A DNA stretch of 64,000 nt from Alphaproteobacteria bacterium (GTDB lineage Bacteria > Pseudomonadota > Alphaproteobacteria > Rhodobacterales > Rhodobacteraceae): positions 248,001 through 312,000 of the forward strand of contig JAUIFH010000004.1 in assembly GCA_030429495.1 (NCBI GenBank), in the 5' to 3' direction. The notes beneath the pieces were generated by a model that was given only the letters and a program-made list of their open reading frames with translations, did not search any database and was not told the origin of the DNA. A program made the position numbers and the translations under genes. The stretch's first letter is position 1. Every line of letters begins with the position of its first letter. Of this stretch, positions 1 to 64,000 are shown piece by piece.

Positions 1-906
1 ATCCTCCACGATCCAGGCGCAAAGATCGGCGAACGACATCCCCTCCGCCGCCGCCTGTTCGGGGCTGAGCGAGGTCGGCGTCATTCCGGGCTGGGTATTG
101 ATCTCGAGAATGAACAGACCAGCCAGCCCGCGCGTATCATCCCAGCGGAAATCGCAGCGCGACAGCCCGCGGCACCCGATCGCGTTGTGCGCGCGCAGCG
201 CATAGTCGCGCGCAGCCTCGGCGATCGCCTCGGGGATCGCGGCCGGGCAGGTATGGGTGGACCCGCCGGGCGCGTATTTCGCATGGTAGTCGTACCAGCC
301 ATCGGCATGGATTTCGGTCACGCACATGGCCCGGTCGCCAAGGACCGACACCGTCAGTTCCCGCCCCGGCACGTACTCCTCGACCATCACGCTGTCGGGC
401 ATCTCGTCGCCCAGACGCGGCGGCGTATTCGCGTCCTTCGAAACGATGTAGACCCCGACCGACGATCCTTCCGCATTCGGCTTGGCGACGTAAGGGGGCG
501 CCATCACATGCCGCGCCATCACCTCCGCCTTCGGCGCGATCAGGCTCTCGACAACCGGAATGCCGACCGCGCGAAAGACCTCCTTGGAGCGGGTCTTGTC
601 GATGGCAAGCGCCGAGGCCAGCACTCCGGAATGGGTATAGGGGATGCGCAGCCATTCCAGCACGCCCTGAACGCAGCCATCCTCGCCCCAGCGGCCATGC
701 AGCGCGTTGAAACAGGCATCCGGATCGATCTCGGCAAGGCGCGCCGGCACGTCGCGGCCAGCATCGACCTCGACCACCTGATATCCTGCCTCCCGCAGCG
801 CGGCAGCGCATTCGCGCCCAGTGACCAGCGACACCTCCCGCTCTGCGGAGAGGCCGCCCATCAGTACCGCCACCTTGGAGGCTCGCCTGCTCGACTTGCC
901 CGCCAA
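1..906 (-). CDS. ddl: D-alanine--D-alanine ligase, C-terminal end cut by window edge
   Basis: Cytoplasmic ATP-grasp ligase that joins two D-alanines for the peptidoglycan pentapeptide. The frame is open to the window edge, giving 302 codons; the family is usually about 305-310 aa, so only a few residues are missing. Visible motifs are [16 protein letters not shown] near the N-terminus, [20 protein letters not shown] and the metal/ATP motif EINTQPGMT near the end. I chose a TTG start at 906 because GAGG lies just upstream and it adds the usual basic leader before KVAVLMGG; the first in-frame ATG (860) would remove the start of the first beta strand. It lies 45 nt after murB as the last visible dcw gene. 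Confidence 0.93.
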
Positions 907-951
907 TCTTGCCTCATTCCGGTCCTTTTGCGGACCGCTGTCTTGTTTTGT

Positions 952-1890
952 CTACGCGTCTGCCTCGGGCGCTTTTTCGCCCACGCGCATGATTTCCCAC
1001 TCTAGCGTCAAACCGCTGATTTGGAAAACCCTTTTTCTGACGTCTTCGCCCAGTTCTTCAAGGTCGGCGGCCGTCGCGCCGCCTGCATTGATGAGGAAGT
1101 TGGGATGCTTCTCGCTCATCTGCGCCCCGCCCCGCCGTGCGCCCCGCAACCCGGCCCCGTCGATCAGTTTCCAGGCCTTCAGGTCGTGCACGTCATCGGC
1201 CCGCCCGGTAGAGGAAAACCCGGCAGGATTGCGGAAGGTGGAGCCCGCCGAGCGGTCCTTGACCGGCTGCGATGCATCGCGTTTCGCGATCTGCTCCGCC
1301 ATCTTCGCCTCCAGCGCCGCAGGATCGCCTACGGGGGCCTCGAACACCGCCTCGGTCACGACCGCGCCTGCGGGAAGCGCCGAGGAGCGGTAGGCAAAGC
1401 CCATCTCGTCGGGTCCGAAAACCCGGACGGAGCCGTCGCGCATCACCACCGTCGCCTCGACGAAATGATCGGCGGTGTAGGAACCGTAGCACCCCGCATT
1501 CATCCGCACCGCGCCGCCGACGGCGCCGGGGATGGTGCGCAGGAAGGAAAGGTCAAGCCCCGCCTCCGCCGCCTTCCGCGCGACATGGGCATCAAGCGCC
1601 GCCGCCCCCGCACGGACCCGCCGCCCTTCGACCGATATCGCGTTGAACCCGCGCCCGAGCCGGATCACCACGCCCCGAATACCGCCGTCCCGCACGATGA
1701 GGTTTGACCCCACGCCCATCGGAAAGACCGGCACATCCGCCGGCAGCGCCGCGAGGAAGGCCGCGAGGTCATCGCGGTCGGCGGGCTGGAACAGCCACTC
1801 CGCCGGCCCGCCCACGCGAAGCCAGGTCAGATCGGCAAGCGGCCGGTCCGGGGTCAGCGTTCCCCGGGAGGAAGGAAGGGTCATGGCCAT
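952..1890 (-). CDS. murB: UDP-N-acetylenolpyruvoylglucosamine reductase
   Basis: Cytoplasmic FAD enzyme that reduces UDP-GlcNAc-enolpyruvate to UDP-MurNAc with NADPH. The FAD-binding part shows [13 protein letters not shown] and [18 protein letters not shown]. The catalytic serine lies in [11 protein letters not shown] and the C-terminal motif is [10 protein letters not shown]. From the ATG at 1890 the protein is 312 aa, normal for type I MurB; a second ATG two codons later (1884) is equally possible. The frame stays open upstream to about 2025, but that part (rich in R, P and C) does not resemble MurB and is treated as non-coding. No clear Shine-Dalgarno sequence is seen. It lies between the DUF2484 genes and ddl. 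Confidence 0.95.
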
Positions 1891-2037
1891 GACGTGACGG
1901 TTAGTGCGGGGGCAGCACAAACGCAAGCATCCCCGGAAGGCGGGCGAAAGGTCGCCGTCGGACGGCCTCACGGGGACTGGAAGACGAAAGCGATGACCCT
2001 CGCGCTCCTGCCACGCCCCTGGCACGCATGGCGTGCG

Positions 2038-2082
2038 CCCGTAGCTACGGGAAAACTACATCCGACCTACGGGGAACCTACG
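2038..2082. repeat. palindrome and CTACG-rich repeats upstream of murB
   Basis: The short intergenic stretch between the upstream DUF2484 gene and murB starts with a perfect 14-bp palindrome CCCGTAGCTACGGG (2038-2051). Looser copies of CTACGGGgAA/CTAC follow up to about 2082. It could be an operator, a hairpin in the polycistronic RNA or simple repeat decay; the sequence alone does not decide. Confidence 0.35.
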
Positions 2083-2105
2083 CGAAAAACCACGCCCGAA
2101 CGCAC

Positions 2106-2354
2106 TCAGCGCACCCCGCGACGGCGCGCCCAGCGCCACAGGTGGATGAGCGGCCAGCGCAGGATCGAGGCGCCCGCCGCCAGTACCACAAGCCCCACCC
2201 AGGGACCGTTCTGATAGGTGACGTAGCCGAGGATCGGAATGCCGATCGCGATCAGAAGATAGGCCGCCCGCCAGTGCTTGTCGCGGGACGGTAGCATCGC
2301 CGTGACCGTCGCGGTGATGGCCCAGAGGCAGGCGGCAAGGAGCGATTCATTCAT
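2106..2354 (-). CDS. DUF2484 family small membrane protein (second copy)
   Basis: An 82-aa protein with an N-terminal hydrophobic helix (MNESLLAACLWAITATVTAM), then a charged turn (PSRDKHWR), a second helix (AAYLLIAIGIPILGYV), a third (WVGLVVLAAGASIL) and a basic tail (WRWARRRGVR). This fits the DUF2484 family, which in Rhodobacteraceae occurs between murC and murB. The family has no established function. Its start overlaps the end of the neighbouring DUF2484 gene by 8 nt, so the two are probably co-translated. They share the plan LxxACLW...LLPxR, which suggests tandem duplication. A role in envelope assembly is inferred only from position. Confidence 0.8.
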   Translation of the reverse strand: MNESLLAACLWAITATVTAMLPSRDKHWRAAYLLIAIGIPILGYVTYQNGPWVGLVVLAAGASILRWPLIHLWRWARRRGVR

Positions 2355-2610
2355 GGCGTGCCCTCCCCGTATCGGCAGATCCGAGAAGCCGTTTCGCGAA
2401 ATATCTCAGTGGCTTGCGGAACATCGAGACAAAGCCCACAAGCGCGGCAAGGCCGATCCAGGGGCTGACACTCAGCGACAGCCATACGATCAGCGCTACG
2501 GCCGACAGCGCGAGGAAGAAGCCAAAGACGAATTGCAGCCGCATCGGCAAAAGCGCGACGGCCGCCGCCGCGAGGACCCACAGACAGGCAAGGATCAGCG
2601 GCGTGCTCAT
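2347..2610 (-). CDS. DUF2484 family small membrane protein (first copy)
   Basis: An 87-aa protein starting MSTPLILACLWVLAAAAVALL at an ATG at 2610, four bases after the murC stop. Three hydrophobic segments and a basic C-terminus (FRKPLRYFAKRLLGSADTGRARHE) indicate a small inner-membrane protein. It is the paralogue of the next gene and belongs to DUF2484, known mainly from Rhodobacteraceae dcw clusters. The open frame continues upstream into the 3' end of murC, but that extension is arginine/cysteine rich and overlaps murC, so the ATG at 2610 is preferred. No enzymatic motif is visible. Confidence 0.8.
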   Translation of the reverse strand: MSTPLILACLWVLAAAAVALLPMRLQFVFGFFLALSAVALIVWLSLSVSPWIGLAALVGFVSMFRKPLRYFAKRLLGSADTGRARHE

Positions 2611-2614
2611 CCGG

Positions 2615-4021
2615 TCAGCCCTTCCCCCCGAACAGCGCCGGCAGCGCATTGGCCCAGGCCGAAATCGTGCCCGCGCCAAGGCATACCACCATGTCCCCCG
2701 GCCGCGCCTGCTCCCTCACCAGCCGCTCCAGATCGGCCTCGTCAAGCAAGGCCCTGGCATGACGATGGCCATGCGCGATCAGCCCCGCGACAAGGTCGTC
2801 GCGGGACGCGCCGGGGATCGCGTCTTCGCCGGCGGAATAGACATCGGCGATGGCGACGACGTCGGCCTCGTTGAAGCAGGTGCAGAAATCCTCGAAGAGG
2901 CTGCGAAGCCGCGTATAGCGGTGCGGCTGATGGACGGCGATGACGCGGCCCTTCGTGGCCTGCCGTGCCGCTTTCAGGACGGCCGCAATCTCTACCGGGT
3001 GGTGGCCGTAATCGTCGATGATCGTGACCCCGCCAAGAACCTCGCCCACACGCGTGAAACGGCGGTTGACGCCACCGAAACCGGCGAGGGCCGCGCGGAT
3101 CTCGTCCTTCTTCATGCCGAGGTGGCGGGCGACGGCGACCGCGGCGAGCGCGTTGGAGACGTTGTGGTCCCCCGGCATCGGCAGGGTGCAGCCCTCGATC
3201 ATCCCCTCCTCGCCCTGAAGCGCCACGTCGAAATGCGCGACGCCGTTTTCGTAGTGCAGGTTCATGGCCCGCACGTCGGCCTGGGTGTTGAAGCCGAAGG
3301 TGATGATCCGCCGGTCCGTGACGCGGCCGACAAGGGTCTGCACCTCCGGGTGATCGGTGCAGCACACGGCCGCGCCGTAGAACGGGATGTTCGAGACGAA
3401 ATCGTAGAATCCCTGACGGAGCCGGTCGAAATCGCCCCAGTGCTCCATATGCTCGGGGTCGATATTCGTTACGATGGCGATGGTCGCGGGGAGGCGGTTG
3501 AAGCTGCCGTCGCTTTCATCCGCCTCGACCACCATCCATTCCCCGGCCCCAGCACGCGCGTTGGAGCCGTAGGCGTGGATGATGCCGCCGTTGATGACCG
3601 TCGGATCGAAGCCGCCCTTGTCGAGCAGCGTCGCCACCATGGTCGTAGTCGTGGTCTTGCCATGCGTGCCCGCGACCGCGACGTTGGAGCGGAGCCGCAT
3701 CAGTTCCGCCAGCATTTCGGCCCGGCGGACGACGGGAAGGCCGCGCTTGCGCGCCTCCTCAAGCTCCGGGTTGCCCTTCTTGATCGCGGAGGAGATGACG
3801 ACGACGGCAGCCTCGCCGATATTCTCTGCCTTCTGCCCCTCGAAGAACGTGGCGCCCAGTTTCACCAGCCGGTCGGTGATCTTCGACGCCTTCGCATCCG
3901 AACCCTGCACCTGATAGCCGAGCGTCATCAGCACCTCGGCGATGCCGGACATGCCGATGCCGCCGATACCGACGAAATGGATGGGCCCGAGTTCGCCGGG
4001 CAGTTTGGTGGCGGCGTTCAT
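2615..4021 (-). CDS. murC: UDP-N-acetylmuramate--L-alanine ligase
   Basis: Cytoplasmic Mur ligase that adds L-alanine to UDP-MurNAc with ATP. The 468-aa length is normal. The N-terminal UDP-binding Rossmann motif is [17 protein letters not shown] (residues 15-31), the ATP P-loop is GTHGKT (118-123), the central domain has EADESDGSF, and the C-terminal domain has [10 protein letters not shown] and HQPHRYTRL. The ATG at 4021 overlaps the murG stop by 4 nt (ATGA), so the genes are translationally coupled. It is followed by the DUF2484 pair. Confidence 0.97.
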
Positions 4022-5115
4022 GTCGTCTCTTTCACAGTCAGGGCCTCGACCATCTGCACGAGGCGGTCGGCGGCGTCGGGGATGCCGTAGGCAAGGGCCG
4101 CATGGGCCATGCGCTGCGCGGCTTCGGGATTTTCCAGAACCGTGGCGACATGCCCCGCGAGCGTGGCGGCGTCAAGCCGGGATTCCGGAATGAGGATCGC
4201 GCCTTCGGCCTCGACCAACCCGCGGGCATTGGCGCTCTGATGATCGCCCGCGGCGGCGGCGAAGGGCACAAGGATCGCCGGGCGGCCGATCACCGAGATA
4301 TCGGCGACCGAAGAGGCGCCGGAACGGGAGATCACGAGCTGCGCCTCGGAAAACCGGCTCGGTACATCGTCGAAGAAAGGCATCACCTCGGCCCGGATTC
4401 CTGCCGCCGCATAGGCGGCGACCACGCGGTCAAGGTCCTCGGGCCGGGCCTGATGGGCGACACGGACCCTGTCGCGCAACCCGTCAGGCAAGGCCGCGAA
4501 GGCGGCCGGCACTACATCCGACAGGATGCGCGCACCCTGGCTGCCGCCAATCACGACAACGCTCATCGGGTAGTCACCGGGCGGGATATAGGGCGCGCCG
4601 GCGCGGTCCAGCACGGCGGCCCGGACCGGGTTGCCGGTATGATGCCCCTCGACGCCTTCGGGCAGCGCGGTCGGCCATGTGCCGCAGGCGATCCAGCGGA
4701 CACGGCGGGCGAACAGGCCGTTTACCCGACCAAGCACGCCGTTCTGTTCGTGGATCATGCGCGGGATCTTCAGCACCACCGCTGCCGCGAGGGCCGGGAT
4801 CGACGGATAGCCGCCGAAGCCGATGACCACGTCGGGGCGGTCGCGCAGCATCCCGATGACCGCGCCTGCCGCACCGCCCGCAATCCGGAACGGCACGGCG
4901 AGTTTCGCCAGCACCCCGCCCCGCGCGAAGGTGGCGGAGGCCACATGCTCGATCGTCACCGTTTTCGGAAAGCCGCCGGCATAGCGCGCGCCGCGCGCGT
5001 CGGTCGAAAGCTTGACGCGCCAGCCCTTCGCCAGCACCGCCTCGGCAAGCGCCTGCGCCGGAAACATATGCCCGCCGGTTCCCCCGGCGGCGATCAGAAG
5101 AAGCGGCGCGGCCAT
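4018..5115 (-). CDS. murG: undecaprenyldiphospho-muramoylpentapeptide beta-N-acetylglucosaminyltransferase
   Basis: Peripheral inner-membrane GT28 glycosyltransferase that turns lipid I into lipid II using UDP-GlcNAc. From the ATG at 5115 it is 365 aa. The glycine loop GGTGGH is at residues 11-16, the acceptor-side motif [12 protein letters not shown] follows, then [11 protein letters not shown], and the donor site shows [10 protein letters not shown] and the later [11 protein letters not shown]. The frame is open far upstream, but that part overlaps ftsW in another frame, is arginine rich and is not MurG-like. Its ATG shares one base with the ftsW stop (TGATG), and its stop overlaps murC. 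Confidence 0.96.
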
Positions 5116-6281
5116 CACCGGCCCCGCTTGATCAGGTAGTCGCCGATCCGGCCCTGCGGCCTTGCGCGGGTGAAGGCCAGAAGCATGCCAAGCGCGATCC
5201 CCGACGCGATGACCGAGGACCCGCCATAGCTCACGAACGGCAGCGTCATGCCCTTGGCGGGCAGAAGCCGCACCGCGACGCCCATATTGATCAGGGCCTG
5301 TACCCCAAACGCGCAGGCAAGGCCCGTTCCGGCGAGGCGGATGAACGGATCGCGTTCGCGCATCAGCCGGAAAAGCGACCGCGCCGTGATTGCGCCGTAT
5401 AGCGCAATGATGACGAGCACCAGGATCAGCCCGTATTCCTCGGCCGCGACCGCGATGATGAAATCGGTATGGGCATCGGGCAGCGACCACTTGACGGTGC
5501 CCTCTCCTACGCCGACGCCGAAGAAACCGCCCTCCTGAATGGCGTTCGTCGCGTAGCCGATCTGCGTTCTCGGGTCGATGTCGGCCGAGAGGAACCCGTC
5601 GATCCGGCGCGCGAAATGTTCGGACGCGTCATAGGCGAAGATGCCACCCGCGACGACCAGCCCGCCGATCACCGTCAGCAGCATGAAAGGCGCGCCGCCC
5701 ACGAAGTACATCACGCCCCAGGCGAACAGGATGAGACATGCCTGCCCGAAATCGGGCTGAAGGGCGAGCATCAGGACAATGACGAGCGTCAGGCCGAACG
5801 AGTACAGCCGCCCCGGAGGTCCGCCCAGATCCTGCGCCGCGGCCATCAGCCATGCGGATATGATGACGAAGCCGGGCTTGAGGAATTCCGAGGGCTGGAA
5901 GCTGCCGAAGCCCAGCGAATACCAGCGCGTCGCACCCTTGCCGAAGTCCGTCCCGAAGACGGGCAGGAAGATCAGCGCGACGAAGGCGCAGGCGAAACCG
6001 ATGACACCGAGCCGGCGCACGACATCCGGCGACATCATCGACGTCACCAGCATCGCAAGGATCGCCATGCCACCAAAAACCGCCTGTCGCGTAACGTAGT
6101 AGAAGGGGTCGAGCCCGTTCTTCTCTGCCAACGGGACCGAGGCGGCGAGGCCCAGAAGCAGGCCGATACCGAAAAGCACGAGAACGCCGCTCAACGACCA
6201 TTTGTCGATCGTCCGCCACCAACGCGGAAGAACCGGCTCGCCCGCCCGGACGGGCATGCTGCCATAGACCATCTCAGTCAT
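5115..6281 (-). CDS. ftsW: SEDS-family lipid II polymerase of the divisome
   Basis: Polytopic membrane protein (388 aa, about ten hydrophobic segments) of the SEDS family. With FtsI it polymerises septal peptidoglycan. Typical signatures are [23 protein letters not shown] and, near the C-terminus, [18 protein letters not shown]. The N-terminal cytoplasmic tail ([22 protein letters not shown]) is short, as in alphaproteobacteria. It couples to murG by a 1-nt overlap. Upstream, a GFA-like gene separates it from murD, which is not standard dcw order. Confidence 0.96.
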
Positions 6282-6406
6282 GGGATACCGCCTACACTGC
6301 CTCTGCTTCGCCCGTTTGCCGGGTCTGAGGCGGAGTGTAGCGAAGAACGCGCAGCGGCGCTAGCGAAAGAAGCCCCGCCAGAGGAAAAGCGTGGCGGAAA
6401 TTCAGG

Positions 6407-6874
6407 TTAGCCGGAGCGCGCCAACGCCGCCTCTCGCCGCGCAAGGCTGCTTGGGGGCCAGTGATCGCTCCGGCGGTAGAATTCGGGAACCGCTGGAACG
6501 CCATCGGGCAGGACGTACCAGGGGAGCTTCGTCGAGGTGAAGATATGGATATCGGGCGGACAGGCGGCGGGATCGTCAAGCGTTCCGGCCCGGACGAAGG
6601 CAAAAACCCGGCCGGCGCCGGAATAATGCGACCAAAGCGCGATCTGGCAGTGCGGGCAACGGATCGTGATCTGGCCGGCACCGGAGTCGGAAGGCAGCGT
6701 CACCTCAACCGGCGCGCCTTCAAGGATCTCGACGCAATCGCTCTCGATCATCGCGTTTATAGCATGCGGCCCGCCGGTTTCGCGCTGGCACCACGTGCAG
6801 TGGCAGGCGTGAACGAAAAGTGGTGTGTCGGTAAGGCGATAGCGGACCGCTCCGCAGGTGCAGCGCCCTTTCAT
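6407..6874 (-). CDS. GFA/Mss4-like zinc-binding protein
   Basis: A 155-aa cytoplasmic protein with the cysteine pattern of the GFA (glutathione-dependent formaldehyde-activating enzyme-like) family: C5-T-C7, then C24-H-C26-T-W-C29, and C73-P-H-C76. These should bind structural and catalytic zinc. Many family members have no proven substrate, so formaldehyde detoxification should not be assumed. The ATG at 6874 has a purine-rich region upstream. It lies between murD (73 nt away) and ftsW (125 nt away) on the same strand and may be read with them, but the gaps are larger than elsewhere in the cluster. Probably an insertion into the ancestral murD-ftsW junction. Confidence 0.85.
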   Translation of the reverse strand: MKGRCTCGAVRYRLTDTPLFVHACHCTWCQRETGGPHAINAMIESDCVEILEGAPVEVTLPSDSGAGQITIRCPHCQIALWSHYSGAGRVFAFVRAGTLDDPAACPPDIHIFTSTKLPWYVLPDGVPAVPEFYRRSDHWPPSSLARREAALARSG

Positions 6875-6947
6875 GATGCGATCTCCTCTCTTCCTCCGGT
6901 GCGACGAGCAAACATTCGTAGAGAAATCGTATCCCTGCCACCGCAGC

Positions 6948-8351
6948 CTAGGCGCCGATCACCGCCCGAACCCGCGCCGTGAAATCCTCGCCGCGTTTCT
7001 CGAAGTTCGGATACTGGTCGAACGAGGCCGCCGCCGGGGCGAGGAGAACCGTCTCACCTGCCGTGGCCTCCTCGGCCGCGCGGGCGACTGCGCGTTCCAT
7101 CGTCTCGCAAATTTCATGCGGCGTATCGCCGAGTTCCAGCGCGAAGTCGCGGGCCGAATGGCCGATCAGATAGGCCTTCACGACCGAACCCAGATAAGGC
7201 TTCAGCGCTGCGATGCCGCCTTCCTTGCCCAACCCTCCGGCGATCCAGCGGATATGCGGAAAGGCCTGCAATGCCTTGCCGGCGCTATCCACATTCGTGG
7301 CCTTTGAATCGTTGACGAACCGCACGCCATCGCGCTCTCCGACAAGCTGGCTGCGATGGGGCAGGCCCTCGAAGGAATGGAAGGCCTGCTCGATCACCTT
7401 CGGCGCAAGGCCGAGCGTGCGCACGGCGGCATAGGCAGCGCAGGCATTCTGGTGGTTATGGGCGCCGGGAAGCCCCTTCACCTCGCGCAGGTCGATTGAG
7501 GCCACCTGCCGTCCCTTGCGCCATTCGGACAGGAACCCCTTGCGCGCGAAGACGGACCATCCCGGCCCGTCGATCTTGGTCCCCGACGAGATCCGGATCA
7601 CCCGGTCATCGCCCGGCCCCTGCGAAAGCTGGCCGGCGAGGAACCGCCCCTCGTCTTCGTCCACGCCGACGACGGCCCGGTCCGGCCCGCCTTCCGCGAA
7701 CAGCCGGCGCTTGGCGGCGAAATAGCCGCCATGACCGCCGTGCCGGTCGAGGTGATCGGGCGAAAGATTGGTGAAGACCGCGACATCCGGCGTCAGCGCC
7801 CGCGCCAGTTCAGTCTGGTAGGAGCTGAGTTCCAGAACCACGACCTCACCCTCTTCAGCCGGGTCGAGATCGAGCACCCCGCGTCCGATATTGCCTGCCA
7901 TCTGCGTGGGCTTTCCCGCGACGTTCAGGATGTGATGGATAAGCGCCGTCGTCGTCGACTTCCCGTTCGACCCGGTCACTGCGATCAGTTTCGGCGTCTG
8001 CTCCATCTCGTCCCAATCAGGCGTCGCCCAAGAGCGGAAGAAGAGGCCGATATCGTTGTCGACCGGCACGCCCGCCGCCATCGCACGCGCGATGAGCTTG
8101 TTCGGTTCCGGATACAGGTGCGGGATGCCGGGTGAGACAACAAGCGTCGCAACCTCGTCCCAGGCATTGGCGCGGGTCAGGTCGGTCAGCGTGAACCCCT
8201 CGGCCTCGGCCTTCGCGCGCGCCTCGGGGCTGTCGTCCCAAAGGCAGGGCTCCGCCCCGCCGGCGACAAGCGCCCGCGTGGTCGCAAGGCCGGAGCGGCC
8301 AAGCCCCAGAACAGCGACCTTCCTGCCGTCAAAGCCCCGCACCGGAATCAT
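6948..8351 (-). CDS. murD: UDP-N-acetylmuramoyl-L-alanine--D-glutamate ligase
   Basis: Cytoplasmic Mur ligase that adds D-glutamate to UDP-MurNAc-L-Ala. From the ATG at 8351 it is 467 aa. The nucleotide-substrate domain begins [21 protein letters not shown], the ATP P-loop is GSNGKS (127-132), and the central domain has [11 protein letters not shown] and the C-terminal FVNDSKATN. The longer open frame upstream is proline/arginine rich and rejected. It normally follows mraY directly; here an FKBP gene on the other strand, an SDR gene and a DUF2161 gene lie between them. It therefore may need its own promoter in the 195-nt divergent region (8352-8546). Confidence 0.96.
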
Positions 8352-8546
8352 GCTACCGCCCCCGTCTGATCCGGCCCGGACAATGCCCGCTGCCCCGCCC
8401 GCTCGCAAGACCGGCCTTCCGGCCCGCACGGCCGGGCGGGTCTGTCCGGGTTTACCTTCTTGCCCGCCGGCACTAGGCTGGCATGACGTGAGAACCCGCG
8501 CCGGACGCGGCCTCGAAATTCACCCCGACATATCCGAAAGGACGCC

Positions 8547-8975
8547 ATGACCCAGGTAAAGACGGGCGATACCGTGCGTATCCACTATCGCGGCACGTTG
8601 CAGGACGGCACCCAGTTCGACAGTTCCGAAGGCCGCGATCCCCTTCAGTTCCAGGTCGGATCCGGCCAGATCATTCCCGGCCTGGACAAGGCGCTGCCCG
8701 GAATGGCGGTGGGCGAGAAGAAGACGGTCGCGGTTGTCGCGGACGAAGCCTACGGCCAGCGCAATCCCGATGCGAGCCATGCGGTCCCGCGCGGCCAGAT
8801 CCCCGACAACATCCCGCTGGAAGTCGGCACCGCACTTCAGATGCGCTCACCCGACGGCCGCGCCATCGCCGTGACCGTCGTGGAAGTGACGGATGAAACC
8901 GTGACCCTCGACGCCAACCACCCGCTTGCGGGAAAGGACCTGACTTTCGAGATCGAGCTGGTGGCAATCGGCTGA
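8547..8975 (+). CDS. FKBP-type peptidyl-prolyl cis-trans isomerase, SlyD-like
   Basis: A 142-aa cytoplasmic prolyl isomerase/chaperone without a signal peptide. The FKBP fold core is visible in VRIHYRGTLQDGTQFDSS, PLQFQVGSGQIIPGLDKALPGM and GEKKTVAVVADEAYGQRNP. An insert-in-flap domain (about residues 65-125) and the C-terminal VTLDANHPLAGKDLTFEIEL are typical of the SlyD/FkpB group. The histidine-rich tail of E. coli SlyD is absent. The ATG at 8547 follows AAGGA at good spacing. It is the only plus-strand gene inside the dcw cluster and is divergent from murD; its stop lies one base from that of the convergent SDR gene. Confidence 0.93.
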   Translation: MTQVKTGDTVRIHYRGTLQDGTQFDSSEGRDPLQFQVGSGQIIPGLDKALPGMAVGEKKTVAVVADEAYGQRNPDASHAVPRGQIPDNIPLEVGTALQMRSPDGRAIAVTVVEVTDETVTLDANHPLAGKDLTFEIELVAIG

Positions 8976-8976
8976 G

Positions 8977-9648
8977 CTACCAGGCAAGCGGGCGGCCGTC
9001 GCGGAAGAACCCGCCGGTCGGCCCGTCCTCGGGCAGGAGCGCGAGCCAGAGCGCAGTTTCGGCGCCCTTTTCGGGGCTGCGCGGGGCCGCCTGTCCCCCC
9101 ATCCGTGTTGCCACCCAGCCCGGACACATCGCATTGACCTTCACGCCTTGCGGCAGGTCGCGCGGCAGCGCCTTCGTCAGCGCGTTGAGCGCGGCCTTGG
9201 CGACGCCATAGGCGCCGGGCCCTTCCAGCCCGGCATCGAAGCTGCCCCAGTCGGACGAGAGGTTGACGATCCGGCCCCAGCCCGTTTCCCGCCAATGCGG
9301 CAGGTTCAGCCGGATGAGATCGAGAGGTCCCGCAACCATCACCTGCATGGCCGTGTCGAAATCGCTTTCGGGCGAGAGGAGCGAGGCGTGGCCGAGGACG
9401 CCGGCATTGTTGACGAGGATGTCGAAGCCGCCCGCCTGCGTCATCGCGGCGAAATAGCTGTTGGGGTCCTTCAGATCGAGGCGCACCGAGGCGCAGCCGA
9501 GCGCGCGGGCGGCCTCCTCCCCGGCCGCCGAGTCGCGCGCACCGATCGTCACCCGGCAGCCCTTCGCAACCAGCCCCTCCGCAATGGCCCTGCCGATACC
9601 GCGATTGGCGCCGGTGACGAGGGCGGTGGGATGGAGCGGGCGGGTCAT
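8977..9648 (-). CDS. SDR-family NAD(P)-dependent oxidoreductase
   Basis: A 223-aa short-chain dehydrogenase/reductase. The cofactor motif TGANRGIGRA is near residue 10, the conserved NNAGVLG follows, a serine lies in NLSSDWGS, and the catalytic pair is in YGVAKAAL (YxxxK). The C-terminal part (AMCPGWVATRMGG) is typical of carbonyl-reductase-like SDRs. The substrate cannot be told from sequence. The ATG at 9648 lies 10 nt after the DUF2161 stop, so the two are probably co-transcribed. A much longer upstream frame overlaps DUF2161 in another frame and is rejected. The gene is part of the insertion that separates mraY from murD. Confidence 0.9.
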   Translation of the reverse strand: MTRPLHPTALVTGANRGIGRAIAEGLVAKGCRVTIGARDSAAGEEAARALGCASVRLDLKDPNSYFAAMTQAGGFDILVNNAGVLGHASLLSPESDFDTAMQVMVAGPLDLIRLNLPHWRETGWGRIVNLSSDWGSFDAGLEGPGAYGVAKAALNALTKALPRDLPQGVKVNAMCPGWVATRMGGQAAPRSPEKGAETALWLALLPEDGPTGGFFRDGRPLAW

Positions 9649-9658
9649 CGGCGGGTCC

Positions 9659-10327
9659 TTACTGGGGCGCGCGCCCCGGCCCCGCCGTCTCGGCAAGCCC
9701 TTTGGGCGTGAGCGCGTAGATACCGCGTTCGACCCGCTCGAACCAGCCGTAATGGTCGTCGCGGAGCATCCGTCCGGCCCGCGCCACCCCGGTCGCCGTG
9801 GCAACCTCGGCCGCCTTGGACGGACCTTCGGCGGCAAGGTGGGCAGCGCAAAGCAGCGCCTCCTGCCGGTAGGCGGTCATGCGCTTAGTCCCGGTCGTGC
9901 CACCGGTATTCGGATCGCCCACCCGCCGCTCGAACTCGCGCAGAAGCCGGCTGGCTTTCGCCGTGTTCCGGCGCGGCGCGTAGGGCCCGGGATCAAGATG
10001 CGCCTCCACCGCGCCGGGATCGCCCGGCTTCACGGCCAGAAGTCCGAGGCCGAGCCGGCGGCAGAGGCGGAGGATATCGCGGTAGCGCAGCTTCCAGCCG
10101 CGTTCAGGCGACACGGGCACGGCGAGATAGACATGGTCGAACATCGTCTGCCGCGCCACGCCCTGCATCACCAGCGCGAGCGAGAAGGTCAGCTTCAGTT
10201 CCACCACGACCGGCGGTTCCTCGCCCCTCCGGGCGAGCACGTCGCAATCGCCGATCTCCGCCTTCACCTCATAGCCCTGCGCCTCGAGATGCGCCTTGAC
10301 GGGCGCGTAGAGGTCGGCTTCGCGCAT
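9659..10327 (-). CDS. DUF2161 protein with PDDEXK-nuclease-like core
   Basis: A 222-aa protein of the DUF2161 family, regarded as PDDEXK-like. The candidate metal site is D in IGDCDVLARR, followed by VVVELKLTFS (E-x-K), and a conserved Q in VMQGVARQTMFDHVYLAVP. The C-terminal 60 residues (AYRQEALLCAAHLA...YGWFERVERGIYALTPKG) look like a winged-helix module. A nuclease or phosphodiesterase role is only a fold-based inference. The ATG at 10327 shares one base with the mraY stop (TGATG), so it is translationally coupled to mraY, an unusual partner. No toxin or methylase partner is seen nearby. Confidence 0.82.
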   Translation of the reverse strand: MREADLYAPVKAHLEAQGYEVKAEIGDCDVLARRGEEPPVVVELKLTFSLALVMQGVARQTMFDHVYLAVPVSPERGWKLRYRDILRLCRRLGLGLLAVKPGDPGAVEAHLDPGPYAPRRNTAKASRLLREFERRVGDPNTGGTTGTKRMTAYRQEALLCAAHLAAEGPSKAAEVATATGVARAGRMLRDDHYGWFERVERGIYALTPKGLAETAGPGRAPQ

Positions 10328-11409
10328 CAGCGCACTTTCAGCGTCGCGAGCCCGATCAGCGCGAGGATCAACGAGATGATCCAGAAGCGGATGACGATCT
10401 GCGGCTCGGCCCAGCCCTTCTTCTCGAAATGGTGGTGGATCGGCGCCATGAGGAAGACGCGCTTGCCGGTGCGCTTGAAATAGGCGACCTGGATGATGAC
10501 GCTCAGCGCCTCGACCACGAAGAGGCCGCCGACGATGGCCAGCACGATCTCGTGCTTCGTCACCACGGCGATGGCCCCCAAAGCGCCACCGAGGGCGAGC
10601 GATCCGGTATCGCCCATGAAGACGGCGGCCGGCGGCGCGTTGTACCACAGGAACCCGAGCCCCCCGCCGATCAGCGCGGCGGTGAAGATCAGGATCTCGC
10701 CCGTGCCGGGCACGTAGTGGACGCCCAGATACTCGGTGAAATTGAAGTTGCCTACGATATAGGCGATCACTCCCAGAGTGGCGGCGGCGATCATAACGGG
10801 CATCACGGCCAGCCCGTCAAGCCCGTCGGTCAGGTTCACCGCATTGGCAGCCCCCACGACCACGATCATCGCGAAGGGCACGAAGAACCATCCGAGATTG
10901 AACAGAGCGTTCTTGAAAAGCGGAAATGCGAGCTGGTTCGTCAGTTCGGCCGGATGGACATAGGCCGCCATCCCGCCCGCGAAAGCCGCGATCAGCAGAC
11001 CAAGCAGCATCCGCATGCGTGAGGAGACGCCCTTGGTATTCTGCTTGGTCACCTTGGCATAGTCGTCCGCAAAACCGATCAGGCCGAAGGAATAGGTCAC
11101 GAACAGGACGATCCAGATATAGGGATTGTCGAGCCGCGCCCAGAGCAGCGTCGAGACGAGAAGCGCCGAAAGGATCAGAAGCCCGCCCATTGTCGGCGTG
11201 CCGGCCTTGGCAAAGTGGCTTTGCGGGCCGTCGTCGCGGATCGGCTGGCCCTTCTTCTGCTTGCGGCGCAGGAAATTGATCAGCGGCTGGCCGAAGAGGA
11301 ACCCGAAGACCAGCGCCGTGAAAAAGGCCGCGCCGGCGCGGAAGGTGATGTAGCGGAACAGGTTGAAGAGGTCGCCCCCTTCGGAAAGGCTCGACAGCCA
11401 ATACAACAT
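10327..11409 (-). CDS. mraY: phospho-N-acetylmuramoyl-pentapeptide transferase
   Basis: Integral membrane enzyme (360 aa, about ten transmembrane segments) that transfers phospho-MurNAc-pentapeptide to undecaprenyl phosphate to form lipid I. Key stretches are the cytoplasmic [32 protein letters not shown], the aspartate-rich [13 protein letters not shown], and [15 protein letters not shown] before the last helix. The start codon lies directly after the murF stop. Its stop overlaps the DUF2161 gene instead of murD, the usual next gene. Confidence 0.97.
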
Positions 11410-12858
11410 CTACTCGGTCCCCCGCGCTTCGCCGGCGCCCGGTTGCCCCAGTTTCCTGAGCGCGTCAACCACAAGGCTGACCCTGGACCCTTTCGACCCC
11501 TTGACCAGCACGATATCGCCTGCATCGGCAAGCTGATGCGCCCGCGCGGCAAGATCCTGCGCCGTAGCATGCCACTCGCCGCGCCGACGGTCAGGCAGCG
11601 TATCCCAAAGCGAACGCATCCGCGGCCCGACGCAATGGACAAGGTGAAGGCCCTTCATCGCCGGATGGTCGCCGATCGCGCGATGCAACTCGGCCTCTGA
11701 CGGGCCAAGCTCCAGCATGTCGCCGAGAACGGCAATGCGCCGGCCTTCGGAATGCCTCCCGACGCCGTTGCGCGGCTCGGCGGCGCCGAGGACGTCGAGC
11801 GCCGCCGCCATCGAGGCCGGGTTGGCGTTGAAGGCATCGTCGATCAGATCAAAGGCAAGGTTTTCGTCAACGATGTCGAGATAGATCCGCTCTCGCTGAC
11901 CGCGCCCGGAGGGCGTCTGCCATTGCCCGATATCGCAGGCTGCGACCGCCGGATCGGCCCCCACCGCCTCGGCCACTGCGAGAACGCCAAGGGCGTTCCG
12001 CGCGAAATGGGCGCCGGCGCTCTGGACCTTGAACAGGATCGGCGCGCCGTGGCTTTGGGCCCGGACCACCGTCGTGTCGAGCGCGAGCGCAGCGTCCGTC
12101 AGGCGATACTCGTCCGCCTCCTCCGCACCGAAACGGATAACGCGCTCCGCATACTTTGCGGCGGCATTCGCAAGGATCGGCGTGACCGGCAGGCCCGACG
12201 GGATAACCGCGATCCCGCCCGGTTCCAGCCCCTCGAAGATCGCCGCCTTCTCACGCGCAATGGCTTCGAGCGAGTCGAACGCCTCCAGATGCGCGGCCGC
12301 CACCGTGGTGATCATCGCGACATGTGGGCGCGTCAGACGCGCAAGCGGCGCGATCTCTCCGGGATGGTTCATGCCGATTTCCACGACGGCGAAATCGGCG
12401 TCGATCGGCAGCCGTGCCAGCGTGACCGGAACGCCCCAATGGTTATTGAAGCTCGCCTCGGCGGCATGAACCCGGCCCTGCCCCGCCAGAACTGCCCGCA
12501 GCATCTCTTTCGTCGATGTCTTCCCGACGGAACCGGTCACCGCGATGACGCGCGCCTGCGAACGCGCGCGGCCGGCTGAACCCAGCGCCGTCAGCGCCGC
12601 GAGCACGTCCGGCACGAGCACGAGCGGATCGGTTTCGGCGCAGCCATCGGGCACGCGCGAGACGAGCGCCGCACCGGCGCCCTTCTTCAGCGCGTCGGCG
12701 ACGAAGTCGTGGCCGTCGCGCTGATCGGTCAGCGCCACGAACAGGTCGCCCGGCTGAAGCGATCGTGTATCGATGGATATCCCCGATGCCTCGAACACGC
12801 GCGTCGCGCGGCCGCCGGTCGCGGCCTCGACCTCGGCAGAGGTCCAGAGCACTGCCAT
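11410..12858 (-). CDS. murF: UDP-N-acetylmuramoyl-tripeptide--D-alanyl-D-alanine ligase
   Basis: Cytoplasmic Mur ligase (482 aa) that adds the D-Ala-D-Ala dipeptide made by Ddl to the UDP-MurNAc tripeptide. The P-loop region VTGSVGKTSTKEML has its loop at about residues 109-115. NHWGVPVTLARL, EIGMNHPGEIAPL and DDAFNANPASM are typical MurF motifs. The start overlaps the end of murE by one base, and mraY starts immediately after its stop. Confidence 0.96.
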   Translation of the reverse strand: MAVLWTSAEVEAATGGRATRVFEASGISIDTRSLQPGDLFVALTDQRDGHDFVADALKKGAGAALVSRVPDGCAETDPLVLVPDVLAALTALGSAGRARSQARVIAVTGSVGKTSTKEMLRAVLAGQGRVHAAEASFNNHWGVPVTLARLPIDADFAVVEIGMNHPGEIAPLARLTRPHVAMITTVAAAHLEAFDSLEAIAREKAAIFEGLEPGGIAVIPSGLPVTPILANAAAKYAERVIRFGAEEADEYRLTDAALALDTTVVRAQSHGAPILFKVQSAGAHFARNALGVLAVAEAVGADPAVAACDIGQWQTPSGRGQRERIYLDIVDENLAFDLIDDAFNANPASMAAALDVLGAAEPRNGVGRHSEGRRIAVLGDMLELGPSEAELHRAIGDHPAMKGLHLVHCVGPRMRSLWDTLPDRRRGEWHATAQDLAARAHQLADAGDIVLVKGSKGSRVSLVVDALRKLGQPGAGEARGTE

Positions 12859-14339
12859 CAGATCCGCCCTTCCAGCGCCGCGACCGCGACGGAGGCCTGT
12901 TCGGCATCGTCGAACGGATAGGTGTCGGTCCCGACAATCTGTCCCGTCTCATGCCCCTTGCCGGCAATCAGCAGCGCGTCGCCGGGTTGCAGCGCGTCGA
13001 CGCCCCGCAGGATCGCCTCGGCACGGTCGGCGACCTCGGTCGCCTCGGGACAGCCCGCCATCACCTCGGCGCGAATGGCCACCGGGTCCTCGGTGCGCGG
13101 ATTGTCGTCGGTGACGATAACGACATCGGCAAATTCGGCCGCTGCCTCGCCCATCAGCGGACGCTTCAGGCGGTCACGGTCGCCGCCGGCGCCAAAGACG
13201 ACGACGATGCGCCCCATGACATGCGGGCGCAACGACTGGAGCGCCGAGGCCAGAGCACCCGGCTTGTGGGAATAGTCCACAAAGACGGTCGCACCGTTGT
13301 CACGCTTGGCGGCAAGCTCCATCCGACCGCGTACGGTTATGAGGCCGGGCAGAGTGCCGAACACCGCCTCGGGCTGATCTCCGGCGGCGATCACGAGGCC
13401 CGCGGCGGCAAGGGCATTCTCGGCCTGAAAGCCGCCGATCAGGGGCAGGCGCACCAGATGCGGCTTGCCTTCATGCGTGAACCTCAGATCCTGCCCGGTC
13501 GCGTCAAACCGCTGTGACGTAATGCAGAGGTCCGCCGCAGGGCTGCGCCCGATGGTGACAAGCCGCTGCCCGCGATTGCGCGCGATCTCCTGCATCTCGC
13601 GTCCGCGCGGATCGTCGATATTGATGACTGCGGTTCCGTCTTCCGGCAGGACGCGCGCGAAAAGCCCGGCTTTCGCGGCAAAATATTCATCGAAATCAGC
13701 GTGATAGTCGAGGTGATCCTGGCTGAAATTGGTGAAGGCCGCCGCGTCGAGCCGCACTCCCTCGAGCCGCCCCTGGTCAAGGCCGTGGGACGATGCTTCC
13801 ATCGCCGCATGGGTGACGCCGGCATCGGCCATCTGGCGCAGCACGCGGTGCAGCGTGATCGGTTCGGGCGTGGTATGGGCGAGCGGCGCGGTGAAATCGC
13901 CCAGAACGCCCATCGTGCCGAGATTGGCCGAAACGCGACCCAACGCCTGCCAGATCTGGCGCGTGAACGTGGCGACAGACGTCTTGCCGGAGGTTCCCGT
14001 CACCGCGACCATGAGTTCGGGCTGCCGCTCGAACCAGAGCGCGGCGGTATAGGCCAGCGCCTGACGCGGGTCCTCGGCAACGATCAGGGCGGCGTCGGAA
14101 GCGGCAAGTTCGGCCCGAGCGATCTCGGCCCCCTCGCGATCGGTCAGAATCGCCGCCGCGCCCATGCGCAGCGCGTACTGGATGAACTCACCGCCATGCA
14201 TCCGGCTGCCCGGCAGCGCGGCGAAGAGATGCCCTTGCTTGACCTGCCGGCTGTCGACCGACAGCCCCGTGATGCGCGCCTCGCGCCCGCCCTGGGCGGT
14301 CAGGCCCAGCTCGCCCAGCGATTTCGTCTCCGTCGCCAT
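12858..14339 (-). CDS. murE: UDP-N-acetylmuramoyl-L-alanyl-D-glutamate--2,6-diaminopimelate ligase
   Basis: Cytoplasmic Mur ligase of 493 aa. The P-loop is GTSGKTS (about 115-121), followed by TTPEP in the substrate pocket and DYSHKPGAL. The sequence DDNPRTEDP contains the DNPR motif that marks meso-diaminopimelate rather than lysine specificity, so the cell wall should be of the DAP type. The ATG at 14339 has GGGAG eight bases upstream; a GTG six codons earlier is less likely. It lies 28 nt after ftsI and overlaps murF by one base. Confidence 0.96.
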   Translation of the reverse strand: MATETKSLGELGLTAQGGREARITGLSVDSRQVKQGHLFAALPGSRMHGGEFIQYALRMGAAAILTDREGAEIARAELAASDAALIVAEDPRQALAYTAALWFERQPELMVAVTGTSGKTSVATFTRQIWQALGRVSANLGTMGVLGDFTAPLAHTTPEPITLHRVLRQMADAGVTHAAMEASSHGLDQGRLEGVRLDAAAFTNFSQDHLDYHADFDEYFAAKAGLFARVLPEDGTAVINIDDPRGREMQEIARNRGQRLVTIGRSPAADLCITSQRFDATGQDLRFTHEGKPHLVRLPLIGGFQAENALAAAGLVIAAGDQPEAVFGTLPGLITVRGRMELAAKRDNGATVFVDYSHKPGALASALQSLRPHVMGRIVVVFGAGGDRDRLKRPLMGEAAAEFADVVIVTDDNPRTEDPVAIRAEVMAGCPEATEVADRAEAILRGVDALQPGDALLIAGKGHETGQIVGTDTYPFDDAEQASVAVAALEGRI

Positions 14340-14367
14340 GAACCCGGCTCCCGCCACATGCCTGCCC

Positions 14368-16152
14368 TCAGTTGCGCACGAGTGTTACAGCAGCATCCGC
14401 AGCGGGTTCAACCTCCGGCCGGAGGCCAAGAAGCGGCGCCGCGCGACGGATGATTTCTGCGGCGACCGGAACGGCCGTCCAGCCCGCAGTCCGGCGCGGC
14501 TCCGTGCCGGAGGTCTCGACCGGCTCGTCGAGCGAGACGACGAGCACGTATTTCGGGTCGTGTGCCGGAAAGACCGACGCAAAGGTCGCGATCACCTTGT
14601 CCTTGTAATAGCCGCCGCCCGTCGGTTTCGGCTTGTCGGCCGTGCCGGTCTTGCCGCCGACGGCGTAGCCCGGAACCTCGCCAAAGCTGGCCGTGCCGCG
14701 TTGCACGACCTGCCGCAGGAGGCCGCGAACGACGGCAGACGTATTCTCCGACACGACGCGCGGTCCCGGCTCCACGCTTGCGCGTTTGAGGATCGTCGGC
14801 GTGACCCGCGTGCCGCCGTTCGCAAGCGACGCGTAGGCCGCCGCGAGGTGCAGCGGGCTTGCCGCAATGCCGTGCCCGTAGGAGACGGTAAGGGTCGTGA
14901 TCTCGGGCCATTTCACGGGTTTGAGCGGCTTGCCTGTCGGCGCCTCGACCAGTTCGATCGACGTGGGGTCGAACATGCCGAGCTTTTGCAGGAATTCCTG
15001 CTGGCGCACGCCGCCGATCATCTGAGCGATATGGGCCGTACCGATGTTGGAAGATTTGACGATGACGTCCGCGACGGAAAGCTGCGGCCCGTAGTTGTGG
15101 AAATCACGGATCTTGAACCGCCCCCAGACCATCGGCCCCTTGGTTTCGACCATCGTTTGCGCGTTCACCAGGCCAAGTTCCATTGCCTGCGCCACAGCAA
15201 ATATCTTGAAGGTGGAGCCAAGCTCGTAGACGCCCTGAACCGCACGGTTGAAAAGCGGGCTGTCGGACGGGTCACCCTTGAGAAGCGGTGCGGGCCGGGT
15301 ATTCGGATCGAAATCCGGAAGCGAGGCCATTGCCACGACCTCACCGGTCCGCGCATCCATCAGGATCGCTGCGGCGCCCTTCGCGTTCATGAGCTTCATG
15401 CCGCCGTAAAGGACATCCTCCACCGCCGACTGGATCGTCAGGTCGAGCGAAAGTTGCAGCGGCGCGCCGCCATTCGCGGGATCTCGCAGCCAGTTGTCGA
15501 ATGTCTTCTCGACCCCGGCCGTTCCGACCACCTCGGCCGAATGCACGCCTTCTCGGCCGAATCCGGCGCCGCCAAGAATATGGGCCGCAATTGCGCCGTT
15601 CGGGTAAAGGCGCATCTCGCGCGGGCCGAACAGCAACCCGGGATCGCCGATCTCATGCACCAGCTGCATCTGTTCGGGCGAGATTTTCTTCTTTACCCAC
15701 AGAAACTTGCGCGGCCCCGAGAAGTCCTTCTTGAGCCGTTCGGCATCAAGGTCGGGGAAGATGGCGGCCAGTTCCGCAGCCGCGCGCGCCGGGTCGACCA
15801 TCAGCTGCGGCTGCGCGTAAAGCGAGTGGGTAACTAGGTTCGTCGCAAGGATGCGCCCGTGACGATCGGTGATGTCGGCACGCTGCGCGATGATCGATGC
15901 GCCCGTCGCGGCGCTCTGCGGCTCTGCCGGTTCGGTCGCGGCGAGAACGCCCATGCGGAACCCGACGGTGACAAAGGCGGCAAGGAAGGCCATGCCGAGG
16001 ATCAGCAGCCGGCTTTCGGCGCGCAGGCGGGCACGGTCGCGCATCGCCTCGTGGCGCAGGCGGACATTCTCGCGCTCGATCGCGTCGGGGTTTTCGCCCT
16101 TCTCACGGGCCGACAGGATGCGCGCCAGCGGGCGAAGCGGAATCCGGGTCAT
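14368..16152 (-). CDS. ftsI: peptidoglycan D,D-transpeptidase (class B PBP)
   Basis: Septal class B penicillin-binding protein (594 aa) that crosslinks peptidoglycan at division together with FtsW. After a basic cytoplasmic tail, a single membrane anchor spans about residues 49-70 (LLILGMAFLAAFVTVGF). The active-site motifs are STFK (313-316), SSN (367-369) and KTGT (501-504). The dimerisation domain contains RADITDRHGRILATNL. It overlaps ftsL by 4 nt. Confidence 0.96.
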   Translation of the reverse strand: MTRIPLRPLARILSAREKGENPDAIERENVRLRHEAMRDRARLRAESRLLILGMAFLAAFVTVGFRMGVLAATEPAEPQSAATGASIIAQRADITDRHGRILATNLVTHSLYAQPQLMVDPARAAAELAAIFPDLDAERLKKDFSGPRKFLWVKKKISPEQMQLVHEIGDPGLLFGPREMRLYPNGAIAAHILGGAGFGREGVHSAEVVGTAGVEKTFDNWLRDPANGGAPLQLSLDLTIQSAVEDVLYGGMKLMNAKGAAAILMDARTGEVVAMASLPDFDPNTRPAPLLKGDPSDSPLFNRAVQGVYELGSTFKIFAVAQAMELGLVNAQTMVETKGPMVWGRFKIRDFHNYGPQLSVADVIVKSSNIGTAHIAQMIGGVRQQEFLQKLGMFDPTSIELVEAPTGKPLKPVKWPEITTLTVSYGHGIAASPLHLAAAYASLANGGTRVTPTILKRASVEPGPRVVSENTSAVVRGLLRQVVQRGTASFGEVPGYAVGGKTGTADKPKPTGGGYYKDKVIATFASVFPAHDPKYVLVVSLDEPVETSGTEPRRTAGWTAVPVAAEIIRRAAPLLGLRPEVEPAADAAVTLVRN

Positions 16153-16499
16153 TCTGTGGCCTCCCCAAGCGCAATCGTATCGACGGGTTCAGTGATCGGC
16201 GGCAGCGCGACGGCCGGGTAGTGAACCTCGGAGACGCCACCGAACTGATCCGGACCAAGAGGTAGCAGGCCAAGCCGTTCAAAGTTGATGTCCGCAAGCT
16301 CCCGCAGCCGGTCGGGCCGGTTGAGATAGGCCCATTCCGCCCTGAGAACGCTCAGGCTTTCGCGCAGCTGTCCGATTTCACCCTGAAGCGCGCGAACCTC
16401 GGCAAGCTCCGCCTGCGTGCGATAATTCTCGCGATAGGCCCAGAAAGCCAGCGCCATGACGGCAAGGGCGGTGAGAACGTAGAACAGGTTGCGCATCAT
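16149..16499 (-). CDS. ftsL: cell division protein FtsL-like bitopic protein
   Basis: A 116-aa bitopic protein: a short cytoplasmic end, one membrane helix ([18 protein letters not shown]), and a periplasmic heptad-rich coiled coil ([32 protein letters not shown]) followed by [22 protein letters not shown]. That last motif is typical of alphaproteobacterial FtsL. It should bridge FtsQ/FtsB with FtsW/FtsI. Function rests on position between rsmH and ftsI plus topology, because FtsL sequences diverge strongly. It overlaps both neighbours by 4 nt. Confidence 0.9.
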
Positions 16500-17497
16500 C
16501 TGCGTCCCTCCAGCGCGGGCTTCGGCAGGCCGAGTGCCGCGCGATCGGCCACACCGGCGGGACTGTCGGTGCGGATGCCGACGCGCAGCTTGGCCGACCG
16601 CGCACGCGGATTCTCGGCAAGTTCGTCGTCATCCGGACCCGTCGCCCGGCGGGTCTTGAGCGTGAATGCGGGCCGGATCTGTTCGCGGGCGGGCGCGTAG
16701 CGGCTGCCCTGCCCTTCGGCCCCGGAACGAAGCTGGAAGAAGCGCTTGACGATCCGGTCCTCCAGCGAATGGAAGGTCACGACCGCCAGTTGCCCGCCGG
16801 GTTTCAATGCGCGCTCAGCCGCCTCCAACCCTTCCGCAAGTTGGCCGAATTCATCGTTCACGGCGATCCGGATCGCCTGGAAGCTGCGGGTGGCCGGATG
16901 GCTCTGACCCGGTTTGGCGCGCGGCAGGCAGCGTTCGACAACCTGGGCGAGTTGCAGTGTCGTCGCAAACGGCCGTGCCGCGACGATGGCGCGGGCGATC
17001 CGGCGCGACGCGCGCTCCTCTCCGTAGTGGAACAGGATATCGGCAATTTCGCCTTCGCCCGCCTCGTTCACGAGGTCGGCGGCGGTCGGACCATCCGCGC
17101 CCATCCGCATGTCGAGCGGCCCGTCCTTCTGGAACGAAAAGCCCCTCTCAGCCTGATCGAGCTGCATGGAGGAGACGCCGAGATCGAGGACGACACCGTC
17201 GACCGGCTCTCCCGCCAGCGCGTCGAGGTCGGAAAACGTCCCTTCGACAAGCCGCAACCGGTCGCCGCAGGCGTCCGCCCAGTCTTCGGCCATGCGAAAG
17301 ACGCTCGGGTCGCGATCAATGCCGATGACACGCTCCGCCCCTGCGTCGAGCAAACCCCGCGCATATCCGCCGGCGCCGAACGTGCCATCGACCCAAGTCC
17401 CGGAGACAGGCGCGACCGCTTCAAGAAGCGGCCGCAACAGAACCGGAATGTGAGGGGCAGAGGGGCTTATGCGGGCTGCGGCAGCGGCCATCGTCAT
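16496..17497 (-). CDS. rsmH: 16S rRNA (cytosine(1402)-N(4))-methyltransferase
   Basis: Cytoplasmic SAM-dependent methyltransferase (formerly MraW, 333 aa) that modifies C1402 in the ribosomal P site. It shows [13 protein letters not shown], the SAM loop [42 protein letters not shown], the family signature [16 protein letters not shown], and [12 protein letters not shown] near the C-terminus. The start may be the ATG at 17497 or the one at 17491. It overlaps mraZ upstream and ftsL downstream by 4 nt each. Confidence 0.97.
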
Positions 17498-17997
17498 CCC
17501 CTCGGCAGGGGTGGCAGGAGACTTCTGGGGTCGAAATCCTCGGGATACTGGTCCGACAGGCGCTGGCTGCGGCGGGCCGCTTTCGCCTCGTAGGTCTCGG
17601 GGTTCCAGATGCGGAAATAATCGCCGGCCGAGATGAAGAATGCCTCGCTCTTCAGCCCGACCTTGTCGCGAAGCTTCTGCGGGATCGTCAGCCGCCCATC
17701 ATCGTCAATCTGCGCTTCGATTGACTGGCCGTACATGCGCTCTTCGTTGATCAGACGCTCTGAGGAGCCACGCTGCATGATCGCAATCTGCTCGTCGATC
17801 TCGTGCACGGCCTCCATCGAATAGACTTCGAGCCAGTCCTGGCTCTCGGGTCCATAAACGATGACGATGTTGGGGCGAAGACCGTCTTTCCAGTCGGGGT
17901 CGGATGCCTCGATCACGCGGCGGAAAGGCGCGGGGATGGAAACGCGACCTTTCGCGTCCACCTTGAAGGTATCCGAGCCTCTGAACCTGCGTGCCAC
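17494..17997 (-). CDS. mraZ: transcriptional regulator MraZ
   Basis: A 167-aa DNA-binding protein of the AbrB/SpoVT-like MraZ family, the autorepressor of dcw clusters. Two copies of the swapped-hairpin domain are visible: [16 protein letters not shown] near the N-terminus and [21 protein letters not shown] in the second half. I chose the GTG start at 17997 because AAGGAG lies nine bases upstream and the product then begins [18 protein letters not shown], as in relatives. The frame stays open about 100 codons upstream, but that stretch covers the leader hairpin and is non-coding. Candidate MraZ boxes lie at 18265-18289. Confidence 0.93.
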
Positions 17998-18051
17998 CGG
18001 CCCGCGCTCCTTAACCTGTCCCCTCCCCCCGAAACATTCCTGACCCGAGAA

Positions 18052-18253
18052 TGAAAACGGCGGATTGGGCTGCTGCCACTGCCCAATCCGCCGCCCTCGT
18101 CCCATCACTGGGTGCCCGACTGCGCATGCCACCTGGGGGGATGTCTGCTCGCTTGCGCGCCGGATCTTTGGTTCGATGAAAGCGGGTGCCTGTATGAAAC
18201 CTGACTTTCGCCTTTTTCGGGGTCTTGGCGCCCCGTCGTCTGGCCCGTCCTCA
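18052..18253 (-). ncRNA. upsM: UpsM-like small RNA from the dcw 5' leader
   Basis: In Rhodobacter sphaeroides the dcw mRNA has an unusually long leader whose termination yields the abundant sRNA UpsM, about 200 nt long. The same layout is seen here: a candidate -10 (TTTAAT, minus strand, 18265-18260) predicts transcription from about 18253, and the terminator hairpin ends near 18052. That gives about 200 nt of RNA and a leader of about 255 nt up to the mraZ GTG. I see no coding potential in it. The name is assigned by position and architecture; I cannot align sequences here, and the 5' end is a prediction. Confidence 0.65.
18054..18093 (-). terminator. leaky leader terminator in front of mraZ
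   Basis: A perfect 13-bp inverted repeat, CGGCGGATTGGGC (18058-18070) and GCCCAATCCGCCG (18081-18093), encloses a 10-nt loop. In the minus-strand RNA it is followed by UUUUCAUUC (U-run from 18057-18054). The strong stem with a short U-run suggests partial Rho-independent termination inside the leader, about 57 nt before mraZ. Confidence 0.8.
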
Positions 18254-18259
18254 TCTGTG

Positions 18260-18289
18260 ATTAAAGGGATGGCATGGGAATTTACGGGA
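18260..18289 (-). promoter_or_regulatory. dcw promoter -10 with three MraZ-type boxes
   Basis: On the plus strand AGGGA (18265-18269), TGGGA (18275-18279) and CGGGA (18285-18289) recur at exactly 10-bp spacing. That is the arrangement of MraZ operators (NGGGN boxes with 5-nt spacers). The first box touches the candidate -10 TTTAAT of the minus-strand promoter, so bound MraZ would block RNA polymerase. The -35 element is poorly defined (TTCCCG at 19-bp spacing). Confidence 0.6.
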
Positions 18290-18293
18290 AGCA

Positions 18294-18623
18294 AGAAAAA
18301 ACTTGCAGAGAAGCTCCCTGCCCACCTTGCTTTCGATTGGTCAAGTCAGCGGGAATTCGTAGGATTTGATCAAAGAAGTCACGACAAATTGCCATCACAG
18401 CACCTACACCTACTATATATAGACGAATTCTCTGATGACCGCCTGATCCCATGAAATCCCAAGCACTAGAAGAAAAATGCAGGTCAGGGCCAAGGCCGGC
18501 GAGGAGAGGCGCCAAAAATCATCGGAATCGCGTGAGATTCAGCACTCGACGCACCTAATGATTCGAAGATTCTGGATAGCTCCCATGATTTCCCGCGCCG
18601 GAACCCGGCGCGGGCGCGGCCGG
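18294..18623. other. intergenic region upstream of the dcw promoter
   Basis: About 330 bp, clearly less GC-rich than its surroundings, between the dcw promoter and the mrp stop. No credible gene is seen. It holds a short hairpin with an A-rich loop (GCAAG...CTTGC, about 18291-18306), an AT-rich TATATATAG on the minus strand near 18415, and two TCCCA copies 10 bp apart (18447-18451, 18457-18461) that resemble a second, partial MraZ site. Confidence 0.5.
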
Positions 18624-19706
18624 TCAGGCCATGCCGCCGCCGATCAGCCGCTGCGCAAGCCGCCCATAGGCCTCGGCGATCGGCCCTTCGCCCACCGCGA
18701 TCGGCGTGCCGGTGTCGCCGGCCAGCCGCACATCAAGGCTGAGCGGGATTTCCCCCAGGAACGGCACGCCAAGCTTGTCGGCCTCTGCCGCCACGCCGCC
18801 ATGGCCGAAGATATGCGCCTCATGCCCGCAGTTCGGGCAGATATAGGCGGACATGTTCTCGATCAGGCCGAGGATCGGTGTCTTGAGCTTGCCGAACATG
18901 TCGATTGCACGGCGCGCATCGAGAAGTGCCACATCCTGAGGCGTCGAAACGATCAATGCTCCGGTCACATGGCTTTTCTGGCAAAGTGTAAGCTGCACGT
19001 CGCCCGTGCCGGGCGGCAGATCGACGATGAGAACGTCAAGGTCGCCCCAGGCAACCTGCCCCAGCATCTGCTGAAGCGCACCCATCAGCATCGGGCCGCG
19101 CCAGACGACCGCCTCACCCTCCTCCAGCATGAGACCGATCGACATGAAGGTGACGCCATGCGCCTGCAAGGGAATGATCGTCTTACCATCGGGCGAGGCC
19201 GGACGCTTCGACACGCCCATCATGCGCGGCTGCGAGGGGCCATAGATATCGGCGTCAAGCAGACCGACCCGACGACCCTGCCGCGCCAGCGCAACGGCAA
19301 GGTTCGACGACACCGTGGACTTTCCGACACCACCTTTCCCCGATCCGACGGCAAGGATGCGGTCGACGCCGGCGATCCGGGCGGGACCGGCCTGGGGCGT
19401 CGGATGGCCGCCGATCTTCAAGCTGGGCGTCGTCTTTTGCCCCGCCCGCTGTTGCGCCGGCCCGTGCGCGGTGAGCACGACGGAGGCCGATGTCACACCG
19501 GGCAGCGCGTGGATCGCCGCCTCTGCTGCCTCGCGCACCGGCCCCATCCAGCGCGCGGTGTCCGGGTCAGGTGCCTCGATCACAAACCGGACCGCGCCAC
19601 CCTCGACGGAAAGGGCCCGCACAAGGTCGCGTGAGACGAGGTCGCCGCCATCGGGCAGCGCCAGGCGGGAGAGGGTGGCAAGAACGGCGTCGCGGGTCAC
19701 GGTCAT
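18624..19706 (-). CDS. mrp: Mrp/ApbC/NBP35-type iron-sulfur carrier ATPase
   Basis: Cytoplasmic P-loop NTPase (360 aa) that holds and delivers iron-sulfur clusters. An N-terminal MIP18/DUF59-like domain (about residues 1-90) precedes the deviant Walker A ILAVGSGKGGVGKSTVSSNLA. The cluster-binding pair is CPNC in SAYICPNCGHEAHIFGHGG. The ATG at 19706 (MTVTRDAVLATL) is preferred to one eight codons upstream because it follows GGAGGATTCC-like sequence. It is a single gene with no obvious operon partner. Confidence 0.94.
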   Translation of the reverse strand: MTVTRDAVLATLSRLALPDGGDLVSRDLVRALSVEGGAVRFVIEAPDPDTARWMGPVREAAEAAIHALPGVTSASVVLTAHGPAQQRAGQKTTPSLKIGGHPTPQAGPARIAGVDRILAVGSGKGGVGKSTVSSNLAVALARQGRRVGLLDADIYGPSQPRMMGVSKRPASPDGKTIIPLQAHGVTFMSIGLMLEEGEAVVWRGPMLMGALQQMLGQVAWGDLDVLIVDLPPGTGDVQLTLCQKSHVTGALIVSTPQDVALLDARRAIDMFGKLKTPILGLIENMSAYICPNCGHEAHIFGHGGVAAEADKLGVPFLGEIPLSLDVRLAGDTGTPIAVGEGPIAEAYGRLAQRLIGGGMA

Positions 19707-19865
19707 GGAATCCTCCGGCATTGTTCCCAATGTGCCGCCTTTCGCGGCAACGGCAAGCCCGGATGCTCAGGGCGTGGGCAATTCGGCCAAGTTACCGTTA
19801 CGGCAGGTAAAATCGGCGTGATAGGCCATGCGATTTCTGCATAGCAGCATTGATGATTGAGGGTA

Positions 19866-19894
19866 TTGTGCAGATGCAGCATGGGGTCCATGTT
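19866..19894 (+). promoter_or_regulatory. possible heat-shock sigma (RpoH-type) promoter
   Basis: TTGTGC (19866-19871) and CATGTT (19889-19894) are 17 bp apart, and the -10 region reads CCATGT, which fits the RpoH-type CCATNT element. Transcription would start near 19901, giving a leader of about 47 nt. In R. sphaeroides the homologous DUF1127-CcsR unit is driven by RpoHI/RpoHII, which agrees. The -35 match is weak. Confidence 0.4.
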
Positions 19895-19947
19895 AGCCCC
19901 AACAGCGCACAAAACGGCGCTAGAGATGAACCGCGAAAGTAAGAGCA

Positions 19948-20163
19948 ATGGCACATTCGACTGCAATCCGTGGCGTTGAAATCGGTCTCTTCGACCGGAT
20001 TTCCGCCTTCCTGAACTCTCTCCGCGACAGCCGTCAGCGCTATCGCATGTACCGTCAGACCGTGAACGAGCTGAACTCGCTCAGCGACCGCGAACTGCAC
20101 GATCTCGGGCTGCATCGCTCGACGATCGAAAGCGTCGCCCTCGAAGCGGCCTACGGCAAGTAA
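19948..20163 (+). CDS. DUF1127 small protein, CcaF1-like
   Basis: A 71-aa basic protein with no membrane segment. The C-terminal half carries the DUF1127 signature (YRQTVNELNSLSDRELHDLGLHRSTIESVALEA). Small DUF1127 proteins of alphaproteobacteria affect RNA turnover and carbon/phosphate physiology. The R. sphaeroides homologue CcaF1 sits immediately upstream of the CcsR sRNAs, which mature from its 3' UTR, and influences RNA processing. The same arrangement is present here: the stop codon is followed after 9-12 nt by the first of five CCTCCTCC hairpins and then by a terminator. Function by homology only. Confidence 0.88.
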   Translation: MAHSTAIRGVEIGLFDRISAFLNSLRDSRQRYRMYRQTVNELNSLSDRELHDLGLHRSTIESVALEAAYGK

Positions 20164-20172
20164 GTTTCCGTC

Positions 20173-20202
20173 CTCCGGCGCTCCTCCTCCCTCGCGCCGG
20201 GG
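20173..20202 (+). ncRNA. CcsR-like sRNA hairpin 1
   Basis: Stem CCGGCGC (20175-20181) with GCGCCGG (20194-20200), extendable by two pairs. The loop holds CCTCCTCCC, the defining motif of CcsR sRNAs. It lies in the 3' UTR of the DUF1127 gene and is probably released by processing. Confidence 0.78.
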
Positions 20203-20208
20203 ACAGAC

Positions 20209-20240
20209 GCAGCGGCTCTCCTCCTCCCTGATGCCGCTGC
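20209..20240 (+). ncRNA. CcsR-like sRNA hairpin 2
   Basis: A perfect 8-bp stem GCAGCGGC (20209-20216) with GCCGCTGC (20233-20240) around a 16-nt loop containing CCTCCTCCC. A small extra hairpin GGGCC-AAAA-GGCCC (20249-20262) separates it from copy 3 and may mark the 3' end of the mature RNA. Confidence 0.78.
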
Positions 20241-20270
20241 ACCTTTTCGGGCCAAAAGGCCCAACCGGAA

Positions 20271-20302
20271 CGCCGCGCCCCTCCTCCTCCCTGGGTTCGG
20301 CG
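20271..20302 (+). ncRNA. CcsR-like sRNA hairpin 3
   Basis: Stem CGCCG (20271-20275) with CGGCG (20298-20302), followed after a small mismatch by CCC/GGG (20278-20280 with 20293-20295). The loop has CCTCCTCC. It is the least regular stem of the five. Confidence 0.7.
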
Positions 20303-20310
20303 GAACGAAG

Positions 20311-20346
20311 TGCGGCGGTGACCTCCTCCTCCGTGTCACCGCCGCA
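20311..20346 (+). ncRNA. CcsR-like sRNA hairpin 4
   Basis: The strongest stem of the array: 12 perfect base pairs, TGCGGCGGTGAC (20311-20322) with GTCACCGCCGCA (20335-20346), and a 12-nt loop with CCTCCTCCG. The last motif base differs from the other copies. A second hairpin TTCCGGT-ctg-ACCGGAA (20365-20381) follows. Confidence 0.78.
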
Positions 20347-20398
20347 TTTTCGAACTTCCGGCGGTTCCGGTCTGACCGGAATTGCCAAAGTGAAGGCG

Positions 20399-20432
20399 GG
20401 CGGCGCCCACTCCTCCTCCCTGAGGCGCCGCC
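20399..20432 (+). ncRNA. CcsR-like sRNA hairpin 5
   Basis: A perfect 9-bp stem GGCGGCGCC (20399-20407) with GGCGCCGCC (20424-20432) and a 16-nt loop containing CCTCCTCCC. It is the last copy before the terminator. Rhodobacter sphaeroides is known for four such RNAs, so five hairpins would be one more. Confidence 0.76.
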
Positions 20433-20488
20433 GGTCCTCACCTGATTGCGGCGGTCCCAACCTTCTTCCCGGGATCGTGATTGCGACT

Positions 20489-20515
20489 GGCGGTGCCTTT
20501 GGGCGCCGCCTTTTT
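20489..20515 (+). terminator. Rho-independent terminator of the DUF1127-CcsR unit
   Basis: A 9-bp stem GGCGGTGCC (20489-20497) with GGCGCCGCC (20502-20510; one G-U pair), a 4-nt loop TTTG and a run of five T (20511-20515). It ends the plus-strand transcript 22 bp before the convergent uvrD stop. Confidence 0.88.
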
Positions 20516-20536
20516 CGTTCGCACCGCCGGATGGCG

Positions 20537-22891
20537 TCAGAACGGGATGTCGTCCGCCGCCTCGGCCGCGACGACAAAGCTGGCCACGACATGCTTGGTC
20601 CCGGCCTTGTCAAAGGCAACTTCAAGCTTGTCGCCCTCGATCCCCTCGACGGACCCGTAGCCGAACTTCTTGTGGAAAACCCGGTCGCCAAGGGTAAAGG
20701 CCGAGACCGCTTCAAGGTCGATCACCACGTTGCGCGCCTCGCGCGGCTGGCTGACAGGGCGGGCCCCTGCGCGGTCCTGCATCCGTTTCCAACCCGGCGA
20801 GTTGTAGACATCGGCCCGCGCGGCGCGGTCCTCGATGTGCGACGCGCCGAAGCTCACAGCAGAGCCGTAGCCACCGAGGAAATTCACCGATGGCAGTTCG
20901 TCCACATGTTCTTTCGGCAGTTCATCAATAAACCGTGACTTAAATTGGCTTTGCCACTGCCCGTAGACCCGGCGGTTCCCGGCGAATGAGATGGTGCACA
21001 GCTCCTCGGCGCGGGTGATGCCGACATAGCCAAGGCGGCGCTCCTCTTCGAGGCCTTTGAGACCACTCTCATCCATCGACCGCTGGGACGGGAAGAGCCC
21101 GTCCTCCCATCCCGGCAGGAAGACCACGGGAAATTCCAGCCCCTTCGCCGCGTGCAGCGTCATGATGGTGATCTTCTCTTCGGCATCCTCGCTGTCATTG
21201 TCCATGATCAGCGAGACATGTTCGAGGAAGCCCTGAAGATTGTCGAAACTTTCCAGCGCCTTGACCAGTTCCTTGAGGTTTTCGAGCCGCCCCGGCGCCT
21301 CGGGCGTCTTGTCGTTCTGCCACATGGCGGTATAGCCGGATTCGTCGAGGATCGTTTCGGCAAGGCGCACGTGGTCGTAGTCCGGCGAAAGCGTCGCCCG
21401 GTGCCAGCGGTCGATGTTCTCGACAAAGGCACGAAGCTGCGCACCGCCCTTGCCACCGATCTGGCCGGAGGCAATGCAATAGCGCGCGCCTTCCAGAAGG
21501 CTCACGCCATCCTCGCGCGCCTGCCGCTGAATCGTCTGCTGCGCCTTGTCGCCGAGGCCGCGTTTGGGTGTGTTGACCACGCGTTCGAAGGCAAGGTCAT
21601 CGTCAGGCGACACGGCCAGCCGGAAATAGGCCATCGCATCGCGAATCTCGAGCCGTTCGTAAAAGCGCGGGCCGCCGATGACTCGGTAGGGCAGACCGAT
21701 GGTCAGAAACCGGTCCTCGAACGCGCGCATCTGGTGGGAGGCACGGACAAGGATCGCCTGATCGTTCAGGCCGCGCGGTTCCCGCCCCCGCGTACCGCGC
21801 TGAATCGCTTCGGCCTCTTCCCCGATCCAGCGCGCCTCTTCCTCACCGTCCCAATGGCCGATGAGGCGCACTTTTTCGCCGCCCTTCGCCTCGGTCCAGA
21901 GGGTCTTGCCGAGTCGTCCCGCATTGGCCGAGATCAGGCCCGAGGCGGCAGCGAGGATGTGCTCGGTAGAGCGGTAGTTCTGTTCCAGCCGGATCACCTT
22001 GGCGCCGGGAAAATCCTTTTCAAACCGCAGGATGTTGCCGACCTCGGCACCGCGCCAGCCATAGATCGACTGGTCGTCATCGCCGACACAACAGATGTTC
22101 TTGTGTTTGGCGGCAAGGAGGCGCAGCCAGAGATACTGGGCGATGTTCGTATCCTGATATTCGTCGACCAGGATGTAGCGAAACCAGCGCTGGTACTGTT
22201 CGAGAATGTCAGGATGGGTCTGGAAGATCGTGACGACATGCAGCAACAGATCGCCGAAATCGCAGGCATTCAGCGTCAGCAGGCGCTGCTGATAGGCCGC
22301 ATAAAGTTCGGTCCCCATGTTGTTGAAATGACTCGCGTCCGAGGCGGGCACCTGCTCCGGCCCCAGGGCGCGGTTCTTCCATTGATCGATCAGCCCGGCG
22401 AGCTGACGTGCAGGCCAGCGCTTCTCGTCGATGTTCGCCGCCGCGATCACCTGTTTCAGCAGCCGGATCTGGTCGTCAGTATCGAGGATCGTGAAATTGG
22501 ACTTGAGGCCCACCAGCTCTGCATGGCGACGCAGGATCTTCACGCTGATCGAGTGGAATGTGCCCATCCACGGCATCCCCTCAATCGCCTGCCCCATCAG
22601 GCGCCCGACGCGTTCCTTCATCTCGCGCGCGGCCTTGTTAGTGAAGGTCACCGCCAGAATTTCGTTCGGGCGCGCCGCGCCCCGCCCCAGAAGATGCGCG
22701 ATGCGGGCGGTGAGCGCCCGGGTCTTGCCTGTCCCCGCGCCGGCCAGCATCAGCACCGGCCCTTCCAGCGTTTCAACCGCCTCCCGCTGTGCCGGGTTCA
22801 ACCCGACGAGATGGGGCGCGGGCCGAACGGCCATCGCCCGGGCAGAGAGGGACGCGCCTTCGAAGGCGTCAGATTCATCGGAACTGCTCAT
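20537..22891 (-). CDS. uvrD: UvrD/Rep-family ATP-dependent DNA helicase
   Basis: SF1A helicase of 784 aa that unwinds DNA 3' to 5' in repair. Helicase motifs are all present: Q-motif LNPAQREAVETLEGP, Walker A AGAGTGKTRALTARI, Walker B LVDEYQDTN, GDDDQSIYGWRGA, QNYRSTEHIL, motif V MTLHAAKGLEFPVVFLPGWEDGLFP region and motif VI EERRLGYVGITRA. The C-terminus has the Tudor-like DRVFHKKFGYGSVEGIEGDKLEVAFD that UvrD/PcrA use to bind RNA polymerase. I prefer the ATG at 22891; a TTG three codons upstream is possible. It is convergent with the DUF1127-CcsR unit. Confidence 0.95.
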   Translation of the reverse strand: MSSSDESDAFEGASLSARAMAVRPAPHLVGLNPAQREAVETLEGPVLMLAGAGTGKTRALTARIAHLLGRGAARPNEILAVTFTNKAAREMKERVGRLMGQAIEGMPWMGTFHSISVKILRRHAELVGLKSNFTILDTDDQIRLLKQVIAAANIDEKRWPARQLAGLIDQWKNRALGPEQVPASDASHFNNMGTELYAAYQQRLLTLNACDFGDLLLHVVTIFQTHPDILEQYQRWFRYILVDEYQDTNIAQYLWLRLLAAKHKNICCVGDDDQSIYGWRGAEVGNILRFEKDFPGAKVIRLEQNYRSTEHILAAASGLISANAGRLGKTLWTEAKGGEKVRLIGHWDGEEEARWIGEEAEAIQRGTRGREPRGLNDQAILVRASHQMRAFEDRFLTIGLPYRVIGGPRFYERLEIRDAMAYFRLAVSPDDDLAFERVVNTPKRGLGDKAQQTIQRQAREDGVSLLEGARYCIASGQIGGKGGAQLRAFVENIDRWHRATLSPDYDHVRLAETILDESGYTAMWQNDKTPEAPGRLENLKELVKALESFDNLQGFLEHVSLIMDNDSEDAEEKITIMTLHAAKGLEFPVVFLPGWEDGLFPSQRSMDESGLKGLEEERRLGYVGITRAEELCTISFAGNRRVYGQWQSQFKSRFIDELPKEHVDELPSVNFLGGYGSAVSFGASHIEDRAARADVYNSPGWKRMQDRAGARPVSQPREARNVVIDLEAVSAFTLGDRVFHKKFGYGSVEGIEGDKLEVAFDKAGTKHVVASFVVAAEAADDIPF

Positions 22892-22982
22892 GCGTGGCAA
22901 TCTAGCCGCATCGGAAAATGATTAAAAGAGAAGTTCACACTCTGTTCCCCTTCTTTCGCTGGACTTTCGCGAGCGCGATGCC

Positions 22983-24131
22983 ATGAAAGCCCCTATGACA
23001 CTCGACCAGCGGCTCCCCGCGATTTCCGACCTGAAGGCCCGCGCGCGGGCCCGGATCCCGCATTTCGTCTGGGAATATCTCGACAGCGCGACGGGGACCG
23101 AGGCGACGCTGCACCGGAACCGCCGCAAGCTTGACGAAGTGCTGTTCAACCCGTCGATCCTGCACGGAGAGTTCGCGCCGGACCTTACCGCGACCCTGTT
23201 CGGCAAGACCTTTCCCCTGCCCTTTGGCGTGGCCCCGGTCGGCATGTCGGGTCTTGTCTGGCCCGATGCCGAACGGCTCCTTGCCCGCAGCGTGGGCGAA
23301 GCCGGACTGCCATACGCCCTGTCCACCGTCGCCAGCCAGACCCCGGAACATGTCGCGCCGGTTCTGGGTGAACATGGCTGGTTTCAGATGTATCCGCCGC
23401 GCGACCCCAAGATCCGCGCCGACATGCTGCGGCGCGCCCGCGACGCCGGGTTTTCCGCGATCATCCTGACCGTGGACGTGCCGGTGGCGAGCCGGCGGGA
23501 ACGGCAGACACGGTCCGGCCTGACCCAGCCCCCGAAGCTCACGCCGCGGCTGTTCGCACAGGTCGCGATGCGGCCCGCCTGGGCATTTGGCACGTTGAAG
23601 ACCGGGATGCCGCGGATGCGGCTCATGGACGGCTATGCCGACAATACGGTCAGCCTCTCCTCGACCGCCCATATCGGCTACCTGCTTCGCACGTCGCCCG
23701 ACTGGGACTACCTCAAGGCGCTCCGCGACGCCTGGGACGGGCCGCTGATCATCAAGGGCGTCCTGAATGGCGACGACGCCGCGCGGTTGCAGGATGAGGG
23801 CGCGGACGCGATCTGGGTCTCGAACCATGCGGGGCGCCAATTCGACGCGGCCCCCGCGACGATCGAGGCGCTTCCCGCCGTGCGCGCGGCGACCACGCTG
23901 CCCGTCATCTTCGACAGCGGGATCGAGGGCGGGCTCGACATCCTGCGGGCCATCGCCCTTGGTGCCGATTTTGTCATGATGGGCCGCGCCTGGCACTATG
24001 CACTCGGCGCCCTCGGCGAGAGCGGGCCGGCGCATCTGATCGACATCCTCGCCAAGGACATGGCCGCGAACATGGGCCAGATCGGCGCGAAACGCCTGGC
24101 CGATCTTCCGGGATGCCTGCGAACGGCGTGA
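22983..24131 (+). CDS. FMN-dependent alpha-hydroxy-acid dehydrogenase (LldD-like)
   Basis: A 382-aa TIM-barrel flavoprotein of the LldD/glycolate oxidase family that oxidises L-2-hydroxy acids such as L-lactate. Visible FMN and substrate residues are VAPVGMSGLVWPD, the WFQMYPPRD strand, TVDVPVASRRERQ, IIKGVLNGDDA (catalytic-side lysine), SNHAGRQFDAAPATIEALP (catalytic histidine and arginine) and FDSGIEGGLDILRAIALGAD. Whether it is respiratory or an oxidase cannot be told from sequence. The start may be the ATG at 22983 or 22995. It stands alone between uvrD and pyc. A second family member lies at 49577-50704. Confidence 0.9.
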   Translation: MKAPMTLDQRLPAISDLKARARARIPHFVWEYLDSATGTEATLHRNRRKLDEVLFNPSILHGEFAPDLTATLFGKTFPLPFGVAPVGMSGLVWPDAERLLARSVGEAGLPYALSTVASQTPEHVAPVLGEHGWFQMYPPRDPKIRADMLRRARDAGFSAIILTVDVPVASRRERQTRSGLTQPPKLTPRLFAQVAMRPAWAFGTLKTGMPRMRLMDGYADNTVSLSSTAHIGYLLRTSPDWDYLKALRDAWDGPLIIKGVLNGDDAARLQDEGADAIWVSNHAGRQFDAAPATIEALPAVRAATTLPVIFDSGIEGGLDILRAIALGADFVMMGRAWHYALGALGESGPAHLIDILAKDMAANMGQIGAKRLADLPGCLRTA

Positions 24132-24291
24132 GCGTCGTTTTCGGCGGAATTGCTTCGCAATCGCGCCAGATCGCCGGCTGCGGGGGAATATGCAGAACGA
24201 AACGTTACCGAATCCTGACAGTCGGTCGTTCTGGGTATTGCGCCGCGCCGCAGCATCCCTATTGTTCGGCACGCGCGACCGGGAGGGACTG

Positions 24292-27200
24292 ATGACCGAG
24301 TTCAAGAAAATCCTTGTAGCCAATCGCGGTGAAATCGCGATCCGCGTCATGCGCGCGGCGACCGAACTCGGCAAGCGGACCGTCGCGGTCTATGCCGAGG
24401 AGGACAAGCTGTCGCTCCATCGCTTCAAATCCGACGAGGCCTACAGGATCGGCGAGGGACTCGGCCCCGTGGCGGCCTATCTCTCGATCCCCGAGATCAT
24501 CCGGGTGGCGAAGGAATGTGGCGCCGATGCGATCCATCCCGGCTACGGGCTGCTTTCCGAAAATCCCGATTTCGTCGAGGCCTGCGCAGCCGCCGGCATC
24601 ACCTTCATCGGTCCCAAGGCCGAGACGATGCGGGCGCTTGGCGACAAGGCGTCGGCGCGCCGTGTCGCCATCGCGGCCGGTGTGCCGGTCATCCCGGCGA
24701 CCGAAGTACTCGGCGACGATTTCGACGCGATCAAGAAGGAAGCGGTCGAAATCGGCTATCCCCTGATGCTCAAGGCCTCCTGGGGTGGCGGCGGGCGCGG
24801 CATGCGGCCGATCAACGGGCCGGAGGAACTGGTCGAGAAGGTCCGCGAGGGCCGGCGTGAGGCCGAGGCCGCCTTCGGCAACGGCGAAGGCTATCTTGAA
24901 AAGATGATCCTGCGCGCACGGCACGTCGAGGTTCAGATCCTCGGCGACAGCCACGGCTCGATCTACCACCTCTACGAACGCGACTGCACCGTCCAGCGCC
25001 GCAACCAGAAGGTCGTCGAACGCGCCCCCGCGCCCTACCTGACCGAAGAACAGCGCGCCGAGATTTGCGAGCTTGGCCGCCGCATCTGCGCCCACGTGAA
25101 CTACGAATGCGCAGGCACCGTCGAATTCCTGATGGATATGGACACCGGCGCCTTCTACTTCATCGAGGTCAATCCCCGCGTGCAGGTCGAACACACCGTT
25201 ACCGAGGAGGTGACCGGCATCGACATCGTCCAGTCCCAGATCAAGATCGCCGAGGGCAAGACGCTGGCCGAGGCAACCGGGGTGGCGCGGCAGGAGGATG
25301 TCGAGCTTCGGGGCCATGCGCTGCAATGCCGGGTCACGACAGAGGACCCGCAGAACAACTTCATCCCCGACTACGGACGCATCACCGCCTACCGGTCGGC
25401 GACCGGTATGGGCATCCGCCTGGACGGCGGCACGGCTTACGCGGGCGGTGTCATTACCCGCTACTACGACTCACTTTTGGTGAAGGTCACCGCTTGGGCG
25501 CCGACGCCGACGCAGGCAATCGCCCGGATGGACCGCGCCTTGCGCGAGTTCCGCATCCGTGGTGTCTCCACCAACATCGCCTTCGTCGAGAACCTGCTGA
25601 AGCACCCGACCTTCCTCGACAACACCTATACGACCAAGTTCATCGACACGACGCCGGACCTCTTCCAGTTCAAGAAGCGCCGCGACCGGGCGACGAAGAT
25701 CCTGACCTATATCGCCGACATCACGGTGAACGGGCATCCCGAGACCGCCGGCCGCCCGAAACCGTCGGCCGAGGCGCGGACGCCGCGACCGCCAAAGCTC
25801 CGCATGACTCCTGCCCCCGGCACCCGCAACCTTCTGGAAGAGAAGGGCCCGCAGGCCGTGGCCGACTGGATGTCGGCGCAGAAGCGGCTCCTGCTGACCG
25901 ATACGACGATGCGCGACGGGCACCAGTCGCTGCTTGCGACACGGATGCGATCCATCGACATGATCAAGGTCGCGCCCGCCTACGCCGCGAACCTCCCGCA
26001 ACTTTTCAGCATCGAATGCTGGGGCGGCGCGACGTTCGACGTCGCCTACCGTTTCCTGCAGGAATGCCCATGGCAGCGGCTGCGCGACCTGCGCGCCGCC
26101 ATGCCGAACCTGATGACGCAGATGTTGCTCAGGGCCTCGAACGGGGTCGGCTACACTAACTACCCCGACAATGTGGTGCGCGAATTCGTCCGCCAGTCGG
26201 CCGAGACCGGCATCGACGTATTCCGCGTCTTCGACAGCCTCAACTGGGTCGAGAACATGCGCGTCGCGATGGATGCGGTGGTCGAGAACAACAAGGTCTG
26301 CGAAGCGGCGATCTGTTACACCGGCGACATCCTGAACCCCGACCGTGCGAAATACGATCTCAACTACTACGTCGCGATGGGGAAGGAACTGAAGACGGCG
26401 GGCGCGCATGTGCTTGGCCTGAAGGACATGGCGGGGCTGCTGAAGCCCGCCTCGGCGCGCGTGCTGTTCAAGGCCCTGAAAGAGGAAGTCGGCCTGCCCA
26501 TTCACTTCCATACCCATGACACGAGCGGCATCGCCGGCGCGACGGTTCTTGCCGCGGCCGAAGCGGGCGTAGCCGCGGTCGATGCAGCGATGGATGCCTT
26601 CTCCGGCGGCACCTCGCAGCCCTGCCTTGGCTCCATTGTCGAGGCGCTGGCCCATACCGACCGGGACACCGGGCTGGATATTGGGGCAATCCGCGAGATT
26701 TCCAACTACTGGGAAGGCGTACGCCACGAATACGCGGCCTTCGAGTCCGGCCTGGAGGCACCGGCCTCCGAGGTTTACCTGCACGAAATGCCGGGCGGCC
26801 AGTTCACCAACCTCAAGGCGCAGGCGCGGTCTCTCGGGCTTGAGGAGCGCTGGCACGAGGTGGCGCAGGCCTATGCCGACTCGAACCAGATGTTCGGTGA
26901 CATCGTCAAGGTCACGCCATCCTCCAAGGTGGTGGGTGACATGGCCCTCATGATGGTCGCGCAGAACCTCACCCGCGCGCAGGTGGAGGACCCGGCCACG
27001 GATGTGGCCTTCCCCGACAGCGTAGTCGACATGCTCAGGGGCAATCTCGGCCAGCCGCCGGGCGGTTTCCCGGAAGGCATTGCCCGCAAGGTCCTGAAGG
27101 GCGACGCGCCCAACACCGAACGACCGGGCAAACACCTTGCCCCCGTCGATCTGGAGGCCACCCGCGCCGCCGTCTCGAAAGAGCTTCTGGGCTTCGCCGT

Positions 27201-27735
27201 CGATGACGAGGACATGAACGGGTACCTCATGTATCCGAAGGTCTTCCTCGACTATATGGGCCGGCACCGCAGCTACGGCCCGGTGCGGACGCTGCCCACC
27301 CGGACCTTCTTCTACGGGATGGAGCCGGGCGACGAGATCGTGGCCGAGATCGACCCCGGAAAGACTCTGGAAATCCGCCTTCAGGCTGTGGGTGAGACGA
27401 CCGAGGACGGCGAGGTCAAGGTCTTCTTCGAACTGAACGGGCAACCACGCGTCATCCGCGTGCCGAACCGCCTGGTGAAGTCACAAACGGCGGCGAAGCC
27501 AAAGGCAGCGGACGGCAACCCGAACCAGATCGGCGCGCCGATGCCGGGTTCGGTCGCCTCGGTCGCCGTGGCGGCGGGCCAGAAGGTCAATGCCGGCGAT
27601 CTTCTCCTGACCATCGAGGCGATGAAGATGGAGACCGGCATCCATGCCGACAGGGCAGCTGTCGTGAAGGCCGTTTTCGTGACGCCCGGCAGCCAGATCG
27701 ACGCAAAGGACCTGCTGGTGGAACTCGACGCCTGA
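24292..27735 (+). CDS. pyc: pyruvate carboxylase
   Basis: Single-chain biotin enzyme (1147 aa) that carboxylates pyruvate to oxaloacetate, the main anaplerotic step. The N-terminal biotin carboxylase domain (about 1-450) shows KILVANRGEIAIRVMRA, SWGGGGRGMRPI and FIEVNPRVQVEHTVTEE. The carboxyltransferase barrel (about 530-800) has LLTDTTMRDGHQSLLATRMR and HFHTHDTSGIAGA. The C-terminal biotinyl domain carries the biotinylated lysine in IEAMKMETG. The ATG at 24292 follows GGGAGGG; an upstream frame open from 24190 lacks homology. Full length, no frameshift. Confidence 0.97.
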   Translation: MTEFKKILVANRGEIAIRVMRAATELGKRTVAVYAEEDKLSLHRFKSDEAYRIGEGLGPVAAYLSIPEIIRVAKECGADAIHPGYGLLSENPDFVEACAAAGITFIGPKAETMRALGDKASARRVAIAAGVPVIPATEVLGDDFDAIKKEAVEIGYPLMLKASWGGGGRGMRPINGPEELVEKVREGRREAEAAFGNGEGYLEKMILRARHVEVQILGDSHGSIYHLYERDCTVQRRNQKVVERAPAPYLTEEQRAEICELGRRICAHVNYECAGTVEFLMDMDTGAFYFIEVNPRVQVEHTVTEEVTGIDIVQSQIKIAEGKTLAEATGVARQEDVELRGHALQCRVTTEDPQNNFIPDYGRITAYRSATGMGIRLDGGTAYAGGVITRYYDSLLVKVTAWAPTPTQAIARMDRALREFRIRGVSTNIAFVENLLKHPTFLDNTYTTKFIDTTPDLFQFKKRRDRATKILTYIADITVNGHPETAGRPKPSAEARTPRPPKLRMTPAPGTRNLLEEKGPQAVADWMSAQKRLLLTDTTMRDGHQSLLATRMRSIDMIKVAPAYAANLPQLFSIECWGGATFDVAYRFLQECPWQRLRDLRAAMPNLMTQMLLRASNGVGYTNYPDNVVREFVRQSAETGIDVFRVFDSLNWVENMRVAMDAVVENNKVCEAAICYTGDILNPDRAKYDLNYYVAMGKELKTAGAHVLGLKDMAGLLKPASARVLFKALKEEVGLPIHFHTHDTSGIAGATVLAAAEAGVAAVDAAMDAFSGGTSQPCLGSIVEALAHTDRDTGLDIGAIREISNYWEGVRHEYAAFESGLEAPASEVYLHEMPGGQFTNLKAQARSLGLEERWHEVAQAYADSNQMFGDIVKVTPSSKVVGDMALMMVAQNLTRAQVEDPATDVAFPDSVVDMLRGNLGQPPGGFPEGIARKVLKGDAPNTERPGKHLAPVDLEATRAAVSKELLGFAVDDEDMNGYLMYPKVFLDYMGRHRSYGPVRTLPTRTFFYGMEPGDEIVAEIDPGKTLEIRLQAVGETTEDGEVKVFFELNGQPRVIRVPNRLVKSQTAAKPKAADGNPNQIGAPMPGSVASVAVAAGQKVNAGDLLLTIEAMKMETGIHADRAAVVKAVFVTPGSQIDAKDLLVELDA

Positions 27736-27814
27736 CCTGCACGCATCGGCCACTGGTTAGCCGGTTGTTAGGAAATCTGCCAGTAGTCTGCCCTCGGGGC
27801 AGCGGGGTCAGACC

Positions 27815-28099
27815 ATGGCGGACAATATCGAGCGGGAGATCGAGACATTTCTTCTGGAAGACGTCGTCCTGACGCTCGGCACGCTTCGCAGCGCGCTCGG
27901 CTGGCTGTCGGGGCTGGATAGCGAAGCGAGCCGGGAAGAGCGCAGCGCCGGGTTTGACCGACTGGACCGGCAACTCGGCCTGGTCGAGGACCGCGCCCGC
28001 GAAATCTGCCGCTCGTTTCGGAGCGAGGAGGCATCAGGCGACGCGTGTTCAGCGGAAACACAGGCAAGCACGGCAATGTTTCGCAGCCGCCGCCTGTGA
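27815..28099 (+). CDS. hypothetical protein, 94 aa
   Basis: Not recognised. The product is acidic and mostly helical, with no signal peptide or membrane helix. A leucine-rich region (FLLEDVVLTLGTLRSALGWLSGL) is followed by a charged helix (FDRLDRQLGLVEDRAREICRSFR) and a low-complexity S/A/E-rich tail. The ATG at 27815 is preceded by a GC-rich purine patch, and codon use matches neighbouring genes. It starts 80 nt after pyc on the same strand and may be read through from it. It could be a small adaptor or regulator; nothing in the sequence decides. Confidence 0.5.
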   Translation: MADNIEREIETFLLEDVVLTLGTLRSALGWLSGLDSEASREERSAGFDRLDRQLGLVEDRAREICRSFRSEEASGDACSAETQASTAMFRSRRL

Positions 28100-28167
28100 C
28101 GCATTCGACCCATGCGCAGGGGCGGAGGCGCAAGGCCCCCGCCCTCAGCGAAAATCCGGCGCGTCGC

Positions 28168-28797
28168 TCACGCCGCGGCCGGAAGCCCTGCCGTGGTCGT
28201 CGCACCGGCCGCGATCAACGCGAGCATCGCCCGAGCCCGCGCACCTTCCAGCGACCGGAAGTAGTCGCCGCCAGGCACGAGACCATGGGAGGCCGTGGCA
28301 GCGCAGTGGATCAGCATGCCGGAGTTGACATACACGATCTCATCGGTTGCGAAGCGGAGTTCGAAGGCTTCGTCCGGCTTGACGCACGGCCGCCGGGAAG
28401 TGCCGCGATGTCCGACAAGGGCGTCTGCTCGAACGAGCACGCCCGCACAGTCCAGCACCTGCTCAACCACCGAAGATGCGACGAAGACATGCTGACCGGG
28501 CATGAGTTTCAGGCCGCAGCAGTTGCCGAGCGCACCACCCGGCACATGGACAACCTCGGTGACGGACGCAAGTCTGGCGCGGCGCCGCGCGATCTGCCGC
28601 ACAGCGCGGAAACCACCGTCATAAGTCGAGACTTCATCACCCTGCGAAAGTGTCTCGACCGGTCGCCAGCCAGCGCGGGTCTCCACGAGACTGCCGGCGA
28701 GGATACCGGCCACGGCCGCACCGGGAAGGATTCCGTCCATCGTTGCGGGGGCGATGCGTTCGGCGGCGTGGAAGGCGGAAACGGTCTGCATGAACAT
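28168..28797 (-). CDS. small Hint-domain protein
   Basis: A 209-aa protein whose core matches the Hint (Hedgehog/intein) domain found in many Rhodobacteraceae proteins: GILAGSLVETRAGWRPVETLSQGDEVSTYDGGFRAVRQIARR resembles intein blocks A and N2. The usual catalytic first residue (Cys/Ser after a short extein) would be the serine in AGSLVET. A later block shows VLVRADALVGHRG and YVNSGMLIHC. No signal peptide or long adhesin region is attached, unlike the large calcium-binding Hint proteins of the family. Splicing or autocleavage is not proven. The start may be the ATG at 28797 or 28791. It stands alone. Confidence 0.72.
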   Translation of the reverse strand: MFMQTVSAFHAAERIAPATMDGILPGAAVAGILAGSLVETRAGWRPVETLSQGDEVSTYDGGFRAVRQIARRRARLASVTEVVHVPGGALGNCCGLKLMPGQHVFVASSVVEQVLDCAGVLVRADALVGHRGTSRRPCVKPDEAFELRFATDEIVYVNSGMLIHCAATASHGLVPGGDYFRSLEGARARAMLALIAAGATTTAGLPAAA

Positions 28798-29165
28798 GGT
28801 CTTGTCCTTTCGGTTTTGGATGCGGTCCCGACGGGATCCGCCCGCTCGTTGCGGCGATAGAACAAGTCAGCACCCGAAATTTGCCCGGATTTCGACATAG
28901 TTGCGTCGAATGGAGGGCACTTTTTCGCCTCCTTCGGCAATCCGGCTGGACCGGCCGCCTTTGGCGATACTTCGGGTGCGCGTTAGCATATCGCTAACCA
29001 GTTTTTCCTTCTTTCACAGACATTTACGCGGACGCTAACGCCACCGTCGAATCGCATGAGGCGGTGCGAGAGGCCTGACACCCGCCCGGCGCGCCCTGGC
29101 CGAGACCCTATGCGGCCGGTTTCCGCGCGCCCGGAAAGAATCTTCGCGCCGGCGACAACTTTCCT
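28798..29165. other. intergenic region between Hint gene and tRNA-Gly promoter
   Basis: About 370 bp with no credible gene. It contains GTTAGC-atatc-GCTAAC (28982-28998), a short inverted repeat followed by TTTTT (29002-29006). This could be a weak plus-strand terminator or a regulator site; a third GCTAAC is at 29034-29039. It otherwise shows ordinary non-coding composition. Confidence 0.4.
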
Positions 29166-29193
29166 CTTGCGGCCACCGGAGAGGTTTTATACA
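29166..29193 (+). promoter_or_regulatory. promoter of tRNA-Gly
   Basis: CTTGCG (29166-29171) and TATACA (29188-29193) are spaced by 16 bp and would start transcription near 29200, about 12 nt before the tRNA. The -10 is a good match, the -35 moderate. Confidence 0.5.
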
Positions 29194-29211
29194 TCGCTCC
29201 CACCCAAGGAT

Positions 29212-29286
29212 GCGGGCGTAGCTCAGGGGTAGAGCATAACCTTGCCAAGGTTAGGGTCGTGAGTTCGAATCTCATCGCCCGCTCCA
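29212..29286 (+). tRNA. tRNA-Gly (anticodon GCC)
   Basis: A 75-nt cloverleaf including CCA. The acceptor GCGGGCG pairs with CGCCCGC, the D-arm is GCTC...GAGC, the anticodon arm TAACC-TTGCCAA-GGTTA places GCC as anticodon, and the T-arm is GTGAG-TTCGAAT-CTCAT. CCA is encoded. It reads GGC/GGU glycine codons. Confidence 0.97.
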
Positions 29287-29292
29287 ATAAAC

Positions 29293-29369
29293 CGGCGATC
29301 GGATGGTCGCCGTGGGTACTTCAGGAACATGATTGAATGCCGACACGGTCCCTTCGGGACCGCTTCGGC
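29293..29369 (+). terminator. hairpins downstream of tRNA-Gly
   Basis: Two stem-loops follow the tRNA: CGGCGA (29293-29298) with TCGCCG (29307-29312), and a larger one with GCCGA (29339-29343)/TCGGC (29365-29369) enclosing GGTCCC-ttc-GGGACC (29347-29361). Neither has a T-run, so they may serve as 3' processing or Rho-linked ends rather than classic terminators. Confidence 0.4.
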
Positions 29370-29669
29370 TTGCCTATGCGGGGCCTCGCCTGTGCGGTCG
29401 CGCGCCCTGCCGCGATAGCGACAATCATTCGCCACAATCAGTAGAAGAATGCCGCTCTAGCAATAGGCGAGTAAGTATCAGAATTTCAACCGGTATTTCG
29501 TACATGACCGCCATGAATGGCCGAAAATCCGGCACAAAGGCCACATTGATGACACAATTTTGTCGTCAACTTGACTTGCCCTGCCGTTGCGGCAAGGTCG
29601 TATGTCAAAGGTGTTGGCCGTTCTTTAGCCAAAACTGACTTTAAAATTTTCCATGCGGAGGGTGGTGTC
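29370..29669. other. low-GC intergenic region upstream of the repeat protein
   Basis: About 300 bp, distinctly less GC-rich than the surroundings, with no convincing gene. The final 40 bp (TTTAAAATTTT at about 29640) are AT-rich and probably hold the promoter or leader of the following secreted protein; no clear -35/-10 pair can be named. Confidence 0.4.
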
Positions 29670-30242
29670 ATGGAAGCTATCTCGAAGTCGCACATTTTGT
29701 GTGCGCTGTTTGCAACTACAGTACTGGTAGGGCCGGTCGTGACCGGTGGAAGTGCTCATGCGGCTGTCTCGCAGTCGTATCTCGATGGTATCTGCGCACG
29801 TGAGATGTTCACGCGGCGTGAAATCCGCAGCATCCAGAGAAGCGCCGAGTTTCCCGAAATCCTCGAGTATACGCTGGAGCAATGCCCCGCTGTTGCGGTC
29901 GCACTGACCAGCCAGCCGACAGCGACGACTCCGGCCAATCCGGAATCCCCGCGAGACGACAATCCGAACGGCGGCGGTGGAACCGGCGGCGATGAGGATG
30001 GCGGCGACGAGGGTGACGGGGGTGAGACCGGCGGCGGCGAAACCGGCGGAGGTGAAACTCCCGGTCCGGGCAAGAACGTCGGCGGCCCCGGGAAGAACGT
30101 CGGAGGCCCGGGCAAGAATGTCGGCGGACCTGGCAAGAACGTCGGAGGTCCCGGCAAGAATGTCGGCGGGCCCGGCCGCAACTCCAAGGACGAGGACAAG
30201 GCGCCCGACAATTCCGGCGAACAGGGCGAAAACGCTCTCTGA
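29670..30242 (+). CDS. secreted protein with GPGKNVG heptad repeats
   Basis: A 190-aa protein of unknown function. It starts with a Sec signal peptide (hydrophobic core ILCALFATTVLVGPVVTGG, likely cleavage after SAHA). A mature N-terminal part of about 55 residues has two cysteines (GICAREMF, LEQCPAV) that could form a disulfide. Then comes an acidic Gly/Glu/Asp-rich linker (GGGTGGDEDGGDEGDGG), five exact GPGKNVG repeats plus a partial sixth (residues 132-171), and a polar tail. The ATG at 29670 follows CGGAGGG; a GTG/ATG further upstream would lose the signal peptide. The gene ends before a 26-bp palindrome and is convergent with a BTLCP gene. It could be an exported matrix- or wall-associated protein. 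Confidence 0.75.
   Translation: MEAISKSHILCALFATTVLVGPVVTGGSAHAAVSQSYLDGICAREMFTRREIRSIQRSAEFPEILEYTLEQCPAVAVALTSQPTATTPANPESPRDDNPNGGGGTGGDEDGGDEGDGGETGGGETGGGETPGPGKNVGGPGKNVGGPGKNVGGPGKNVGGPGKNVGGPGRNSKDEDKAPDNSGEQGENAL
30063..30182 (+). repeat. 21-bp tandem repeats encoding GPGKNVG
   Basis: Five 21-bp units (30063-30167) and a partial sixth (to 30182), all in frame. Units differ mainly at third codon positions (for example AAC/AAT, GGC/GGA), so the peptide is conserved while the DNA has diverged. Confidence 0.9.
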
Positions 30243-30257
30243 CCCGGTTGAAACGAC

Positions 30258-30283
30258 ACGGCCCGCGTGATCACGCGGGCCGT
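30258..30283. terminator. 26-bp perfect palindrome between convergent genes
   Basis: ACGGCCCGCG-TGATCA-CGCGGGCCGT is a perfect palindrome, 16 nt after the stop of the repeat protein and about 50 nt from the end of the convergent BTLCP gene. As RNA it folds into a 10-bp or longer GC stem on either strand, but no U-run follows. It is probably a bidirectional transcript end. Confidence 0.55.
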
Positions 30284-30335
30284 CCTTCGTGTCCTAGGCG
30301 TGCATGCCGGGCAGGAAGAATGAAGACGAATAACT

Positions 30336-30950
30336 TCAGCTGCCGAACATACCGCCGGCAAAAACCGCGTCCCATTTGCGCGGCGATGATGGATTCTGCA
30401 TCCTGAGGAAGCTGTATCCGGTCTTGGTCCACGGCACGACACGGTTCCCGAGGTTATCCAGAACGAGGTCCCCCTCTTCCTCGGTGCGCAGTACGAGGAC
30501 AGCATGGGACCCGCCGCGCCGGTCAAGGACCGTCGCAATCAGAAGCCGGTCGGGCGCAACGCCTTCCCCGATCAGCTTCATCTTCTTGAGAAGCACGATA
30601 TCTTCGCAATCTCCACCGGCGGCGGTCGGCAGCGCCCACACTTCTTCCGTTCCATACTGGCGGCGGTCCGAAATGGCCCGCGTCGTCCGGTTGACCGCAG
30701 CATTGATCGCCTTGGCGACCCGCACCGCCTGCGCACCGGCCAGCCCACCCGTCCCGCCGCGCGCGCAGGCCCAGCGGTAGCGATCGCATATTCCAGCGAA
30801 CCCTTCGGGCGCAGCTATCGGCTTGCGGGGATGAATATAGGGGTCGGACGCGGCCTGAAGAGGCTGCACGAGTGCCAGAAACGGAAGCGCCGCCACGAGA
30901 AGGGCGATCCGGGATCGCCTGCGACGCCCGGCCCGATTGCCACGCACCAT
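30336..30950 (-). CDS. bacterial transglutaminase-like cysteine proteinase (BTLCP, DUF920)
   Basis: A 204-aa exported protein. The N-terminus is basic and then hydrophobic (RRRRSRIALLVAALPFLALVQPLQAAS), a signal peptide with likely cleavage near QAA. The mature domain has the BTLCP triad: Cys in AAGGDCEDIVLLKKMKL, His in GGSHAVLVL and Asp in DLVLDNLGNRV. The family includes LapG-type periplasmic proteases that cut surface adhesins under c-di-GMP control. No LapD-like receptor or adhesin is next to it, so the substrate is open. I chose the ATG at 30950; an upstream ATG at 31010 would add a 20-residue extension. Convergent with the repeat-protein gene. Confidence 0.82.
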   Translation of the reverse strand: MVRGNRAGRRRRSRIALLVAALPFLALVQPLQAASDPYIHPRKPIAAPEGFAGICDRYRWACARGGTGGLAGAQAVRVAKAINAAVNRTTRAISDRRQYGTEEVWALPTAAGGDCEDIVLLKKMKLIGEGVAPDRLLIATVLDRRGGSHAVLVLRTEEEGDLVLDNLGNRVVPWTKTGYSFLRMQNPSSPRKWDAVFAGGMFGS

Positions 30951-31187
30951 GTCGCAAAAAAAACGTGTCCTGAGGCGCCCAAACGGGCGTCTTATCGCAG
31001 CACCGGCCATGTATGAGCCTTGTTGTCTGTCCCCATCCCCGAGGGTTCAAAGTTAACGGCGATTCACGATTGCAATCAACAAAAACGAGTCCCTGCCGGC
31101 GAAACCCTGCGCAACCAAACGGGGCGGACGCCTCTTTTCACGCCACGCGCCTCCGCCTATAAGCGCCCGAAGGCAGTGGAGGCACGG

Positions 31188-31775
31188 ATGCGCAAGGCCA
31201 CGATCACGCGGAAGACTGCGGAAACCGAGATCGCCGTCGAGATCAACCTCGACGGAACCGGGACCTATACGAACGAGACGGGCGTAGGCTTCTTTGACCA
31301 CATGCTCGACCAGCTTTCGCGGCATTCGCTGATCGACATGAAGGTTCGCGCCAAGGGTGATCTGCACATCGACGACCATCACACGGTCGAGGATACCGGG
31401 ATCGCGCTCGGCCAGGCGCTGGCGAAGGCGCTTGGCGACAAGAAGGGCATCCGCCGCTACGGCCATTTCGCACTCGCCATGGACGATGCACAGGTGACGA
31501 CGGCGCTCGACTTGTCGGGCCGGCCCTATCTTGTCTGGAACGTCGATTTGCCGACCGCGAAGATCGGTACGTTCGACACCGAACTGGTGCGCGAATTCTT
31601 CCAGGCGCTCAGCACACATGGCGGAATCACGCTGCATGTGGACCGCATCCACGGCATAAACAGCCACCACATCGCCGAGGCCGCGTTCAAGTCGGTCGCG
31701 AAGGCGCTGCGCATGGCGGTGGAACCCGATCCGCGCGCCGAGGGGGTGCTGCCCTCGACCAAGGGCGCGCTCTAG
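31188..31775 (+). CDS. hisB: imidazoleglycerol-phosphate dehydratase
   Basis: Cytoplasmic manganese enzyme of histidine synthesis (195 aa, monofunctional, without the phosphatase domain of enteric HisB). Metal-binding motifs are [36 protein letters not shown] (seen as [11 protein letters not shown]), [24 protein letters not shown]. The ATG at 31188 follows GGAG; a longer upstream frame has no homology. It is the first gene of hisB-hisH-glsA, 4 nt before hisH. Confidence 0.96.
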
Positions 31776-31779
31776 CGCC

Positions 31780-32418
31780 ATGCTGACCGTCATCGTCGAC
31801 TACGATTCCGGCAACCTGCACTCGGCCGAAAAGGCCTTTCAGCGCGTTGCTGCGGAAACCGGCAGCAGCTCCGTCATCGTCTCCGCCCGGCCGGAAGACG
31901 TGGCACGGGCCGACCGCATCGTCCTGCCCGGCGACGGCGCCTTTCCGGCCTGCCGGGCCGCGCTCTATGGCGCCACCGGCCTCTTTGCCGCGATCGAGGA
32001 GGCCGTGACGGTCCGCGCCCGCCCCTTCTTTGGCATCTGCATCGGGATGCAGATGATGGCGACCCGCGGGTTGGAATATGGGGAGACCGAGGGTTTCGAC
32101 TGGATCGGCGGCGAGGTCGCGCGGATCGCGCCATCCGACCCGGCGCTCAAGGTTCCGCATATGGGCTGGAACGATCTGGTAATCGACCGGTCCCACCCGC
32201 TTCTCGACGGGATCGAGGGCGGCAGCCACGCCTATTTCGTCCATTCCTACCATTTCAAGGTGGCCGACCCCGCCCATCTGCTCGCCCATTGCGACTATGG
32301 CGGAAAGATCACCGCCATCGTCGGCCGCGACACGATGGTCGGCACCCAGTTCCACCCGGAAAAGAGCCAGGCAACGGGGCTTAAGCTGATCGCCAATTTC
32401 CTGGCCTGGCGACCCTGA
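31780..32418 (+). CDS. hisH: imidazole glycerol phosphate synthase glutaminase subunit
   Basis: Class I glutamine amidotransferase (212 aa) that hydrolyses glutamine and passes ammonia to HisF. The nucleophile cysteine is in [11 protein letters not shown], and the His-Glu pair is in [10 protein letters not shown] near the C-terminus. The oxyanion region is [12 protein letters not shown]. The stop overlaps the glsA start (TGATG), so a second glutaminase is translated with it. Confidence 0.96.
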
Positions 32419-33329
32419 TGGACATCGCGGCGATCCTGAAAGAGATCGACGCCGCCATGCGCCTCAGCCCGAACCGCGGGCGGGTCGCGGACTACATCCC
32501 CGAACTCGCCGCCGTCGATCCCGGCCAGTTCGCCATGTCCATCGTGCTCGCCGACGGCACCCAGCTTTCGGTCGGCGACGCCGAGGTACCATTCTCGATC
32601 CAGAGCGTGTCCAAGGTCTTCGCGCTGGCCCTTGCGCTCGGCCGGCTTGGCGACCGCCTCTGGGATCGCGTCGGGCGGGAGCCGTCGGGCCTTGCCTTCA
32701 ACTCGATCCTTCAGCTCGAACACGAAAGGGGCCTTCCCCGGAACCCGTTCATCAATGCCGGCGCCATCGTCGTTACCGACGCAGTGCTGTCGACCCATGC
32801 GCCGCGCGAGTATCTGGGCGAACTCCTGCGCTTCATCCGCACGGCAGCGGGCGACGACGACATCCACATCAACCAGGGCGTCGCGCGGTCGGAAACCGAG
32901 ACCGGCAACCGGAACTTCGCGCTCGCCCACTACATGCGGGCGTTCGGCAACCTGACTAACGCACCCGAACTCACGCTCGGCGCCTATTTCCATCAATGCG
33001 CGGTAGAGATGACCTGCGCCCAGCTTGCCCGTGCCGGGCGGTTCCTGATGGGCGTGCCGGACATGCCACGGCTCGTGTCGCCCGAGCGGGTCCGCCGGAT
33101 CAACGCCCTGATGATGACTTGCGGGCACTATGACGGATCGGGTGATTTCGCCTACCGCGTCGGCCTGCCCGGGAAATCCGGCGTCGGCGGGGGCATCCTC
33201 GTCATCGCCCCCGGCCGCGCCTCAATCGCTGTCTGGTCGCCGGGGCTGAACGAACAGGGCAACTCGAAGCTCGGCACCGAGGCCGTCGAGATGCTTGCCC
33301 GCCAGACCGGCTGGTCGGTCTTCGGCTGA
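32418..33329 (+). CDS. glsA: glutaminase (serine-dependent, GlsA/GlsB type)
   Basis: Cytoplasmic beta-lactamase-fold glutaminase (303 aa) that hydrolyses glutamine to glutamate and ammonia. The catalytic Ser-x-x-Lys is in [17 protein letters not shown]. Other family motifs are [19 protein letters not shown], a tyrosine-bearing [11 protein letters not shown], and [19 protein letters not shown]. Length matches YbaS/YneH. The start is fixed by its 1-nt overlap with hisH. Glutaminase is not part of the usual his operon, so this coupling is unusual. It ends one base before the convergent DUF2147 stop. Confidence 0.94.
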
Positions 33330-33330
33330 G

Positions 33331-33714
33331 TTACTTCACCCGTTGCCAGGTCTGCTTCGAGCAGAGCAGCCCGCCCGCCACGCAGCCCGCAAGCCGCAGG
33401 CTGTCACCGCTCAACTGGATCTTACCGATGTAGATCTTGTCGTTAGACGGCCGCCAGACCTTGCCGGCGTAGGCGCCGCTGCCGCTCGGCACCATATCGA
33501 TCACGATCGTCTTGCCGAGGTTCGGCGACGTGTATTCGCCGCTGCCGTTGAACGTGCGTGAAATCTTGCCGCAGAAAGCAGGCCCGCAGGGCGCCATCGT
33601 GATATGCGCATAGGAACCGTCATCGGGTTCCGTCTGCCACACGCCCTCGACCGGATCGGCGGCGGCCGCCCCCGCAGCAAGCGCCAGAACCGCGGCAATC
33701 GCAAACGTCTTCAT
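33331..33714 (-). CDS. DUF2147 family exported protein
   Basis: A 127-aa protein starting MKTFAIAAVLALAAGAAAA, a clear signal peptide. The mature part fits DUF2147: GVWQTEPDDGSYAHITMAPCGPAFCGKISRTF, then GKVWRPSNDKIYIGKIQLSGDSLRLAGCVAGGLLCSKQTWQRV. Four cysteines suggest two disulfides in the periplasm. The fold is thought to be a small beta-barrel with no known activity. It lies antisense in the gap between glsA and hisA; the operon order hisH...hisA in relatives suggests this gene and the DUF302 gene are insertions. The ATG at 33714 is chosen for the signal peptide. Confidence 0.85.
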   Translation of the reverse strand: MKTFAIAAVLALAAGAAAADPVEGVWQTEPDDGSYAHITMAPCGPAFCGKISRTFNGSGEYTSPNLGKTIVIDMVPSGSGAYAGKVWRPSNDKIYIGKIQLSGDSLRLAGCVAGGLLCSKQTWQRVK

Positions 33715-33852
33715 GTCTTCAATCCTCCCTGACATGTCGCGCGCATCATCCACGAAACCCCGCGCCCGCGTAAAGCGTGACGTGGCGTTGAACCGCCTTT
33801 GCAATCACCCTGCCCCTGTGGCAAGAGGCGCCGAACCGAGACGGAGCCGGCC

Positions 33853-34572
33853 ATGATCCTCTACCCCGCCATCGACCTGAAGGACGGCCAGTGCGTGCGG
33901 CTGCTGCACGGCGAGATGGACAAGGCGACCGTCTTCGGCGACGACCCCGCCGCGCAAGCAGCGGAGTTCGAGGCGGCCGGTTGCGAATGGGTCCACCTCG
34001 TCGATTTGAACGGCGCCTTCGCGGGCGAACCTGTCAACGCAGCGGCGGTGGAGGCGATCCTGCGGCGGATCGAGGTCCCCGCGCAGCTCGGCGGCGGTAT
34101 CCGTGACATGGCGACGATCGAGGCCTGGCTCTCCAGGGGGCTGGCTCGCGTCATCCTCGGTACGGTCGCGGTGGAGAACCCCGCCCTCGTTCGCGACGCC
34201 GCCCGCGCCTTCCCCGGCAAGGTCGCCGTCGGCATCGACGCGCGCAATGGCCGCGTCGCGACGAAAGGCTGGGCGGAAGAGACCGATATCCTCGTCACCG
34301 ATCTCGCCCGCTCCTTTGAGGATGCCGGCGTGGCGGCGATCATCTACACCGACATCCTGCGCGATGGTGCGATGACCGGACCGAATGTCGAGGCGACCGA
34401 GGCGCTCGCCCGTGCCGTCACCATCCCCGTCATCGCCTCCGGCGGCGTATCCTCGCTCGCCGATCTCGTGACGCTGCGCGACACCGGCGTCATTGCCGGC
34501 GCGATCTCGGGCCGGGCGCTCTATGACGGTGCGATCGACCTCCCGGCGGCGCTCGCGGCGCTCCGCGCCTAG
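33853..34572 (+). CDS. hisA: ProFAR isomerase
   Basis: Cytoplasmic (beta/alpha)8-barrel isomerase of histidine synthesis (239 aa). Catalytic aspartates are in [14 protein letters not shown] (residue 8) and [15 protein letters not shown]. Phosphate-binding loops are QLGGGIRD and [15 protein letters not shown]. The ATG at 33853 follows CGGAG. Its stop codon overlaps the stop of the convergent DUF302 gene (both TAG, 34569-34572). Confidence 0.96.
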
Positions 34573-35015
34573 CCGCCGGCTGCCGCCGCCGTCAGTTTGC
34601 CCAGCGCGCCGGACATCTTGGCCACGACCTCTGCATCAGCGGGGATTTCGAGATCCTCGAACGTCTCTGCCGGTTCCTCGTAGACAAGCCAGACGGCGCC
34701 TTCGGCATCCTCGTAGGCCAGGACCTTCAGCGGCAGGTAAAGCCCGGCCAGCGGATCGGCCTGCATCGCCGGCGTACCGAGCGCGGGGTTGCCGAAGATC
34801 AGCAGCTGCGACGCACCGATCGGCGTGCCGACGCTTTCGGCCCCCGCACCGTGATCGACGCGGGCAAAGACGGTTGCCCCTGCCCCGTTCACCGCGGCCT
34901 CCAGCCGGTCCATGACCTCGGCGACGCTCCCTGTCGCCGCAACACGTGTCACCTCTTCCGAAAGCGCGGGCACGGCCCAGAGGGCAGCCGTCAGGGCGAT
35001 GGCGATCCGTTTCAT
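34569..35015 (-). CDS. DUF302 family exported protein
   Basis: A 148-aa protein starting [21 protein letters not shown], a signal peptide cleaved near ALS-EE. The mature part is a DUF302 domain: an [38 protein letters not shown] start, then [40 protein letters not shown]302 proteins fold as alpha/beta dimers of unknown role, sometimes linked to redox or envelope stress. It lies antisense between hisA and hisF, 101 nt from hisF. The start at 35015 is preferred because the longer frame lacks a signal peptide. Confidence 0.87.
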
Positions 35016-35116
35016 GGCATAGCTCCTTCTTTCATTCCGCATTGCCCGCCAATGCTCTGGCCTTCGCCCGGCCTTGCCAATAAAAGAAGCCGTGATCGGC
35101 AACGGACCGCTTGGAC

Positions 35117-35878
35117 ATGCTCAAGACCCGCATTATCCCCTGTCTCGACGTAGCCGAGGGCCGCGTGGTCAAGGGCATCAACTTCGTCAACCTGATCGAC
35201 GCGGGCGACCCGGTAGAGGCGGCCAAGGCCTATGACGCGGCCGGCGCGGACGAGCTTTGCTTCCTCGATATCCACGCGACGCACGAAAACCGCGGCACGA
35301 TGTACGACCTCGTCACCCGCACCGCCGAACAGTGCTACATCCCGCTGACCGTCGGCGGCGGGGTTAGGACGCAGGAGGATGTACGCGCCTTGCTGCTGGC
35401 CGGGGCCGACAAGGTCAGTTTCAACTCCGCCGCCGTCGCCAACCCGGACGTGGTCGCCCAAGCCGCCGACCGCTTCGGCAGCCAGTGCATCGTGGTCGCC
35501 ATCGACGCAAAGACGGTTCAGCCGGGCCGGTGGGAGATTTTCACCCACGGCGGACGCAAATCCACCGGCATCGACGCCGTCGACTTCGCTCGGACCGTCG
35601 CCGCTAAGGGCGCCGGCGAAATCCTCCTGACCTCGATGGACCGCGACGGCACACGCGCGGGCTTCAACCTGCCGCTGACCCGTGCGATCTCCGACGCCGT
35701 GGACGTGCCGGTGATCGCCTCCGGCGGTGTCGGTACGCTCGACCATCTCGTCGAGGGCGTGACCAAGGGCGGCGCGTCCGCCGTCCTTGCCGCGTCTATC
35801 TTCCATTTCGGCGACTACACGATCCGCGAGGCCAAGGAACACATGGCCGCAGCTGGCATACCGATGAGGCTTGCATGA
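35117..35878 (+). CDS. hisF: imidazole glycerol phosphate synthase cyclase subunit
   Basis: Cytoplasmic barrel enzyme (253 aa) that uses ammonia from HisH to make imidazole glycerol phosphate and AICAR. Catalytic aspartates are in [15 protein letters not shown] (residue 11) and [10 protein letters not shown] (about 130). Phosphate loops are VGGGVRT and [13 protein letters not shown]. The ATG at 35117 ([12 protein letters not shown]) is preferred to a TTG two codons earlier. The stop overlaps hisE by 4 nt. Confidence 0.97.
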
Positions 35879-36186
35879 CGGTTCTGGAACAACTTGCCGC
35901 TACCATCGCCGCCCGCAAGGGCGCCGATCCCGAAAGCTCCTGGACCGCGAAACTGCTGTCGAAGGGCCCCGAGAAATGCGCCGAGAAATTCGGCGAGGAA
36001 GCCGTCGAGGCGATCATCGAAGCAGTGAAGGGCGACCCGGCCCGCCTCACGTCCGAGGCCGCCGACGTCCTCTACCACCTCCTCGTCATGTGCGCCGCCC
36101 GCGACGTGGCGCTCGCCGATATCGAGGCGGAACTTGCCCGGCGCGAAGGCACCTCCGGCCTCGCGGAAAAAGCCGCGCGTCCCTGA
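35875..36186 (+). CDS. hisE: phosphoribosyl-ATP pyrophosphatase
   Basis: Cytoplasmic all-alpha MazG-fold pyrophosphohydrolase (103 aa) for the second step of histidine synthesis. Metal-binding signatures are [29 protein letters not shown] (ExxE) and [12 protein letters not shown] (ExxD). It is a separate gene, not fused to HisI. The start overlaps the hisF stop (ATGA). It is the last his gene in this window; hisI, hisG, hisD and hisC lie elsewhere. Confidence 0.95.
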
Positions 36187-36233
36187 CCTTCTTCTTGGTG
36201 GAAAATACTCCCACCGGAGGCGCGGGCGACAGA

Positions 36234-36270
36234 CCGCCCGTCCGAGGGGGCTCGATGCCCCCGAGGGCGG
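36234..36270. terminator. GC-rich nested hairpin after hisE
   Basis: An outer stem CCGCCC (36234-36239)/GGGCGG (36265-36270) encloses GGGGGC (36246-36251)-tcgat-GCCCCC (36257-36262). It lies between convergent hisE and the CoA-binding gene and has no T-run. The preceding GGTGGAAAATACTCC (about 36197) resembles a motif I recall as common in Rhodobacteraceae intergenic regions. Confidence 0.45.
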
Positions 36271-36279
36271 CCTCGCCGG

Positions 36280-36756
36280 TCAAAGCTTCGACGATATCGT
36301 GCCGGTTGCGAAGCCGCCCATGCGCAACTCTCCGAACAGCCGCTGATACTCGATCTTCGGGCATCGGTTCTGGATAACCCTCAGCCCTGCCGCCTTGGCC
36401 TTCGACGCGGCCTCCGGATGGGTCACGCCGATCTGCATCCAGATCGTCCGAAGACCGGGCAATTCCGCCATAGCTTCATCGACGATGGCGGGCACGGCCT
36501 CTGACCGACGGAAGATGTCGACCATGTCCACCTTCGTGTCCTTCGGGATCGACGCCAGATCGGCATAGACCGTCCGCCCGAGGATTTCCCCGCCCGCATG
36601 GCCTGGATTGACCGGGATGACGGTATACCCCTTAAGCCCAAGGTAGCGCGCCACGTAGTAGGACGGCCGGACCGGGTTGGGCGATACACCCACGACCGCG
36701 ACCACTTTCGTCGTCGTCAGGATGTCGCGCAGTTGGGCATCGGAATAGTCGGTCAT
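36280..36756 (-). CDS. CoA-binding domain protein (YccU-like)
   Basis: A 158-aa cytoplasmic protein made almost entirely of a Rossmann-type CoA-binding domain: KVVAVVGVSPNPVRPSYYVARYLGLKGYTVIPVNPG, then DLASIPKDTKVDMVDIFRRSEAVPAIVDEAM and IWMQIGVTHPEAASKAKAAGLRVIQNRCPKIEYQRL. Stand-alone members are known but mostly without proven function. The ATG at 36756 is used; the frame open upstream runs through a terminator and IS debris. It lies only 18 nt downstream of a strong terminator belonging to a separate upstream RNA, so it must have its own start signal or be read through at low level. Confidence 0.9.
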   Translation of the reverse strand: MTDYSDAQLRDILTTTKVVAVVGVSPNPVRPSYYVARYLGLKGYTVIPVNPGHAGGEILGRTVYADLASIPKDTKVDMVDIFRRSEAVPAIVDEAMAELPGLRTIWMQIGVTHPEAASKAKAAGLRVIQNRCPKIEYQRLFGELRMGGFATGTISSKL

Positions 36757-36773
36757 GCCGCGAGCCTTGCCAG

Positions 36774-36805
36774 AAAAAGGCGCCCGTTCCAAGGGAGCGG
36801 GCGCC
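36774..36805 (-). terminator. strong Rho-independent terminator
   Basis: GGCGCCCG (36779-36786 as read on plus) pairs perfectly with CGGGCGCC (36798-36805), and an inner TCC/GGA extends it. The minus-strand transcript then has UUUUU (36778-36774). No protein gene lies immediately upstream, so it probably ends a small RNA. Confidence 0.85.
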
Positions 36806-36862
36806 AGTCGCGGAACGAGGGACAGTGAATTGAAGCGCAGCAGTTCCGGTGCCGCGCTTCCA
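36774..36862 (-). ncRNA. candidate small RNA with Rho-independent terminator
   Basis: Not known to me as a named RNA. Two features define it on the minus strand. First, a 10-bp stem AAGCGCGGCA/TGCTGCGCTT (36833-36859, one G-U pair) with loop CCGGAAC. Second, after a 27-nt unpaired linker, a perfect 8-bp terminator stem GGCGCCCG/CGGGCGCC (36779-36805) followed by five U. A possible promoter is TTTCAC (36896-36891) and TACATC (36874-36869), which would start RNA near 36862, giving about 89 nt. No open frame of note lies inside. Hairpin-linker-terminator is the usual plan of trans-acting sRNAs. Confidence 0.55.
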
Positions 36863-36929
36863 CACCATGATGTAGGTTTGTAAAGGCGTAGTGAAAGACC
36901 GGGTCGCGCAGATGTGATCCACCTAGACC

Positions 36930-37070
36930 ATGCTGACAATTGGAGGCGCCAGAGGCGGATCGAGGTGCTGACGCCCAACGCCCGCACACCTCCCGAACCG
37001 GACACCCACGCACCGTAATCTGATGCACCGCATCACGCTTGAACTCGTCATTATAATTGCTTGTCCCCAT
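36930..37070 (-). pseudogene. IS3-family transposase OrfA remnant
   Basis: Starting at 37070 the minus strand encodes MGTSNYNDEFKRDAVHQITV then RGCPVREVCGR, the classic start of IS3-type OrfA (helix-turn-helix). After about 35 codons the frame shifts, and RALGVSTSIRLW in the next frame continues the expected sequence. The rest of OrfA and all of OrfB are gone. It is non-functional debris. Confidence 0.78.
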
Positions 37071-37107
37071 GTCGTCCTCCTCGCCTCACAGTTAGGGGGC
37101 AAAGCGT

Positions 37108-37266
37108 CTACAATTCGAGGGGCACCTCATAGTCACTGACCTGTCCTGCGGTCACAAACAGATTCAAAGGCCGACCTTTGCTGTCGCCGATGGCGTGCAG
37201 TTTTGTGTTCATGCCGCCCTTGGTGCGCCCGATCAGGCGTCCACGCCCCCTTTTTTGACGCCCAAC
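37108..37266 (-). pseudogene. IS5-family transposase fragment
   Basis: The minus strand encodes KRGRGRLIGRTKGGMNTKL followed by HAIGDSKGRPLNLFVTAGQVSDY and then a stop. This is the middle of an IS5-type DDE transposase (first catalytic region). N- and C-terminal parts are missing. It abuts the IS3 remnant, showing nested insertions and decay. Confidence 0.82.
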
Positions 37267-37410
37267 CTCGCCTATCGCATGACGAAGGAGGAGGTGCGCG
37301 ACGAATGCGCGGGCCAGATCATTGACCGCTGGGAAGACAAGCTCTCCGTGGTCGACCTCTGGGCCGATAGCCTCTGCGAAACCGTCGTGCTGTACGCGAT
37401 CATGCACTGA
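37267..37410 (+). other. short open stretch of unknown origin between IS debris and DUF1772 gene
   Basis: The plus strand reads LAYRMTKEEVRDECAGQIID then RWEDKLSVVDLWADSLCETV to a TGA at about 37410. It has normal coding composition but no start of its own apart from the ATG at 37278. I do not recognise it. It may be the C-terminal remnant of a gene cut by the IS5 insertion. Confidence 0.35.
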
Positions 37411-37489
37411 AGACCCGAAGCCAGGCGGTCGCATCCGGCGACCGCCTACTCGTTCCAACCGAATGCCCCCCAAAAGAAGGAAACCCGTA

Positions 37490-37999
37490 ATGTCCACCTT
37501 CATCATTGTGCTGATGCAGTTCTCCGTCATTGCCTACGCACTCGTCGCGGGCGTCTTTCTCGCGTTTTCCGATTTCATCATGCGGTCGCTGGCCGCCACC
37601 AGCGACGACGGCGGCGTCGAAGCCATGCAGGTCATCAATCGCGAAGTCTTCCGCTGGGTTTTCATGACGCTGTTCCTCGGCATGGCTCCGGTATCGCTAT
37701 TGATCGACGGATATGCCTGGTTCAATTTGAGCGGCCCGTCGGGACTGCTGATCCTGATCGCAGCCATTGTCTACCTGGTCGGCTGTATCGGCGTCACAAT
37801 CATCTTCAATGTGCCGATGAATGAGGCGCTTTCAGGTTTGGCTTTGTCGTCAGATGCCACGCGCGACTACTGGTCGCAGACCTACGTGCCGCGCTGGACC
37901 TTCTGGAACACGGTCCGCACGATCGCTTCAACCGCAGCGGCCACACTCCTGCTTTTCGGTCTCTTCTGGTTGGTACAAACCGAAATTCAACATGGTTAA
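37490..37999 (+). CDS. DUF1772 (anthrone oxygenase-like) membrane protein
   Basis: A 169-aa inner-membrane protein with four hydrophobic segments (IIVLMQFSVIAYALVAGVFLAF, FMTLFLGMAPVSLLIDGYAW, GLLILIAAIVYLVGCIGVTIIF, IASTAAATLLLFGLFWLVQ). NVPMNEAL after the third helix and a final YWSQTYVPRWTFWNTVRT are typical of DUF1772. Fungal relatives include anthrone oxygenases; bacterial ones are uncharacterised. The ATG at 37490 follows AAGAAGGAA. No operon partner is visible; IS debris lies just upstream. Confidence 0.85.
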   Translation: MSTFIIVLMQFSVIAYALVAGVFLAFSDFIMRSLAATSDDGGVEAMQVINREVFRWVFMTLFLGMAPVSLLIDGYAWFNLSGPSGLLILIAAIVYLVGCIGVTIIFNVPMNEALSGLALSSDATRDYWSQTYVPRWTFWNTVRTIASTAAATLLLFGLFWLVQTEIQHG

Positions 38000-38195
38000 G
38001 AACGACACCGAGGTTCGAGGCTTCTGGTTCTCCAGACCGGACTTTCATTTGTCCCTCGGCATTTTCGGTGCTTGAGGAAGTGAAGTGGACAGAGCCGTAC
38101 TATGCCGCAGTCGAGCCAAGGACAGCTTTGACGAACCTTACGGACCTCTTCAAACCGTCGGAGCAAAACACTTCTGCCAGTCAGAGTGGCATCGG
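38000..38195. other. intergenic region, no gene seen
   Basis: About 200 bp of mixed composition between the convergent DUF1772 and MBL genes. Neither strand shows a coding pattern, a hairpin with T-run or a tRNA. It may be worn insertion-sequence DNA, but nothing identifiable remains. Confidence 0.4.
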
Positions 38196-38987
38196 CTAGC
38201 GACTGACTGCGTCCCATCTCCGCAGTTGCTCATCGATGATCCGGAGCAGGCGTTTGCGGCCAAAACTCGGGTCGTGACCGGCGTGAACCGTTTTGACGGG
38301 AAGCTCCTGCAACCGCCTAAGCGTGGTCTCGTAGATAGCGCGGTCCGAATGGTGCAGATCGTCGATCAGCGGCCCGTCATAGACTGCGTCGCCGGAGAAC
38401 AGGGTGCCGGTTTTCGCTTCCCAAAGCCCGATGCCCCCCGGCGAATGCCCGGGAAGGTGCAACACCGTGAAGGCCCGGTTGCCGATATCCACGATATCGC
38501 CCTCACCGACGCATGAGACGCCGGGCGCCGGGCGCAGCCGATAGTTCCTCAGATCGAATCCCTCATAGGGAAGCGCGGTCACCATCGGGCCGCCGAGGTC
38601 CGGGGCGTCGATCCCGGGCAGATACATCGATGCGATGTCGTTCGGGTCGAATCGGTCATCCACCAGTGTCAGTTCGGCATTCGGATGTCGTAGCCCTTCG
38701 GCCTCAAGTTGATGAACCAGGCAGTGGTCGAACTCGTGGTGGCAACCGATATGGTCCATGTGAACATGCGTCGCCACGGCCGTCACCTTCTGGCCGAGGA
38801 TGTTCTTCGCGAACCTTGAAAGGCTTTCCAGTCCCGTGCCTGTGTCGACTATCAGGTCCCGATCGCGACCGCGAATATGCCAGATGTTGCAGCGCAGGAA
38901 TGGCACTACGTGGGGTTCGTAAATGAGGGTGATGTCTTCGTCGATCCGCTTTTTTTCGAACCATCTGTCGGCGATCGGAAAGGGCAT
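38196..38987 (-). CDS. MBL-fold metallohydrolase
   Basis: A 263-aa cytoplasmic metallo-beta-lactamase-fold hydrolase. The di-metal site is clear: HVHMDH (74-79), His in VLHLPGHSPGGI, Asp in FSGDAVYDG and the final His in VHAGHDPSFG. The N-terminus (PFPIADRWFEKKRIDEDITLIYEPHV) resembles MBL proteins grouped with glyoxalase II-like hydrolases, but the substrate is not predictable. The ATG at 38987 is chosen; the longer frame adds a non-conserved Pro/Arg segment. It precedes nothing in operon distance; the polyamine-binding gene upstream ends 93 nt away on the same strand. Confidence 0.9.
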   Translation of the reverse strand: MPFPIADRWFEKKRIDEDITLIYEPHVVPFLRCNIWHIRGRDRDLIVDTGTGLESLSRFAKNILGQKVTAVATHVHMDHIGCHHEFDHCLVHQLEAEGLRHPNAELTLVDDRFDPNDIASMYLPGIDAPDLGGPMVTALPYEGFDLRNYRLRPAPGVSCVGEGDIVDIGNRAFTVLHLPGHSPGGIGLWEAKTGTLFSGDAVYDGPLIDDLHHSDRAIYETTLRRLQELPVKTVHAGHDPSFGRKRLLRIIDEQLRRWDAVSR

Positions 38988-39079
38988 GTCGCACCCGTTG
39001 ATTTGTTGCAGCGGCGGTCTGGGGGCGCCGCTGCGCTTCGAGAGGTGGCCGAGCAAACCTCGACGTCTGAAATTTACAC

Positions 39080-40186
39080 CTATTGTCCGCTCTTGAAACG
39101 GGTCCAGGACCTGTTCAGCAGCCGCGTGAACTTTTGCGAATGCGGTTCGACGGGGTACAGTTTTTCTTCGACTTCCGCCGGCGGGTAGGTGCCGGGATCG
39201 TTCCGGATTCTGTCCGCGACCAGTTCGGTTGCCTTGGCGTTGGCGTTGGCAAAGTAGATGTAGTTCGTTATGTCAGCTGCGACCCTGGGCTCCAGGATGT
39301 AGTTGATAAAGCTGTGCGCCGCATCGGGATGTGGCGCGTCAGCCGGTATCGCCATCACGTCAAAATAGACCTCGGCGCCCTCTTTCGGGATGGAATAGGC
39401 GATGTTGATCGGTCTTCCTGCCTCCTCCGCGCGGACATATGCAAGGCCAACATCTCCGTTGTACGCCATCGCGAGGCACAGGTTTCCGCCAGCCAGATCG
39501 TTGATAACCTGACCATTGTTGAAGTGCCTGAGATAGGGGCGCACCTGCGCCAGAACCTCCATTGCGGCTTCAAGATCGTCCGGATCTTCGCTGTTTGGAT
39601 CCTTGCCAAGATATGTCAGGGCCGCCGCTGTCACCGATGCCGGCGAGTTGAGAATGAACACCCCGCAATCCTCGAATTTCGATACGATTTCGGGATCGAA
39701 GATCATCCGTAGGCTGTCGACGGGCGCATCGGGCAAGCGGGCTTCGACCTCGGCATAGTCGTATGCGATACCGGTCGTGCCCCAGGTGTAGGGAACCGCA
39801 TATTCGTTGCCCGGGTCGTAGACGGCCAGGATCTCCATGAACTTCGGATCAATATTGCCAAGGTTTGTCAGCTTCGATTTGTCGAGCTTCTGATACGCAC
39901 CGGCCGGAATGTGTAGCGCCATCTGGTAGGAGCCCGGGTAGACGACATCATAGCCGCTGCCGCCGGTAAGCACTTTCGTTTCCAGCACTTCGGGCGAGTC
40001 GAAATTGTCGTACACGACGCGAATGCCGTGTTTGGCTTCAAAGTCGGATAGCGTGGTTTCACCGAAATACTCGAACCAGTTGAACACGTTCACGGTTTTC
40101 TCCTGTGCGCCGGATTGCGCAGCGAGGCAGATCAGCACTGCTCCCGTGGCCGCCCCCGTGGGCAGGTGTTTCATGAGTGGTGTCAT
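39080..40186 (-). CDS. periplasmic polyamine-binding protein (PotF/PotD type)
   Basis: ABC-transporter substrate-binding protein of 368 aa. The signal peptide is TGAAVLICLAAQSGAQ-like near the start, and the mature part begins VNVFNWFEYFGETTLSDFE, typical of PotF/PotD. Further motifs are YDVVYPGSYQMAL, VPYTWGTTGIAYDY and the polyamine-pocket region AMAYNGDVGLAY. The start at 40186 has GGGAG six bases upstream. No permease or ATPase genes follow, so it is an orphan binding protein or uses a transporter encoded elsewhere. The remains of an agmatinase gene lie directly upstream on the same strand, which suggests a former agmatine/putrescine operon. Confidence 0.9.
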   Translation of the reverse strand: MTPLMKHLPTGAATGAVLICLAAQSGAQEKTVNVFNWFEYFGETTLSDFEAKHGIRVVYDNFDSPEVLETKVLTGGSGYDVVYPGSYQMALHIPAGAYQKLDKSKLTNLGNIDPKFMEILAVYDPGNEYAVPYTWGTTGIAYDYAEVEARLPDAPVDSLRMIFDPEIVSKFEDCGVFILNSPASVTAAALTYLGKDPNSEDPDDLEAAMEVLAQVRPYLRHFNNGQVINDLAGGNLCLAMAYNGDVGLAYVRAEEAGRPINIAYSIPKEGAEVYFDVMAIPADAPHPDAAHSFINYILEPRVAADITNYIYFANANAKATELVADRIRNDPGTYPPAEVEEKLYPVEPHSQKFTRLLNRSWTRFKSGQ

Positions 40187-40239
40187 TTTTTCTCCCGTTC
40201 ATGACTTGATGACTGAGACTTGGCATCTCGCCCGGTCGC

Positions 40240-40496
40240 TGCCGCTCTCAGGCGATTTGGCTTGATGCCGCCCGCACCGCGCGGGGCCCGTGCCGAGCTC
40301 CGGACCGGCTGGAGACCGCCCGATCGAATGGCACCCCCATTATTGCCAGGTCGGCGGCGGCAAGATCGCGCGTTTAGCGTCGGCGCATGAAGCTGAGGAC
40401 GCCTGCATAGGTTGCCTCCGCTGTGGTTCCGTAGTCCGACTCTCGCGTGAACGCTTGGTCACCCGTGCTCGGATTGACGTTTGAATCTTTCGCCAT
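40240..40496 (-). pseudogene. speB: agmatinase/ureohydrolase remnant with nonsense codons
   Basis: From an ATG at 40496 with AGGGA upstream, the minus strand encodes 40 codons ending TYAGVLSFMRRR and then TAA at 40376-40374. The frame continues after that stop without shift as [20 protein letters not shown] then [21 protein letters not shown], then a TGA. This is the N-terminal part of the arginase/agmatinase family: RRRY..DL, GVPFD and SRSGARxGPxAVR are family hallmarks. The expected tyrosine (TAC/TAT) became TAA, and an expected Trp codon is TGA. The metal-binding C-terminal two thirds are deleted. It immediately precedes the polyamine-binding gene. Confidence 0.82.
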
Positions 40497-40609
40497 TGGT
40501 CCATCCCTCAGGAAAGCGACTTGCCGTGATCGAGATTGACCGGTTCGCCTATGTGGGTAAATTGAGGCAAGGATATATACGCTTAGATATAGATACGCGG
40601 TGAACGGCA

Positions 40610-41416
40610 TTGGAAAGCCCAAAGGAAGGCGATCTTCTTCTCCTCGACGATGTTCTCGCGCCGCAAATCGCGTCGCTCATGGAGAGTATCGGCCGCGAGA
40701 GCTTTGCCGTGTCGCTCCGGCAGTTCGTCAATTCCTGTTGCCCGTTCGATTCCATGATCGCAACGCGCTATTCGGAAAATGCGCCGCCTGTCGCGCTGTA
40801 TCACGACCTGGACGATGTTCAGGCCGCCATTTCCATTCAGTTCTACGCCACCGGTCCTTATCTGCTGGACCCGTTATTCCAGGCCTGTAGGAACGGTCGC
40901 GAACCTGGGATCATCCGGACGCTCGACCTGGTGCCAGAGGCCTTCTTCCGGTCCGAATACTACCGCACTTTCTATCGCAACATCCGAGTCAGCGACGAAG
41001 CGGGCGCGCTGATCCGGCTCGGTAAGCGGGACTGGGTCGTCGTGTCGTTCGCACTGACCCGAAGGCGCGCCCGGTTCGGGCCGGCCCAGCTTGTGCGCCT
41101 GCAAACGCTGTTCCCGATTATCGCGGCCGCTGTCGAAATGAACTGGGGTGACTACAGCTTGGCGCCGCGCGCGGACGACAAGCAGTTCGTCGAGGACAGT
41201 TTCGAGACCTTCGGCGCCGACACCCTCAGCCCGCGAGAGGCCGAGATCATCCGCCTCGTCCTGCAAGGGCACTCGACGCCATCCGCGGCGGCCTATCTGG
41301 GCATATCCGAGGGGACGGTAAAGGTTCACCGACACCACGCCTATGCCAAGCTCGGCATCGCGTCACAGGCAGAGCTGTTTTCCATGGCGACGCGTCATGT
41401 CATCTCACCAACATAA
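40610..41416 (+). CDS. LuxR-type helix-turn-helix transcriptional regulator
   Basis: A 268-aa cytoplasmic regulator. The C-terminal 60 residues form a LuxR/GerE HTH: LSPREAEIIRLVLQGHSTPSAAAYLGISEGTVKVHRHHAYAKLGI. The N-terminal part (about 200 residues) has no recognisable acyl-homoserine-lactone domain or receiver. The TTG at 40610 gives the longest frame but has only a weak Shine-Dalgarno; the first ATG is at 40679. Direct repeats GATATATACGC/GATATAGATACGC lie just upstream. Divergent from the agmatinase remnant and polyamine-binding gene, which it may once have controlled. Confidence 0.82.
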   Translation: MESPKEGDLLLLDDVLAPQIASLMESIGRESFAVSLRQFVNSCCPFDSMIATRYSENAPPVALYHDLDDVQAAISIQFYATGPYLLDPLFQACRNGREPGIIRTLDLVPEAFFRSEYYRTFYRNIRVSDEAGALIRLGKRDWVVVSFALTRRRARFGPAQLVRLQTLFPIIAAAVEMNWGDYSLAPRADDKQFVEDSFETFGADTLSPREAEIIRLVLQGHSTPSAAAYLGISEGTVKVHRHHAYAKLGIASQAELFSMATRHVISPT

Positions 41417-41864
41417 CGACGCCTGCCGTTGCGACCGACAGGCGAGGCGTCTTATCCTTCCACCAAGAAAACTGCTTGATAGCAACGTCGTCGGATGGCC
41501 CAGTCGGTCTATTCCACGACCACGAGGCCGATGTCATCGTGGAGCAGCATCTCCGCCTCCAAAATACGCCTCGGTACGTTTCATGCAGCGAATGGTGGCA
41601 CCGGCTCTGCAGATCAGGCTCGTCGGAGACTACCCAAGTGGAACGGCCGCACCTACCGGTTTGAGGTAGCATCCGGTGGGCGCGCGCGACGGTTCGGATG
41701 CGGCTCTGCAATGCGCTATCCGCCCCTAAATAAGTGGACGTGAAAACTTCGACCAGCCTGGCGACAAGGCCTTTCCTAGGCGGTGATCGTCAGCAGCAAG
41801 ACAGCCGAAAGTTATCGCCCTTAGTCAACCTTGGGGGAAACGATGCTCCAAACAGCGGCGTCGA
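41417..41864. other. intergenic region, no gene seen
   Basis: About 450 bp between the LuxR-type regulator and the convergent end of the urease operon. Open frames here are short, in conflicting frames and without recognisable motifs. No tRNA, hairpin with T-run or repeat was found. It is possibly decayed mobile DNA. Confidence 0.45.
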
Positions 41865-42527
41865 TTAAAGGGGGGCGGCCTGGTCGGTTAGAACGCCGGC
41901 CATCCCCACAGGCATTGTAAAGCCGCCAAAACTGCTCAGGTGCACGGCGATCTCTACGATACCCTTTCCGTGGCGCAGCGAGGCAAAGACATGGGGCCGT
42001 CCCGCACGCATCCGCGCCGCGTCCCGCTCCATCACCTCAAGCGAGGCACCGACATGGGGTGCGAGATCGGTCTTGTTGATGACAAGTAGATCGGATTTCG
42101 TGATCGCCGGTCCGCCCTTCCTTGGAATTTCCTCGCCTGCGGCAACGTCAATGACATAAACCGTGACGTCCGCGAGTTCCGGGCTGAAGGTGGCCGAAAG
42201 GTTGTCACCTCCACTTTCGATCAGCACGATCTCGACGTCCGGGTGCCTTGCGCGCATTTCGGCGACGGCGGCAAGGTTGATCGAGGCATCCTCGCGGATC
42301 GCGGTATGGGGACAGCCGCCGGTCTCGACCCCGATGATGCGGTCGGAGGGCAGAACCTGCATCCGCATCAACGCCTCGGCGTCCTCGCGCGTGTAGATGT
42401 CGTTCGTGATGACGCCGACTGACAGTGTCGGATACAGCAACCGCGCAAGCGACGCCGTCAGTGTAGTCTTGCCGGCGCCTACGGGTCCGCCGATGCCAAT
42501 ACGCAAGGGGCCGTTAAGGGTGGTCAT
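41865..42527 (-). CDS. ureG: urease accessory GTPase
   Basis: SIMIBI-class GTPase (220 aa) that drives nickel insertion into urease. The P-loop is [13 protein letters not shown] (about residues 10-22), the metal-binding CPH motif is in [13 protein letters not shown], and [46 protein letters not shown] follow (NKxD guanine motif). No His-rich N-terminus is present. The ATG at 42527 overlaps the ureF stop (ATGA); a long upstream frame is out-of-frame ureF sequence. It is the last gene of the urease operon. Confidence 0.96.
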
Positions 42528-43168
42528 GATCGGAAGAGCCTTGTGTGCAAGGTTTCGTGCCGCATTGCGGCGATGTCTGACAGAAACGCGGCGCCAGAGA
42601 GATCGTCGAGCTTGCGCCCCCGTACTTCGGTTGCGATCCTGCGGCAAATCGGTGTCAGGCGCGCAAGAACCGTCTGCCCTTCGGTCTGCCCAAGCGGAAC
42701 CAGGCGGACTGCGACTGAGACGATGTTGGACGCGAACGCCTGCAGATACATCGCTTGGACCAGTTCCAGCGGCAGTCCGGCAAGCCGCGCTGCGCGTCCA
42801 ACCGCGACCGGATAGACGAGATCCGACAGGGCGATACCGTGACTGGCGGATACCGTCGCCGCGAAGGCCCGCCCCATCAGCAGGCTTTCCCGCATCCGTT
42901 CCGCCGAGGCGGTGAAGGCACGCGCCGAAGCATCGACATGGTCCAGCGCGTCTTCGTCGCGTGCGGCGTGGGCGGCCGCCAGGATGATGGCGTCGTTTGC
43001 CCCCGTCCCATGGCAAAGAACGTCCTCCAGCCAGGCCCGCAGCGTTTCGCCACCGCTCACCACACCGTCCTGCACTGCGGTTTCCAGCCCGTGCGAATAG
43101 GCGAAGGCACCCACTGGGAAGGCGGGCGACAGCCACTGGGCAAGGACGAGTGTCGCGTCAGTGTGCAT
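42524..43168 (-). CDS. ureF: urease accessory protein UreF
   Basis: All-helical urease chaperone (214 aa) that bridges UreD-urease with UreG. Family features are [27 protein letters not shown] near the start and the C-terminal [19 protein letters not shown]. The ATG at 43168 overlaps the end of ureE by 11 nt. The earlier in-frame starts would add an unconserved stretch that covers the His-rich tail of ureE in another frame. Confidence 0.92.
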
Positions 43169-43628
43169 GGGTGGTGTGCCCGTGTTCGTGTGAATGTGTA
43201 CGTCCGTGGCCATAAGCGCCTCCCTCGGGCGTGAAGGCCGCGCGCGTGGGACGGACAATCGCGCCGAGATGTTCAAGCATATGCTCGATCACCGGATCGC
43301 GCTGGATGAGCAGCCGGTCTCGCTCCACCTGGCAGGGCGTGTGGCGATTGCCGATATGCCAGGCCAGCCGGGGAAGGTTGCCGCGCACCTCGAACAGGTC
43401 TTCCCTGGCCGCAACGATCGCGACATACCGCCTGTCGGGAAGCAAAATCGCATCCCCGTCGTCAAGCGAGGTGGTTTGCGGCAAGTCCACAAGAAAACTC
43501 AGGCCGCAATCTGTCGAAAGACGTTTTCGCCTGAGGAATCGGGCGGCGTAGTCGAGCGTGCAGCGCAAGGCGCACCCACTCCAGTCTCCCTTGCGGATGA
43601 TCGTCTGCGCGATGGGAAGTTCCAGCAT
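43158..43628 (-). CDS. ureE: urease accessory metallochaperone UreE
   Basis: Nickel chaperone (156 aa) with an N-terminal peptide-binding domain (LDYAARFLRRKRLSTDCGLSFLVDLPQT), the conserved RDxxIGNRHTPCQVERDRLLI region with its nickel-binding histidine (WHIGNRHTPCQ), and a His-rich C-terminus ([16 protein letters not shown]) that stores extra nickel. The His tail is intact, which suggests that nickel buffering matters in this organism. It lies between ureC and ureF. Confidence 0.95.
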   Translation of the reverse strand: MLELPIAQTIIRKGDWSGCALRCTLDYAARFLRRKRLSTDCGLSFLVDLPQTTSLDDGDAILLPDRRYVAIVAAREDLFEVRGNLPRLAWHIGNRHTPCQVERDRLLIQRDPVIEHMLEHLGAIVRPTRAAFTPEGGAYGHGRTHSHEHGHTTHAH

Positions 43629-43637
43629 GTTGCGTCC

Positions 43638-45347
43638 TCAGAACAGGAAGTAGCGTTGCGCCATGGGAAGGACTTCCGCCGGCTGGCAAGTCAGAAGTTC
43701 ACCGTCGGCGCGCACCTCGTACGTTTCGGGATCGACCTCCATCTTCGGAAGCACCGTATTGAGAACCATGTCGGCCTTGCCGATCGTGCGCGTGCCGTGG
43801 ACCGCGAACACGTCCTTTGCGAGGCCGAGTTTCTGCCGGATCCCCGCCGCCTCTGCCGCCGCCGAAACGAAAGTCACGGCGGTCCGCTCGACCGAGCGGC
43901 CAAGCGAGCCCCACATCGGGCGGGAATAGACCGGCTGCGGCGTCGGGATCGAGGCGTTCGGATCACCCATCTGTGCGCAGACGATGGTGCCCGACATCAG
44001 GACCATTTCCGGCTTCACGCCGAAGAAGGCCGGATGCCACAGGACAAGGTCTGCGCGCTTGCCCTCCTGCACCGATCCGATCTCGCGCGAGACGCCGTGG
44101 GCGATGGCCGGGTTGATCGTGTATTTGGCAATGTAGCGGCGGACGCGGAAGTTGTCGTTCTGACCCGTCTCCTCGGGCAAGCGGCCGCGCTGCTTCTTCA
44201 TCTTGTCCGCCGTCTGCCAGGTGCGGATTATTACCTCGCCCACCCGGCCCATCGCCTGGCTGTCCGACGCGATGATCGAGAATGCACCCAAGTCGTGCAG
44301 GATGTCCTCGGCGGCGATCGTTTCGCGCCGGATGCGGCTTTCGGCAAAGGCCACATCCTCGGGGATGGACTTGTCGAGGTGGTGGCAGACCATCAGCATG
44401 TCGAGATGCTCTTCGATCGTATTCACCGTGAAGGGTCGTGTGGGATTGGTCGACGACGGCAGCACGTTGGCGTCGCCGCAAATCTTGATAATGTCAGGCG
44501 CATGCCCGCCGCCCGCACCCTCGGTGTGGAAGGCGTGGATCGTGCGGCCCTTGATTGCATTGATGGTGTTCTCGACGAAGCCCGACTCGTTCAGCGTGTC
44601 GGTGTGGATCATGACCTGCACGTCCATGTCGTCGGCAACAGACAGACAGCAGTCGATGGCGGCGGGTGTCGTGCCCCAGTCTTCGTGCAGCTTCATCGCG
44701 CAGGCGCCGGCCTCGACCATCTCGACCAGCGCGCCGGGAAGTGATGCATTGCCTTTGCCCGAAATGCCGATGTTCATTGCCAGTCCGTCGACGGCCTGCA
44801 ACATCCGCCCGATATGCCAGGGTCCTGGCGTGCATGTCGTGGCGAGCGTCCCATGGGCTGGCCCGGTTCCACCGCCAAGCATCGTCGTGATGCCCGAGTG
44901 GAGCGCGTCCTCTACCTGCTGCGGGCAGATGAAGTGGATGTGGCTGTCGAATCCGCCCGCCGTCAGGATGCGGCCTTCGCCGGCAATTACCTCGGTGCCG
45001 GGCCCGACTATGATATCGACGCCGGGCTGGGTGTCGGGGTTGCCCGCTTTGCCGATCCGGTGGATGCGCCCGTCTCTCAACCCAAGGTCGGCCTTGTAGA
45101 CGCCGGTGTGATCGACGATTAGCGCGTTGGTGATGACCGTATCGACAGCGCCATCAGCCCGCGAAGCCTGACTTTGGCCCATGCCGTCGCGGATCACTTT
45201 GCCACCGCCGAACTTCACCTCCTCGCCATAGGTCGTCAGGTCGCGTTCAACCTCGATGAACAAATCCGTATCGGCAAGCCTCACGCGGTCTCCGACGGTC
45301 GGGCCGTACATTGCGGCGTAGGCGGCGCGGCCGATCTCTCGCGGCAT
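43638..45347 (-). CDS. ureC: urease alpha subunit
   Basis: Catalytic dinickel subunit (569 aa, standard length). It shows [16 protein letters not shown] at the start, [14 protein letters not shown] (nickel histidines), the carbamylated lysine in [30 protein letters not shown], the flap sequence [13 protein letters not shown] with catalytic histidine, and [11 protein letters not shown]. It hydrolyses urea to ammonia and carbamate in the cytoplasm. It starts one base after the ureB stop. Confidence 0.98.
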
Positions 45348-45348
45348 G

Positions 45349-45654
45349 TCAAAGCTCCCCCATGACCTTCTGATTGAAACCGAAGATGCGGCGGGCTCCG
45401 CCGATCGGGATCAGTTGCACCTTGCGGCGCTGGCCGGGTTCAAACCGCACTGCCGTCCCTGCGGGAATATCCAGCCGCATCCCCCGCGCCGTTTCGCGGT
45501 CGAAGACGAGTGCCGAGTTGCTTTCGGCGAAATGGTAGTGGCTGCCAACCTGGACAGGACGATCCCCGGCGTTGGCGACCATCAGCACAATAGCGGCCCG
45601 CCCGGCGTTCAGGATCAAAGTGTCGGCGCCCGAGACGATTTCGCCCGGTATCAT
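45349..45654 (-). CDS. ureB: urease beta subunit
   Basis: Structural subunit (101 aa) of the alpha-beta-gamma urease. Typical sequence: [53 protein letters not shown] and [10 protein letters not shown]. It is a separate gene, not fused to ureA. The start overlaps the end of the small membrane-protein gene by 4 nt. Confidence 0.96.
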
Positions 45655-45842
45655 TTCGCGGCCTTGGCCTTGGCCAGCGCCGCCGATGCCACACGAAACA
45701 GGCCTACGGCACCAAGTGCGGCCGCTGCTCCCAGAAATGCGAACCAGATTTCGCTGCCGTGAGGATGAAGGTGCCCGCCGGGATTAGCCAACGCCTCGCC
45801 GGCAAGCAGGGAAAGAATGATCGTAAGGGCAGTTTTTCTCAT
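45651..45842 (-). CDS. small exported/membrane protein with His motif in the urease operon
   Basis: A 63-aa protein: signal-like N-terminus [19 protein letters not shown], then [12 protein letters not shown] with three histidines, a hydrophobic helix [21 protein letters not shown] and a lysine/alanine-rich end ([11 protein letters not shown]). It is sandwiched between ureA and ureB and coupled to ureB by a 4-nt overlap, so it is made together with urease. The periplasmic HLHPHG segment could bind nickel, but this is inference; no known nickel permease is that small. It does not belong to the canonical urease set. The ATG at 45842 is chosen because it yields the signal sequence. Confidence 0.75.
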
Positions 45843-45861
45843 GGCTGTGCTCCAGATACTT

Positions 45862-46164
45862 CTAGCGGATCGGATCGTGAACGGTGACAAGCTTGGTGCC
45901 GTCGGGGAAAGTCGCTTCTACCTGGATCTCGTGGATCATTTCGGGCACACCTTCGAGGCATTGCGCGCGGGTGAGCACGGTGGAACCCGTCTCCATCATA
46001 TCGGCCACGGACCTGCCGTCGCGGGCGCCCTCGACTACGAAGTCCGTAATCAGTGCGATTGCCTCTGGAAAGTTGAGCTTCACGCCGCGCGCCAGGCGCT
46101 TGCGCGCGACCTCGGCGGCCATGGCGACAAAGAGTTTCTCTTTTTCGCGTGGGGTAAGCTGCAT
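45862..46164 (-). CDS. ureA: urease gamma subunit
   Basis: Structural subunit (100 aa) with the family pattern [67 protein letters not shown]. It starts 3 nt after ureD and is followed by the small His-bearing protein. Confidence 0.96.
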
Positions 46165-46167
46165 GGT

Positions 46168-47073
46168 TCAAAGGCTCCAGACGGTCGGCAACCTGCCCTT
46201 GGTCAGGCGGTCGAGAATGGGCAGAAGGGTGCACCGCAGAAAAAAACTGTCGGGCGCAAGAACGCGCAGGACGAGAAGTTCATCGGCTTTGAGCGAGACT
46301 CCACCTGTTGGAGGTAGTTTGCTTCTAATTGCATCCAGATGAACGGAGGCGTCTGGTGCATGGTAGACGATGAGCGCCATTGCACCGGCCCCAGCACCGG
46401 TTGCCGGACGCGACATTAGCTCGGAGGCGTCGCCTGAAAGGTCGATTCCATCGAGATGAAGCGGCTTGCCGTTGCGCCAGATCCGGACACGGTCCGAGAA
46501 CTGAACTGCGCGCAGGGTCTCGCCCATCGCGGCGCGCCCGAATATCAGGGGCTCGACCAACAATAGGTGCGCGTCACGCGCCAGATTGATCCGCAGCGAT
46601 CGCCGCAGCGCGCACCGGTTGAACAGGATGGTTTCTTGCGGCAGCCAATTTAAGCGCGCGCCGCTTTCTGCAAAAAGGTGTGTTTCAACCTCGGAGATTT
46701 CTTCCGGCTGCGCGCGGTAGGCACGCTCGGCCGCCTGCGTCGTTAATGTCAGCTCGGCTTTCGACCCCGCCCACGCGCTGATTGTAAACCGATCGCCCCC
46801 GGTAATGCCGCCGGCCGTGTTCAGAAGCACTGCCTCGATGCCGTCTCCCGTTCGACGCGGAAAAAGCGATTTTAAAGAACCGGATTGGCGAAGGGTTTGA
46901 ATACGTGTGACACCGTCGTCGTGAAGCCGAACTGAAAGGCGCACTTCACCAACGGCCCTAGGTTGCGCGGTGCCGAACCGGTGAGCGTAAATGTCTGACG
47001 ACGCGGTGATGCCCGACCCCCATACGGCTGACTGATTATTAGTTATTAGCTTGGCAGATAGTCGCGCTAACAT
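46168..47073 (-). CDS. ureD: urease accessory protein UreD
   Basis: Chaperone that binds apo-urease and helps deliver nickel. Conserved parts are RLHDDGVTRIQTLRQSGSLKSLFPR, LLNTAGGITGGDRF, LTTQAAERAYR and LNWLPQETILFN. From the ATG at 47073 it is about 301 aa. The true start is uncertain: an ATG at 47088, a TTG at 47118 and internal GTGs are all possible, none with a good Shine-Dalgarno, and the first 30 residues are not conserved. It opens the operon; no promoter could be named with confidence in the 400 bp upstream. Confidence 0.9.
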   Translation of the reverse strand: MLARLSAKLITNNQSAVWGSGITASSDIYAHRFGTAQPRAVGEVRLSVRLHDDGVTRIQTLRQSGSLKSLFPRRTGDGIEAVLLNTAGGITGGDRFTISAWAGSKAELTLTTQAAERAYRAQPEEISEVETHLFAESGARLNWLPQETILFNRCALRRSLRINLARDAHLLLVEPLIFGRAAMGETLRAVQFSDRVRIWRNGKPLHLDGIDLSGDASELMSRPATGAGAGAMALIVYHAPDASVHLDAIRSKLPPTGGVSLKADELLVLRVLAPDSFFLRCTLLPILDRLTKGRLPTVWSL

Positions 47074-47118
47074 CACGCGGCGCAGCATCGAGGGGGGCAG
47101 CAAACACCTGATGTCCAA

Positions 47119-47533
47119 AAAGAAGGCATGTCGGCCAGGGAATGCCGATTCTGTAAGCGATACCTGAATCCCGGATCGTAGGACGGCTTTGGCTGAATTA
47201 CGGGTCGTGCATCCGGCTCAGACCAGAGCATCGCAACCAAGTTTGGAGCTATGACTTCGTCCATTCACACCCCCCGCAAACGACCGCTTTGCCGTCAACT
47301 CGTCGGTTCCGAGGCGGTAGTGCGAGGTACTCGTGTGAATGTCCGGTTTCGTCGACGGCGCCCGATCATCTCGCGCCTGCAACGAACAGCTGCTTCGAAG
47401 TCTGAGCACTGCCACGCTGCCGCATTAAGGGCGATCCCGATTTGGTTTGAATGGCCGCTTTTCGCGATGCGCCGCCGCGAGTTTGCACCCGCGGCGAAAG
47501 CCCGGATTCCAGCCTAGTCCGCACAAGGCGCGG
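47119..47533. other. intergenic region between ureD and tRNA-Tyr
   Basis: About 415 bp without a credible gene. It should contain the urease operon promoter on the minus strand, but no clear -35/-10 pair stands out. No repeat or mobile element was recognised. Confidence 0.4.
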
Positions 47534-47559
47534 AAACCACGGCACAATACCGTGCGTGG
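47534..47559 (-). terminator. weak terminator after tRNA-Tyr
   Basis: CCACG (47537-47541)/CGTGG (47555-47559), with an alternative inner stem, followed on the minus strand by UUU (47536-47534). It lies 30 nt beyond the tRNA 3' end. Confidence 0.35.
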
Positions 47560-47588
47560 TAATATCTGGCTATGAGTGAGAGGGGGGA

Positions 47589-47672
47589 TGGTGGGCGACC
47601 CTGGAATCGAACCAGGCATGGGTCTCCCCGGCGGAGTTACAGTCCGCTGCCGCACCTTGCAGCACGTCGCCC
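47589..47672 (-). tRNA. tRNA-Tyr (anticodon GTA)
   Basis: An 84-nt class II tRNA with encoded CCA. The acceptor GGGCGAC pairs with GTCGCCC, the anticodon arm GCGGA-CTGTAAC-TCCGC carries GTA, there is a variable arm (GGGGAGACCC), and the T-arm is CCTGG-TTCGATT-CCAGG. The D-region (GTGCTGC...GCGGCAGC) is slightly unusual but foldable. Confidence 0.96.
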
Positions 47673-47683
47673 GACGCGAGGGG

Positions 47684-47712
47684 TGATTACTGTGCGGGGC
47701 GGACAGCGTCAA
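47684..47712 (-). promoter_or_regulatory. promoter of tRNA-Tyr
   Basis: On the minus strand TTGACG (47712-47707) and TAATCA (47689-47684) are separated by 17 bp. RNA would start about 5 nt before the tRNA. This is the best sigma-70-like match in the window. Confidence 0.65.
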
Positions 47713-47838
47713 CAGCAAATACGGGTGCGGTTTCGCTGTGTTGCGGTCGGCGGCTTGTCGGCGGGGCTTCACAGACCCCATGCCATGCAGTAGTCGGGGC
47801 CGGGCGCGCCGTAGCGCCGGATCAGAGAGGCGAGAGGC

Positions 47839-48618
47839 ATGAAAAAACCCGTCTGGGTCGTCGAGAAGGAACGTGCCCGCCGCGCGGCTGCCGCCGAGAC
47901 CGTGTGGCTTTTCGGGCTTCATGCCGTGCGCGATGCGTTGCTCAATCCGCGGCGCGAGAAACTGAGGCTCGTCCTGACCAAGAACGCTGCCGACCGGCTG
48001 GACGCCGCCGTGGCCGAGGGTCCTGCCGCCGAGATTGTCGATCCGCGCAAGTTCGATAGCCATGTGCCGCTCGGCCCCGACAGCGTGCATCAGGGGGCGG
48101 CGCTGGAGGTGAAGCCACTTTCCTGGGGCGGGCTGGATGCGGTCTGCGCGGGTGGGGAGGGCAAGGCGCTTGTCGTCCTTCTCGACCGGGTGACGGACCC
48201 GCACAATGTCGGTGCGATCCTTCGGTCGGCGGAGGTGTTCGGAGCTCGCGCGGTCATTGCGCCCGCACGCCATTCGGCGCCCGAAACCGGTGCGCTTGCC
48301 AAGACTGCGAGCGGTGCGCTGGAACGCCAGCCCTATCTGCGTGTCGGGAACCTCGCCGAGGCGATGGAACGGCTGCGCACCATGGGCTATCTGCTTCTCG
48401 GCCTCGATGGTGAGGGCGAGGCGACGCTCGGCGACGCACTCGTGCACGCGGGGGGGCGGCCGGTCGCGCTGGTGCTGGGCGCCGAGGGGCCCGGGCTGCG
48501 CGAAAAGACGCGAGAGACCTGTGATCGCCTCGTTCGCATCCCCTTCGCCGGGGGCTTCGGATCGCTGAACGTCTCCAACGCGGCGGCCGTCGCGCTCTAT
48601 GCCGCCTCCACGCAGTAG
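47839..48618 (+). CDS. rlmB: 23S rRNA (guanosine(2251)-2'-O)-methyltransferase
   Basis: SpoU-family rRNA methyltransferase (259 aa) with a knotted SAM fold. The N-terminal substrate-binding part begins VWLFGLHAVRDALLNPRR. Family motifs are LVVLLDRVTDPHNVGAILRSAEVFGA (motif 1), PVALVLGAEGPGLREKTRE (motif 2) and VRIPFAGGFGSLNVSNAAAVALY (motif 3). GAGAGG precedes the ATG at 47839. It stands alone, divergent from tRNA-Tyr, an order I recall from other Rhodobacteraceae. Confidence 0.95.
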   Translation: MKKPVWVVEKERARRAAAAETVWLFGLHAVRDALLNPRREKLRLVLTKNAADRLDAAVAEGPAAEIVDPRKFDSHVPLGPDSVHQGAALEVKPLSWGGLDAVCAGGEGKALVVLLDRVTDPHNVGAILRSAEVFGARAVIAPARHSAPETGALAKTASGALERQPYLRVGNLAEAMERLRTMGYLLLGLDGEGEATLGDALVHAGGRPVALVLGAEGPGLREKTRETCDRLVRIPFAGGFGSLNVSNAAAVALYAASTQ

Positions 48619-48740
48619 ATGCACGGCTGTTCACCGGTTTCTTACGGGGGATCACGCTTGCGGGAGGTATCTTTCGCGGCGCGGGCAGCGGTGCCATGTT
48701 GTGCGGGTAGCCGGGCGCCGTCGCCCGTGAAGGAGCCGAC

Positions 48741-49202
48741 ATGACGCTGACCCGCCGCGCCCTCTTTGCCCTCGCCCTGGCGATTCCCGTTGCGGGCACG
48801 ATCCTGCGACCCGCCTTTGCCGATGAGCCGGAGGTCTTCGCGCCGGGTGGCGTGGCCATATCTGGCTATGATCCGGTTGCATACTTCCAGCAGGGCCAGC
48901 CGGTCATGGGCACCGCGAGCCACGCCCTGATGTGGCGCGGTGCAACGTGGTATTTCGCGACCGCCGAGGCAATGGAGGCGTTCGAGATGAACCCCGCCGC
49001 CTATGCGCCGCAATACGGCGGCTACTGCGCCTATGCCATGTCGAAAGGCGCGATCGCACCGACGGTGGCCGAGGCCTTCACGATCCACGACGGGCGGCTC
49101 TACCTGAACTTCTCTACCGAGGTCCGCACGATCTGGGCCGCGGACATCCCCGGCAATGTCACGCGTGCAGACGGCAATTGGCCGGCGGTCCTTCACCGCT
49201 AG
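48741..49202 (+). CDS. exported YHS domain protein
   Basis: A 153-aa protein with a signal peptide (TRRALFALALAIPVAGTILRPAFA; the RR could be read as Tat-like but lacks the full motif). The mature part is a YHS domain: VAISGYDPVAYFQQGQPVMG, then a variant ALMWRGATWYFATAEAMEAFEMNPAAYAPQYGGYCAYAM. YHS domains may bind metal, often copper. In this family the protein follows a redox theme but its role is open. AAGGAG precedes the ATG at 48741. An IS5 remnant lies right after it. Confidence 0.85.
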   Translation: MTLTRRALFALALAIPVAGTILRPAFADEPEVFAPGGVAISGYDPVAYFQQGQPVMGTASHALMWRGATWYFATAEAMEAFEMNPAAYAPQYGGYCAYAMSKGAIAPTVAEAFTIHDGRLYLNFSTEVRTIWAADIPGNVTRADGNWPAVLHR

Positions 49203-49209
49203 GTCCTGT

Positions 49210-49455
49210 CAACAATCGGCGTAGCCAAAGGCTGTTCGAGGTCTTGTCGTTATAGGTGGCGACGCGGCGGGCATTCTTCTGCTTTTTTAAAGGAGCGCCC
49301 GACGAGATTGCGCAAGCGGTAGAGGGTACGATCCGAGGTCACGCGAAGCTTGCGGGTGTTGCGCATGGGGAGACCGACGCCATTCACTCAGAGGTAGATC
49401 GTGGCCTTGAAGCCACCTCACGAACGGCCGAAACCCTCTCGCGGAGTCCCCTTTA
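49210..49455 (-). pseudogene. IS5-family transposase remnant
   Basis: The minus strand carries GGFKATIYL-stop-VNGVGLPMRNTRKL, then SDRTLYRLRNLVGRSFKKAEE, and after a frame shift RRVATYNDKTSNSLWLRRLL. These match the GGFTTKIHLRVN..GLPM and RNLVERFFNRLK..RRVATRYDK segments of IS5-type transposases. The middle with catalytic residues is deleted, stops interrupt the frame, and no terminal repeats were found. Confidence 0.72.
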
Positions 49456-49576
49456 TCCGAACGCCTCATGACAGATGCCCGTGGGTCATCTCACCCGCCG
49501 TCACCTTCGCAGCAACCATATCGTCCGGTTCTGAAAATCAATGCGTCTGTAAATCCGGCCCAGACAGGCTGGAACT

Positions 49577-50704
49577 TCACCCGGCGGCCGCGATCCCGGC
49601 ACCGGTGAAGTCAAGCGCCTCGATGTATTCCTGACGCAGGACCGCGAGGGCCGCCGCAACGCCGCGCTCGCCGCCCGCGGCGAGTGCCCAAAGCGGCAGC
49701 CTGCCGATCATGACGGCTTCCGCACCCCGGATCTGGTAGCGCAAGACATCCAGGCCACGGCGTACCCCGCTGTCCGAAAGCACCGTCATCCGCTCCCCTG
49801 CGACGCCTGCGATGTCCGGTAATGCATCAATCGGCGCCGGCGCCGCATCGAGGTTGCGCGCGCCGTGCGACGACACCACGATACCGTCGGCCCCGCATTC
49901 GGCAGCCTTGAGGGCGTCGTCGGGTGAAAGGACGCCCTTCAGAATCAGGTGCCCCTTCCAATGGTCCCGAACCCAGGCCACGTCGTCCCAGCTCAGGTTT
50001 CCGCGCAGCGCCACACGCGGGTCGGTCGCCCTGCCGAGCAGCCGCGGTCGCATCTCGCGCGGATAGTTTTCGAGTGTCGGTAGCCCACCACCCAGAAGCG
50101 ACGGCACCACCGCCTTCAGGAACCATCCCGGCCGCAACAGCACGTCCGTGACGCTGCTGCGCGAAATTCGGAATGGCATTCCAAAGCCGCTGCGGAGGTT
50201 CCATTCCTTCCGCGCACCGTAGGGCGTATCGACTGTCATCGCGAGGACGCGCACACCGCTCGCCTCGGCCCGTCTCATCAGCGCCGCTGACAGATCGAGA
50301 TCTTCCCACAGGTAGAGCTGCATCCAGACAGTCGCATCCGGCACGGCATCGCGCAGACGTTCGACGGAGATAACCGACTGGGTCGACAGGCAGATCGGAA
50401 TCCCGAGACGCGTGGCGGCCCGCGCGACCGCAATCTCGCCGTCGTGCTCGATCAGGCCCGCCATCGCTGTCGGCGCGATCACGAAGGGCGCACCACATAT
50501 ATCGCCGAACAAGTTGCAGGTAATGGACCTTGCGCTGTTTGCCCGAAGAACGCGCGGCACGATCTCTACGGCGCCCAGACGCTCGCGCAGAGATGCCAGC
50601 GCGCGCTCGTCGCCAACGCCTCGGTCGATGTAGTCGAAAAGCCCCCTCGGCAGCCTGCGTCGGGCGGTTCGGCGCATCTCGTCGAAAGAAGAGTCATCCG
50701 TCAT
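49577..50704 (-). CDS. FMN-dependent alpha-hydroxy-acid dehydrogenase (LldD/MdlB-like)
   Basis: A 375-aa flavoprotein of the same superfamily as 22983-24131 but clearly diverged. It shows APFVIAPTAMAGLIEHDGEIAVARAA, VWMQLYLWEDLD, TVDTPYGARKEWNLRSGF, LILKGVLSPDDALKAAECGADGIVVSSHGARNLDAAP (catalytic His-x-x-Arg) and LSDSGVRRGLDVLR. The loop pattern is nearer to mandelate-type than to lactate-type enzymes. It is the last gene of the GntR-TRAP operon, 60 nt after the FAD oxidase, so its substrate is probably a hydroxy acid imported by the TRAP transporter. Confidence 0.88.
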   Translation of the reverse strand: MTDDSSFDEMRRTARRRLPRGLFDYIDRGVGDERALASLRERLGAVEIVPRVLRANSARSITCNLFGDICGAPFVIAPTAMAGLIEHDGEIAVARAATRLGIPICLSTQSVISVERLRDAVPDATVWMQLYLWEDLDLSAALMRRAEASGVRVLAMTVDTPYGARKEWNLRSGFGMPFRISRSSVTDVLLRPGWFLKAVVPSLLGGGLPTLENYPREMRPRLLGRATDPRVALRGNLSWDDVAWVRDHWKGHLILKGVLSPDDALKAAECGADGIVVSSHGARNLDAAPAPIDALPDIAGVAGERMTVLSDSGVRRGLDVLRYQIRGAEAVMIGRLPLWALAAGGERGVAAALAVLRQEYIEALDFTGAGIAAAG

Positions 50705-50764
50705 CGGTCGGACCTGCCTGGCTGAAGAGTCGTCCGTTCGCTTCGCCCGAGATGGCCGTTCTCG

Positions 50765-52210
50765 TTATTCGTCGTCGGGGGAAGCCTGCATCAGGACGCC
50801 CGGCGCGAACAGATCCATCGGGTCGAGCGCCCTCTTGATCTGGCGCATCGTATTCCATTCGGTCGGGGGCAAGCGCCGCGCGAGTTCGGGCGCAAGCTTG
50901 CGGCCGATCCCGTGTTCGGCACTGAACGATCCGCCGATGCTTTCCGAAAGGTCATGTATGGCTTCCTGAAGCCGCGCGACCGAGTTGTCGAGTGAAACAC
51001 GGTCGGGCAGCGCGCCATGTGGGATCATCGCGATGACATGGACGTTTCCGTCGCCCAGATGACAGACATAGAGCGGTTCCGCTATCGGCATGAGCTGTTC
51101 AATCAGGGCCGTTGCCCCGGCGATAAATTCGGGAACGCGCGAGACGCGCACGGCGATGTCGAAGACGACCCCGTGCCCCTCTTTCTTGTTCGCTTCGGAA
51201 AGTGAATGCCGGACGGCCCAGAGGTCCGCAGCCTGCTGCACGGTTGCCGGGATCACGGCGTCGAGGATCATCCCGTCCGACAGCGACCGTTCAAGGAAAC
51301 CGGTCAACCTTTCGGACAGCCGCCCATCAGGGTCGGAGTTGCCGAGCTCGATCATCAGAATCCATTCCGGCAGCGGGTCAAACGGCGCGCGCAGGCCGGG
51401 GACATGCTTGAGGGCAAGGGCGACTTCGCCACCCGAGACGAGTTCGAAGGCGTGAATCGCGGTGTCGAAGCGCTTGCGCAAACGCCCGAACAGCGCGACG
51501 GCGGCTTCCGGGCTTTCCACGACACAGGCAGCATGGGCTTCGTCCCTGACCGCCGGAAACAGCTTGAGCGCAGCAGCCGTCACGAATCCGAGGCTTCCCT
51601 CGCCACCGATGAAAAGGTGCTTCCAGTCGTAGCCGCGGTTGTCCTTGCGAAGGCCGCTCAGGCGCCGCAGCACGTTGCCGTCGGGCATCACGACCTCAAG
51701 ACCAAGCACGAGGTCGCGCATCACCCCGTAGCGCACGGCGCCGGTCCCACCGGCATTGGTCGAGATCAGGCCGCCGATCTGCGCGGTTCCTTCTGAACCC
51801 AGACGCAGCGGGAACAGCCTCTCTTCCGACAACACCGCATCGTGCAGTGCGCTCAATGTAACGCCGGCTTCGACGACGGCGACGTCCCCGACCGCGTCGA
51901 GTTCGCGAATACGCCGCATCCGGCCGGCGGACAGCACGATACATCTGCGCTCTTCTTCCGGCGGAACGCCGCCGGCGCAAAGGCCCGTATTACCGCCCTG
52001 CGGATAGATCGTGATGCCCCGGTCGCGGCAGAACGTGACTACGCGCGACGCCTCGTCGGTCGTGGCCGGCAAGATCGCGGCAAGCGCGTTCCCCCGATGC
52101 CTGCCGCGCCAATCGGTCATGAATGGCGTGGCCTCCTTGTCCGTCCGTACGGCTTTCGGCCCGACCAGTTCGATCAGGTCGCGCAGGTCACTCGCGTCAG
52201 TTGTCAGCAT
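50765..52210 (-). CDS. FAD-binding 2-hydroxy-acid oxidase (GlcD/D-2HGDH type)
   Basis: A 481-aa flavoprotein of the VAO family. The FAD-binding part has GITIYPQGGNTGLCAGG and LFPLRLGSEGTAQIGGLISTNAGGTGAVRYG. The C-terminal substrate cap has HLGDGNVHVIAMIPHG (metal/substrate histidines) and FSAEHGIGRKLAPEL. Such enzymes oxidise D-2-hydroxy acids (D-lactate, glycolate, D-2-hydroxyglutarate). Combined with the LldD-type gene next door, the operon can attack both stereoisomers. The start at 52210 overlaps the upstream DapA-family gene by 14 nt. Confidence 0.9.
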   Translation of the reverse strand: MLTTDASDLRDLIELVGPKAVRTDKEATPFMTDWRGRHRGNALAAILPATTDEASRVVTFCRDRGITIYPQGGNTGLCAGGVPPEEERRCIVLSAGRMRRIRELDAVGDVAVVEAGVTLSALHDAVLSEERLFPLRLGSEGTAQIGGLISTNAGGTGAVRYGVMRDLVLGLEVVMPDGNVLRRLSGLRKDNRGYDWKHLFIGGEGSLGFVTAAALKLFPAVRDEAHAACVVESPEAAVALFGRLRKRFDTAIHAFELVSGGEVALALKHVPGLRAPFDPLPEWILMIELGNSDPDGRLSERLTGFLERSLSDGMILDAVIPATVQQAADLWAVRHSLSEANKKEGHGVVFDIAVRVSRVPEFIAGATALIEQLMPIAEPLYVCHLGDGNVHVIAMIPHGALPDRVSLDNSVARLQEAIHDLSESIGGSFSAEHGIGRKLAPELARRLPPTEWNTMRQIKRALDPMDLFAPGVLMQASPDDE

Positions 52211-53102
52211 CGCCCCATTCCGCCTGCATTGGTGCCAGAGCGTTTCTCAGTTTCTCTTCCGTCCCGGCGGATGGCGGAACGAGCGGGAGCCGCGCGGCCC
52301 CTACCGGATAGCCGATCATCTCCATCGCGCGTTTCAGCGGGCCGGGGTTTGACTCGGCAAACACTGCATCGAGCAGCGGCTGGAACGCAAGCTGATGGCG
52401 AAGGGCCGACGCCGCGTCGGTCTTCGCAAGCTCGAAGAGATGCACCCAGTAGCGCGGGAACAGGTTGGCCGTCGCCAGGACGGCGCCGCAGGCGCCCATC
52501 TGGATATGCGTCGCGACCAAAGGCTCCTCACCGCCCATCATCGCGAAATCGTTGCCGACCATCCCGGCAATGCGGGCGAAACGCGGAACATCGTAGTTGG
52601 AGAACTTGATCCCGATCGCGGTGCCGTCCTCGGCGAGGCTGGCGATTGTCTCGGGTGCAAGACTCACATTCGTCCTCACCGGAATTTCGTAGAGCACGAT
52701 GGGCAGGTCGACGGTCTCGCGGAAGCGGCGGATATAGGCCGCAAGCCCCCTCTGATCCCCGATCGCATAGAACGGAGTCAGAAGCATGATCGCATCTGCG
52801 CCCGCCGCCTTGAAGTCGTGGCCGGCGGCAGCGGCCTCGGCAAAACCCGGCGACAGAACACCGGCGACGACCGGCCCCTTGCCTTCGGCGGCGCGCACCG
52901 TGTGCTCGACGGCTTTCCGCCGCTCCTGCGGGCTCATCGCCGTGTATTCACCGGTGCCGCCAAGCGGAACCACGCCATGGGCGCCCCCGGCGAACATTCG
53001 GGCGACCAGGCTTTCCATTGCCGCGCCGTCCACAGCGCCGTCACCGTCGAACGGTGTCACGAGCGCCGGGTAGAGGTTGATCAAGTCCTTAGACGTTACC
53101 AT
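52197..53102 (-). CDS. DapA/NAL-family Schiff-base aldolase or lyase
   Basis: A 301-aa TIM-barrel enzyme. It has the family motifs GGTGEYTAMSPQERR (carboxylate-binding loop), LYEIPVRTNVSL (catalytic tyrosine) and AIGIKFSNYDVPR (Schiff-base lysine). The family includes DHDPS, N-acetylneuraminate lyase and sugar-acid aldolases/dehydratases. Operon context (TRAP transporter, hydroxy-acid oxidases, GntR) favours a catabolic aldolase over lysine biosynthesis. AAAGGA precedes the ATG at 53102. It lies 21 nt after dctM. Confidence 0.9.
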   Translation of the reverse strand: MVTSKDLINLYPALVTPFDGDGAVDGAAMESLVARMFAGGAHGVVPLGGTGEYTAMSPQERRKAVEHTVRAAEGKGPVVAGVLSPGFAEAAAAGHDFKAAGADAIMLLTPFYAIGDQRGLAAYIRRFRETVDLPIVLYEIPVRTNVSLAPETIASLAEDGTAIGIKFSNYDVPRFARIAGMVGNDFAMMGGEEPLVATHIQMGACGAVLATANLFPRYWVHLFELAKTDAASALRHQLAFQPLLDAVFAESNPGPLKRAMEMIGYPVGAARLPLVPPSAGTEEKLRNALAPMQAEWGDADN

Positions 53103-53123
53103 CCTTGGGTCCTTTCAGAATTC

Positions 53124-54428
53124 TCAGGGAACGAAGCCGAAGATCCGGGGCAGCGTCAGGGACAGCGCCGGGATGTAGGTTACAAGCATCAACACGATGA
53201 GCGATGACGCGAGGAAGGGAAGGCTCGCCACGACGATCCGGCCAAGCGGGGCACCGCTTACCGCGGAGCCCAGATAAAGGCCGAGCCCATAGGGTGGCGT
53301 CAGCAGGCCGATCATCACGTTCATCACCATGATGACGCCGAAGTGCACCGGATCGACGCCCATCTGCGCGAGAATCGGGGTGAAGAGCGGCGCGAAGAGA
53401 AGCAGCTGCACCGCATCGCCGATCCAGAGCCCGTTGATCAGGAAGAAGAGGTTGAGGCAAAGCAGCAGCACCCAGAGGGGAAGGCCGACATCGCCGATGA
53501 AGGCCTGCAGGTCGGAAGGCACCCTTTCGTTCGCCATGATCCAGCTGATGATCGTGGCAAAGCCGACGATCAGGTAGATCGACGCGGTCGTGCGGGCCGA
53601 ACGGTCAAGAATTTCCCAGAGCTTCGTCAAGCTGAGATTGCGGTAGGCGACAAGGCCGATCACCAGCGCATAGGCGACAGCGACGGCGGCGGCTTCGGTC
53701 GCGGTGAACACGCCCGAAACAATGCCGCCGATGATGATGAGCGGCATGAACAGCGCCCAGAACGCCTCCATCACGATGGCGAAAGCGACACGCATGTTGA
53801 GATTGGCGATCGGGTTCGCCGGAAACCCGCGGCGGCGGGCCATGATGAAGACCACGATCATCATGCCAAGGCCAAGCATCATGCCCGGGATCGCCCCGGC
53901 AAGGAAGAGGGCGGCGACCGAGGTGTTGGTGAGGCTCGAAAATATGATGAGCGGGATGCTCGGCGGGATTATCGGCCCCTGGACGGCCGAGCAGACCGTG
54001 AGCGCGGCCGAAAAGTCGCGGTCATAACCGTCCTTCTTCATCATGTCGATTTCGACCGGTCCGAGTGCGGCGATATCTGCAAGCGCGGATCCGGAAACGC
54101 CACCGAAGAGCATGGAGCCGACGACGTTCACATAGGCGAGGCCGCCGCGCAGGCGCCCGACCAGCAGGCGCGAGAACGACAGCAGCCTCTCGGTCATGTT
54201 CGTTGCCGTCATGATCTCGCCCGCGATGATGAAAAGCGGGATCGACAGCCAGATGAAGACGTCCATGCCGGTGAAGAACTTATGCGCGAAGATCGAGAGC
54301 ATCGTGTCCATCCCCGGCTTGACGAGGAAATAGGACAACGCGGCGAAACCGATCGCGAAGATCACGGGGCTGCCGAGAAGCAGCAGCAGGAACAGAAGGC
54401 CGATGATGGAAAGCAGTGCGACGCTCAT
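53124..54428 (-). CDS. dctM: TRAP transporter large permease
   Basis: Inner-membrane TRAP permease (434 aa, about twelve transmembrane helices) of the DctM family. It begins LLSIIGLLFLLLLLGSPVIFAIG and contains MPLIIIGGIVSGVFTATEAAAVAVAYAL, a TRAP-M signature region, and LTPPYGLGLYLGSAVSGAPLG. It uses a sodium or proton gradient to import an organic acid delivered by DctP. Its ATG overlaps the dctQ stop (TAATG). The longer frame upstream is out-of-frame dctQ. Confidence 0.95.
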   Translation of the reverse strand: MSVALLSIIGLLFLLLLLGSPVIFAIGFAALSYFLVKPGMDTMLSIFAHKFFTGMDVFIWLSIPLFIIAGEIMTATNMTERLLSFSRLLVGRLRGGLAYVNVVGSMLFGGVSGSALADIAALGPVEIDMMKKDGYDRDFSAALTVCSAVQGPIIPPSIPLIIFSSLTNTSVAALFLAGAIPGMMLGLGMMIVVFIMARRRGFPANPIANLNMRVAFAIVMEAFWALFMPLIIIGGIVSGVFTATEAAAVAVAYALVIGLVAYRNLSLTKLWEILDRSARTTASIYLIVGFATIISWIMANERVPSDLQAFIGDVGLPLWVLLLCLNLFFLINGLWIGDAVQLLLFAPLFTPILAQMGVDPVHFGVIMVMNVMIGLLTPPYGLGLYLGSAVSGAPLGRIVVASLPFLASSLIVLMLVTYIPALSLTLPRIFGFVP

Positions 54429-54934
54429 TACAGGGCCTCCCCGATATCGGCGGCGTGGATCTTGCCGGTGGAAATCTCGTCGATCACGCGCGCAAGCATC
54501 TGGATCAGCATGAGAAAGGCTCCGACAGGGATTGCCAGGTATGGCCAGAACCAGGAGATCTGCAGGGCAGTGGTCGTCCTGCGGTACGAGAACACCGCCT
54601 GATCCCATCCCTGCCAGACCAGGACGCAGAGCATGGCGCACAGCAGAAGCCTGAAGACGGCGTTGCGCCAGACCAGCCAGGATTGCGGCCAGAGGTGATC
54701 GAGGAAATCGACGCGAACCAGTTGATCGTCGCGCACCAGCAGAGAGCCGGCGAGCATGACGATCCAGATCATCAGGTAGCGGGCGGCCTCTTCCGGCCAG
54801 GGGAGGGAGTAGGAGAAGCCGTAGCGCAGGACAACCTGCACGACGAGCATCGCGACAACCGCCACAAGTAGAAGCCGTGCCACGAACGACGCGGCGAAAG
54901 CCAAGATGCGACTTAACGCGAGAATCGCGCGCAT
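54428..54934 (-). CDS. dctQ: TRAP transporter small permease
   Basis: A four-helix membrane protein (168 aa) of the DctQ family: ILAFAASFVARLLLVAVVAMLVVQVVLRY, then the conserved SLPWPEEAARYLMIWIVMLAGSLLVRDDQLVRVDFL, and two more helices. It scaffolds DctM for DctP docking. The ATG at 54934 has GGGGAGGAG upstream, which fixes the start. It lies 58 nt after dctP and is coupled to dctM. Confidence 0.93.
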   Translation of the reverse strand: MRAILALSRILAFAASFVARLLLVAVVAMLVVQVVLRYGFSYSLPWPEEAARYLMIWIVMLAGSLLVRDDQLVRVDFLDHLWPQSWLVWRNAVFRLLLCAMLCVLVWQGWDQAVFSYRRTTTALQISWFWPYLAIPVGAFLMLIQMLARVIDEISTGKIHAADIGEAL

Positions 54935-54992
54935 GATTTCTCCTCCCCGATAGACTGAGGCCCGCGCGTGAAGGGCGCGGGCCCCGGATGGC

Positions 54993-56039
54993 TTAGCGTG
55001 CAGCCAGGTCCGCCTTGGCCTCGGCAATGGCGGCGTCCAGCTTGTCGAACCAGGACGCGTCCACGTTTTCCGCAAGGACGGCGCGCAGCGGTTCACGCGT
55101 GGCGTCGACGAACTGCTGGAACTCTTCCGCGGTCGGTTGGTAGATCTCCACGCCGGCATCCGCGATGGTGCGAAGGTCCTGCGATTCCTTGGCCTGGATG
55201 ATGCCGAGCATCGCGAAGGTCGCCTGCCGCGCTGCGGACTTGAAGATCGCCTGATCCTCGGGGCTGAGCGACTGGAAGTATTCCTCGTTGATCACGACCA
55301 TCGGCATGTTCAGGAGGTGGTGGTCCAGCGTGTAGAACTTCTGAACTTCATGCAGGTTGGCGAGAAGCATCGTGTAGGGCGCGTTTTCCTGCCCGTCGAC
55401 AACGCCGGTCTGAAGGGCGTTATAAAGCTCGCCCCACGCGATCGGCGTGGCCGATGCGCCAAGCGCCTTCACGATTTCCAGGTGAACCGGGATCGGCTGC
55501 ACGCGGATTTTCAGGCCTTCCATGTCGGCCGGCGATTTGATCGGGTGAACCGAGTTGGAAAAGTTCCGGAAGGCGGACGGAAGGTAGGCAAGGATGCGCA
55601 TGCCGCTCTCGGCCGCAAGCGCATCGGACAGCTCCTGTCCGAACGGACCGTCAAGAACCATGCGGCCGACTTCCGTGCTGGGGAACGTGTAGGGCATCTC
55701 AAGGATCTGGATGTCGGGGAAGAAGCTCGCGAGGTGACCCGCGCTAAGCCCTGCGGACATCTGCACGACACCGCGCGCGGTCTGCTCGGCGAGGGACTCG
55801 AGATCCCCGAGCTGTGCGTTCGGATAGACTTCCAGCGTCAGACGGCCGTTGCTTTCGCTTTGAAGCGCGCGTCCGAAGACTTCGGTAAACGTCCAGTACG
55901 GGTTCTGAAGCAGGTCGCCTTCACCCTCTGTATGGGCCAGTTTGACGATTTCCTGCGCGACGGCCGGGGCCGATGCTGTTGTCGCGGCGACGGCCATCGC
56001 GGCGATGAGCGCCTTCGCTGAAGTTCCAAAGAATGACAT
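54993..56039 (-). CDS. dctP: TRAP transporter substrate-binding protein
   Basis: Periplasmic DctP-family receptor (348 aa) with signal peptide ALIAAMAVAATTASAPAVAQ. The mature part has KLAHTEGEGDLLQNPYWTFTEVFGRALQ, LKIRVQPIPVHLEIVKALGASATPIAWGELYNALQTGVVDGQENAP, the family hallmark with the carboxylate-binding arginine (RVQP). The ligand is an organic acid, unspecified. AGGAGG eight bases upstream fixes the ATG at 56039. It follows the GntR gene by 38 nt. Confidence 0.94.
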   Translation of the reverse strand: MSFFGTSAKALIAAMAVAATTASAPAVAQEIVKLAHTEGEGDLLQNPYWTFTEVFGRALQSESNGRLTLEVYPNAQLGDLESLAEQTARGVVQMSAGLSAGHLASFFPDIQILEMPYTFPSTEVGRMVLDGPFGQELSDALAAESGMRILAYLPSAFRNFSNSVHPIKSPADMEGLKIRVQPIPVHLEIVKALGASATPIAWGELYNALQTGVVDGQENAPYTMLLANLHEVQKFYTLDHHLLNMPMVVINEEYFQSLSPEDQAIFKSAARQATFAMLGIIQAKESQDLRTIADAGVEIYQPTAEEFQQFVDATREPLRAVLAENVDASWFDKLDAAIAEAKADLAAR

Positions 56040-56077
56040 TCATATTCCTCCTGTTGAGCGTCCTCTTGGGTTTGGTC

Positions 56078-56815
56078 TTAGAATTCTCCATTGTTGTCAG
56101 TGTCCTCTACCCGAACATCGTCGGTGAGGTTTTCGGACAGGTAGGCCATGAGCCGTTCCACCATGTCGGAATGCAGCAGGTTGCTTTGCGCCTCCGCCCC
56201 TCCGCCATCGCCCTCCCGGATCAGGGTCGCGAGCGTGTCGAGCCGCTCGGCCCTGATTTCGGCGAAACGCGCGACGTCCATCTGGCCGCGCGGCCGGTAT
56301 GCGAAGGCAAGGCGCAACATCCTTTGGCCCTGCAGGCGCAGCTTCTCGAAAATCTCCAGAAGATAGACGTTGTGCGCCCCCACCGCGACGGCATGGAACA
56401 CCGCGTTCTCTGCCGCGGCTGCGCGCATCACCGTCTGGTAGTCGTAGATATCGATCTGCGACGCTTCCGAACGGAACGCGGCCATTGCCGCGTCAATCTT
56501 GCTGATGTCCCGCGAAAGGCGTCGGCCCGCAGCCAGCCGGGCGAGCGAGCGGTGGATCAGGCTGGACGTTTCCAGATAGCGCGGCAGGTTCGGCAGGATG
56601 ATCGGAATGACTCTGCCCCCGCGACGGGATTGGAACTCAACCAGTCCTTCGGCGGCAAGCCGGATCAACGCCTCGCGGATGGGCGTCCGGGAAACGCTGT
56701 AACGCTCGGCGAGCGCTTTTTCCTCAAGATTTGAACCCGGCGCGATGGCCAGCGAGAGGATGTCTTCGCGAAGGACGTCGCAGACGCTTGCCTCTCTCCG
56801 ATCGGTTTCTTCCAT
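56078..56815 (-). CDS. GntR/FadR-family (FCD) transcriptional regulator
   Basis: A 245-aa repressor. The N-terminal winged helix is EEKALAERYSVSRTPIREALIRLAAEGLVEFQSRRGGRV. The C-terminal helical FCD domain (about 95-230) probably binds the operon's organic-acid substrate; metal-site residues are suggested by RSEASQIDIYDYQTVMRAAAAENAVFHAVAVGAHN. GGGGGGAG precedes the ATG at 56815. It is the first gene of the operon, with palindromic operators at 56842-56880, so it likely represses itself and the TRAP and oxidase genes. Confidence 0.9.
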   Translation of the reverse strand: MEETDRREASVCDVLREDILSLAIAPGSNLEEKALAERYSVSRTPIREALIRLAAEGLVEFQSRRGGRVIPIILPNLPRYLETSSLIHRSLARLAAGRRLSRDISKIDAAMAAFRSEASQIDIYDYQTVMRAAAAENAVFHAVAVGAHNVYLLEIFEKLRLQGQRMLRLAFAYRPRGQMDVARFAEIRAERLDTLATLIREGDGGGAEAQSNLLHSDMVERLMAYLSENLTDDVRVEDTDNNGEF

Positions 56816-56841
56816 CGTCTCCCCCCTACGACGAACGGCCC

Positions 56842-56880
56842 ATGTATACATCATGTCGACCGGTATACATTGTGTATGCC
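56842..56880. promoter_or_regulatory. tandem palindromic operators upstream of the GntR gene
   Basis: A perfect 10-bp palindrome ATGTATACAT (56842-56851) and an 8+3+8 near-palindrome GGTATACA-ttg-TGTATGCC (56862-56880, one mismatch) share the core GTATACA and are centred about 24 bp apart. TGTATACA-like sites are usual for FadR/VanR-type GntR regulators. Confidence 0.65.
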
Positions 56881-57122
56881 GTGCGAATTCAACCTGTCAA
56901 TAGTTTTCGCCGGACGCCTCATTCGGGCGGCAGGATCGCCAAACCGCACCCCCTGCACACCCGTCTGCACAAGCGGGCAACGAGCCCTATAACTGACTGT
57001 TCTGAAATGAAGTTGCCGCGTCAGAAGGCGCTGGCAAGCACTCAACGGCAACGATGGACGGACGACGGCAGCGATGATTTCTGCGATGAGAATCCGGACA
57101 GACGTCGGAGACTAGGCATGGG
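56881..57122. other. intergenic region between the GntR operon and the nir operon end
   Basis: About 240 bp. It should carry the minus-strand promoter of the GntR-TRAP operon at its left edge. No gene and no convincing terminator for the nir operon was found. Confidence 0.4.
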
Positions 57123-57386
57123 CTATGCCCGCTCTTCCGCCTCGCGGATCAGGCGGTGAAGCCAGCGGGCAGCGGCCCAGGTGGCAGGGAAGGACAGCGG
57201 CATTGCCCAGAGCAACGCATCGAGCGGTGCGATGGCGTCGAACCAGCCGGCCGAGCGGAAGATCAGCCCCAGAAGGAACAGGTTGATCGCCACGGCACCG
57301 GCGACGAAGGGCCAGAGGATCGCGCCCAGCTTCCACAGGTTCTCAGTGGCTGGTGCCGTCTTCGAAGGTGATCTTGTTCCAGACAT
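57123..57386 (-). CDS. small two-helix membrane protein at the end of the nir operon
   Basis: Translation of the minus strand gives [29 protein letters not shown], then DALLWAMPLSFPATWAAARWLHRLIREAEERA: two hydrophobic helices and a charged C-terminus. I do not know a name for it. Start unclear: the nearest in-frame ATG (57386, preceded by GGGAAG) lies inside the 3' end of nirN and adds a 15-residue polar leader, while a non-ATG codon near 57346 would start at the first helix. The 44-nt overlap with nirN suggests co-translation. It may support nitrite reductase or its cytochrome partner in the membrane, by position only. Confidence 0.65.
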   Translation of the reverse strand: MSGTRSPSKTAPATENLWKLGAILWPFVAGAVAINLFLLGLIFRSAGWFDAIAPLDALLWAMPLSFPATWAAARWLHRLIREAEERA

Positions 57387-58887
57387 TGTACTTCCCGGAC
57401 GGCTTGACCATTGGCAGCCGCTTGACCTCATCGAACGTCTCGGCATCAAAGACGATGACGGCACCGTCCTGATCCCAGACCGAAACCAGCGCGTTGCGCC
57501 CGTCCCGCGTGAATTCCGTGTGGGCGACGGTCTTTCCGGGCTCGGGTGTCAGCACCTTGACCACTTCCAGCGTCGCCTTGTCGATGATGTGCATCTGTCC
57601 CTTGTTCGGACCGGTGAAGACATCGGCCCAGAAATACGGCGTTCCGTCATGCGAGCGCAGGAAGAAGCCGGGGCCGGATGTCGCGATGGTCGCGACAAGG
57701 CGCCAGTCCTTCATGTCGATAACGCTGATGCGGCCCTCGTTCAGATGCGGCACCGCCATCACGCGATGGCCGTTCCGCATCCAACTGATGCCGGAGCCGA
57801 GATGCGGCATCCCCGGCAGGGGAAGGGCCGCGATCTCGCGTCCGACAGCGAGGTTGACGACCACGCCCGTCTCGCCAGCGCGGTTGGCGCCGATCAGGTT
57901 CCGGTAGTCGGGGTCGAAGAAGAAGTCGTCGAGCGGCGCGGACACATCGATCCGGCGGCGAGCGAACAGCCCCGATTCCGAGGCGAGGGCTTCCTCCATC
58001 CCCGCCTCATGGCTGTGGACGAAACCGTCATGGTAAGGGCCGGCGTCGGGATCGGTCGCCACCTCCCAGATTTCCGGGACGTCCTTCAGGGCAAGGATGA
58101 ACGACTTGCGGTTGGGCGCCTGATAGACCGCCGAAACCCGGCTGGGCACGCCCGTGCGCCCCTCGACGACGATCACCCTGGCAACCGTAAGGTCGTCGGT
58201 CGAGAGGATCGTCAGCGTCGTGGGAAGATAGTTCGCGACGGCAAGCCATTTGCCGTCATGGCTCATCGCGATGTTGCGGCTGTTGAGTCCGGCGCGCACG
58301 CGGCCCACCTCGTGCAGCGACCAGATATCGTATTTCTGCACCCAGCCATCGCGCGACATGACGAACACATAGCGCCCGTCGGGCGAGAATTTCGGCCCAC
58401 CGTGAACGGCGAAGGGTGTTTCGAACCGGTCGAGCACGTCGAACGTGTCGCCGTCGAGGACCGAGATATGGCTATCACCGGTCTCGACGACCAGCGTGAT
58501 GTTCATCGGATCGGCGGTGAAGACCGGCGTCGTGGCGGGGGAATAGCCGGCGCTCAGCGCGCGGCTTTCGGCGATGTCCGCCTCCGACCAGTCCGGGCTT
58601 TCGGGAAGCGGCGCGGAAACATATTCCGCGACGGCCGCGATTTCCTCGGGCGTCAGCGTTGCCCCGAATGCGGGCATCTGCGTCATCACGCGGCCGCCGG
58701 TGATGACCGCTTCAAGCGACTCGCCGCGAAGGCGACCGAGGCTTTCGGGGATCAGTGCAGGCCCGGTGCCACCCAGCCGCGTATCTGCATGGCAGGAGGA
58801 GCAGAGATCGGCATAGATCGCCGCGCCATCCGGGCCGGCCGCCGCCATCGTCGCGAAAAGGCTAAACGAAGCGATGAGCCGGATCAT
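57343..58887 (-). CDS. nirN: NirN, periplasmic d1-type cytochrome for heme d1 maturation
   Basis: A paralogue of nitrite reductase NirS (514 aa). A signal peptide ([16 protein letters not shown]) leads to a cytochrome c domain with CSSCH (29-33) and a methionine region [14 protein letters not shown]. The C-terminal eight-bladed d1 propeller has [46 protein letters not shown] and [16 protein letters not shown]. NirN binds and oxidises dihydro-heme d1 and passes it to NirS. It overlaps nirJ by 26 nt. Confidence 0.93.
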
Positions 58888-60070
58888 GGCTTTTCCCCCG
58901 GAACGGCGTCACGGTAAGGCGGTCGCCCTCCCCTACCCCGATCTCGGCATTGGTCATGTAGCAGGCGGGATCTTCGGCCCAGGGATCGCCCGTCACCTGA
59001 AGCGCGCGGATACGGGTATTACCGCCGCAGACCGCCTTGAATGTGCAATCGCCACAGCGGCCCTTCAGCGGACGCGGGCGGGTGCGCAGCGTGGCAAGCA
59101 TCGGGTCGCCGCCGGTCCAGAGCGCGCTGAACGGGGTCTCCTTCACCGATCCGACCGTGTAGTCGGACCAGTAGGTATCCGGGTGCACCTTGCCCTGCGG
59201 GTCAATATTCGCGACGCCGAGGCCCGACGAATTGCCGCCCCATGCCTCCAGATGCGCCCGAACATGAGCGGCCTTCGCGCTGCCGAACTTCCGTTCCGCC
59301 CAGTTGAGGAAATAGACCGCGTCGGCATCGTTGTTGCCCGTCACCACCTCCAGCGGCTTGCCGGCGGCCACGGCATCCCACGCGCGCTCCATGAGAAGGT
59401 CCATGGCGGAGCGGCTGAGGGAATGCTCCGCATCCTCGCCGCGATGCTTGTCGCCACGCCCGGCATAGACCAGATGGCTGAGGTAGAACTTGTCCACCCC
59501 TTCCGCATCGCAAAGGTCGAGCATCCCGGGCAGGAACCCGGCATTGGCCTCGGTGATCGTGAAGCGCAGCCCCACCTTCACCCCCCTGGCCTTGCAGGCC
59601 CGCACTCCGGTCAGGGCTTCGTCGAAAGCGCCCCGGACTCCCCGGAACCAGTCGTTCATGGCGCCGAGACCGTCGAGGGAAATGCCGACATAGTCGAAAC
59701 CGATATCCGCGATGCGGTCGATATTTTCCGCGATCCTCGTCCCGTTCGTCGACAGCGACAGGTGGTGGAAGCCCAGCTCTTTCGCCCGCTCCGCAAGCTC
59801 GAAGAAATCGAACCGGCTGAGCGGCTCGCCGCCAGACAGGATCAGCGCGGGGATGCCGAACGCCTTCAGGTCGTCAAGGACACCCATCGCCTGCTCATGC
59901 GTCAGCTCTCCGGGGAACGGAACGTCGGCAGATGTCGTGTAGCAGTGCCGGCAGCGCAGGTTGCAACGGCGCGTGAGGTTCCAGATGACGACCGGCTTGA
60001 CCGGCCCCGCGCGGCGGCGGACGGGCGTCGGCGCGACAAGCTGGTGCATGTATTGGGTCAGTCGGAACAT
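58862..60070 (-). CDS. nirJ: heme d1 biosynthesis radical SAM protein
   Basis: Radical SAM enzyme (402 aa) that replaces the propionates of 12,18-didecarboxysiroheme by oxo groups. The radical SAM cluster is CNLRCRHC (C36, C40, C43), followed by [17 protein letters not shown] and [19 protein letters not shown]-terminal cluster region has [22 protein letters not shown]...DPACYM. I chose the ATG at 60070 because GGAGGTG sits seven bases upstream; a GTG at 60079 inside nirH is less likely. Confidence 0.95.
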
Positions 60071-60071
60071 G

Positions 60072-60557
60072 TCAGGCACCTCCGGTCAGCCGCAATCCGG
60101 TCTTCTTCAGGATGCGGGTCGAATATAGGATGTCGTGACTCCGGCACGCGGGGCCGAGCAAGTCGGAGACGACGCGGCGCTTCGCCTCGACCTCCTCCCT
60201 CGATGCGCCATGCAGCATGGCGAAGAGGTTGTAGGGCCAGCCCGGCCGGGCGCGCGGGCGGCGGTAGCAATGGCTCACGAAGTCGAGCGCGCCGACCCTC
60301 GGGCCGAGATCGTCGACCGTCGCATCGTCAACGTCCCAAACGCTCATCCCGTTGGCGGTCATGCCGAGCGCGTAGTGGTTCGGCGCAACGGCGATGCGGC
60401 GGATCACGCCGCTTGCCTGCATGGCGACGAGCCGTCTGCGGACCTCGCCCTCGTCAAGGCCCAGCCATTCGGCGACCGCTGTGAAGGGTTCGGGCGCCAG
60501 CGGCAGGCCGCCCGCCGTGGCCGCGATGATCCGGCGGTCTGTTGCGTCGATGCTCAT
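60072..60557 (-). CDS. nirH: siroheme decarboxylase subunit NirH
   Basis: AsnC/Lrp-like protein (161 aa) acting with NirD, L and G in decarboxylating siroheme. It has an N-terminal wHTH-like part ([28 protein letters not shown]), a middle [20 protein letters not shown] and [20 protein letters not shown], the heme-substrate pocket region. The order identifies it: last of the Lrp-like set, just before nirJ. Overlaps nirG by 4 nt. Confidence 0.88.
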
Positions 60558-61027
60558 GCCATGACCCGGAAGCCGATGAAGAACTCTTTTTCCTTCGGGA
60601 AACACAGCACGGTCAGCACGGTCTCCCGCTCGATGCGCTCCGCGGCAGCAGCGATCCCGTCCGGTGTTTCGCAAGCGAGTACGAACCACATGTTCAGCCG
60701 GTGCGCGCGTTCATAGTTATGCGCAACCTCGGGAACCGCATTGACCAAAGTCACGACCGCTTCGAACTGTCCGGCGGGCACTTCCATCGCGCAAAGACAG
60801 AAAGCGCCGCCCATCGCCTCGGCGTCGTAGAACGGGCCGAAACGGGTAATCGCCCCGATTTCGCGCAGGCGGGCCACACGGTCGATGACATCGCATTCGG
60901 TCATTCCGAGATCGGCGGCGATCCGCGCGAAGGGCCGGCGCGTGACGGGTAGACCTTCCTGCAAGCCATTGAGAAGCGCGCGGTCCATCGCGTCGAGCGT
61001 CCCTTCAGGTAACGGCGCACGCCTCAT
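60554..61027 (-). CDS. nirG: siroheme decarboxylase subunit NirG
   Basis: AsnC/Lrp-like protein (157 aa) with the HTH-like start LPEGTLDAMDRALLNGLQEGLPVTRRPFARIAADLGM and a second half ITRFGPFYDAEAMGGAFCLCAMEVP...VAHNYERAHRLNMWFVLAC. The YERxHxLNMWFV stretch is typical of NirG/NirD. It overlaps nirDL by 4 nt and nirH by 4 nt, so stoichiometric expression is likely. Confidence 0.88.
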   Translation of the reverse strand: MRRAPLPEGTLDAMDRALLNGLQEGLPVTRRPFARIAADLGMTECDVIDRVARLREIGAITRFGPFYDAEAMGGAFCLCAMEVPAGQFEAVVTLVNAVPEVAHNYERAHRLNMWFVLACETPDGIAAAAERIERETVLTVLCFPKEKEFFIGFRVMA

Positions 61028-61989
61028 GCCGCCACCCCGATCAGCGCGCCGGTCTGCTTGAAGCAGCGGGTCGAGAAAAGCGGCCTTGCCGACGCCCCGG
61101 AAAGCTCAGGCAGGGCCCGCGCCTGTTCCAGAACCGCCAGCGCCTCTTTCCGCGTGCGCCCGTGGATCATGCAGTAAAGCGCGTAGGGCCAGACGCCGGG
61201 AACCGTCCTGCGCCGATAACAGAGCGTGACGCCCGGCAGCCCGGCAAGCGCGGCTCCCGCCGCCGCGATCCGCTCCTCCGGCAGGTCCCAGACCACCATC
61301 GCGTTCGCGGTCCAGCCCAGTGTGCGGTGCCGCACGATTACCCCAAGCCGGGTAATGACGCGGGCCTGAAGAAACGTCGCGATCCGCGCCAGCGCCTCGG
61401 TCTCGTCGAGGCCGAGCGCGGCGAACGGGCGCGGCACGAGGGGAAGGCCCCGTGACAGCGCCGCGAGCAGTTCGCGATCCCCGTCGGACAGGTCGACCGG
61501 AGCCGTTCCCCGATCTGGCGCCATCGGCCGCCGGTCGCCGGTCAGCCGGAATCCGAGATCGATGTTGAAGGCGTGGACAAGCCTGAGGTCTAGGATACGC
61601 AGCCCGGTTCGGGCGCTGATCCGCGCGAGGCTTGCCTCAAGCGCGGCACCATCCGGTGCCGTGGCGACGAACCACAGGTTCCAGTCGTCCTCCCGCAGAT
61701 AGGAATGGTTGACGCCCGGCTCGGCGCCGACAATCGCCGCGACCTCCTCGATCGCCTCCGCCGGCACGGCCATGGCGGCAAGCGTCGACGCCCCGGCAGT
61801 GTTCGGCCGCACCGTCGCGCCGACGCGGGTCACCGCACCGCTTGCCGTCAGGCGCGCCAGGCGCGCGATGACGTCATCCTCGCCGACGGACAGCACGGCC
61901 GCCATCGCTGAGAACGGCCGCGCCACCAGCGGCAGGTCGCGCTGGAACTCGTCCAGCAGGCGGATGTCGATGGGGTCCCAGCCTTCCAT
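61024..61989 (-). CDS. nirDL: fused siroheme decarboxylase subunits NirD-NirL
   Basis: A 321-aa protein with two Lrp-like modules in one chain. Residues about 1-155 form NirD (WDPIDIRLLDEFQRDLPLVARPFSAMAAVL...YLREDDWNLWFVATAP). Residues about 165-321 form NirL (LSDGDRELLAALSRGLPLVPRPFAALGL...YRRRTVPGVWPYALYCMIHG). In Pseudomonas these are separate genes. It converts siroheme to 12,18-didecarboxysiroheme with NirG/NirH. The start ATG is 2 nt after the nirF stop. Confidence 0.92.
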   Translation of the reverse strand: MEGWDPIDIRLLDEFQRDLPLVARPFSAMAAVLSVGEDDVIARLARLTASGAVTRVGATVRPNTAGASTLAAMAVPAEAIEEVAAIVGAEPGVNHSYLREDDWNLWFVATAPDGAALEASLARISARTGLRILDLRLVHAFNIDLGFRLTGDRRPMAPDRGTAPVDLSDGDRELLAALSRGLPLVPRPFAALGLDETEALARIATFLQARVITRLGVIVRHRTLGWTANAMVVWDLPEERIAAAGAALAGLPGVTLCYRRRTVPGVWPYALYCMIHGRTRKEALAVLEQARALPELSGASARPLFSTRCFKQTGALIGVAA

Positions 61990-61991
61990 GA

Positions 61992-63140
61992 TTACAGCCC
62001 CGGCTGATGCGCGCGGGCAGTGAAGAAGATGCCGCTTGGCGCCTGCGCGTCGATCTCCGCCACCTTCTCGCGCCTGCGGGTATCGTAGATCAGCACCTTG
62101 TTGTCGTCCCGCGAACTGATCCAGACCTCAGCCCCGCGCGGGGCGAATTCCATGTGCAGGATAGCCTTGCCGGGCGTCAGCGTCGCGACCACCTCGTGAG
62201 AGCGCGAATCGACCACCTGCACCGTGTCGTTGAGCGGCGTGGCAAAGTTGACCCAGACGAAGGGCGATGCGGGCTGAGCGATCACGAAGACCGGCTGGCC
62301 ATGCACCGGCGTGGCCGCCACCTGTTTCAGGCTTTCGCGGTCCACCCAGAGCAGCTCGTGACGGCCGACCGCGGGCAATGCGTACTGGCCTTCGGTAAAG
62401 GCCCAGCCCTGAAGATGGGGCATCTTGTAGACGGGCATGTCCTCGCCCGTTTTGCCGTAGTCGGTCAGGAACTTCCGGGGCCCCGGCTTCTCCGCCCACA
62501 GATCGAAGGCCGTGACACCCTTCTCGCCGAACAGCCCGACAAGATAGGTATGCGCATCATCGGTGACGACTGCGTCAAACGGGTTCGCGCCAGCATTGCC
62601 CAACGCGGTGATGACGGGCGCCTCGCCCGAGAAATCGCCAAGGAAAACCTCGCCCGTGTCCCACACCGTCCAGACGAAACGTCGCCCCGGTATATCGACC
62701 AGGCCGATGGTCTTTCCCGCTGCCGGAATGTCGGCGACGAGGTTGAGCGTATCGGCGTCGAAGACCTTCACGCCGCCCGGTTCGTAGTTCGAGACCGCGA
62801 CAAGCTTCCCGTCGTCGGATATCGCGCCGCCGATGGAGTTACCCGCCTGCACGGTCCGGGCGACGGCCTCCTGCTGAAGCATGTCCACCTTGCTCAGTCC
62901 GCCATCGCGGCCGAAGACATAGGCGAAGCGTTCGTCCGGGCTGTAGGTCAGGCTTGCATGGGACAGATCGCCCAGCCCCTCCACCCGGCCGACTGCGCCG
63001 TGGTCGGAGCGGTCGATGATCAGAACGCTGCCCGACGCGCGTTCGACGACGAGGCCGAGATCGCCGGTCGCGATCGGTTCGCCGGCCTCGGCGAGGACCG
63101 GCGGGATGAGCAGGGCACAAAGGGCGACAAGGTGTTTCAT
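61992..63140 (-). CDS. nirF: heme d1 biosynthesis protein NirF
   Basis: A 382-aa beta-propeller protein related to the d1 domain of NirS. The N-terminal signal (KHLVALCALLIPPVLAEAGE) places it in the periplasm. Repeats such as HASLTYSPDERFAYVFGRDG, GGAISDDGKLVAVSNY, MPHLQGWAFTEGQYALPAVGRHELLWVD and HMEFAPRGAEVWISSRDDNKVLI form the blades. It is required for a late step of heme d1 assembly and interacts with NirS/NirN. It starts 3 nt after nirC. Confidence 0.94.
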   Translation of the reverse strand: MKHLVALCALLIPPVLAEAGEPIATGDLGLVVERASGSVLIIDRSDHGAVGRVEGLGDLSHASLTYSPDERFAYVFGRDGGLSKVDMLQQEAVARTVQAGNSIGGAISDDGKLVAVSNYEPGGVKVFDADTLNLVADIPAAGKTIGLVDIPGRRFVWTVWDTGEVFLGDFSGEAPVITALGNAGANPFDAVVTDDAHTYLVGLFGEKGVTAFDLWAEKPGPRKFLTDYGKTGEDMPVYKMPHLQGWAFTEGQYALPAVGRHELLWVDRESLKQVAATPVHGQPVFVIAQPASPFVWVNFATPLNDTVQVVDSRSHEVVATLTPGKAILHMEFAPRGAEVWISSRDDNKVLIYDTRRREKVAEIDAQAPSGIFFTARAHQPGL

Positions 63141-63143
63141 CGG

Positions 63144-63440
63144 TCAGTCCTGTTTCAGAAAGCGGGCGATCCACAGCGCCTCTTCCTCGGAAAGAAGCGG
63201 GCGCCAGGGTGGCATCGCGGTGTCGGGAATCCCGTCGAGAATGATTTCGGCAAGCGTCTCCGGTGCCGCATGATCAAGAGCGTCCGCCGTCAGCGGACTG
63301 CCAAGCCCGCCCTTCCGCGTCAGCCCGTGGCACGACCCGCAATCCTGCGTGACCATGTGCGTCAGCTCCGCCGCGCGTTCCGGCGCGACTTCGGCGGCGC
63401 AAGGCATGGCCAGCGCGAGAAGGAGGGCGGCGCTACGCAT
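63144..63440 (-). CDS. nirC: cytochrome c NirC
   Basis: Periplasmic monoheme cytochrome c (98 aa). The signal peptide is RSAALLLALAMPCAAE, the heme site is CGSCH (C34, C37, H38) and the axial methionine is probably that in DTAMPPWRPLLSEEEA. It may donate electrons to NirS or assist d1 maturation. The ATG at 63440 overlaps the nirE stop by 8 nt. Confidence 0.9.
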   Translation of the reverse strand: MRSAALLLALAMPCAAEVAPERAAELTHMVTQDCGSCHGLTRKGGLGSPLTADALDHAAPETLAEIILDGIPDTAMPPWRPLLSEEEALWIARFLKQD

Positions 63441-64000
63441 AGGTCGCCATTCCGGCGCCGTCGCACAGCGCCGCATCCGCCGCGGCGATCGCGAGATACA
63501 TGCCGGCCACGTGGCCGATCACGAACAGGACGGGCGCCGCGAACCGGGCGGCCGCCATGTCGGTGCCGATCCGGCCAAGGCACGAGAGAAGGCGAATCTC
63601 GCGCGGCGTCGTGGCGGCCGATACCGCGAGGACGGGAAGATGGGCCGGCATTCCGTGTCGCATCAGCTGAAGCGCGATCTCGGCGATGTTCGAGACGCCC
63701 ATGTAGACGACAAGCGTGGTGTCCTCGCTGGCCAAAGATGCCCAGTCGAGGTCCAGCGCGGCATCACAGGCGCGATGGCCCGTGACGTAGCGCACGCCGC
63801 TCGATAGCCCGCGATGGGTCAACGGCACACCGGTCGAGGCGGCCGCACCCTGGGCCGAGGTTATGCCGGGTATATAGGTCACAGGCAGGCCGGCAGCCCG
63901 CAGCGCCTCTGCCTCTTCGCTGCCGCGACCGAAGATCAGCGGATCGCCGCCCTTCAGGCGCGCGACCGTCAGCCCTTCGCGTGCCAGGTCGACCAGCAGG
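63433..64000 (-). CDS. nirE: uroporphyrinogen-III C-methyltransferase, N-terminus beyond window
   Basis: SAM-dependent enzyme (SUMT) that makes precorrin-2, the branch point for siroheme and heme d1. The visible 189 codons run from LLVDLAREGLTVARLKGGDPLIFGRGSEEAEAL through VTYIPGITSAQGAAASTGVPLTHRGLSSGVRYVTGH, classic SUMT motifs, to DTTLVVYMGVSN and a hydrophobic tail that is longer than usual. The N-terminal 80-90 residues lie outside. nirE rather than cobA by its position before nirC; nirS should be further upstream. Confidence 0.92.
   Translation of the reverse strand, partial: LLVDLAREGLTVARLKGGDPLIFGRGSEEAEALRAAGLPVTYIPGITSAQGAAASTGVPLTHRGLSSGVRYVTGHRACDAALDLDWASLASEDTTLVVYMGVSNIAEIALQLMRHGMPAHLPVLAVSAATTPREIRLLSCLGRIGTDMAAARFAAPVLFVIGHVAGMYLAIAAADAALCDGAGMATYA

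Follow-up and report, generated by a model that had tools for sequence, protein, structure and literature searches.

The window analysed here (the whole stretch of 64,000 nucleotides) contains an operon which is most probably of the CcaF1-CcsR (cuckoo RNA) type, transcribed, regulated and processed as proposed below, and built from four hairpin pairs; we give this reading a probability of roughly 0.85. The array is of a kind already published, since in the CIN1 locus, as described in PMC10253847, cuckoo RNAs often, not always, lie 3' of a short DUF1127 gene, with CcsR-like RNAs among them. New are the corrected number of units, a series of decaying loops and the proposed promoter link.

The operon, its host and its family

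The DUF1127 gene, the motif hairpins and the terminator follow each other in the order of a CcaF1-CcsR-type locus (Table 1), as a sequence-only reading of this DNA had proposed, and the five CCTCCTCC hairpins 3' of the gene and the terminator behind them were all recovered. The DUF1127 protein gave a single match in its own genome (3.8 Mb in 26 contigs, the window lying on contig C22) at E 0.001. Its closest named relatives are the proteins of Defluviimonas sp. WL0050 and D. salinarum (77% identity), beside those of an alphaproteobacterial MAG (77%), D. aestuarii (75%) and Albidovulum inexpectatum (59%), and the host of the array is a Defluviimonas-like bacterium. A DUF1127 match was absent from two genus genomes, G004 (77% complete) and G007 (89% complete). 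At L037 (genome G028) several DUF1127 matches and many cuckoo hairpins are clustered in one stretch. Elsewhere in the window the Rfam 5_ureB_sRNA model matches at 44908-45193 (+) with 101.9 bits, antisense within a frame at 43638-45347 (minus) named urease large subunit-like by its look only; this match probably reflects coding conservation, not a small RNA.

Table 1. Features of the operon and its surroundings, in window coordinates unless a locus is named
Feature	Position	Strand	Basis or remark
Mrp/ApbC-type gene	18624-19730	minus	one flank of the operon
VtlR/LsrB-type box TGCATAGCAGCATTG	19838-19852	+	13/15 match to the reverse-complemented published VtlR motif
TTGTGC -35-like element fused with second TGCA/GCAGCA half-site	19866-19882	+	invariant in 50 promoters selected by it
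-10-like element CATGTT	19889-19894	+	17 nt 3' of TTGTGC; CATGTT in 27/50, CATCTT in 7/50
DUF1127 gene, CcaF1-like, 71 aa	19948-20163	+	PF06568, 52.3 bits
Unit 1 hairpin A, motif loop	20170-20204	+	own fold, Rfam CcsR1 model, covariation
Unit 1 hairpin B, motif loop	20209-20240	+	own fold, Rfam CcsR1 model
Motif-free hairpin 3' of unit 1	20249-20262	+	retained in aligned genus members; GC to AU at one pair
Unit 2 hairpin A, motif loop	20271-20302	+	own fold, Rfam CcsR1 model
Unit 2 hairpin B, loop CCTCCTCCG	20306-20352	+	own fold, Rfam CcsR1 model, covariation
Unit 3 hairpin A, stem retained, motif gone	20360-20386	+	intact or partly decayed loop there in relatives
Unit 3 hairpin B, motif loop	20395-20436	+	own fold, Rfam CcsR1 model
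Unit 4 hairpin A, decayed loop AACCTTCTTCCC	20446-20486	+	relatives L015 and L017 with CTCCTCCC
Terminator, in the position of unit 4 hairpin B	20489-20510	+	within the weak CcsR1 match 20444-20515
UvrD-type helicase gene	20537-22900	minus	other flank, convergent with the operon
Two CTGCNNNGCAG sites	about 777-815 of locus L119	reverse strand of fetched locus	as expected of a PhaR operator

The covariance search with the CcsR family, which had been suggested as a check, gave matches at the hairpin pairs, but none of the scores reached the curated threshold of 65.3 bits. Three matches of the CcsR1 model (RF02791) cover one pair each, at 20164-20245 (45.8 bits, the best), 20268-20350 (35.9) and 20354-20439 (23.5); a fourth at 20444-20515 is weak (18.1 bits, E 0.15) and insufficient alone. 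The best score elsewhere in the window genome is 17.7 bits. With a best score under the threshold, the array is not filed as Rfam CcsR1 proper. With E 1e-5 or better, RF02791 was found in 92 of 120 family genomes and in none of the 14 control genomes, while scores above the curated cut-off occurred in 7 of the 120; a single array of this kind is present in the window genome.

In its published description, CcaF1-CcsR1-4 of R. sphaeroides shares with the window a 71-aa DUF1127 gene, CCUCCUCCC-loop hairpins two per unit and a terminator, and the R. sphaeroides-like locus L079 also shares the promoter elements. The window differs in that three of the eight motif loops are lost, its fourth motif loop ends in G, the conserved hairpin at 20249-20262 is added and its Rfam score stays under the cut-off. 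The Rfam family ar14 (RF02344), which we take to be SmelA075/A099, matches the window with 34.3 and 28.7 bits, both below its cut-off of 58.8. Similarly to the window, ar14/SmelA075 and SmelA099 of Rhizobiales carry several CCUCCUCCC-loop hairpins with free stems, as described in PMC3927594.

Hairpin pairs and the decay of loops

The window contains 13 copies of CCTCCTCC, where 3.0 would be expected and 100 shuffles gave 8 at most; seven of these copies (overlaps counted separately) fall within the array stretch. A stem around a single motif is weak evidence, because shuffled flanks often form such stems (7 pairs are reached in 28%, 8 pairs in 14%); the six sites outside the array have stems of 5-8 pairs versus 8-16 in the array, where 7-12 bp had been given earlier. 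It is the conservation across the genus, and not the single stems, which establishes the hairpins. In the alignment of seven genus members (the window, L010, L011, L013, L015, L017 and L021, chosen as alignable among 20 genus loci) 96.5% of the cells pair. Changes on both sides were found at 19 of 83 pairs, where shuffles gave 8.6 (none of 500 reached this number) and slid structures 1-4 pairs, controls which lean toward the structure since it was taken as the consensus of the same alignment, with 83 of 96 pairs kept and 13 long-range, gapped or odd pairs removed by hand. Stem covariation, whose lack the sequence-only reading had named as a refutation, is present in the genus, and its view that the loop is kept while the stems differ was borne out: the stems covary and most loop columns are fixed.

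We also agree that the loop motif resembles the anti-Shine-Dalgarno sequence. CCTCCTCC stands in all five motif loops, as had been claimed, but the full 9-mer CCUCCUCCC only in four of them, the fourth loop (SL4, CCUCCUCCG) reading CCTCCTCCG. Of the two hairpins that had been regarded as possible spacers, 20249-20262 is motif-free and kept in the aligned genus, whereas 20365-20381 is a lost motif hairpin (20360-20386); the decayed hairpin at 20446-20486 was absent from the earlier list. The hairpin at 20249-20262 is of a GGGCC/GGCCC type and lies in the same place in all six aligned relatives, with one covarying pair.

The unit of the array is the hairpin pair. The CcsR1 model itself consists of two hairpins with the motif in each, RS0680a was described as 'two stem loops ... 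each comprises an aSD motif' (PMC3927594), and 2-4 motif hairpins per RNA were given for cuckoo RNAs (PMC4504443). The distances between loops in 30 related loci are bimodal (35-49 nt in 96 of 176, at least 60 nt in 76, others in 4), and the window has gaps of 37, 63, 42 and 87. Locus L079, the second-best family match (104 bits), which appears to come from a Rhodobacter sphaeroides-like genome, has exactly four hairpin pairs with a frame upstream that is Mrp-like by eye.

As hairpins 3A and 4A are decayed and the terminator occupies the place of the eighth hairpin, the window array is best read as four pairs in which five of eight motif loops are left: units 1 and 2 are complete, units 3 and 4 are decayed, and the three hairpins without a motif loop are 3A, 4A and 4B, the last being now only the terminator. 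The relatives preserve stages of this loss. At the position of 3A we found CCTCCTCCC in L013, CTTCCTCCC in L011 and CACCCTCCC in L010, so that a series runs from an intact motif through one change and more changes to the window, where the motif is gone and a stem of 12 pairs is retained. At the position of 4A, where L015 and L017 retain CTCCTCCC, the motif is lost in L010, L011, L013 and L021 as it is in the window. The last hairpin of L030 and of L034 bears the motif, and a run of T stands behind it.

These observations weigh heavily against the idea that the array encodes five one-hairpin CcsR RNAs, a one-copy expansion over CcsR1-4. Five motif loops do exist, but CcsR1 is an RNA of two hairpins, hence five loops are not five CcsRs; moreover the loop spacing comes in pairs, relatives retain the motif at the places where the window has lost it, and L079 has four pairs. 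On these grounds 'five CcsRs, one extra' was rejected as very improbable, and the 'one more copy' of the sequence-only reading was counted in the wrong unit. Comparison of copy numbers among relatives did not show an enrichment in the window either, since 13 of the 18 complete genus arrays have more loops. These arrays (the window included) hold 4 to 8 loops, namely 4 in one, 5 in four including the window and 6-8 in thirteen; the counts are lower bounds, because the script, which accepts stems from 6 pairs upwards, misses some weak hairpins. From the 20 loci, L012 (cut by a contig end) and L029 were left out.

Promoter and candidate regulator

The arrangement TTGTGC-N17-CATGTT suggests a promoter of the RpoH type, and an RpoHI/RpoHII promoter was described for the CcaF1-CcsR operon of R. 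sphaeroides (PMC10253847). The box upstream of it resembles the VtlR motif CAATGCAGCCATGCA (PMC12595884), and departs at one of the seven core positions GCAT-N3-TG-N3-T (T to A; core from PMC7486931). We have compared 50 distinct upstream stretches, selected by the TTGTG...GCAGCA -35 element and by two or more motifs in the 1500 bases that follow it. The upstream element, which was outside the selection criteria, is mostly TGCATRGCAGCATTG and starts 28 (41/50) or 27 (9/50) bases before TTG. Compared with the reverse complement of the VtlR motif, the box has one mismatch in 22 promoters, two in 22, three in 5 and five in 1; a match of at least 12/15 is thus present in 49 of the 50, kinship among them being ignored, and shuffled upstream sequence gives two mismatches or fewer in 0.03%. 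Where this reverse complement has T, the Rhodobacteraceae box has mostly A, else G.

Loci chosen by DUF1127 similarity only (one per genome, from 30 of the 35 genomes in which a match exists) gave at most two mismatches in 25 of 30 and at most three in 27. L036 and L038 have 7 mismatches in the box and also lack a proper array, while L025, which has four motifs in a row yet a poor box with 4 mismatches, counts against the association. Among 39 named loci two mismatches or fewer were found in nine, namely L039-L046 and, with the box on the other strand, L056; the genomes of L039-L044 had already been in the first set. At DUF1127 loci that are more distant the VtlR box is mostly missing, so that it is tied to the Rhodobacteraceae arrays and not to DUF1127 genes generally. 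The pattern TGCATNGCNGCANTG has three matches in the window genome, and the two besides the promoter box lie inside long reading frames.

A related known system is the VtlR/LsrB regulon of Brucella and Agrobacterium, in which a LysR protein activates DUF1127 genes or an orthologue, and small RNAs, via a CAATGCAGCCATGCA-type box (PMC12595884, PMC7486931), whereas the box of the window precedes a DUF1127-cuckoo operon in Rhodobacteraceae. A VtlR/LsrB link to CcaF1/CcsR was not found in the open-licence papers searched; PMC12501420 names both, LsrB in the reference list only. Each of five other alphaproteobacterial genomes, from five families which may not all be Rhizobiales, has a LysR gene adjoining trxB, which was taken as LsrB; the trxB linkage of LsrB was described for Rhizobiales in PMC11975290. 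The profile of these five proteins singled out one gene in each of nine genomes (362-380 bits, the next at most 174). The candidate of the window genome (L149) scored 375 bits against 169 for the next LysR there, and it is 47-51% identical to the five profile proteins over its length; at its N-terminal, DNA-binding end 56, 54, 48 and 56 of 65 residues are identical to four of the five. No LysR gene was found within 1.5 kb of trxB in the window genome. Judged by protein similarity, the window genome and all eight other genomes tested encode a VtlR/LsrB-like regulator, and LsrB has been called unique to Rhizobiales from a tree of few species (PMC11975290).

Our first idea for the owner of the box was PhaR, which was later demoted. 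That the upstream palindrome would be an operator of this protein of polyhydroxybutyrate control, and not a VtlR-type box, agrees with the fit of CTGCATAGCAG at 19837-19847 to the CTGCNNNGCAG of R. sphaeroides PhaR (PMC12542648) and with the finding of a gene for a PhaR-type protein (PF07879) in all 10 genomes tested; additionally, in the window genome two CTGCNNNGCAG sites 28 bp apart precede a phasin-like gene (named from sequence and place) adjoining the PhaR gene. We consider it unlikely, however, because the three middle bases, variable in the phasin-side sites, are A (50), T (49) and G or A (33 and 17) in the 50 operon promoters, 11 of the 50, L079 among them, have another base in place of the A of GCAG, and the second element has four bases, not three, between TGC and GCA. 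The VtlR/LsrB-type box is the reading that we carry forward.

Proposed mechanism and its meaning

In the mechanism that we propose, a single transcript would start near 19901 from the RpoH-like promoter and end at the terminator at 20489-20510, and a VtlR/LsrB-type LysR regulator about 50-63 bp upstream of the start is, as we infer, the probable activator. RNase E, assisted by the DUF1127 protein, would probably process the 3' UTR into small RNAs of two hairpins each, and processing of CcsR RNAs by RNase E/CcaF1 was described in R. sphaeroides (PMC10253847). The C-rich loops would pair with purine-rich ribosome-binding sites and so lower the translation or stability of mRNAs under stress.

CcsR1-4 were reported to target flhR (PMC8307010), and by homology such targeting may be carried over to the window array. 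Perfect 9-nt loop complements before ATG were found 7 times in the window genome, where the backwards pattern gave 2; a frame of only 19 codons follows one of these 7 sites. In five relatives 28 hits stood against 8 for the backwards pattern; 10 of the 28 open frames below 30 codons, and one lies antisense to the array of G001. Among the 28, near-identical orthologues in G001 and G002 and a distant homologue in G010 share the site before substrate-binding-like genes. No orthologue was shared between the 7 hits and the 28 (blastp 1e-5, 35 frames). Because of the 7 versus 2 sites and the lack of a shared orthologue, specific conserved targets are unsupported. This negative search and the anti-SD sequence in the loop would suit a general sponge, whose loops act on many mRNAs via Shine-Dalgarno sequences without specific targets; such a function is conceivable but rather doubtful, as flhR has been named as a specific target (PMC8307010).

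The operon of paired hairpins also bears on the reach of its putative regulator. We find it somewhat probable, from the conserved promoters and the candidate gene, that regulators of the VtlR/LsrB type govern DUF1127 genes and small RNAs beyond Rhizobiales as well and that the same regulator drives the Rhodobacteraceae DUF1127-cuckoo operon. The loop decay series, where the motif disappears before the stem does, helps to define the needed part of the CcsR unit. If the box works, a regulator would be named for a widespread stress-RNA operon, in contradiction to PMC11975290 on LsrB as unique to Rhizobiales; one conserved alphaproteobacterial regulator would then govern different small RNAs in each order, AbcR in Rhizobiales and CcsR-type RNAs in Rhodobacteraceae.
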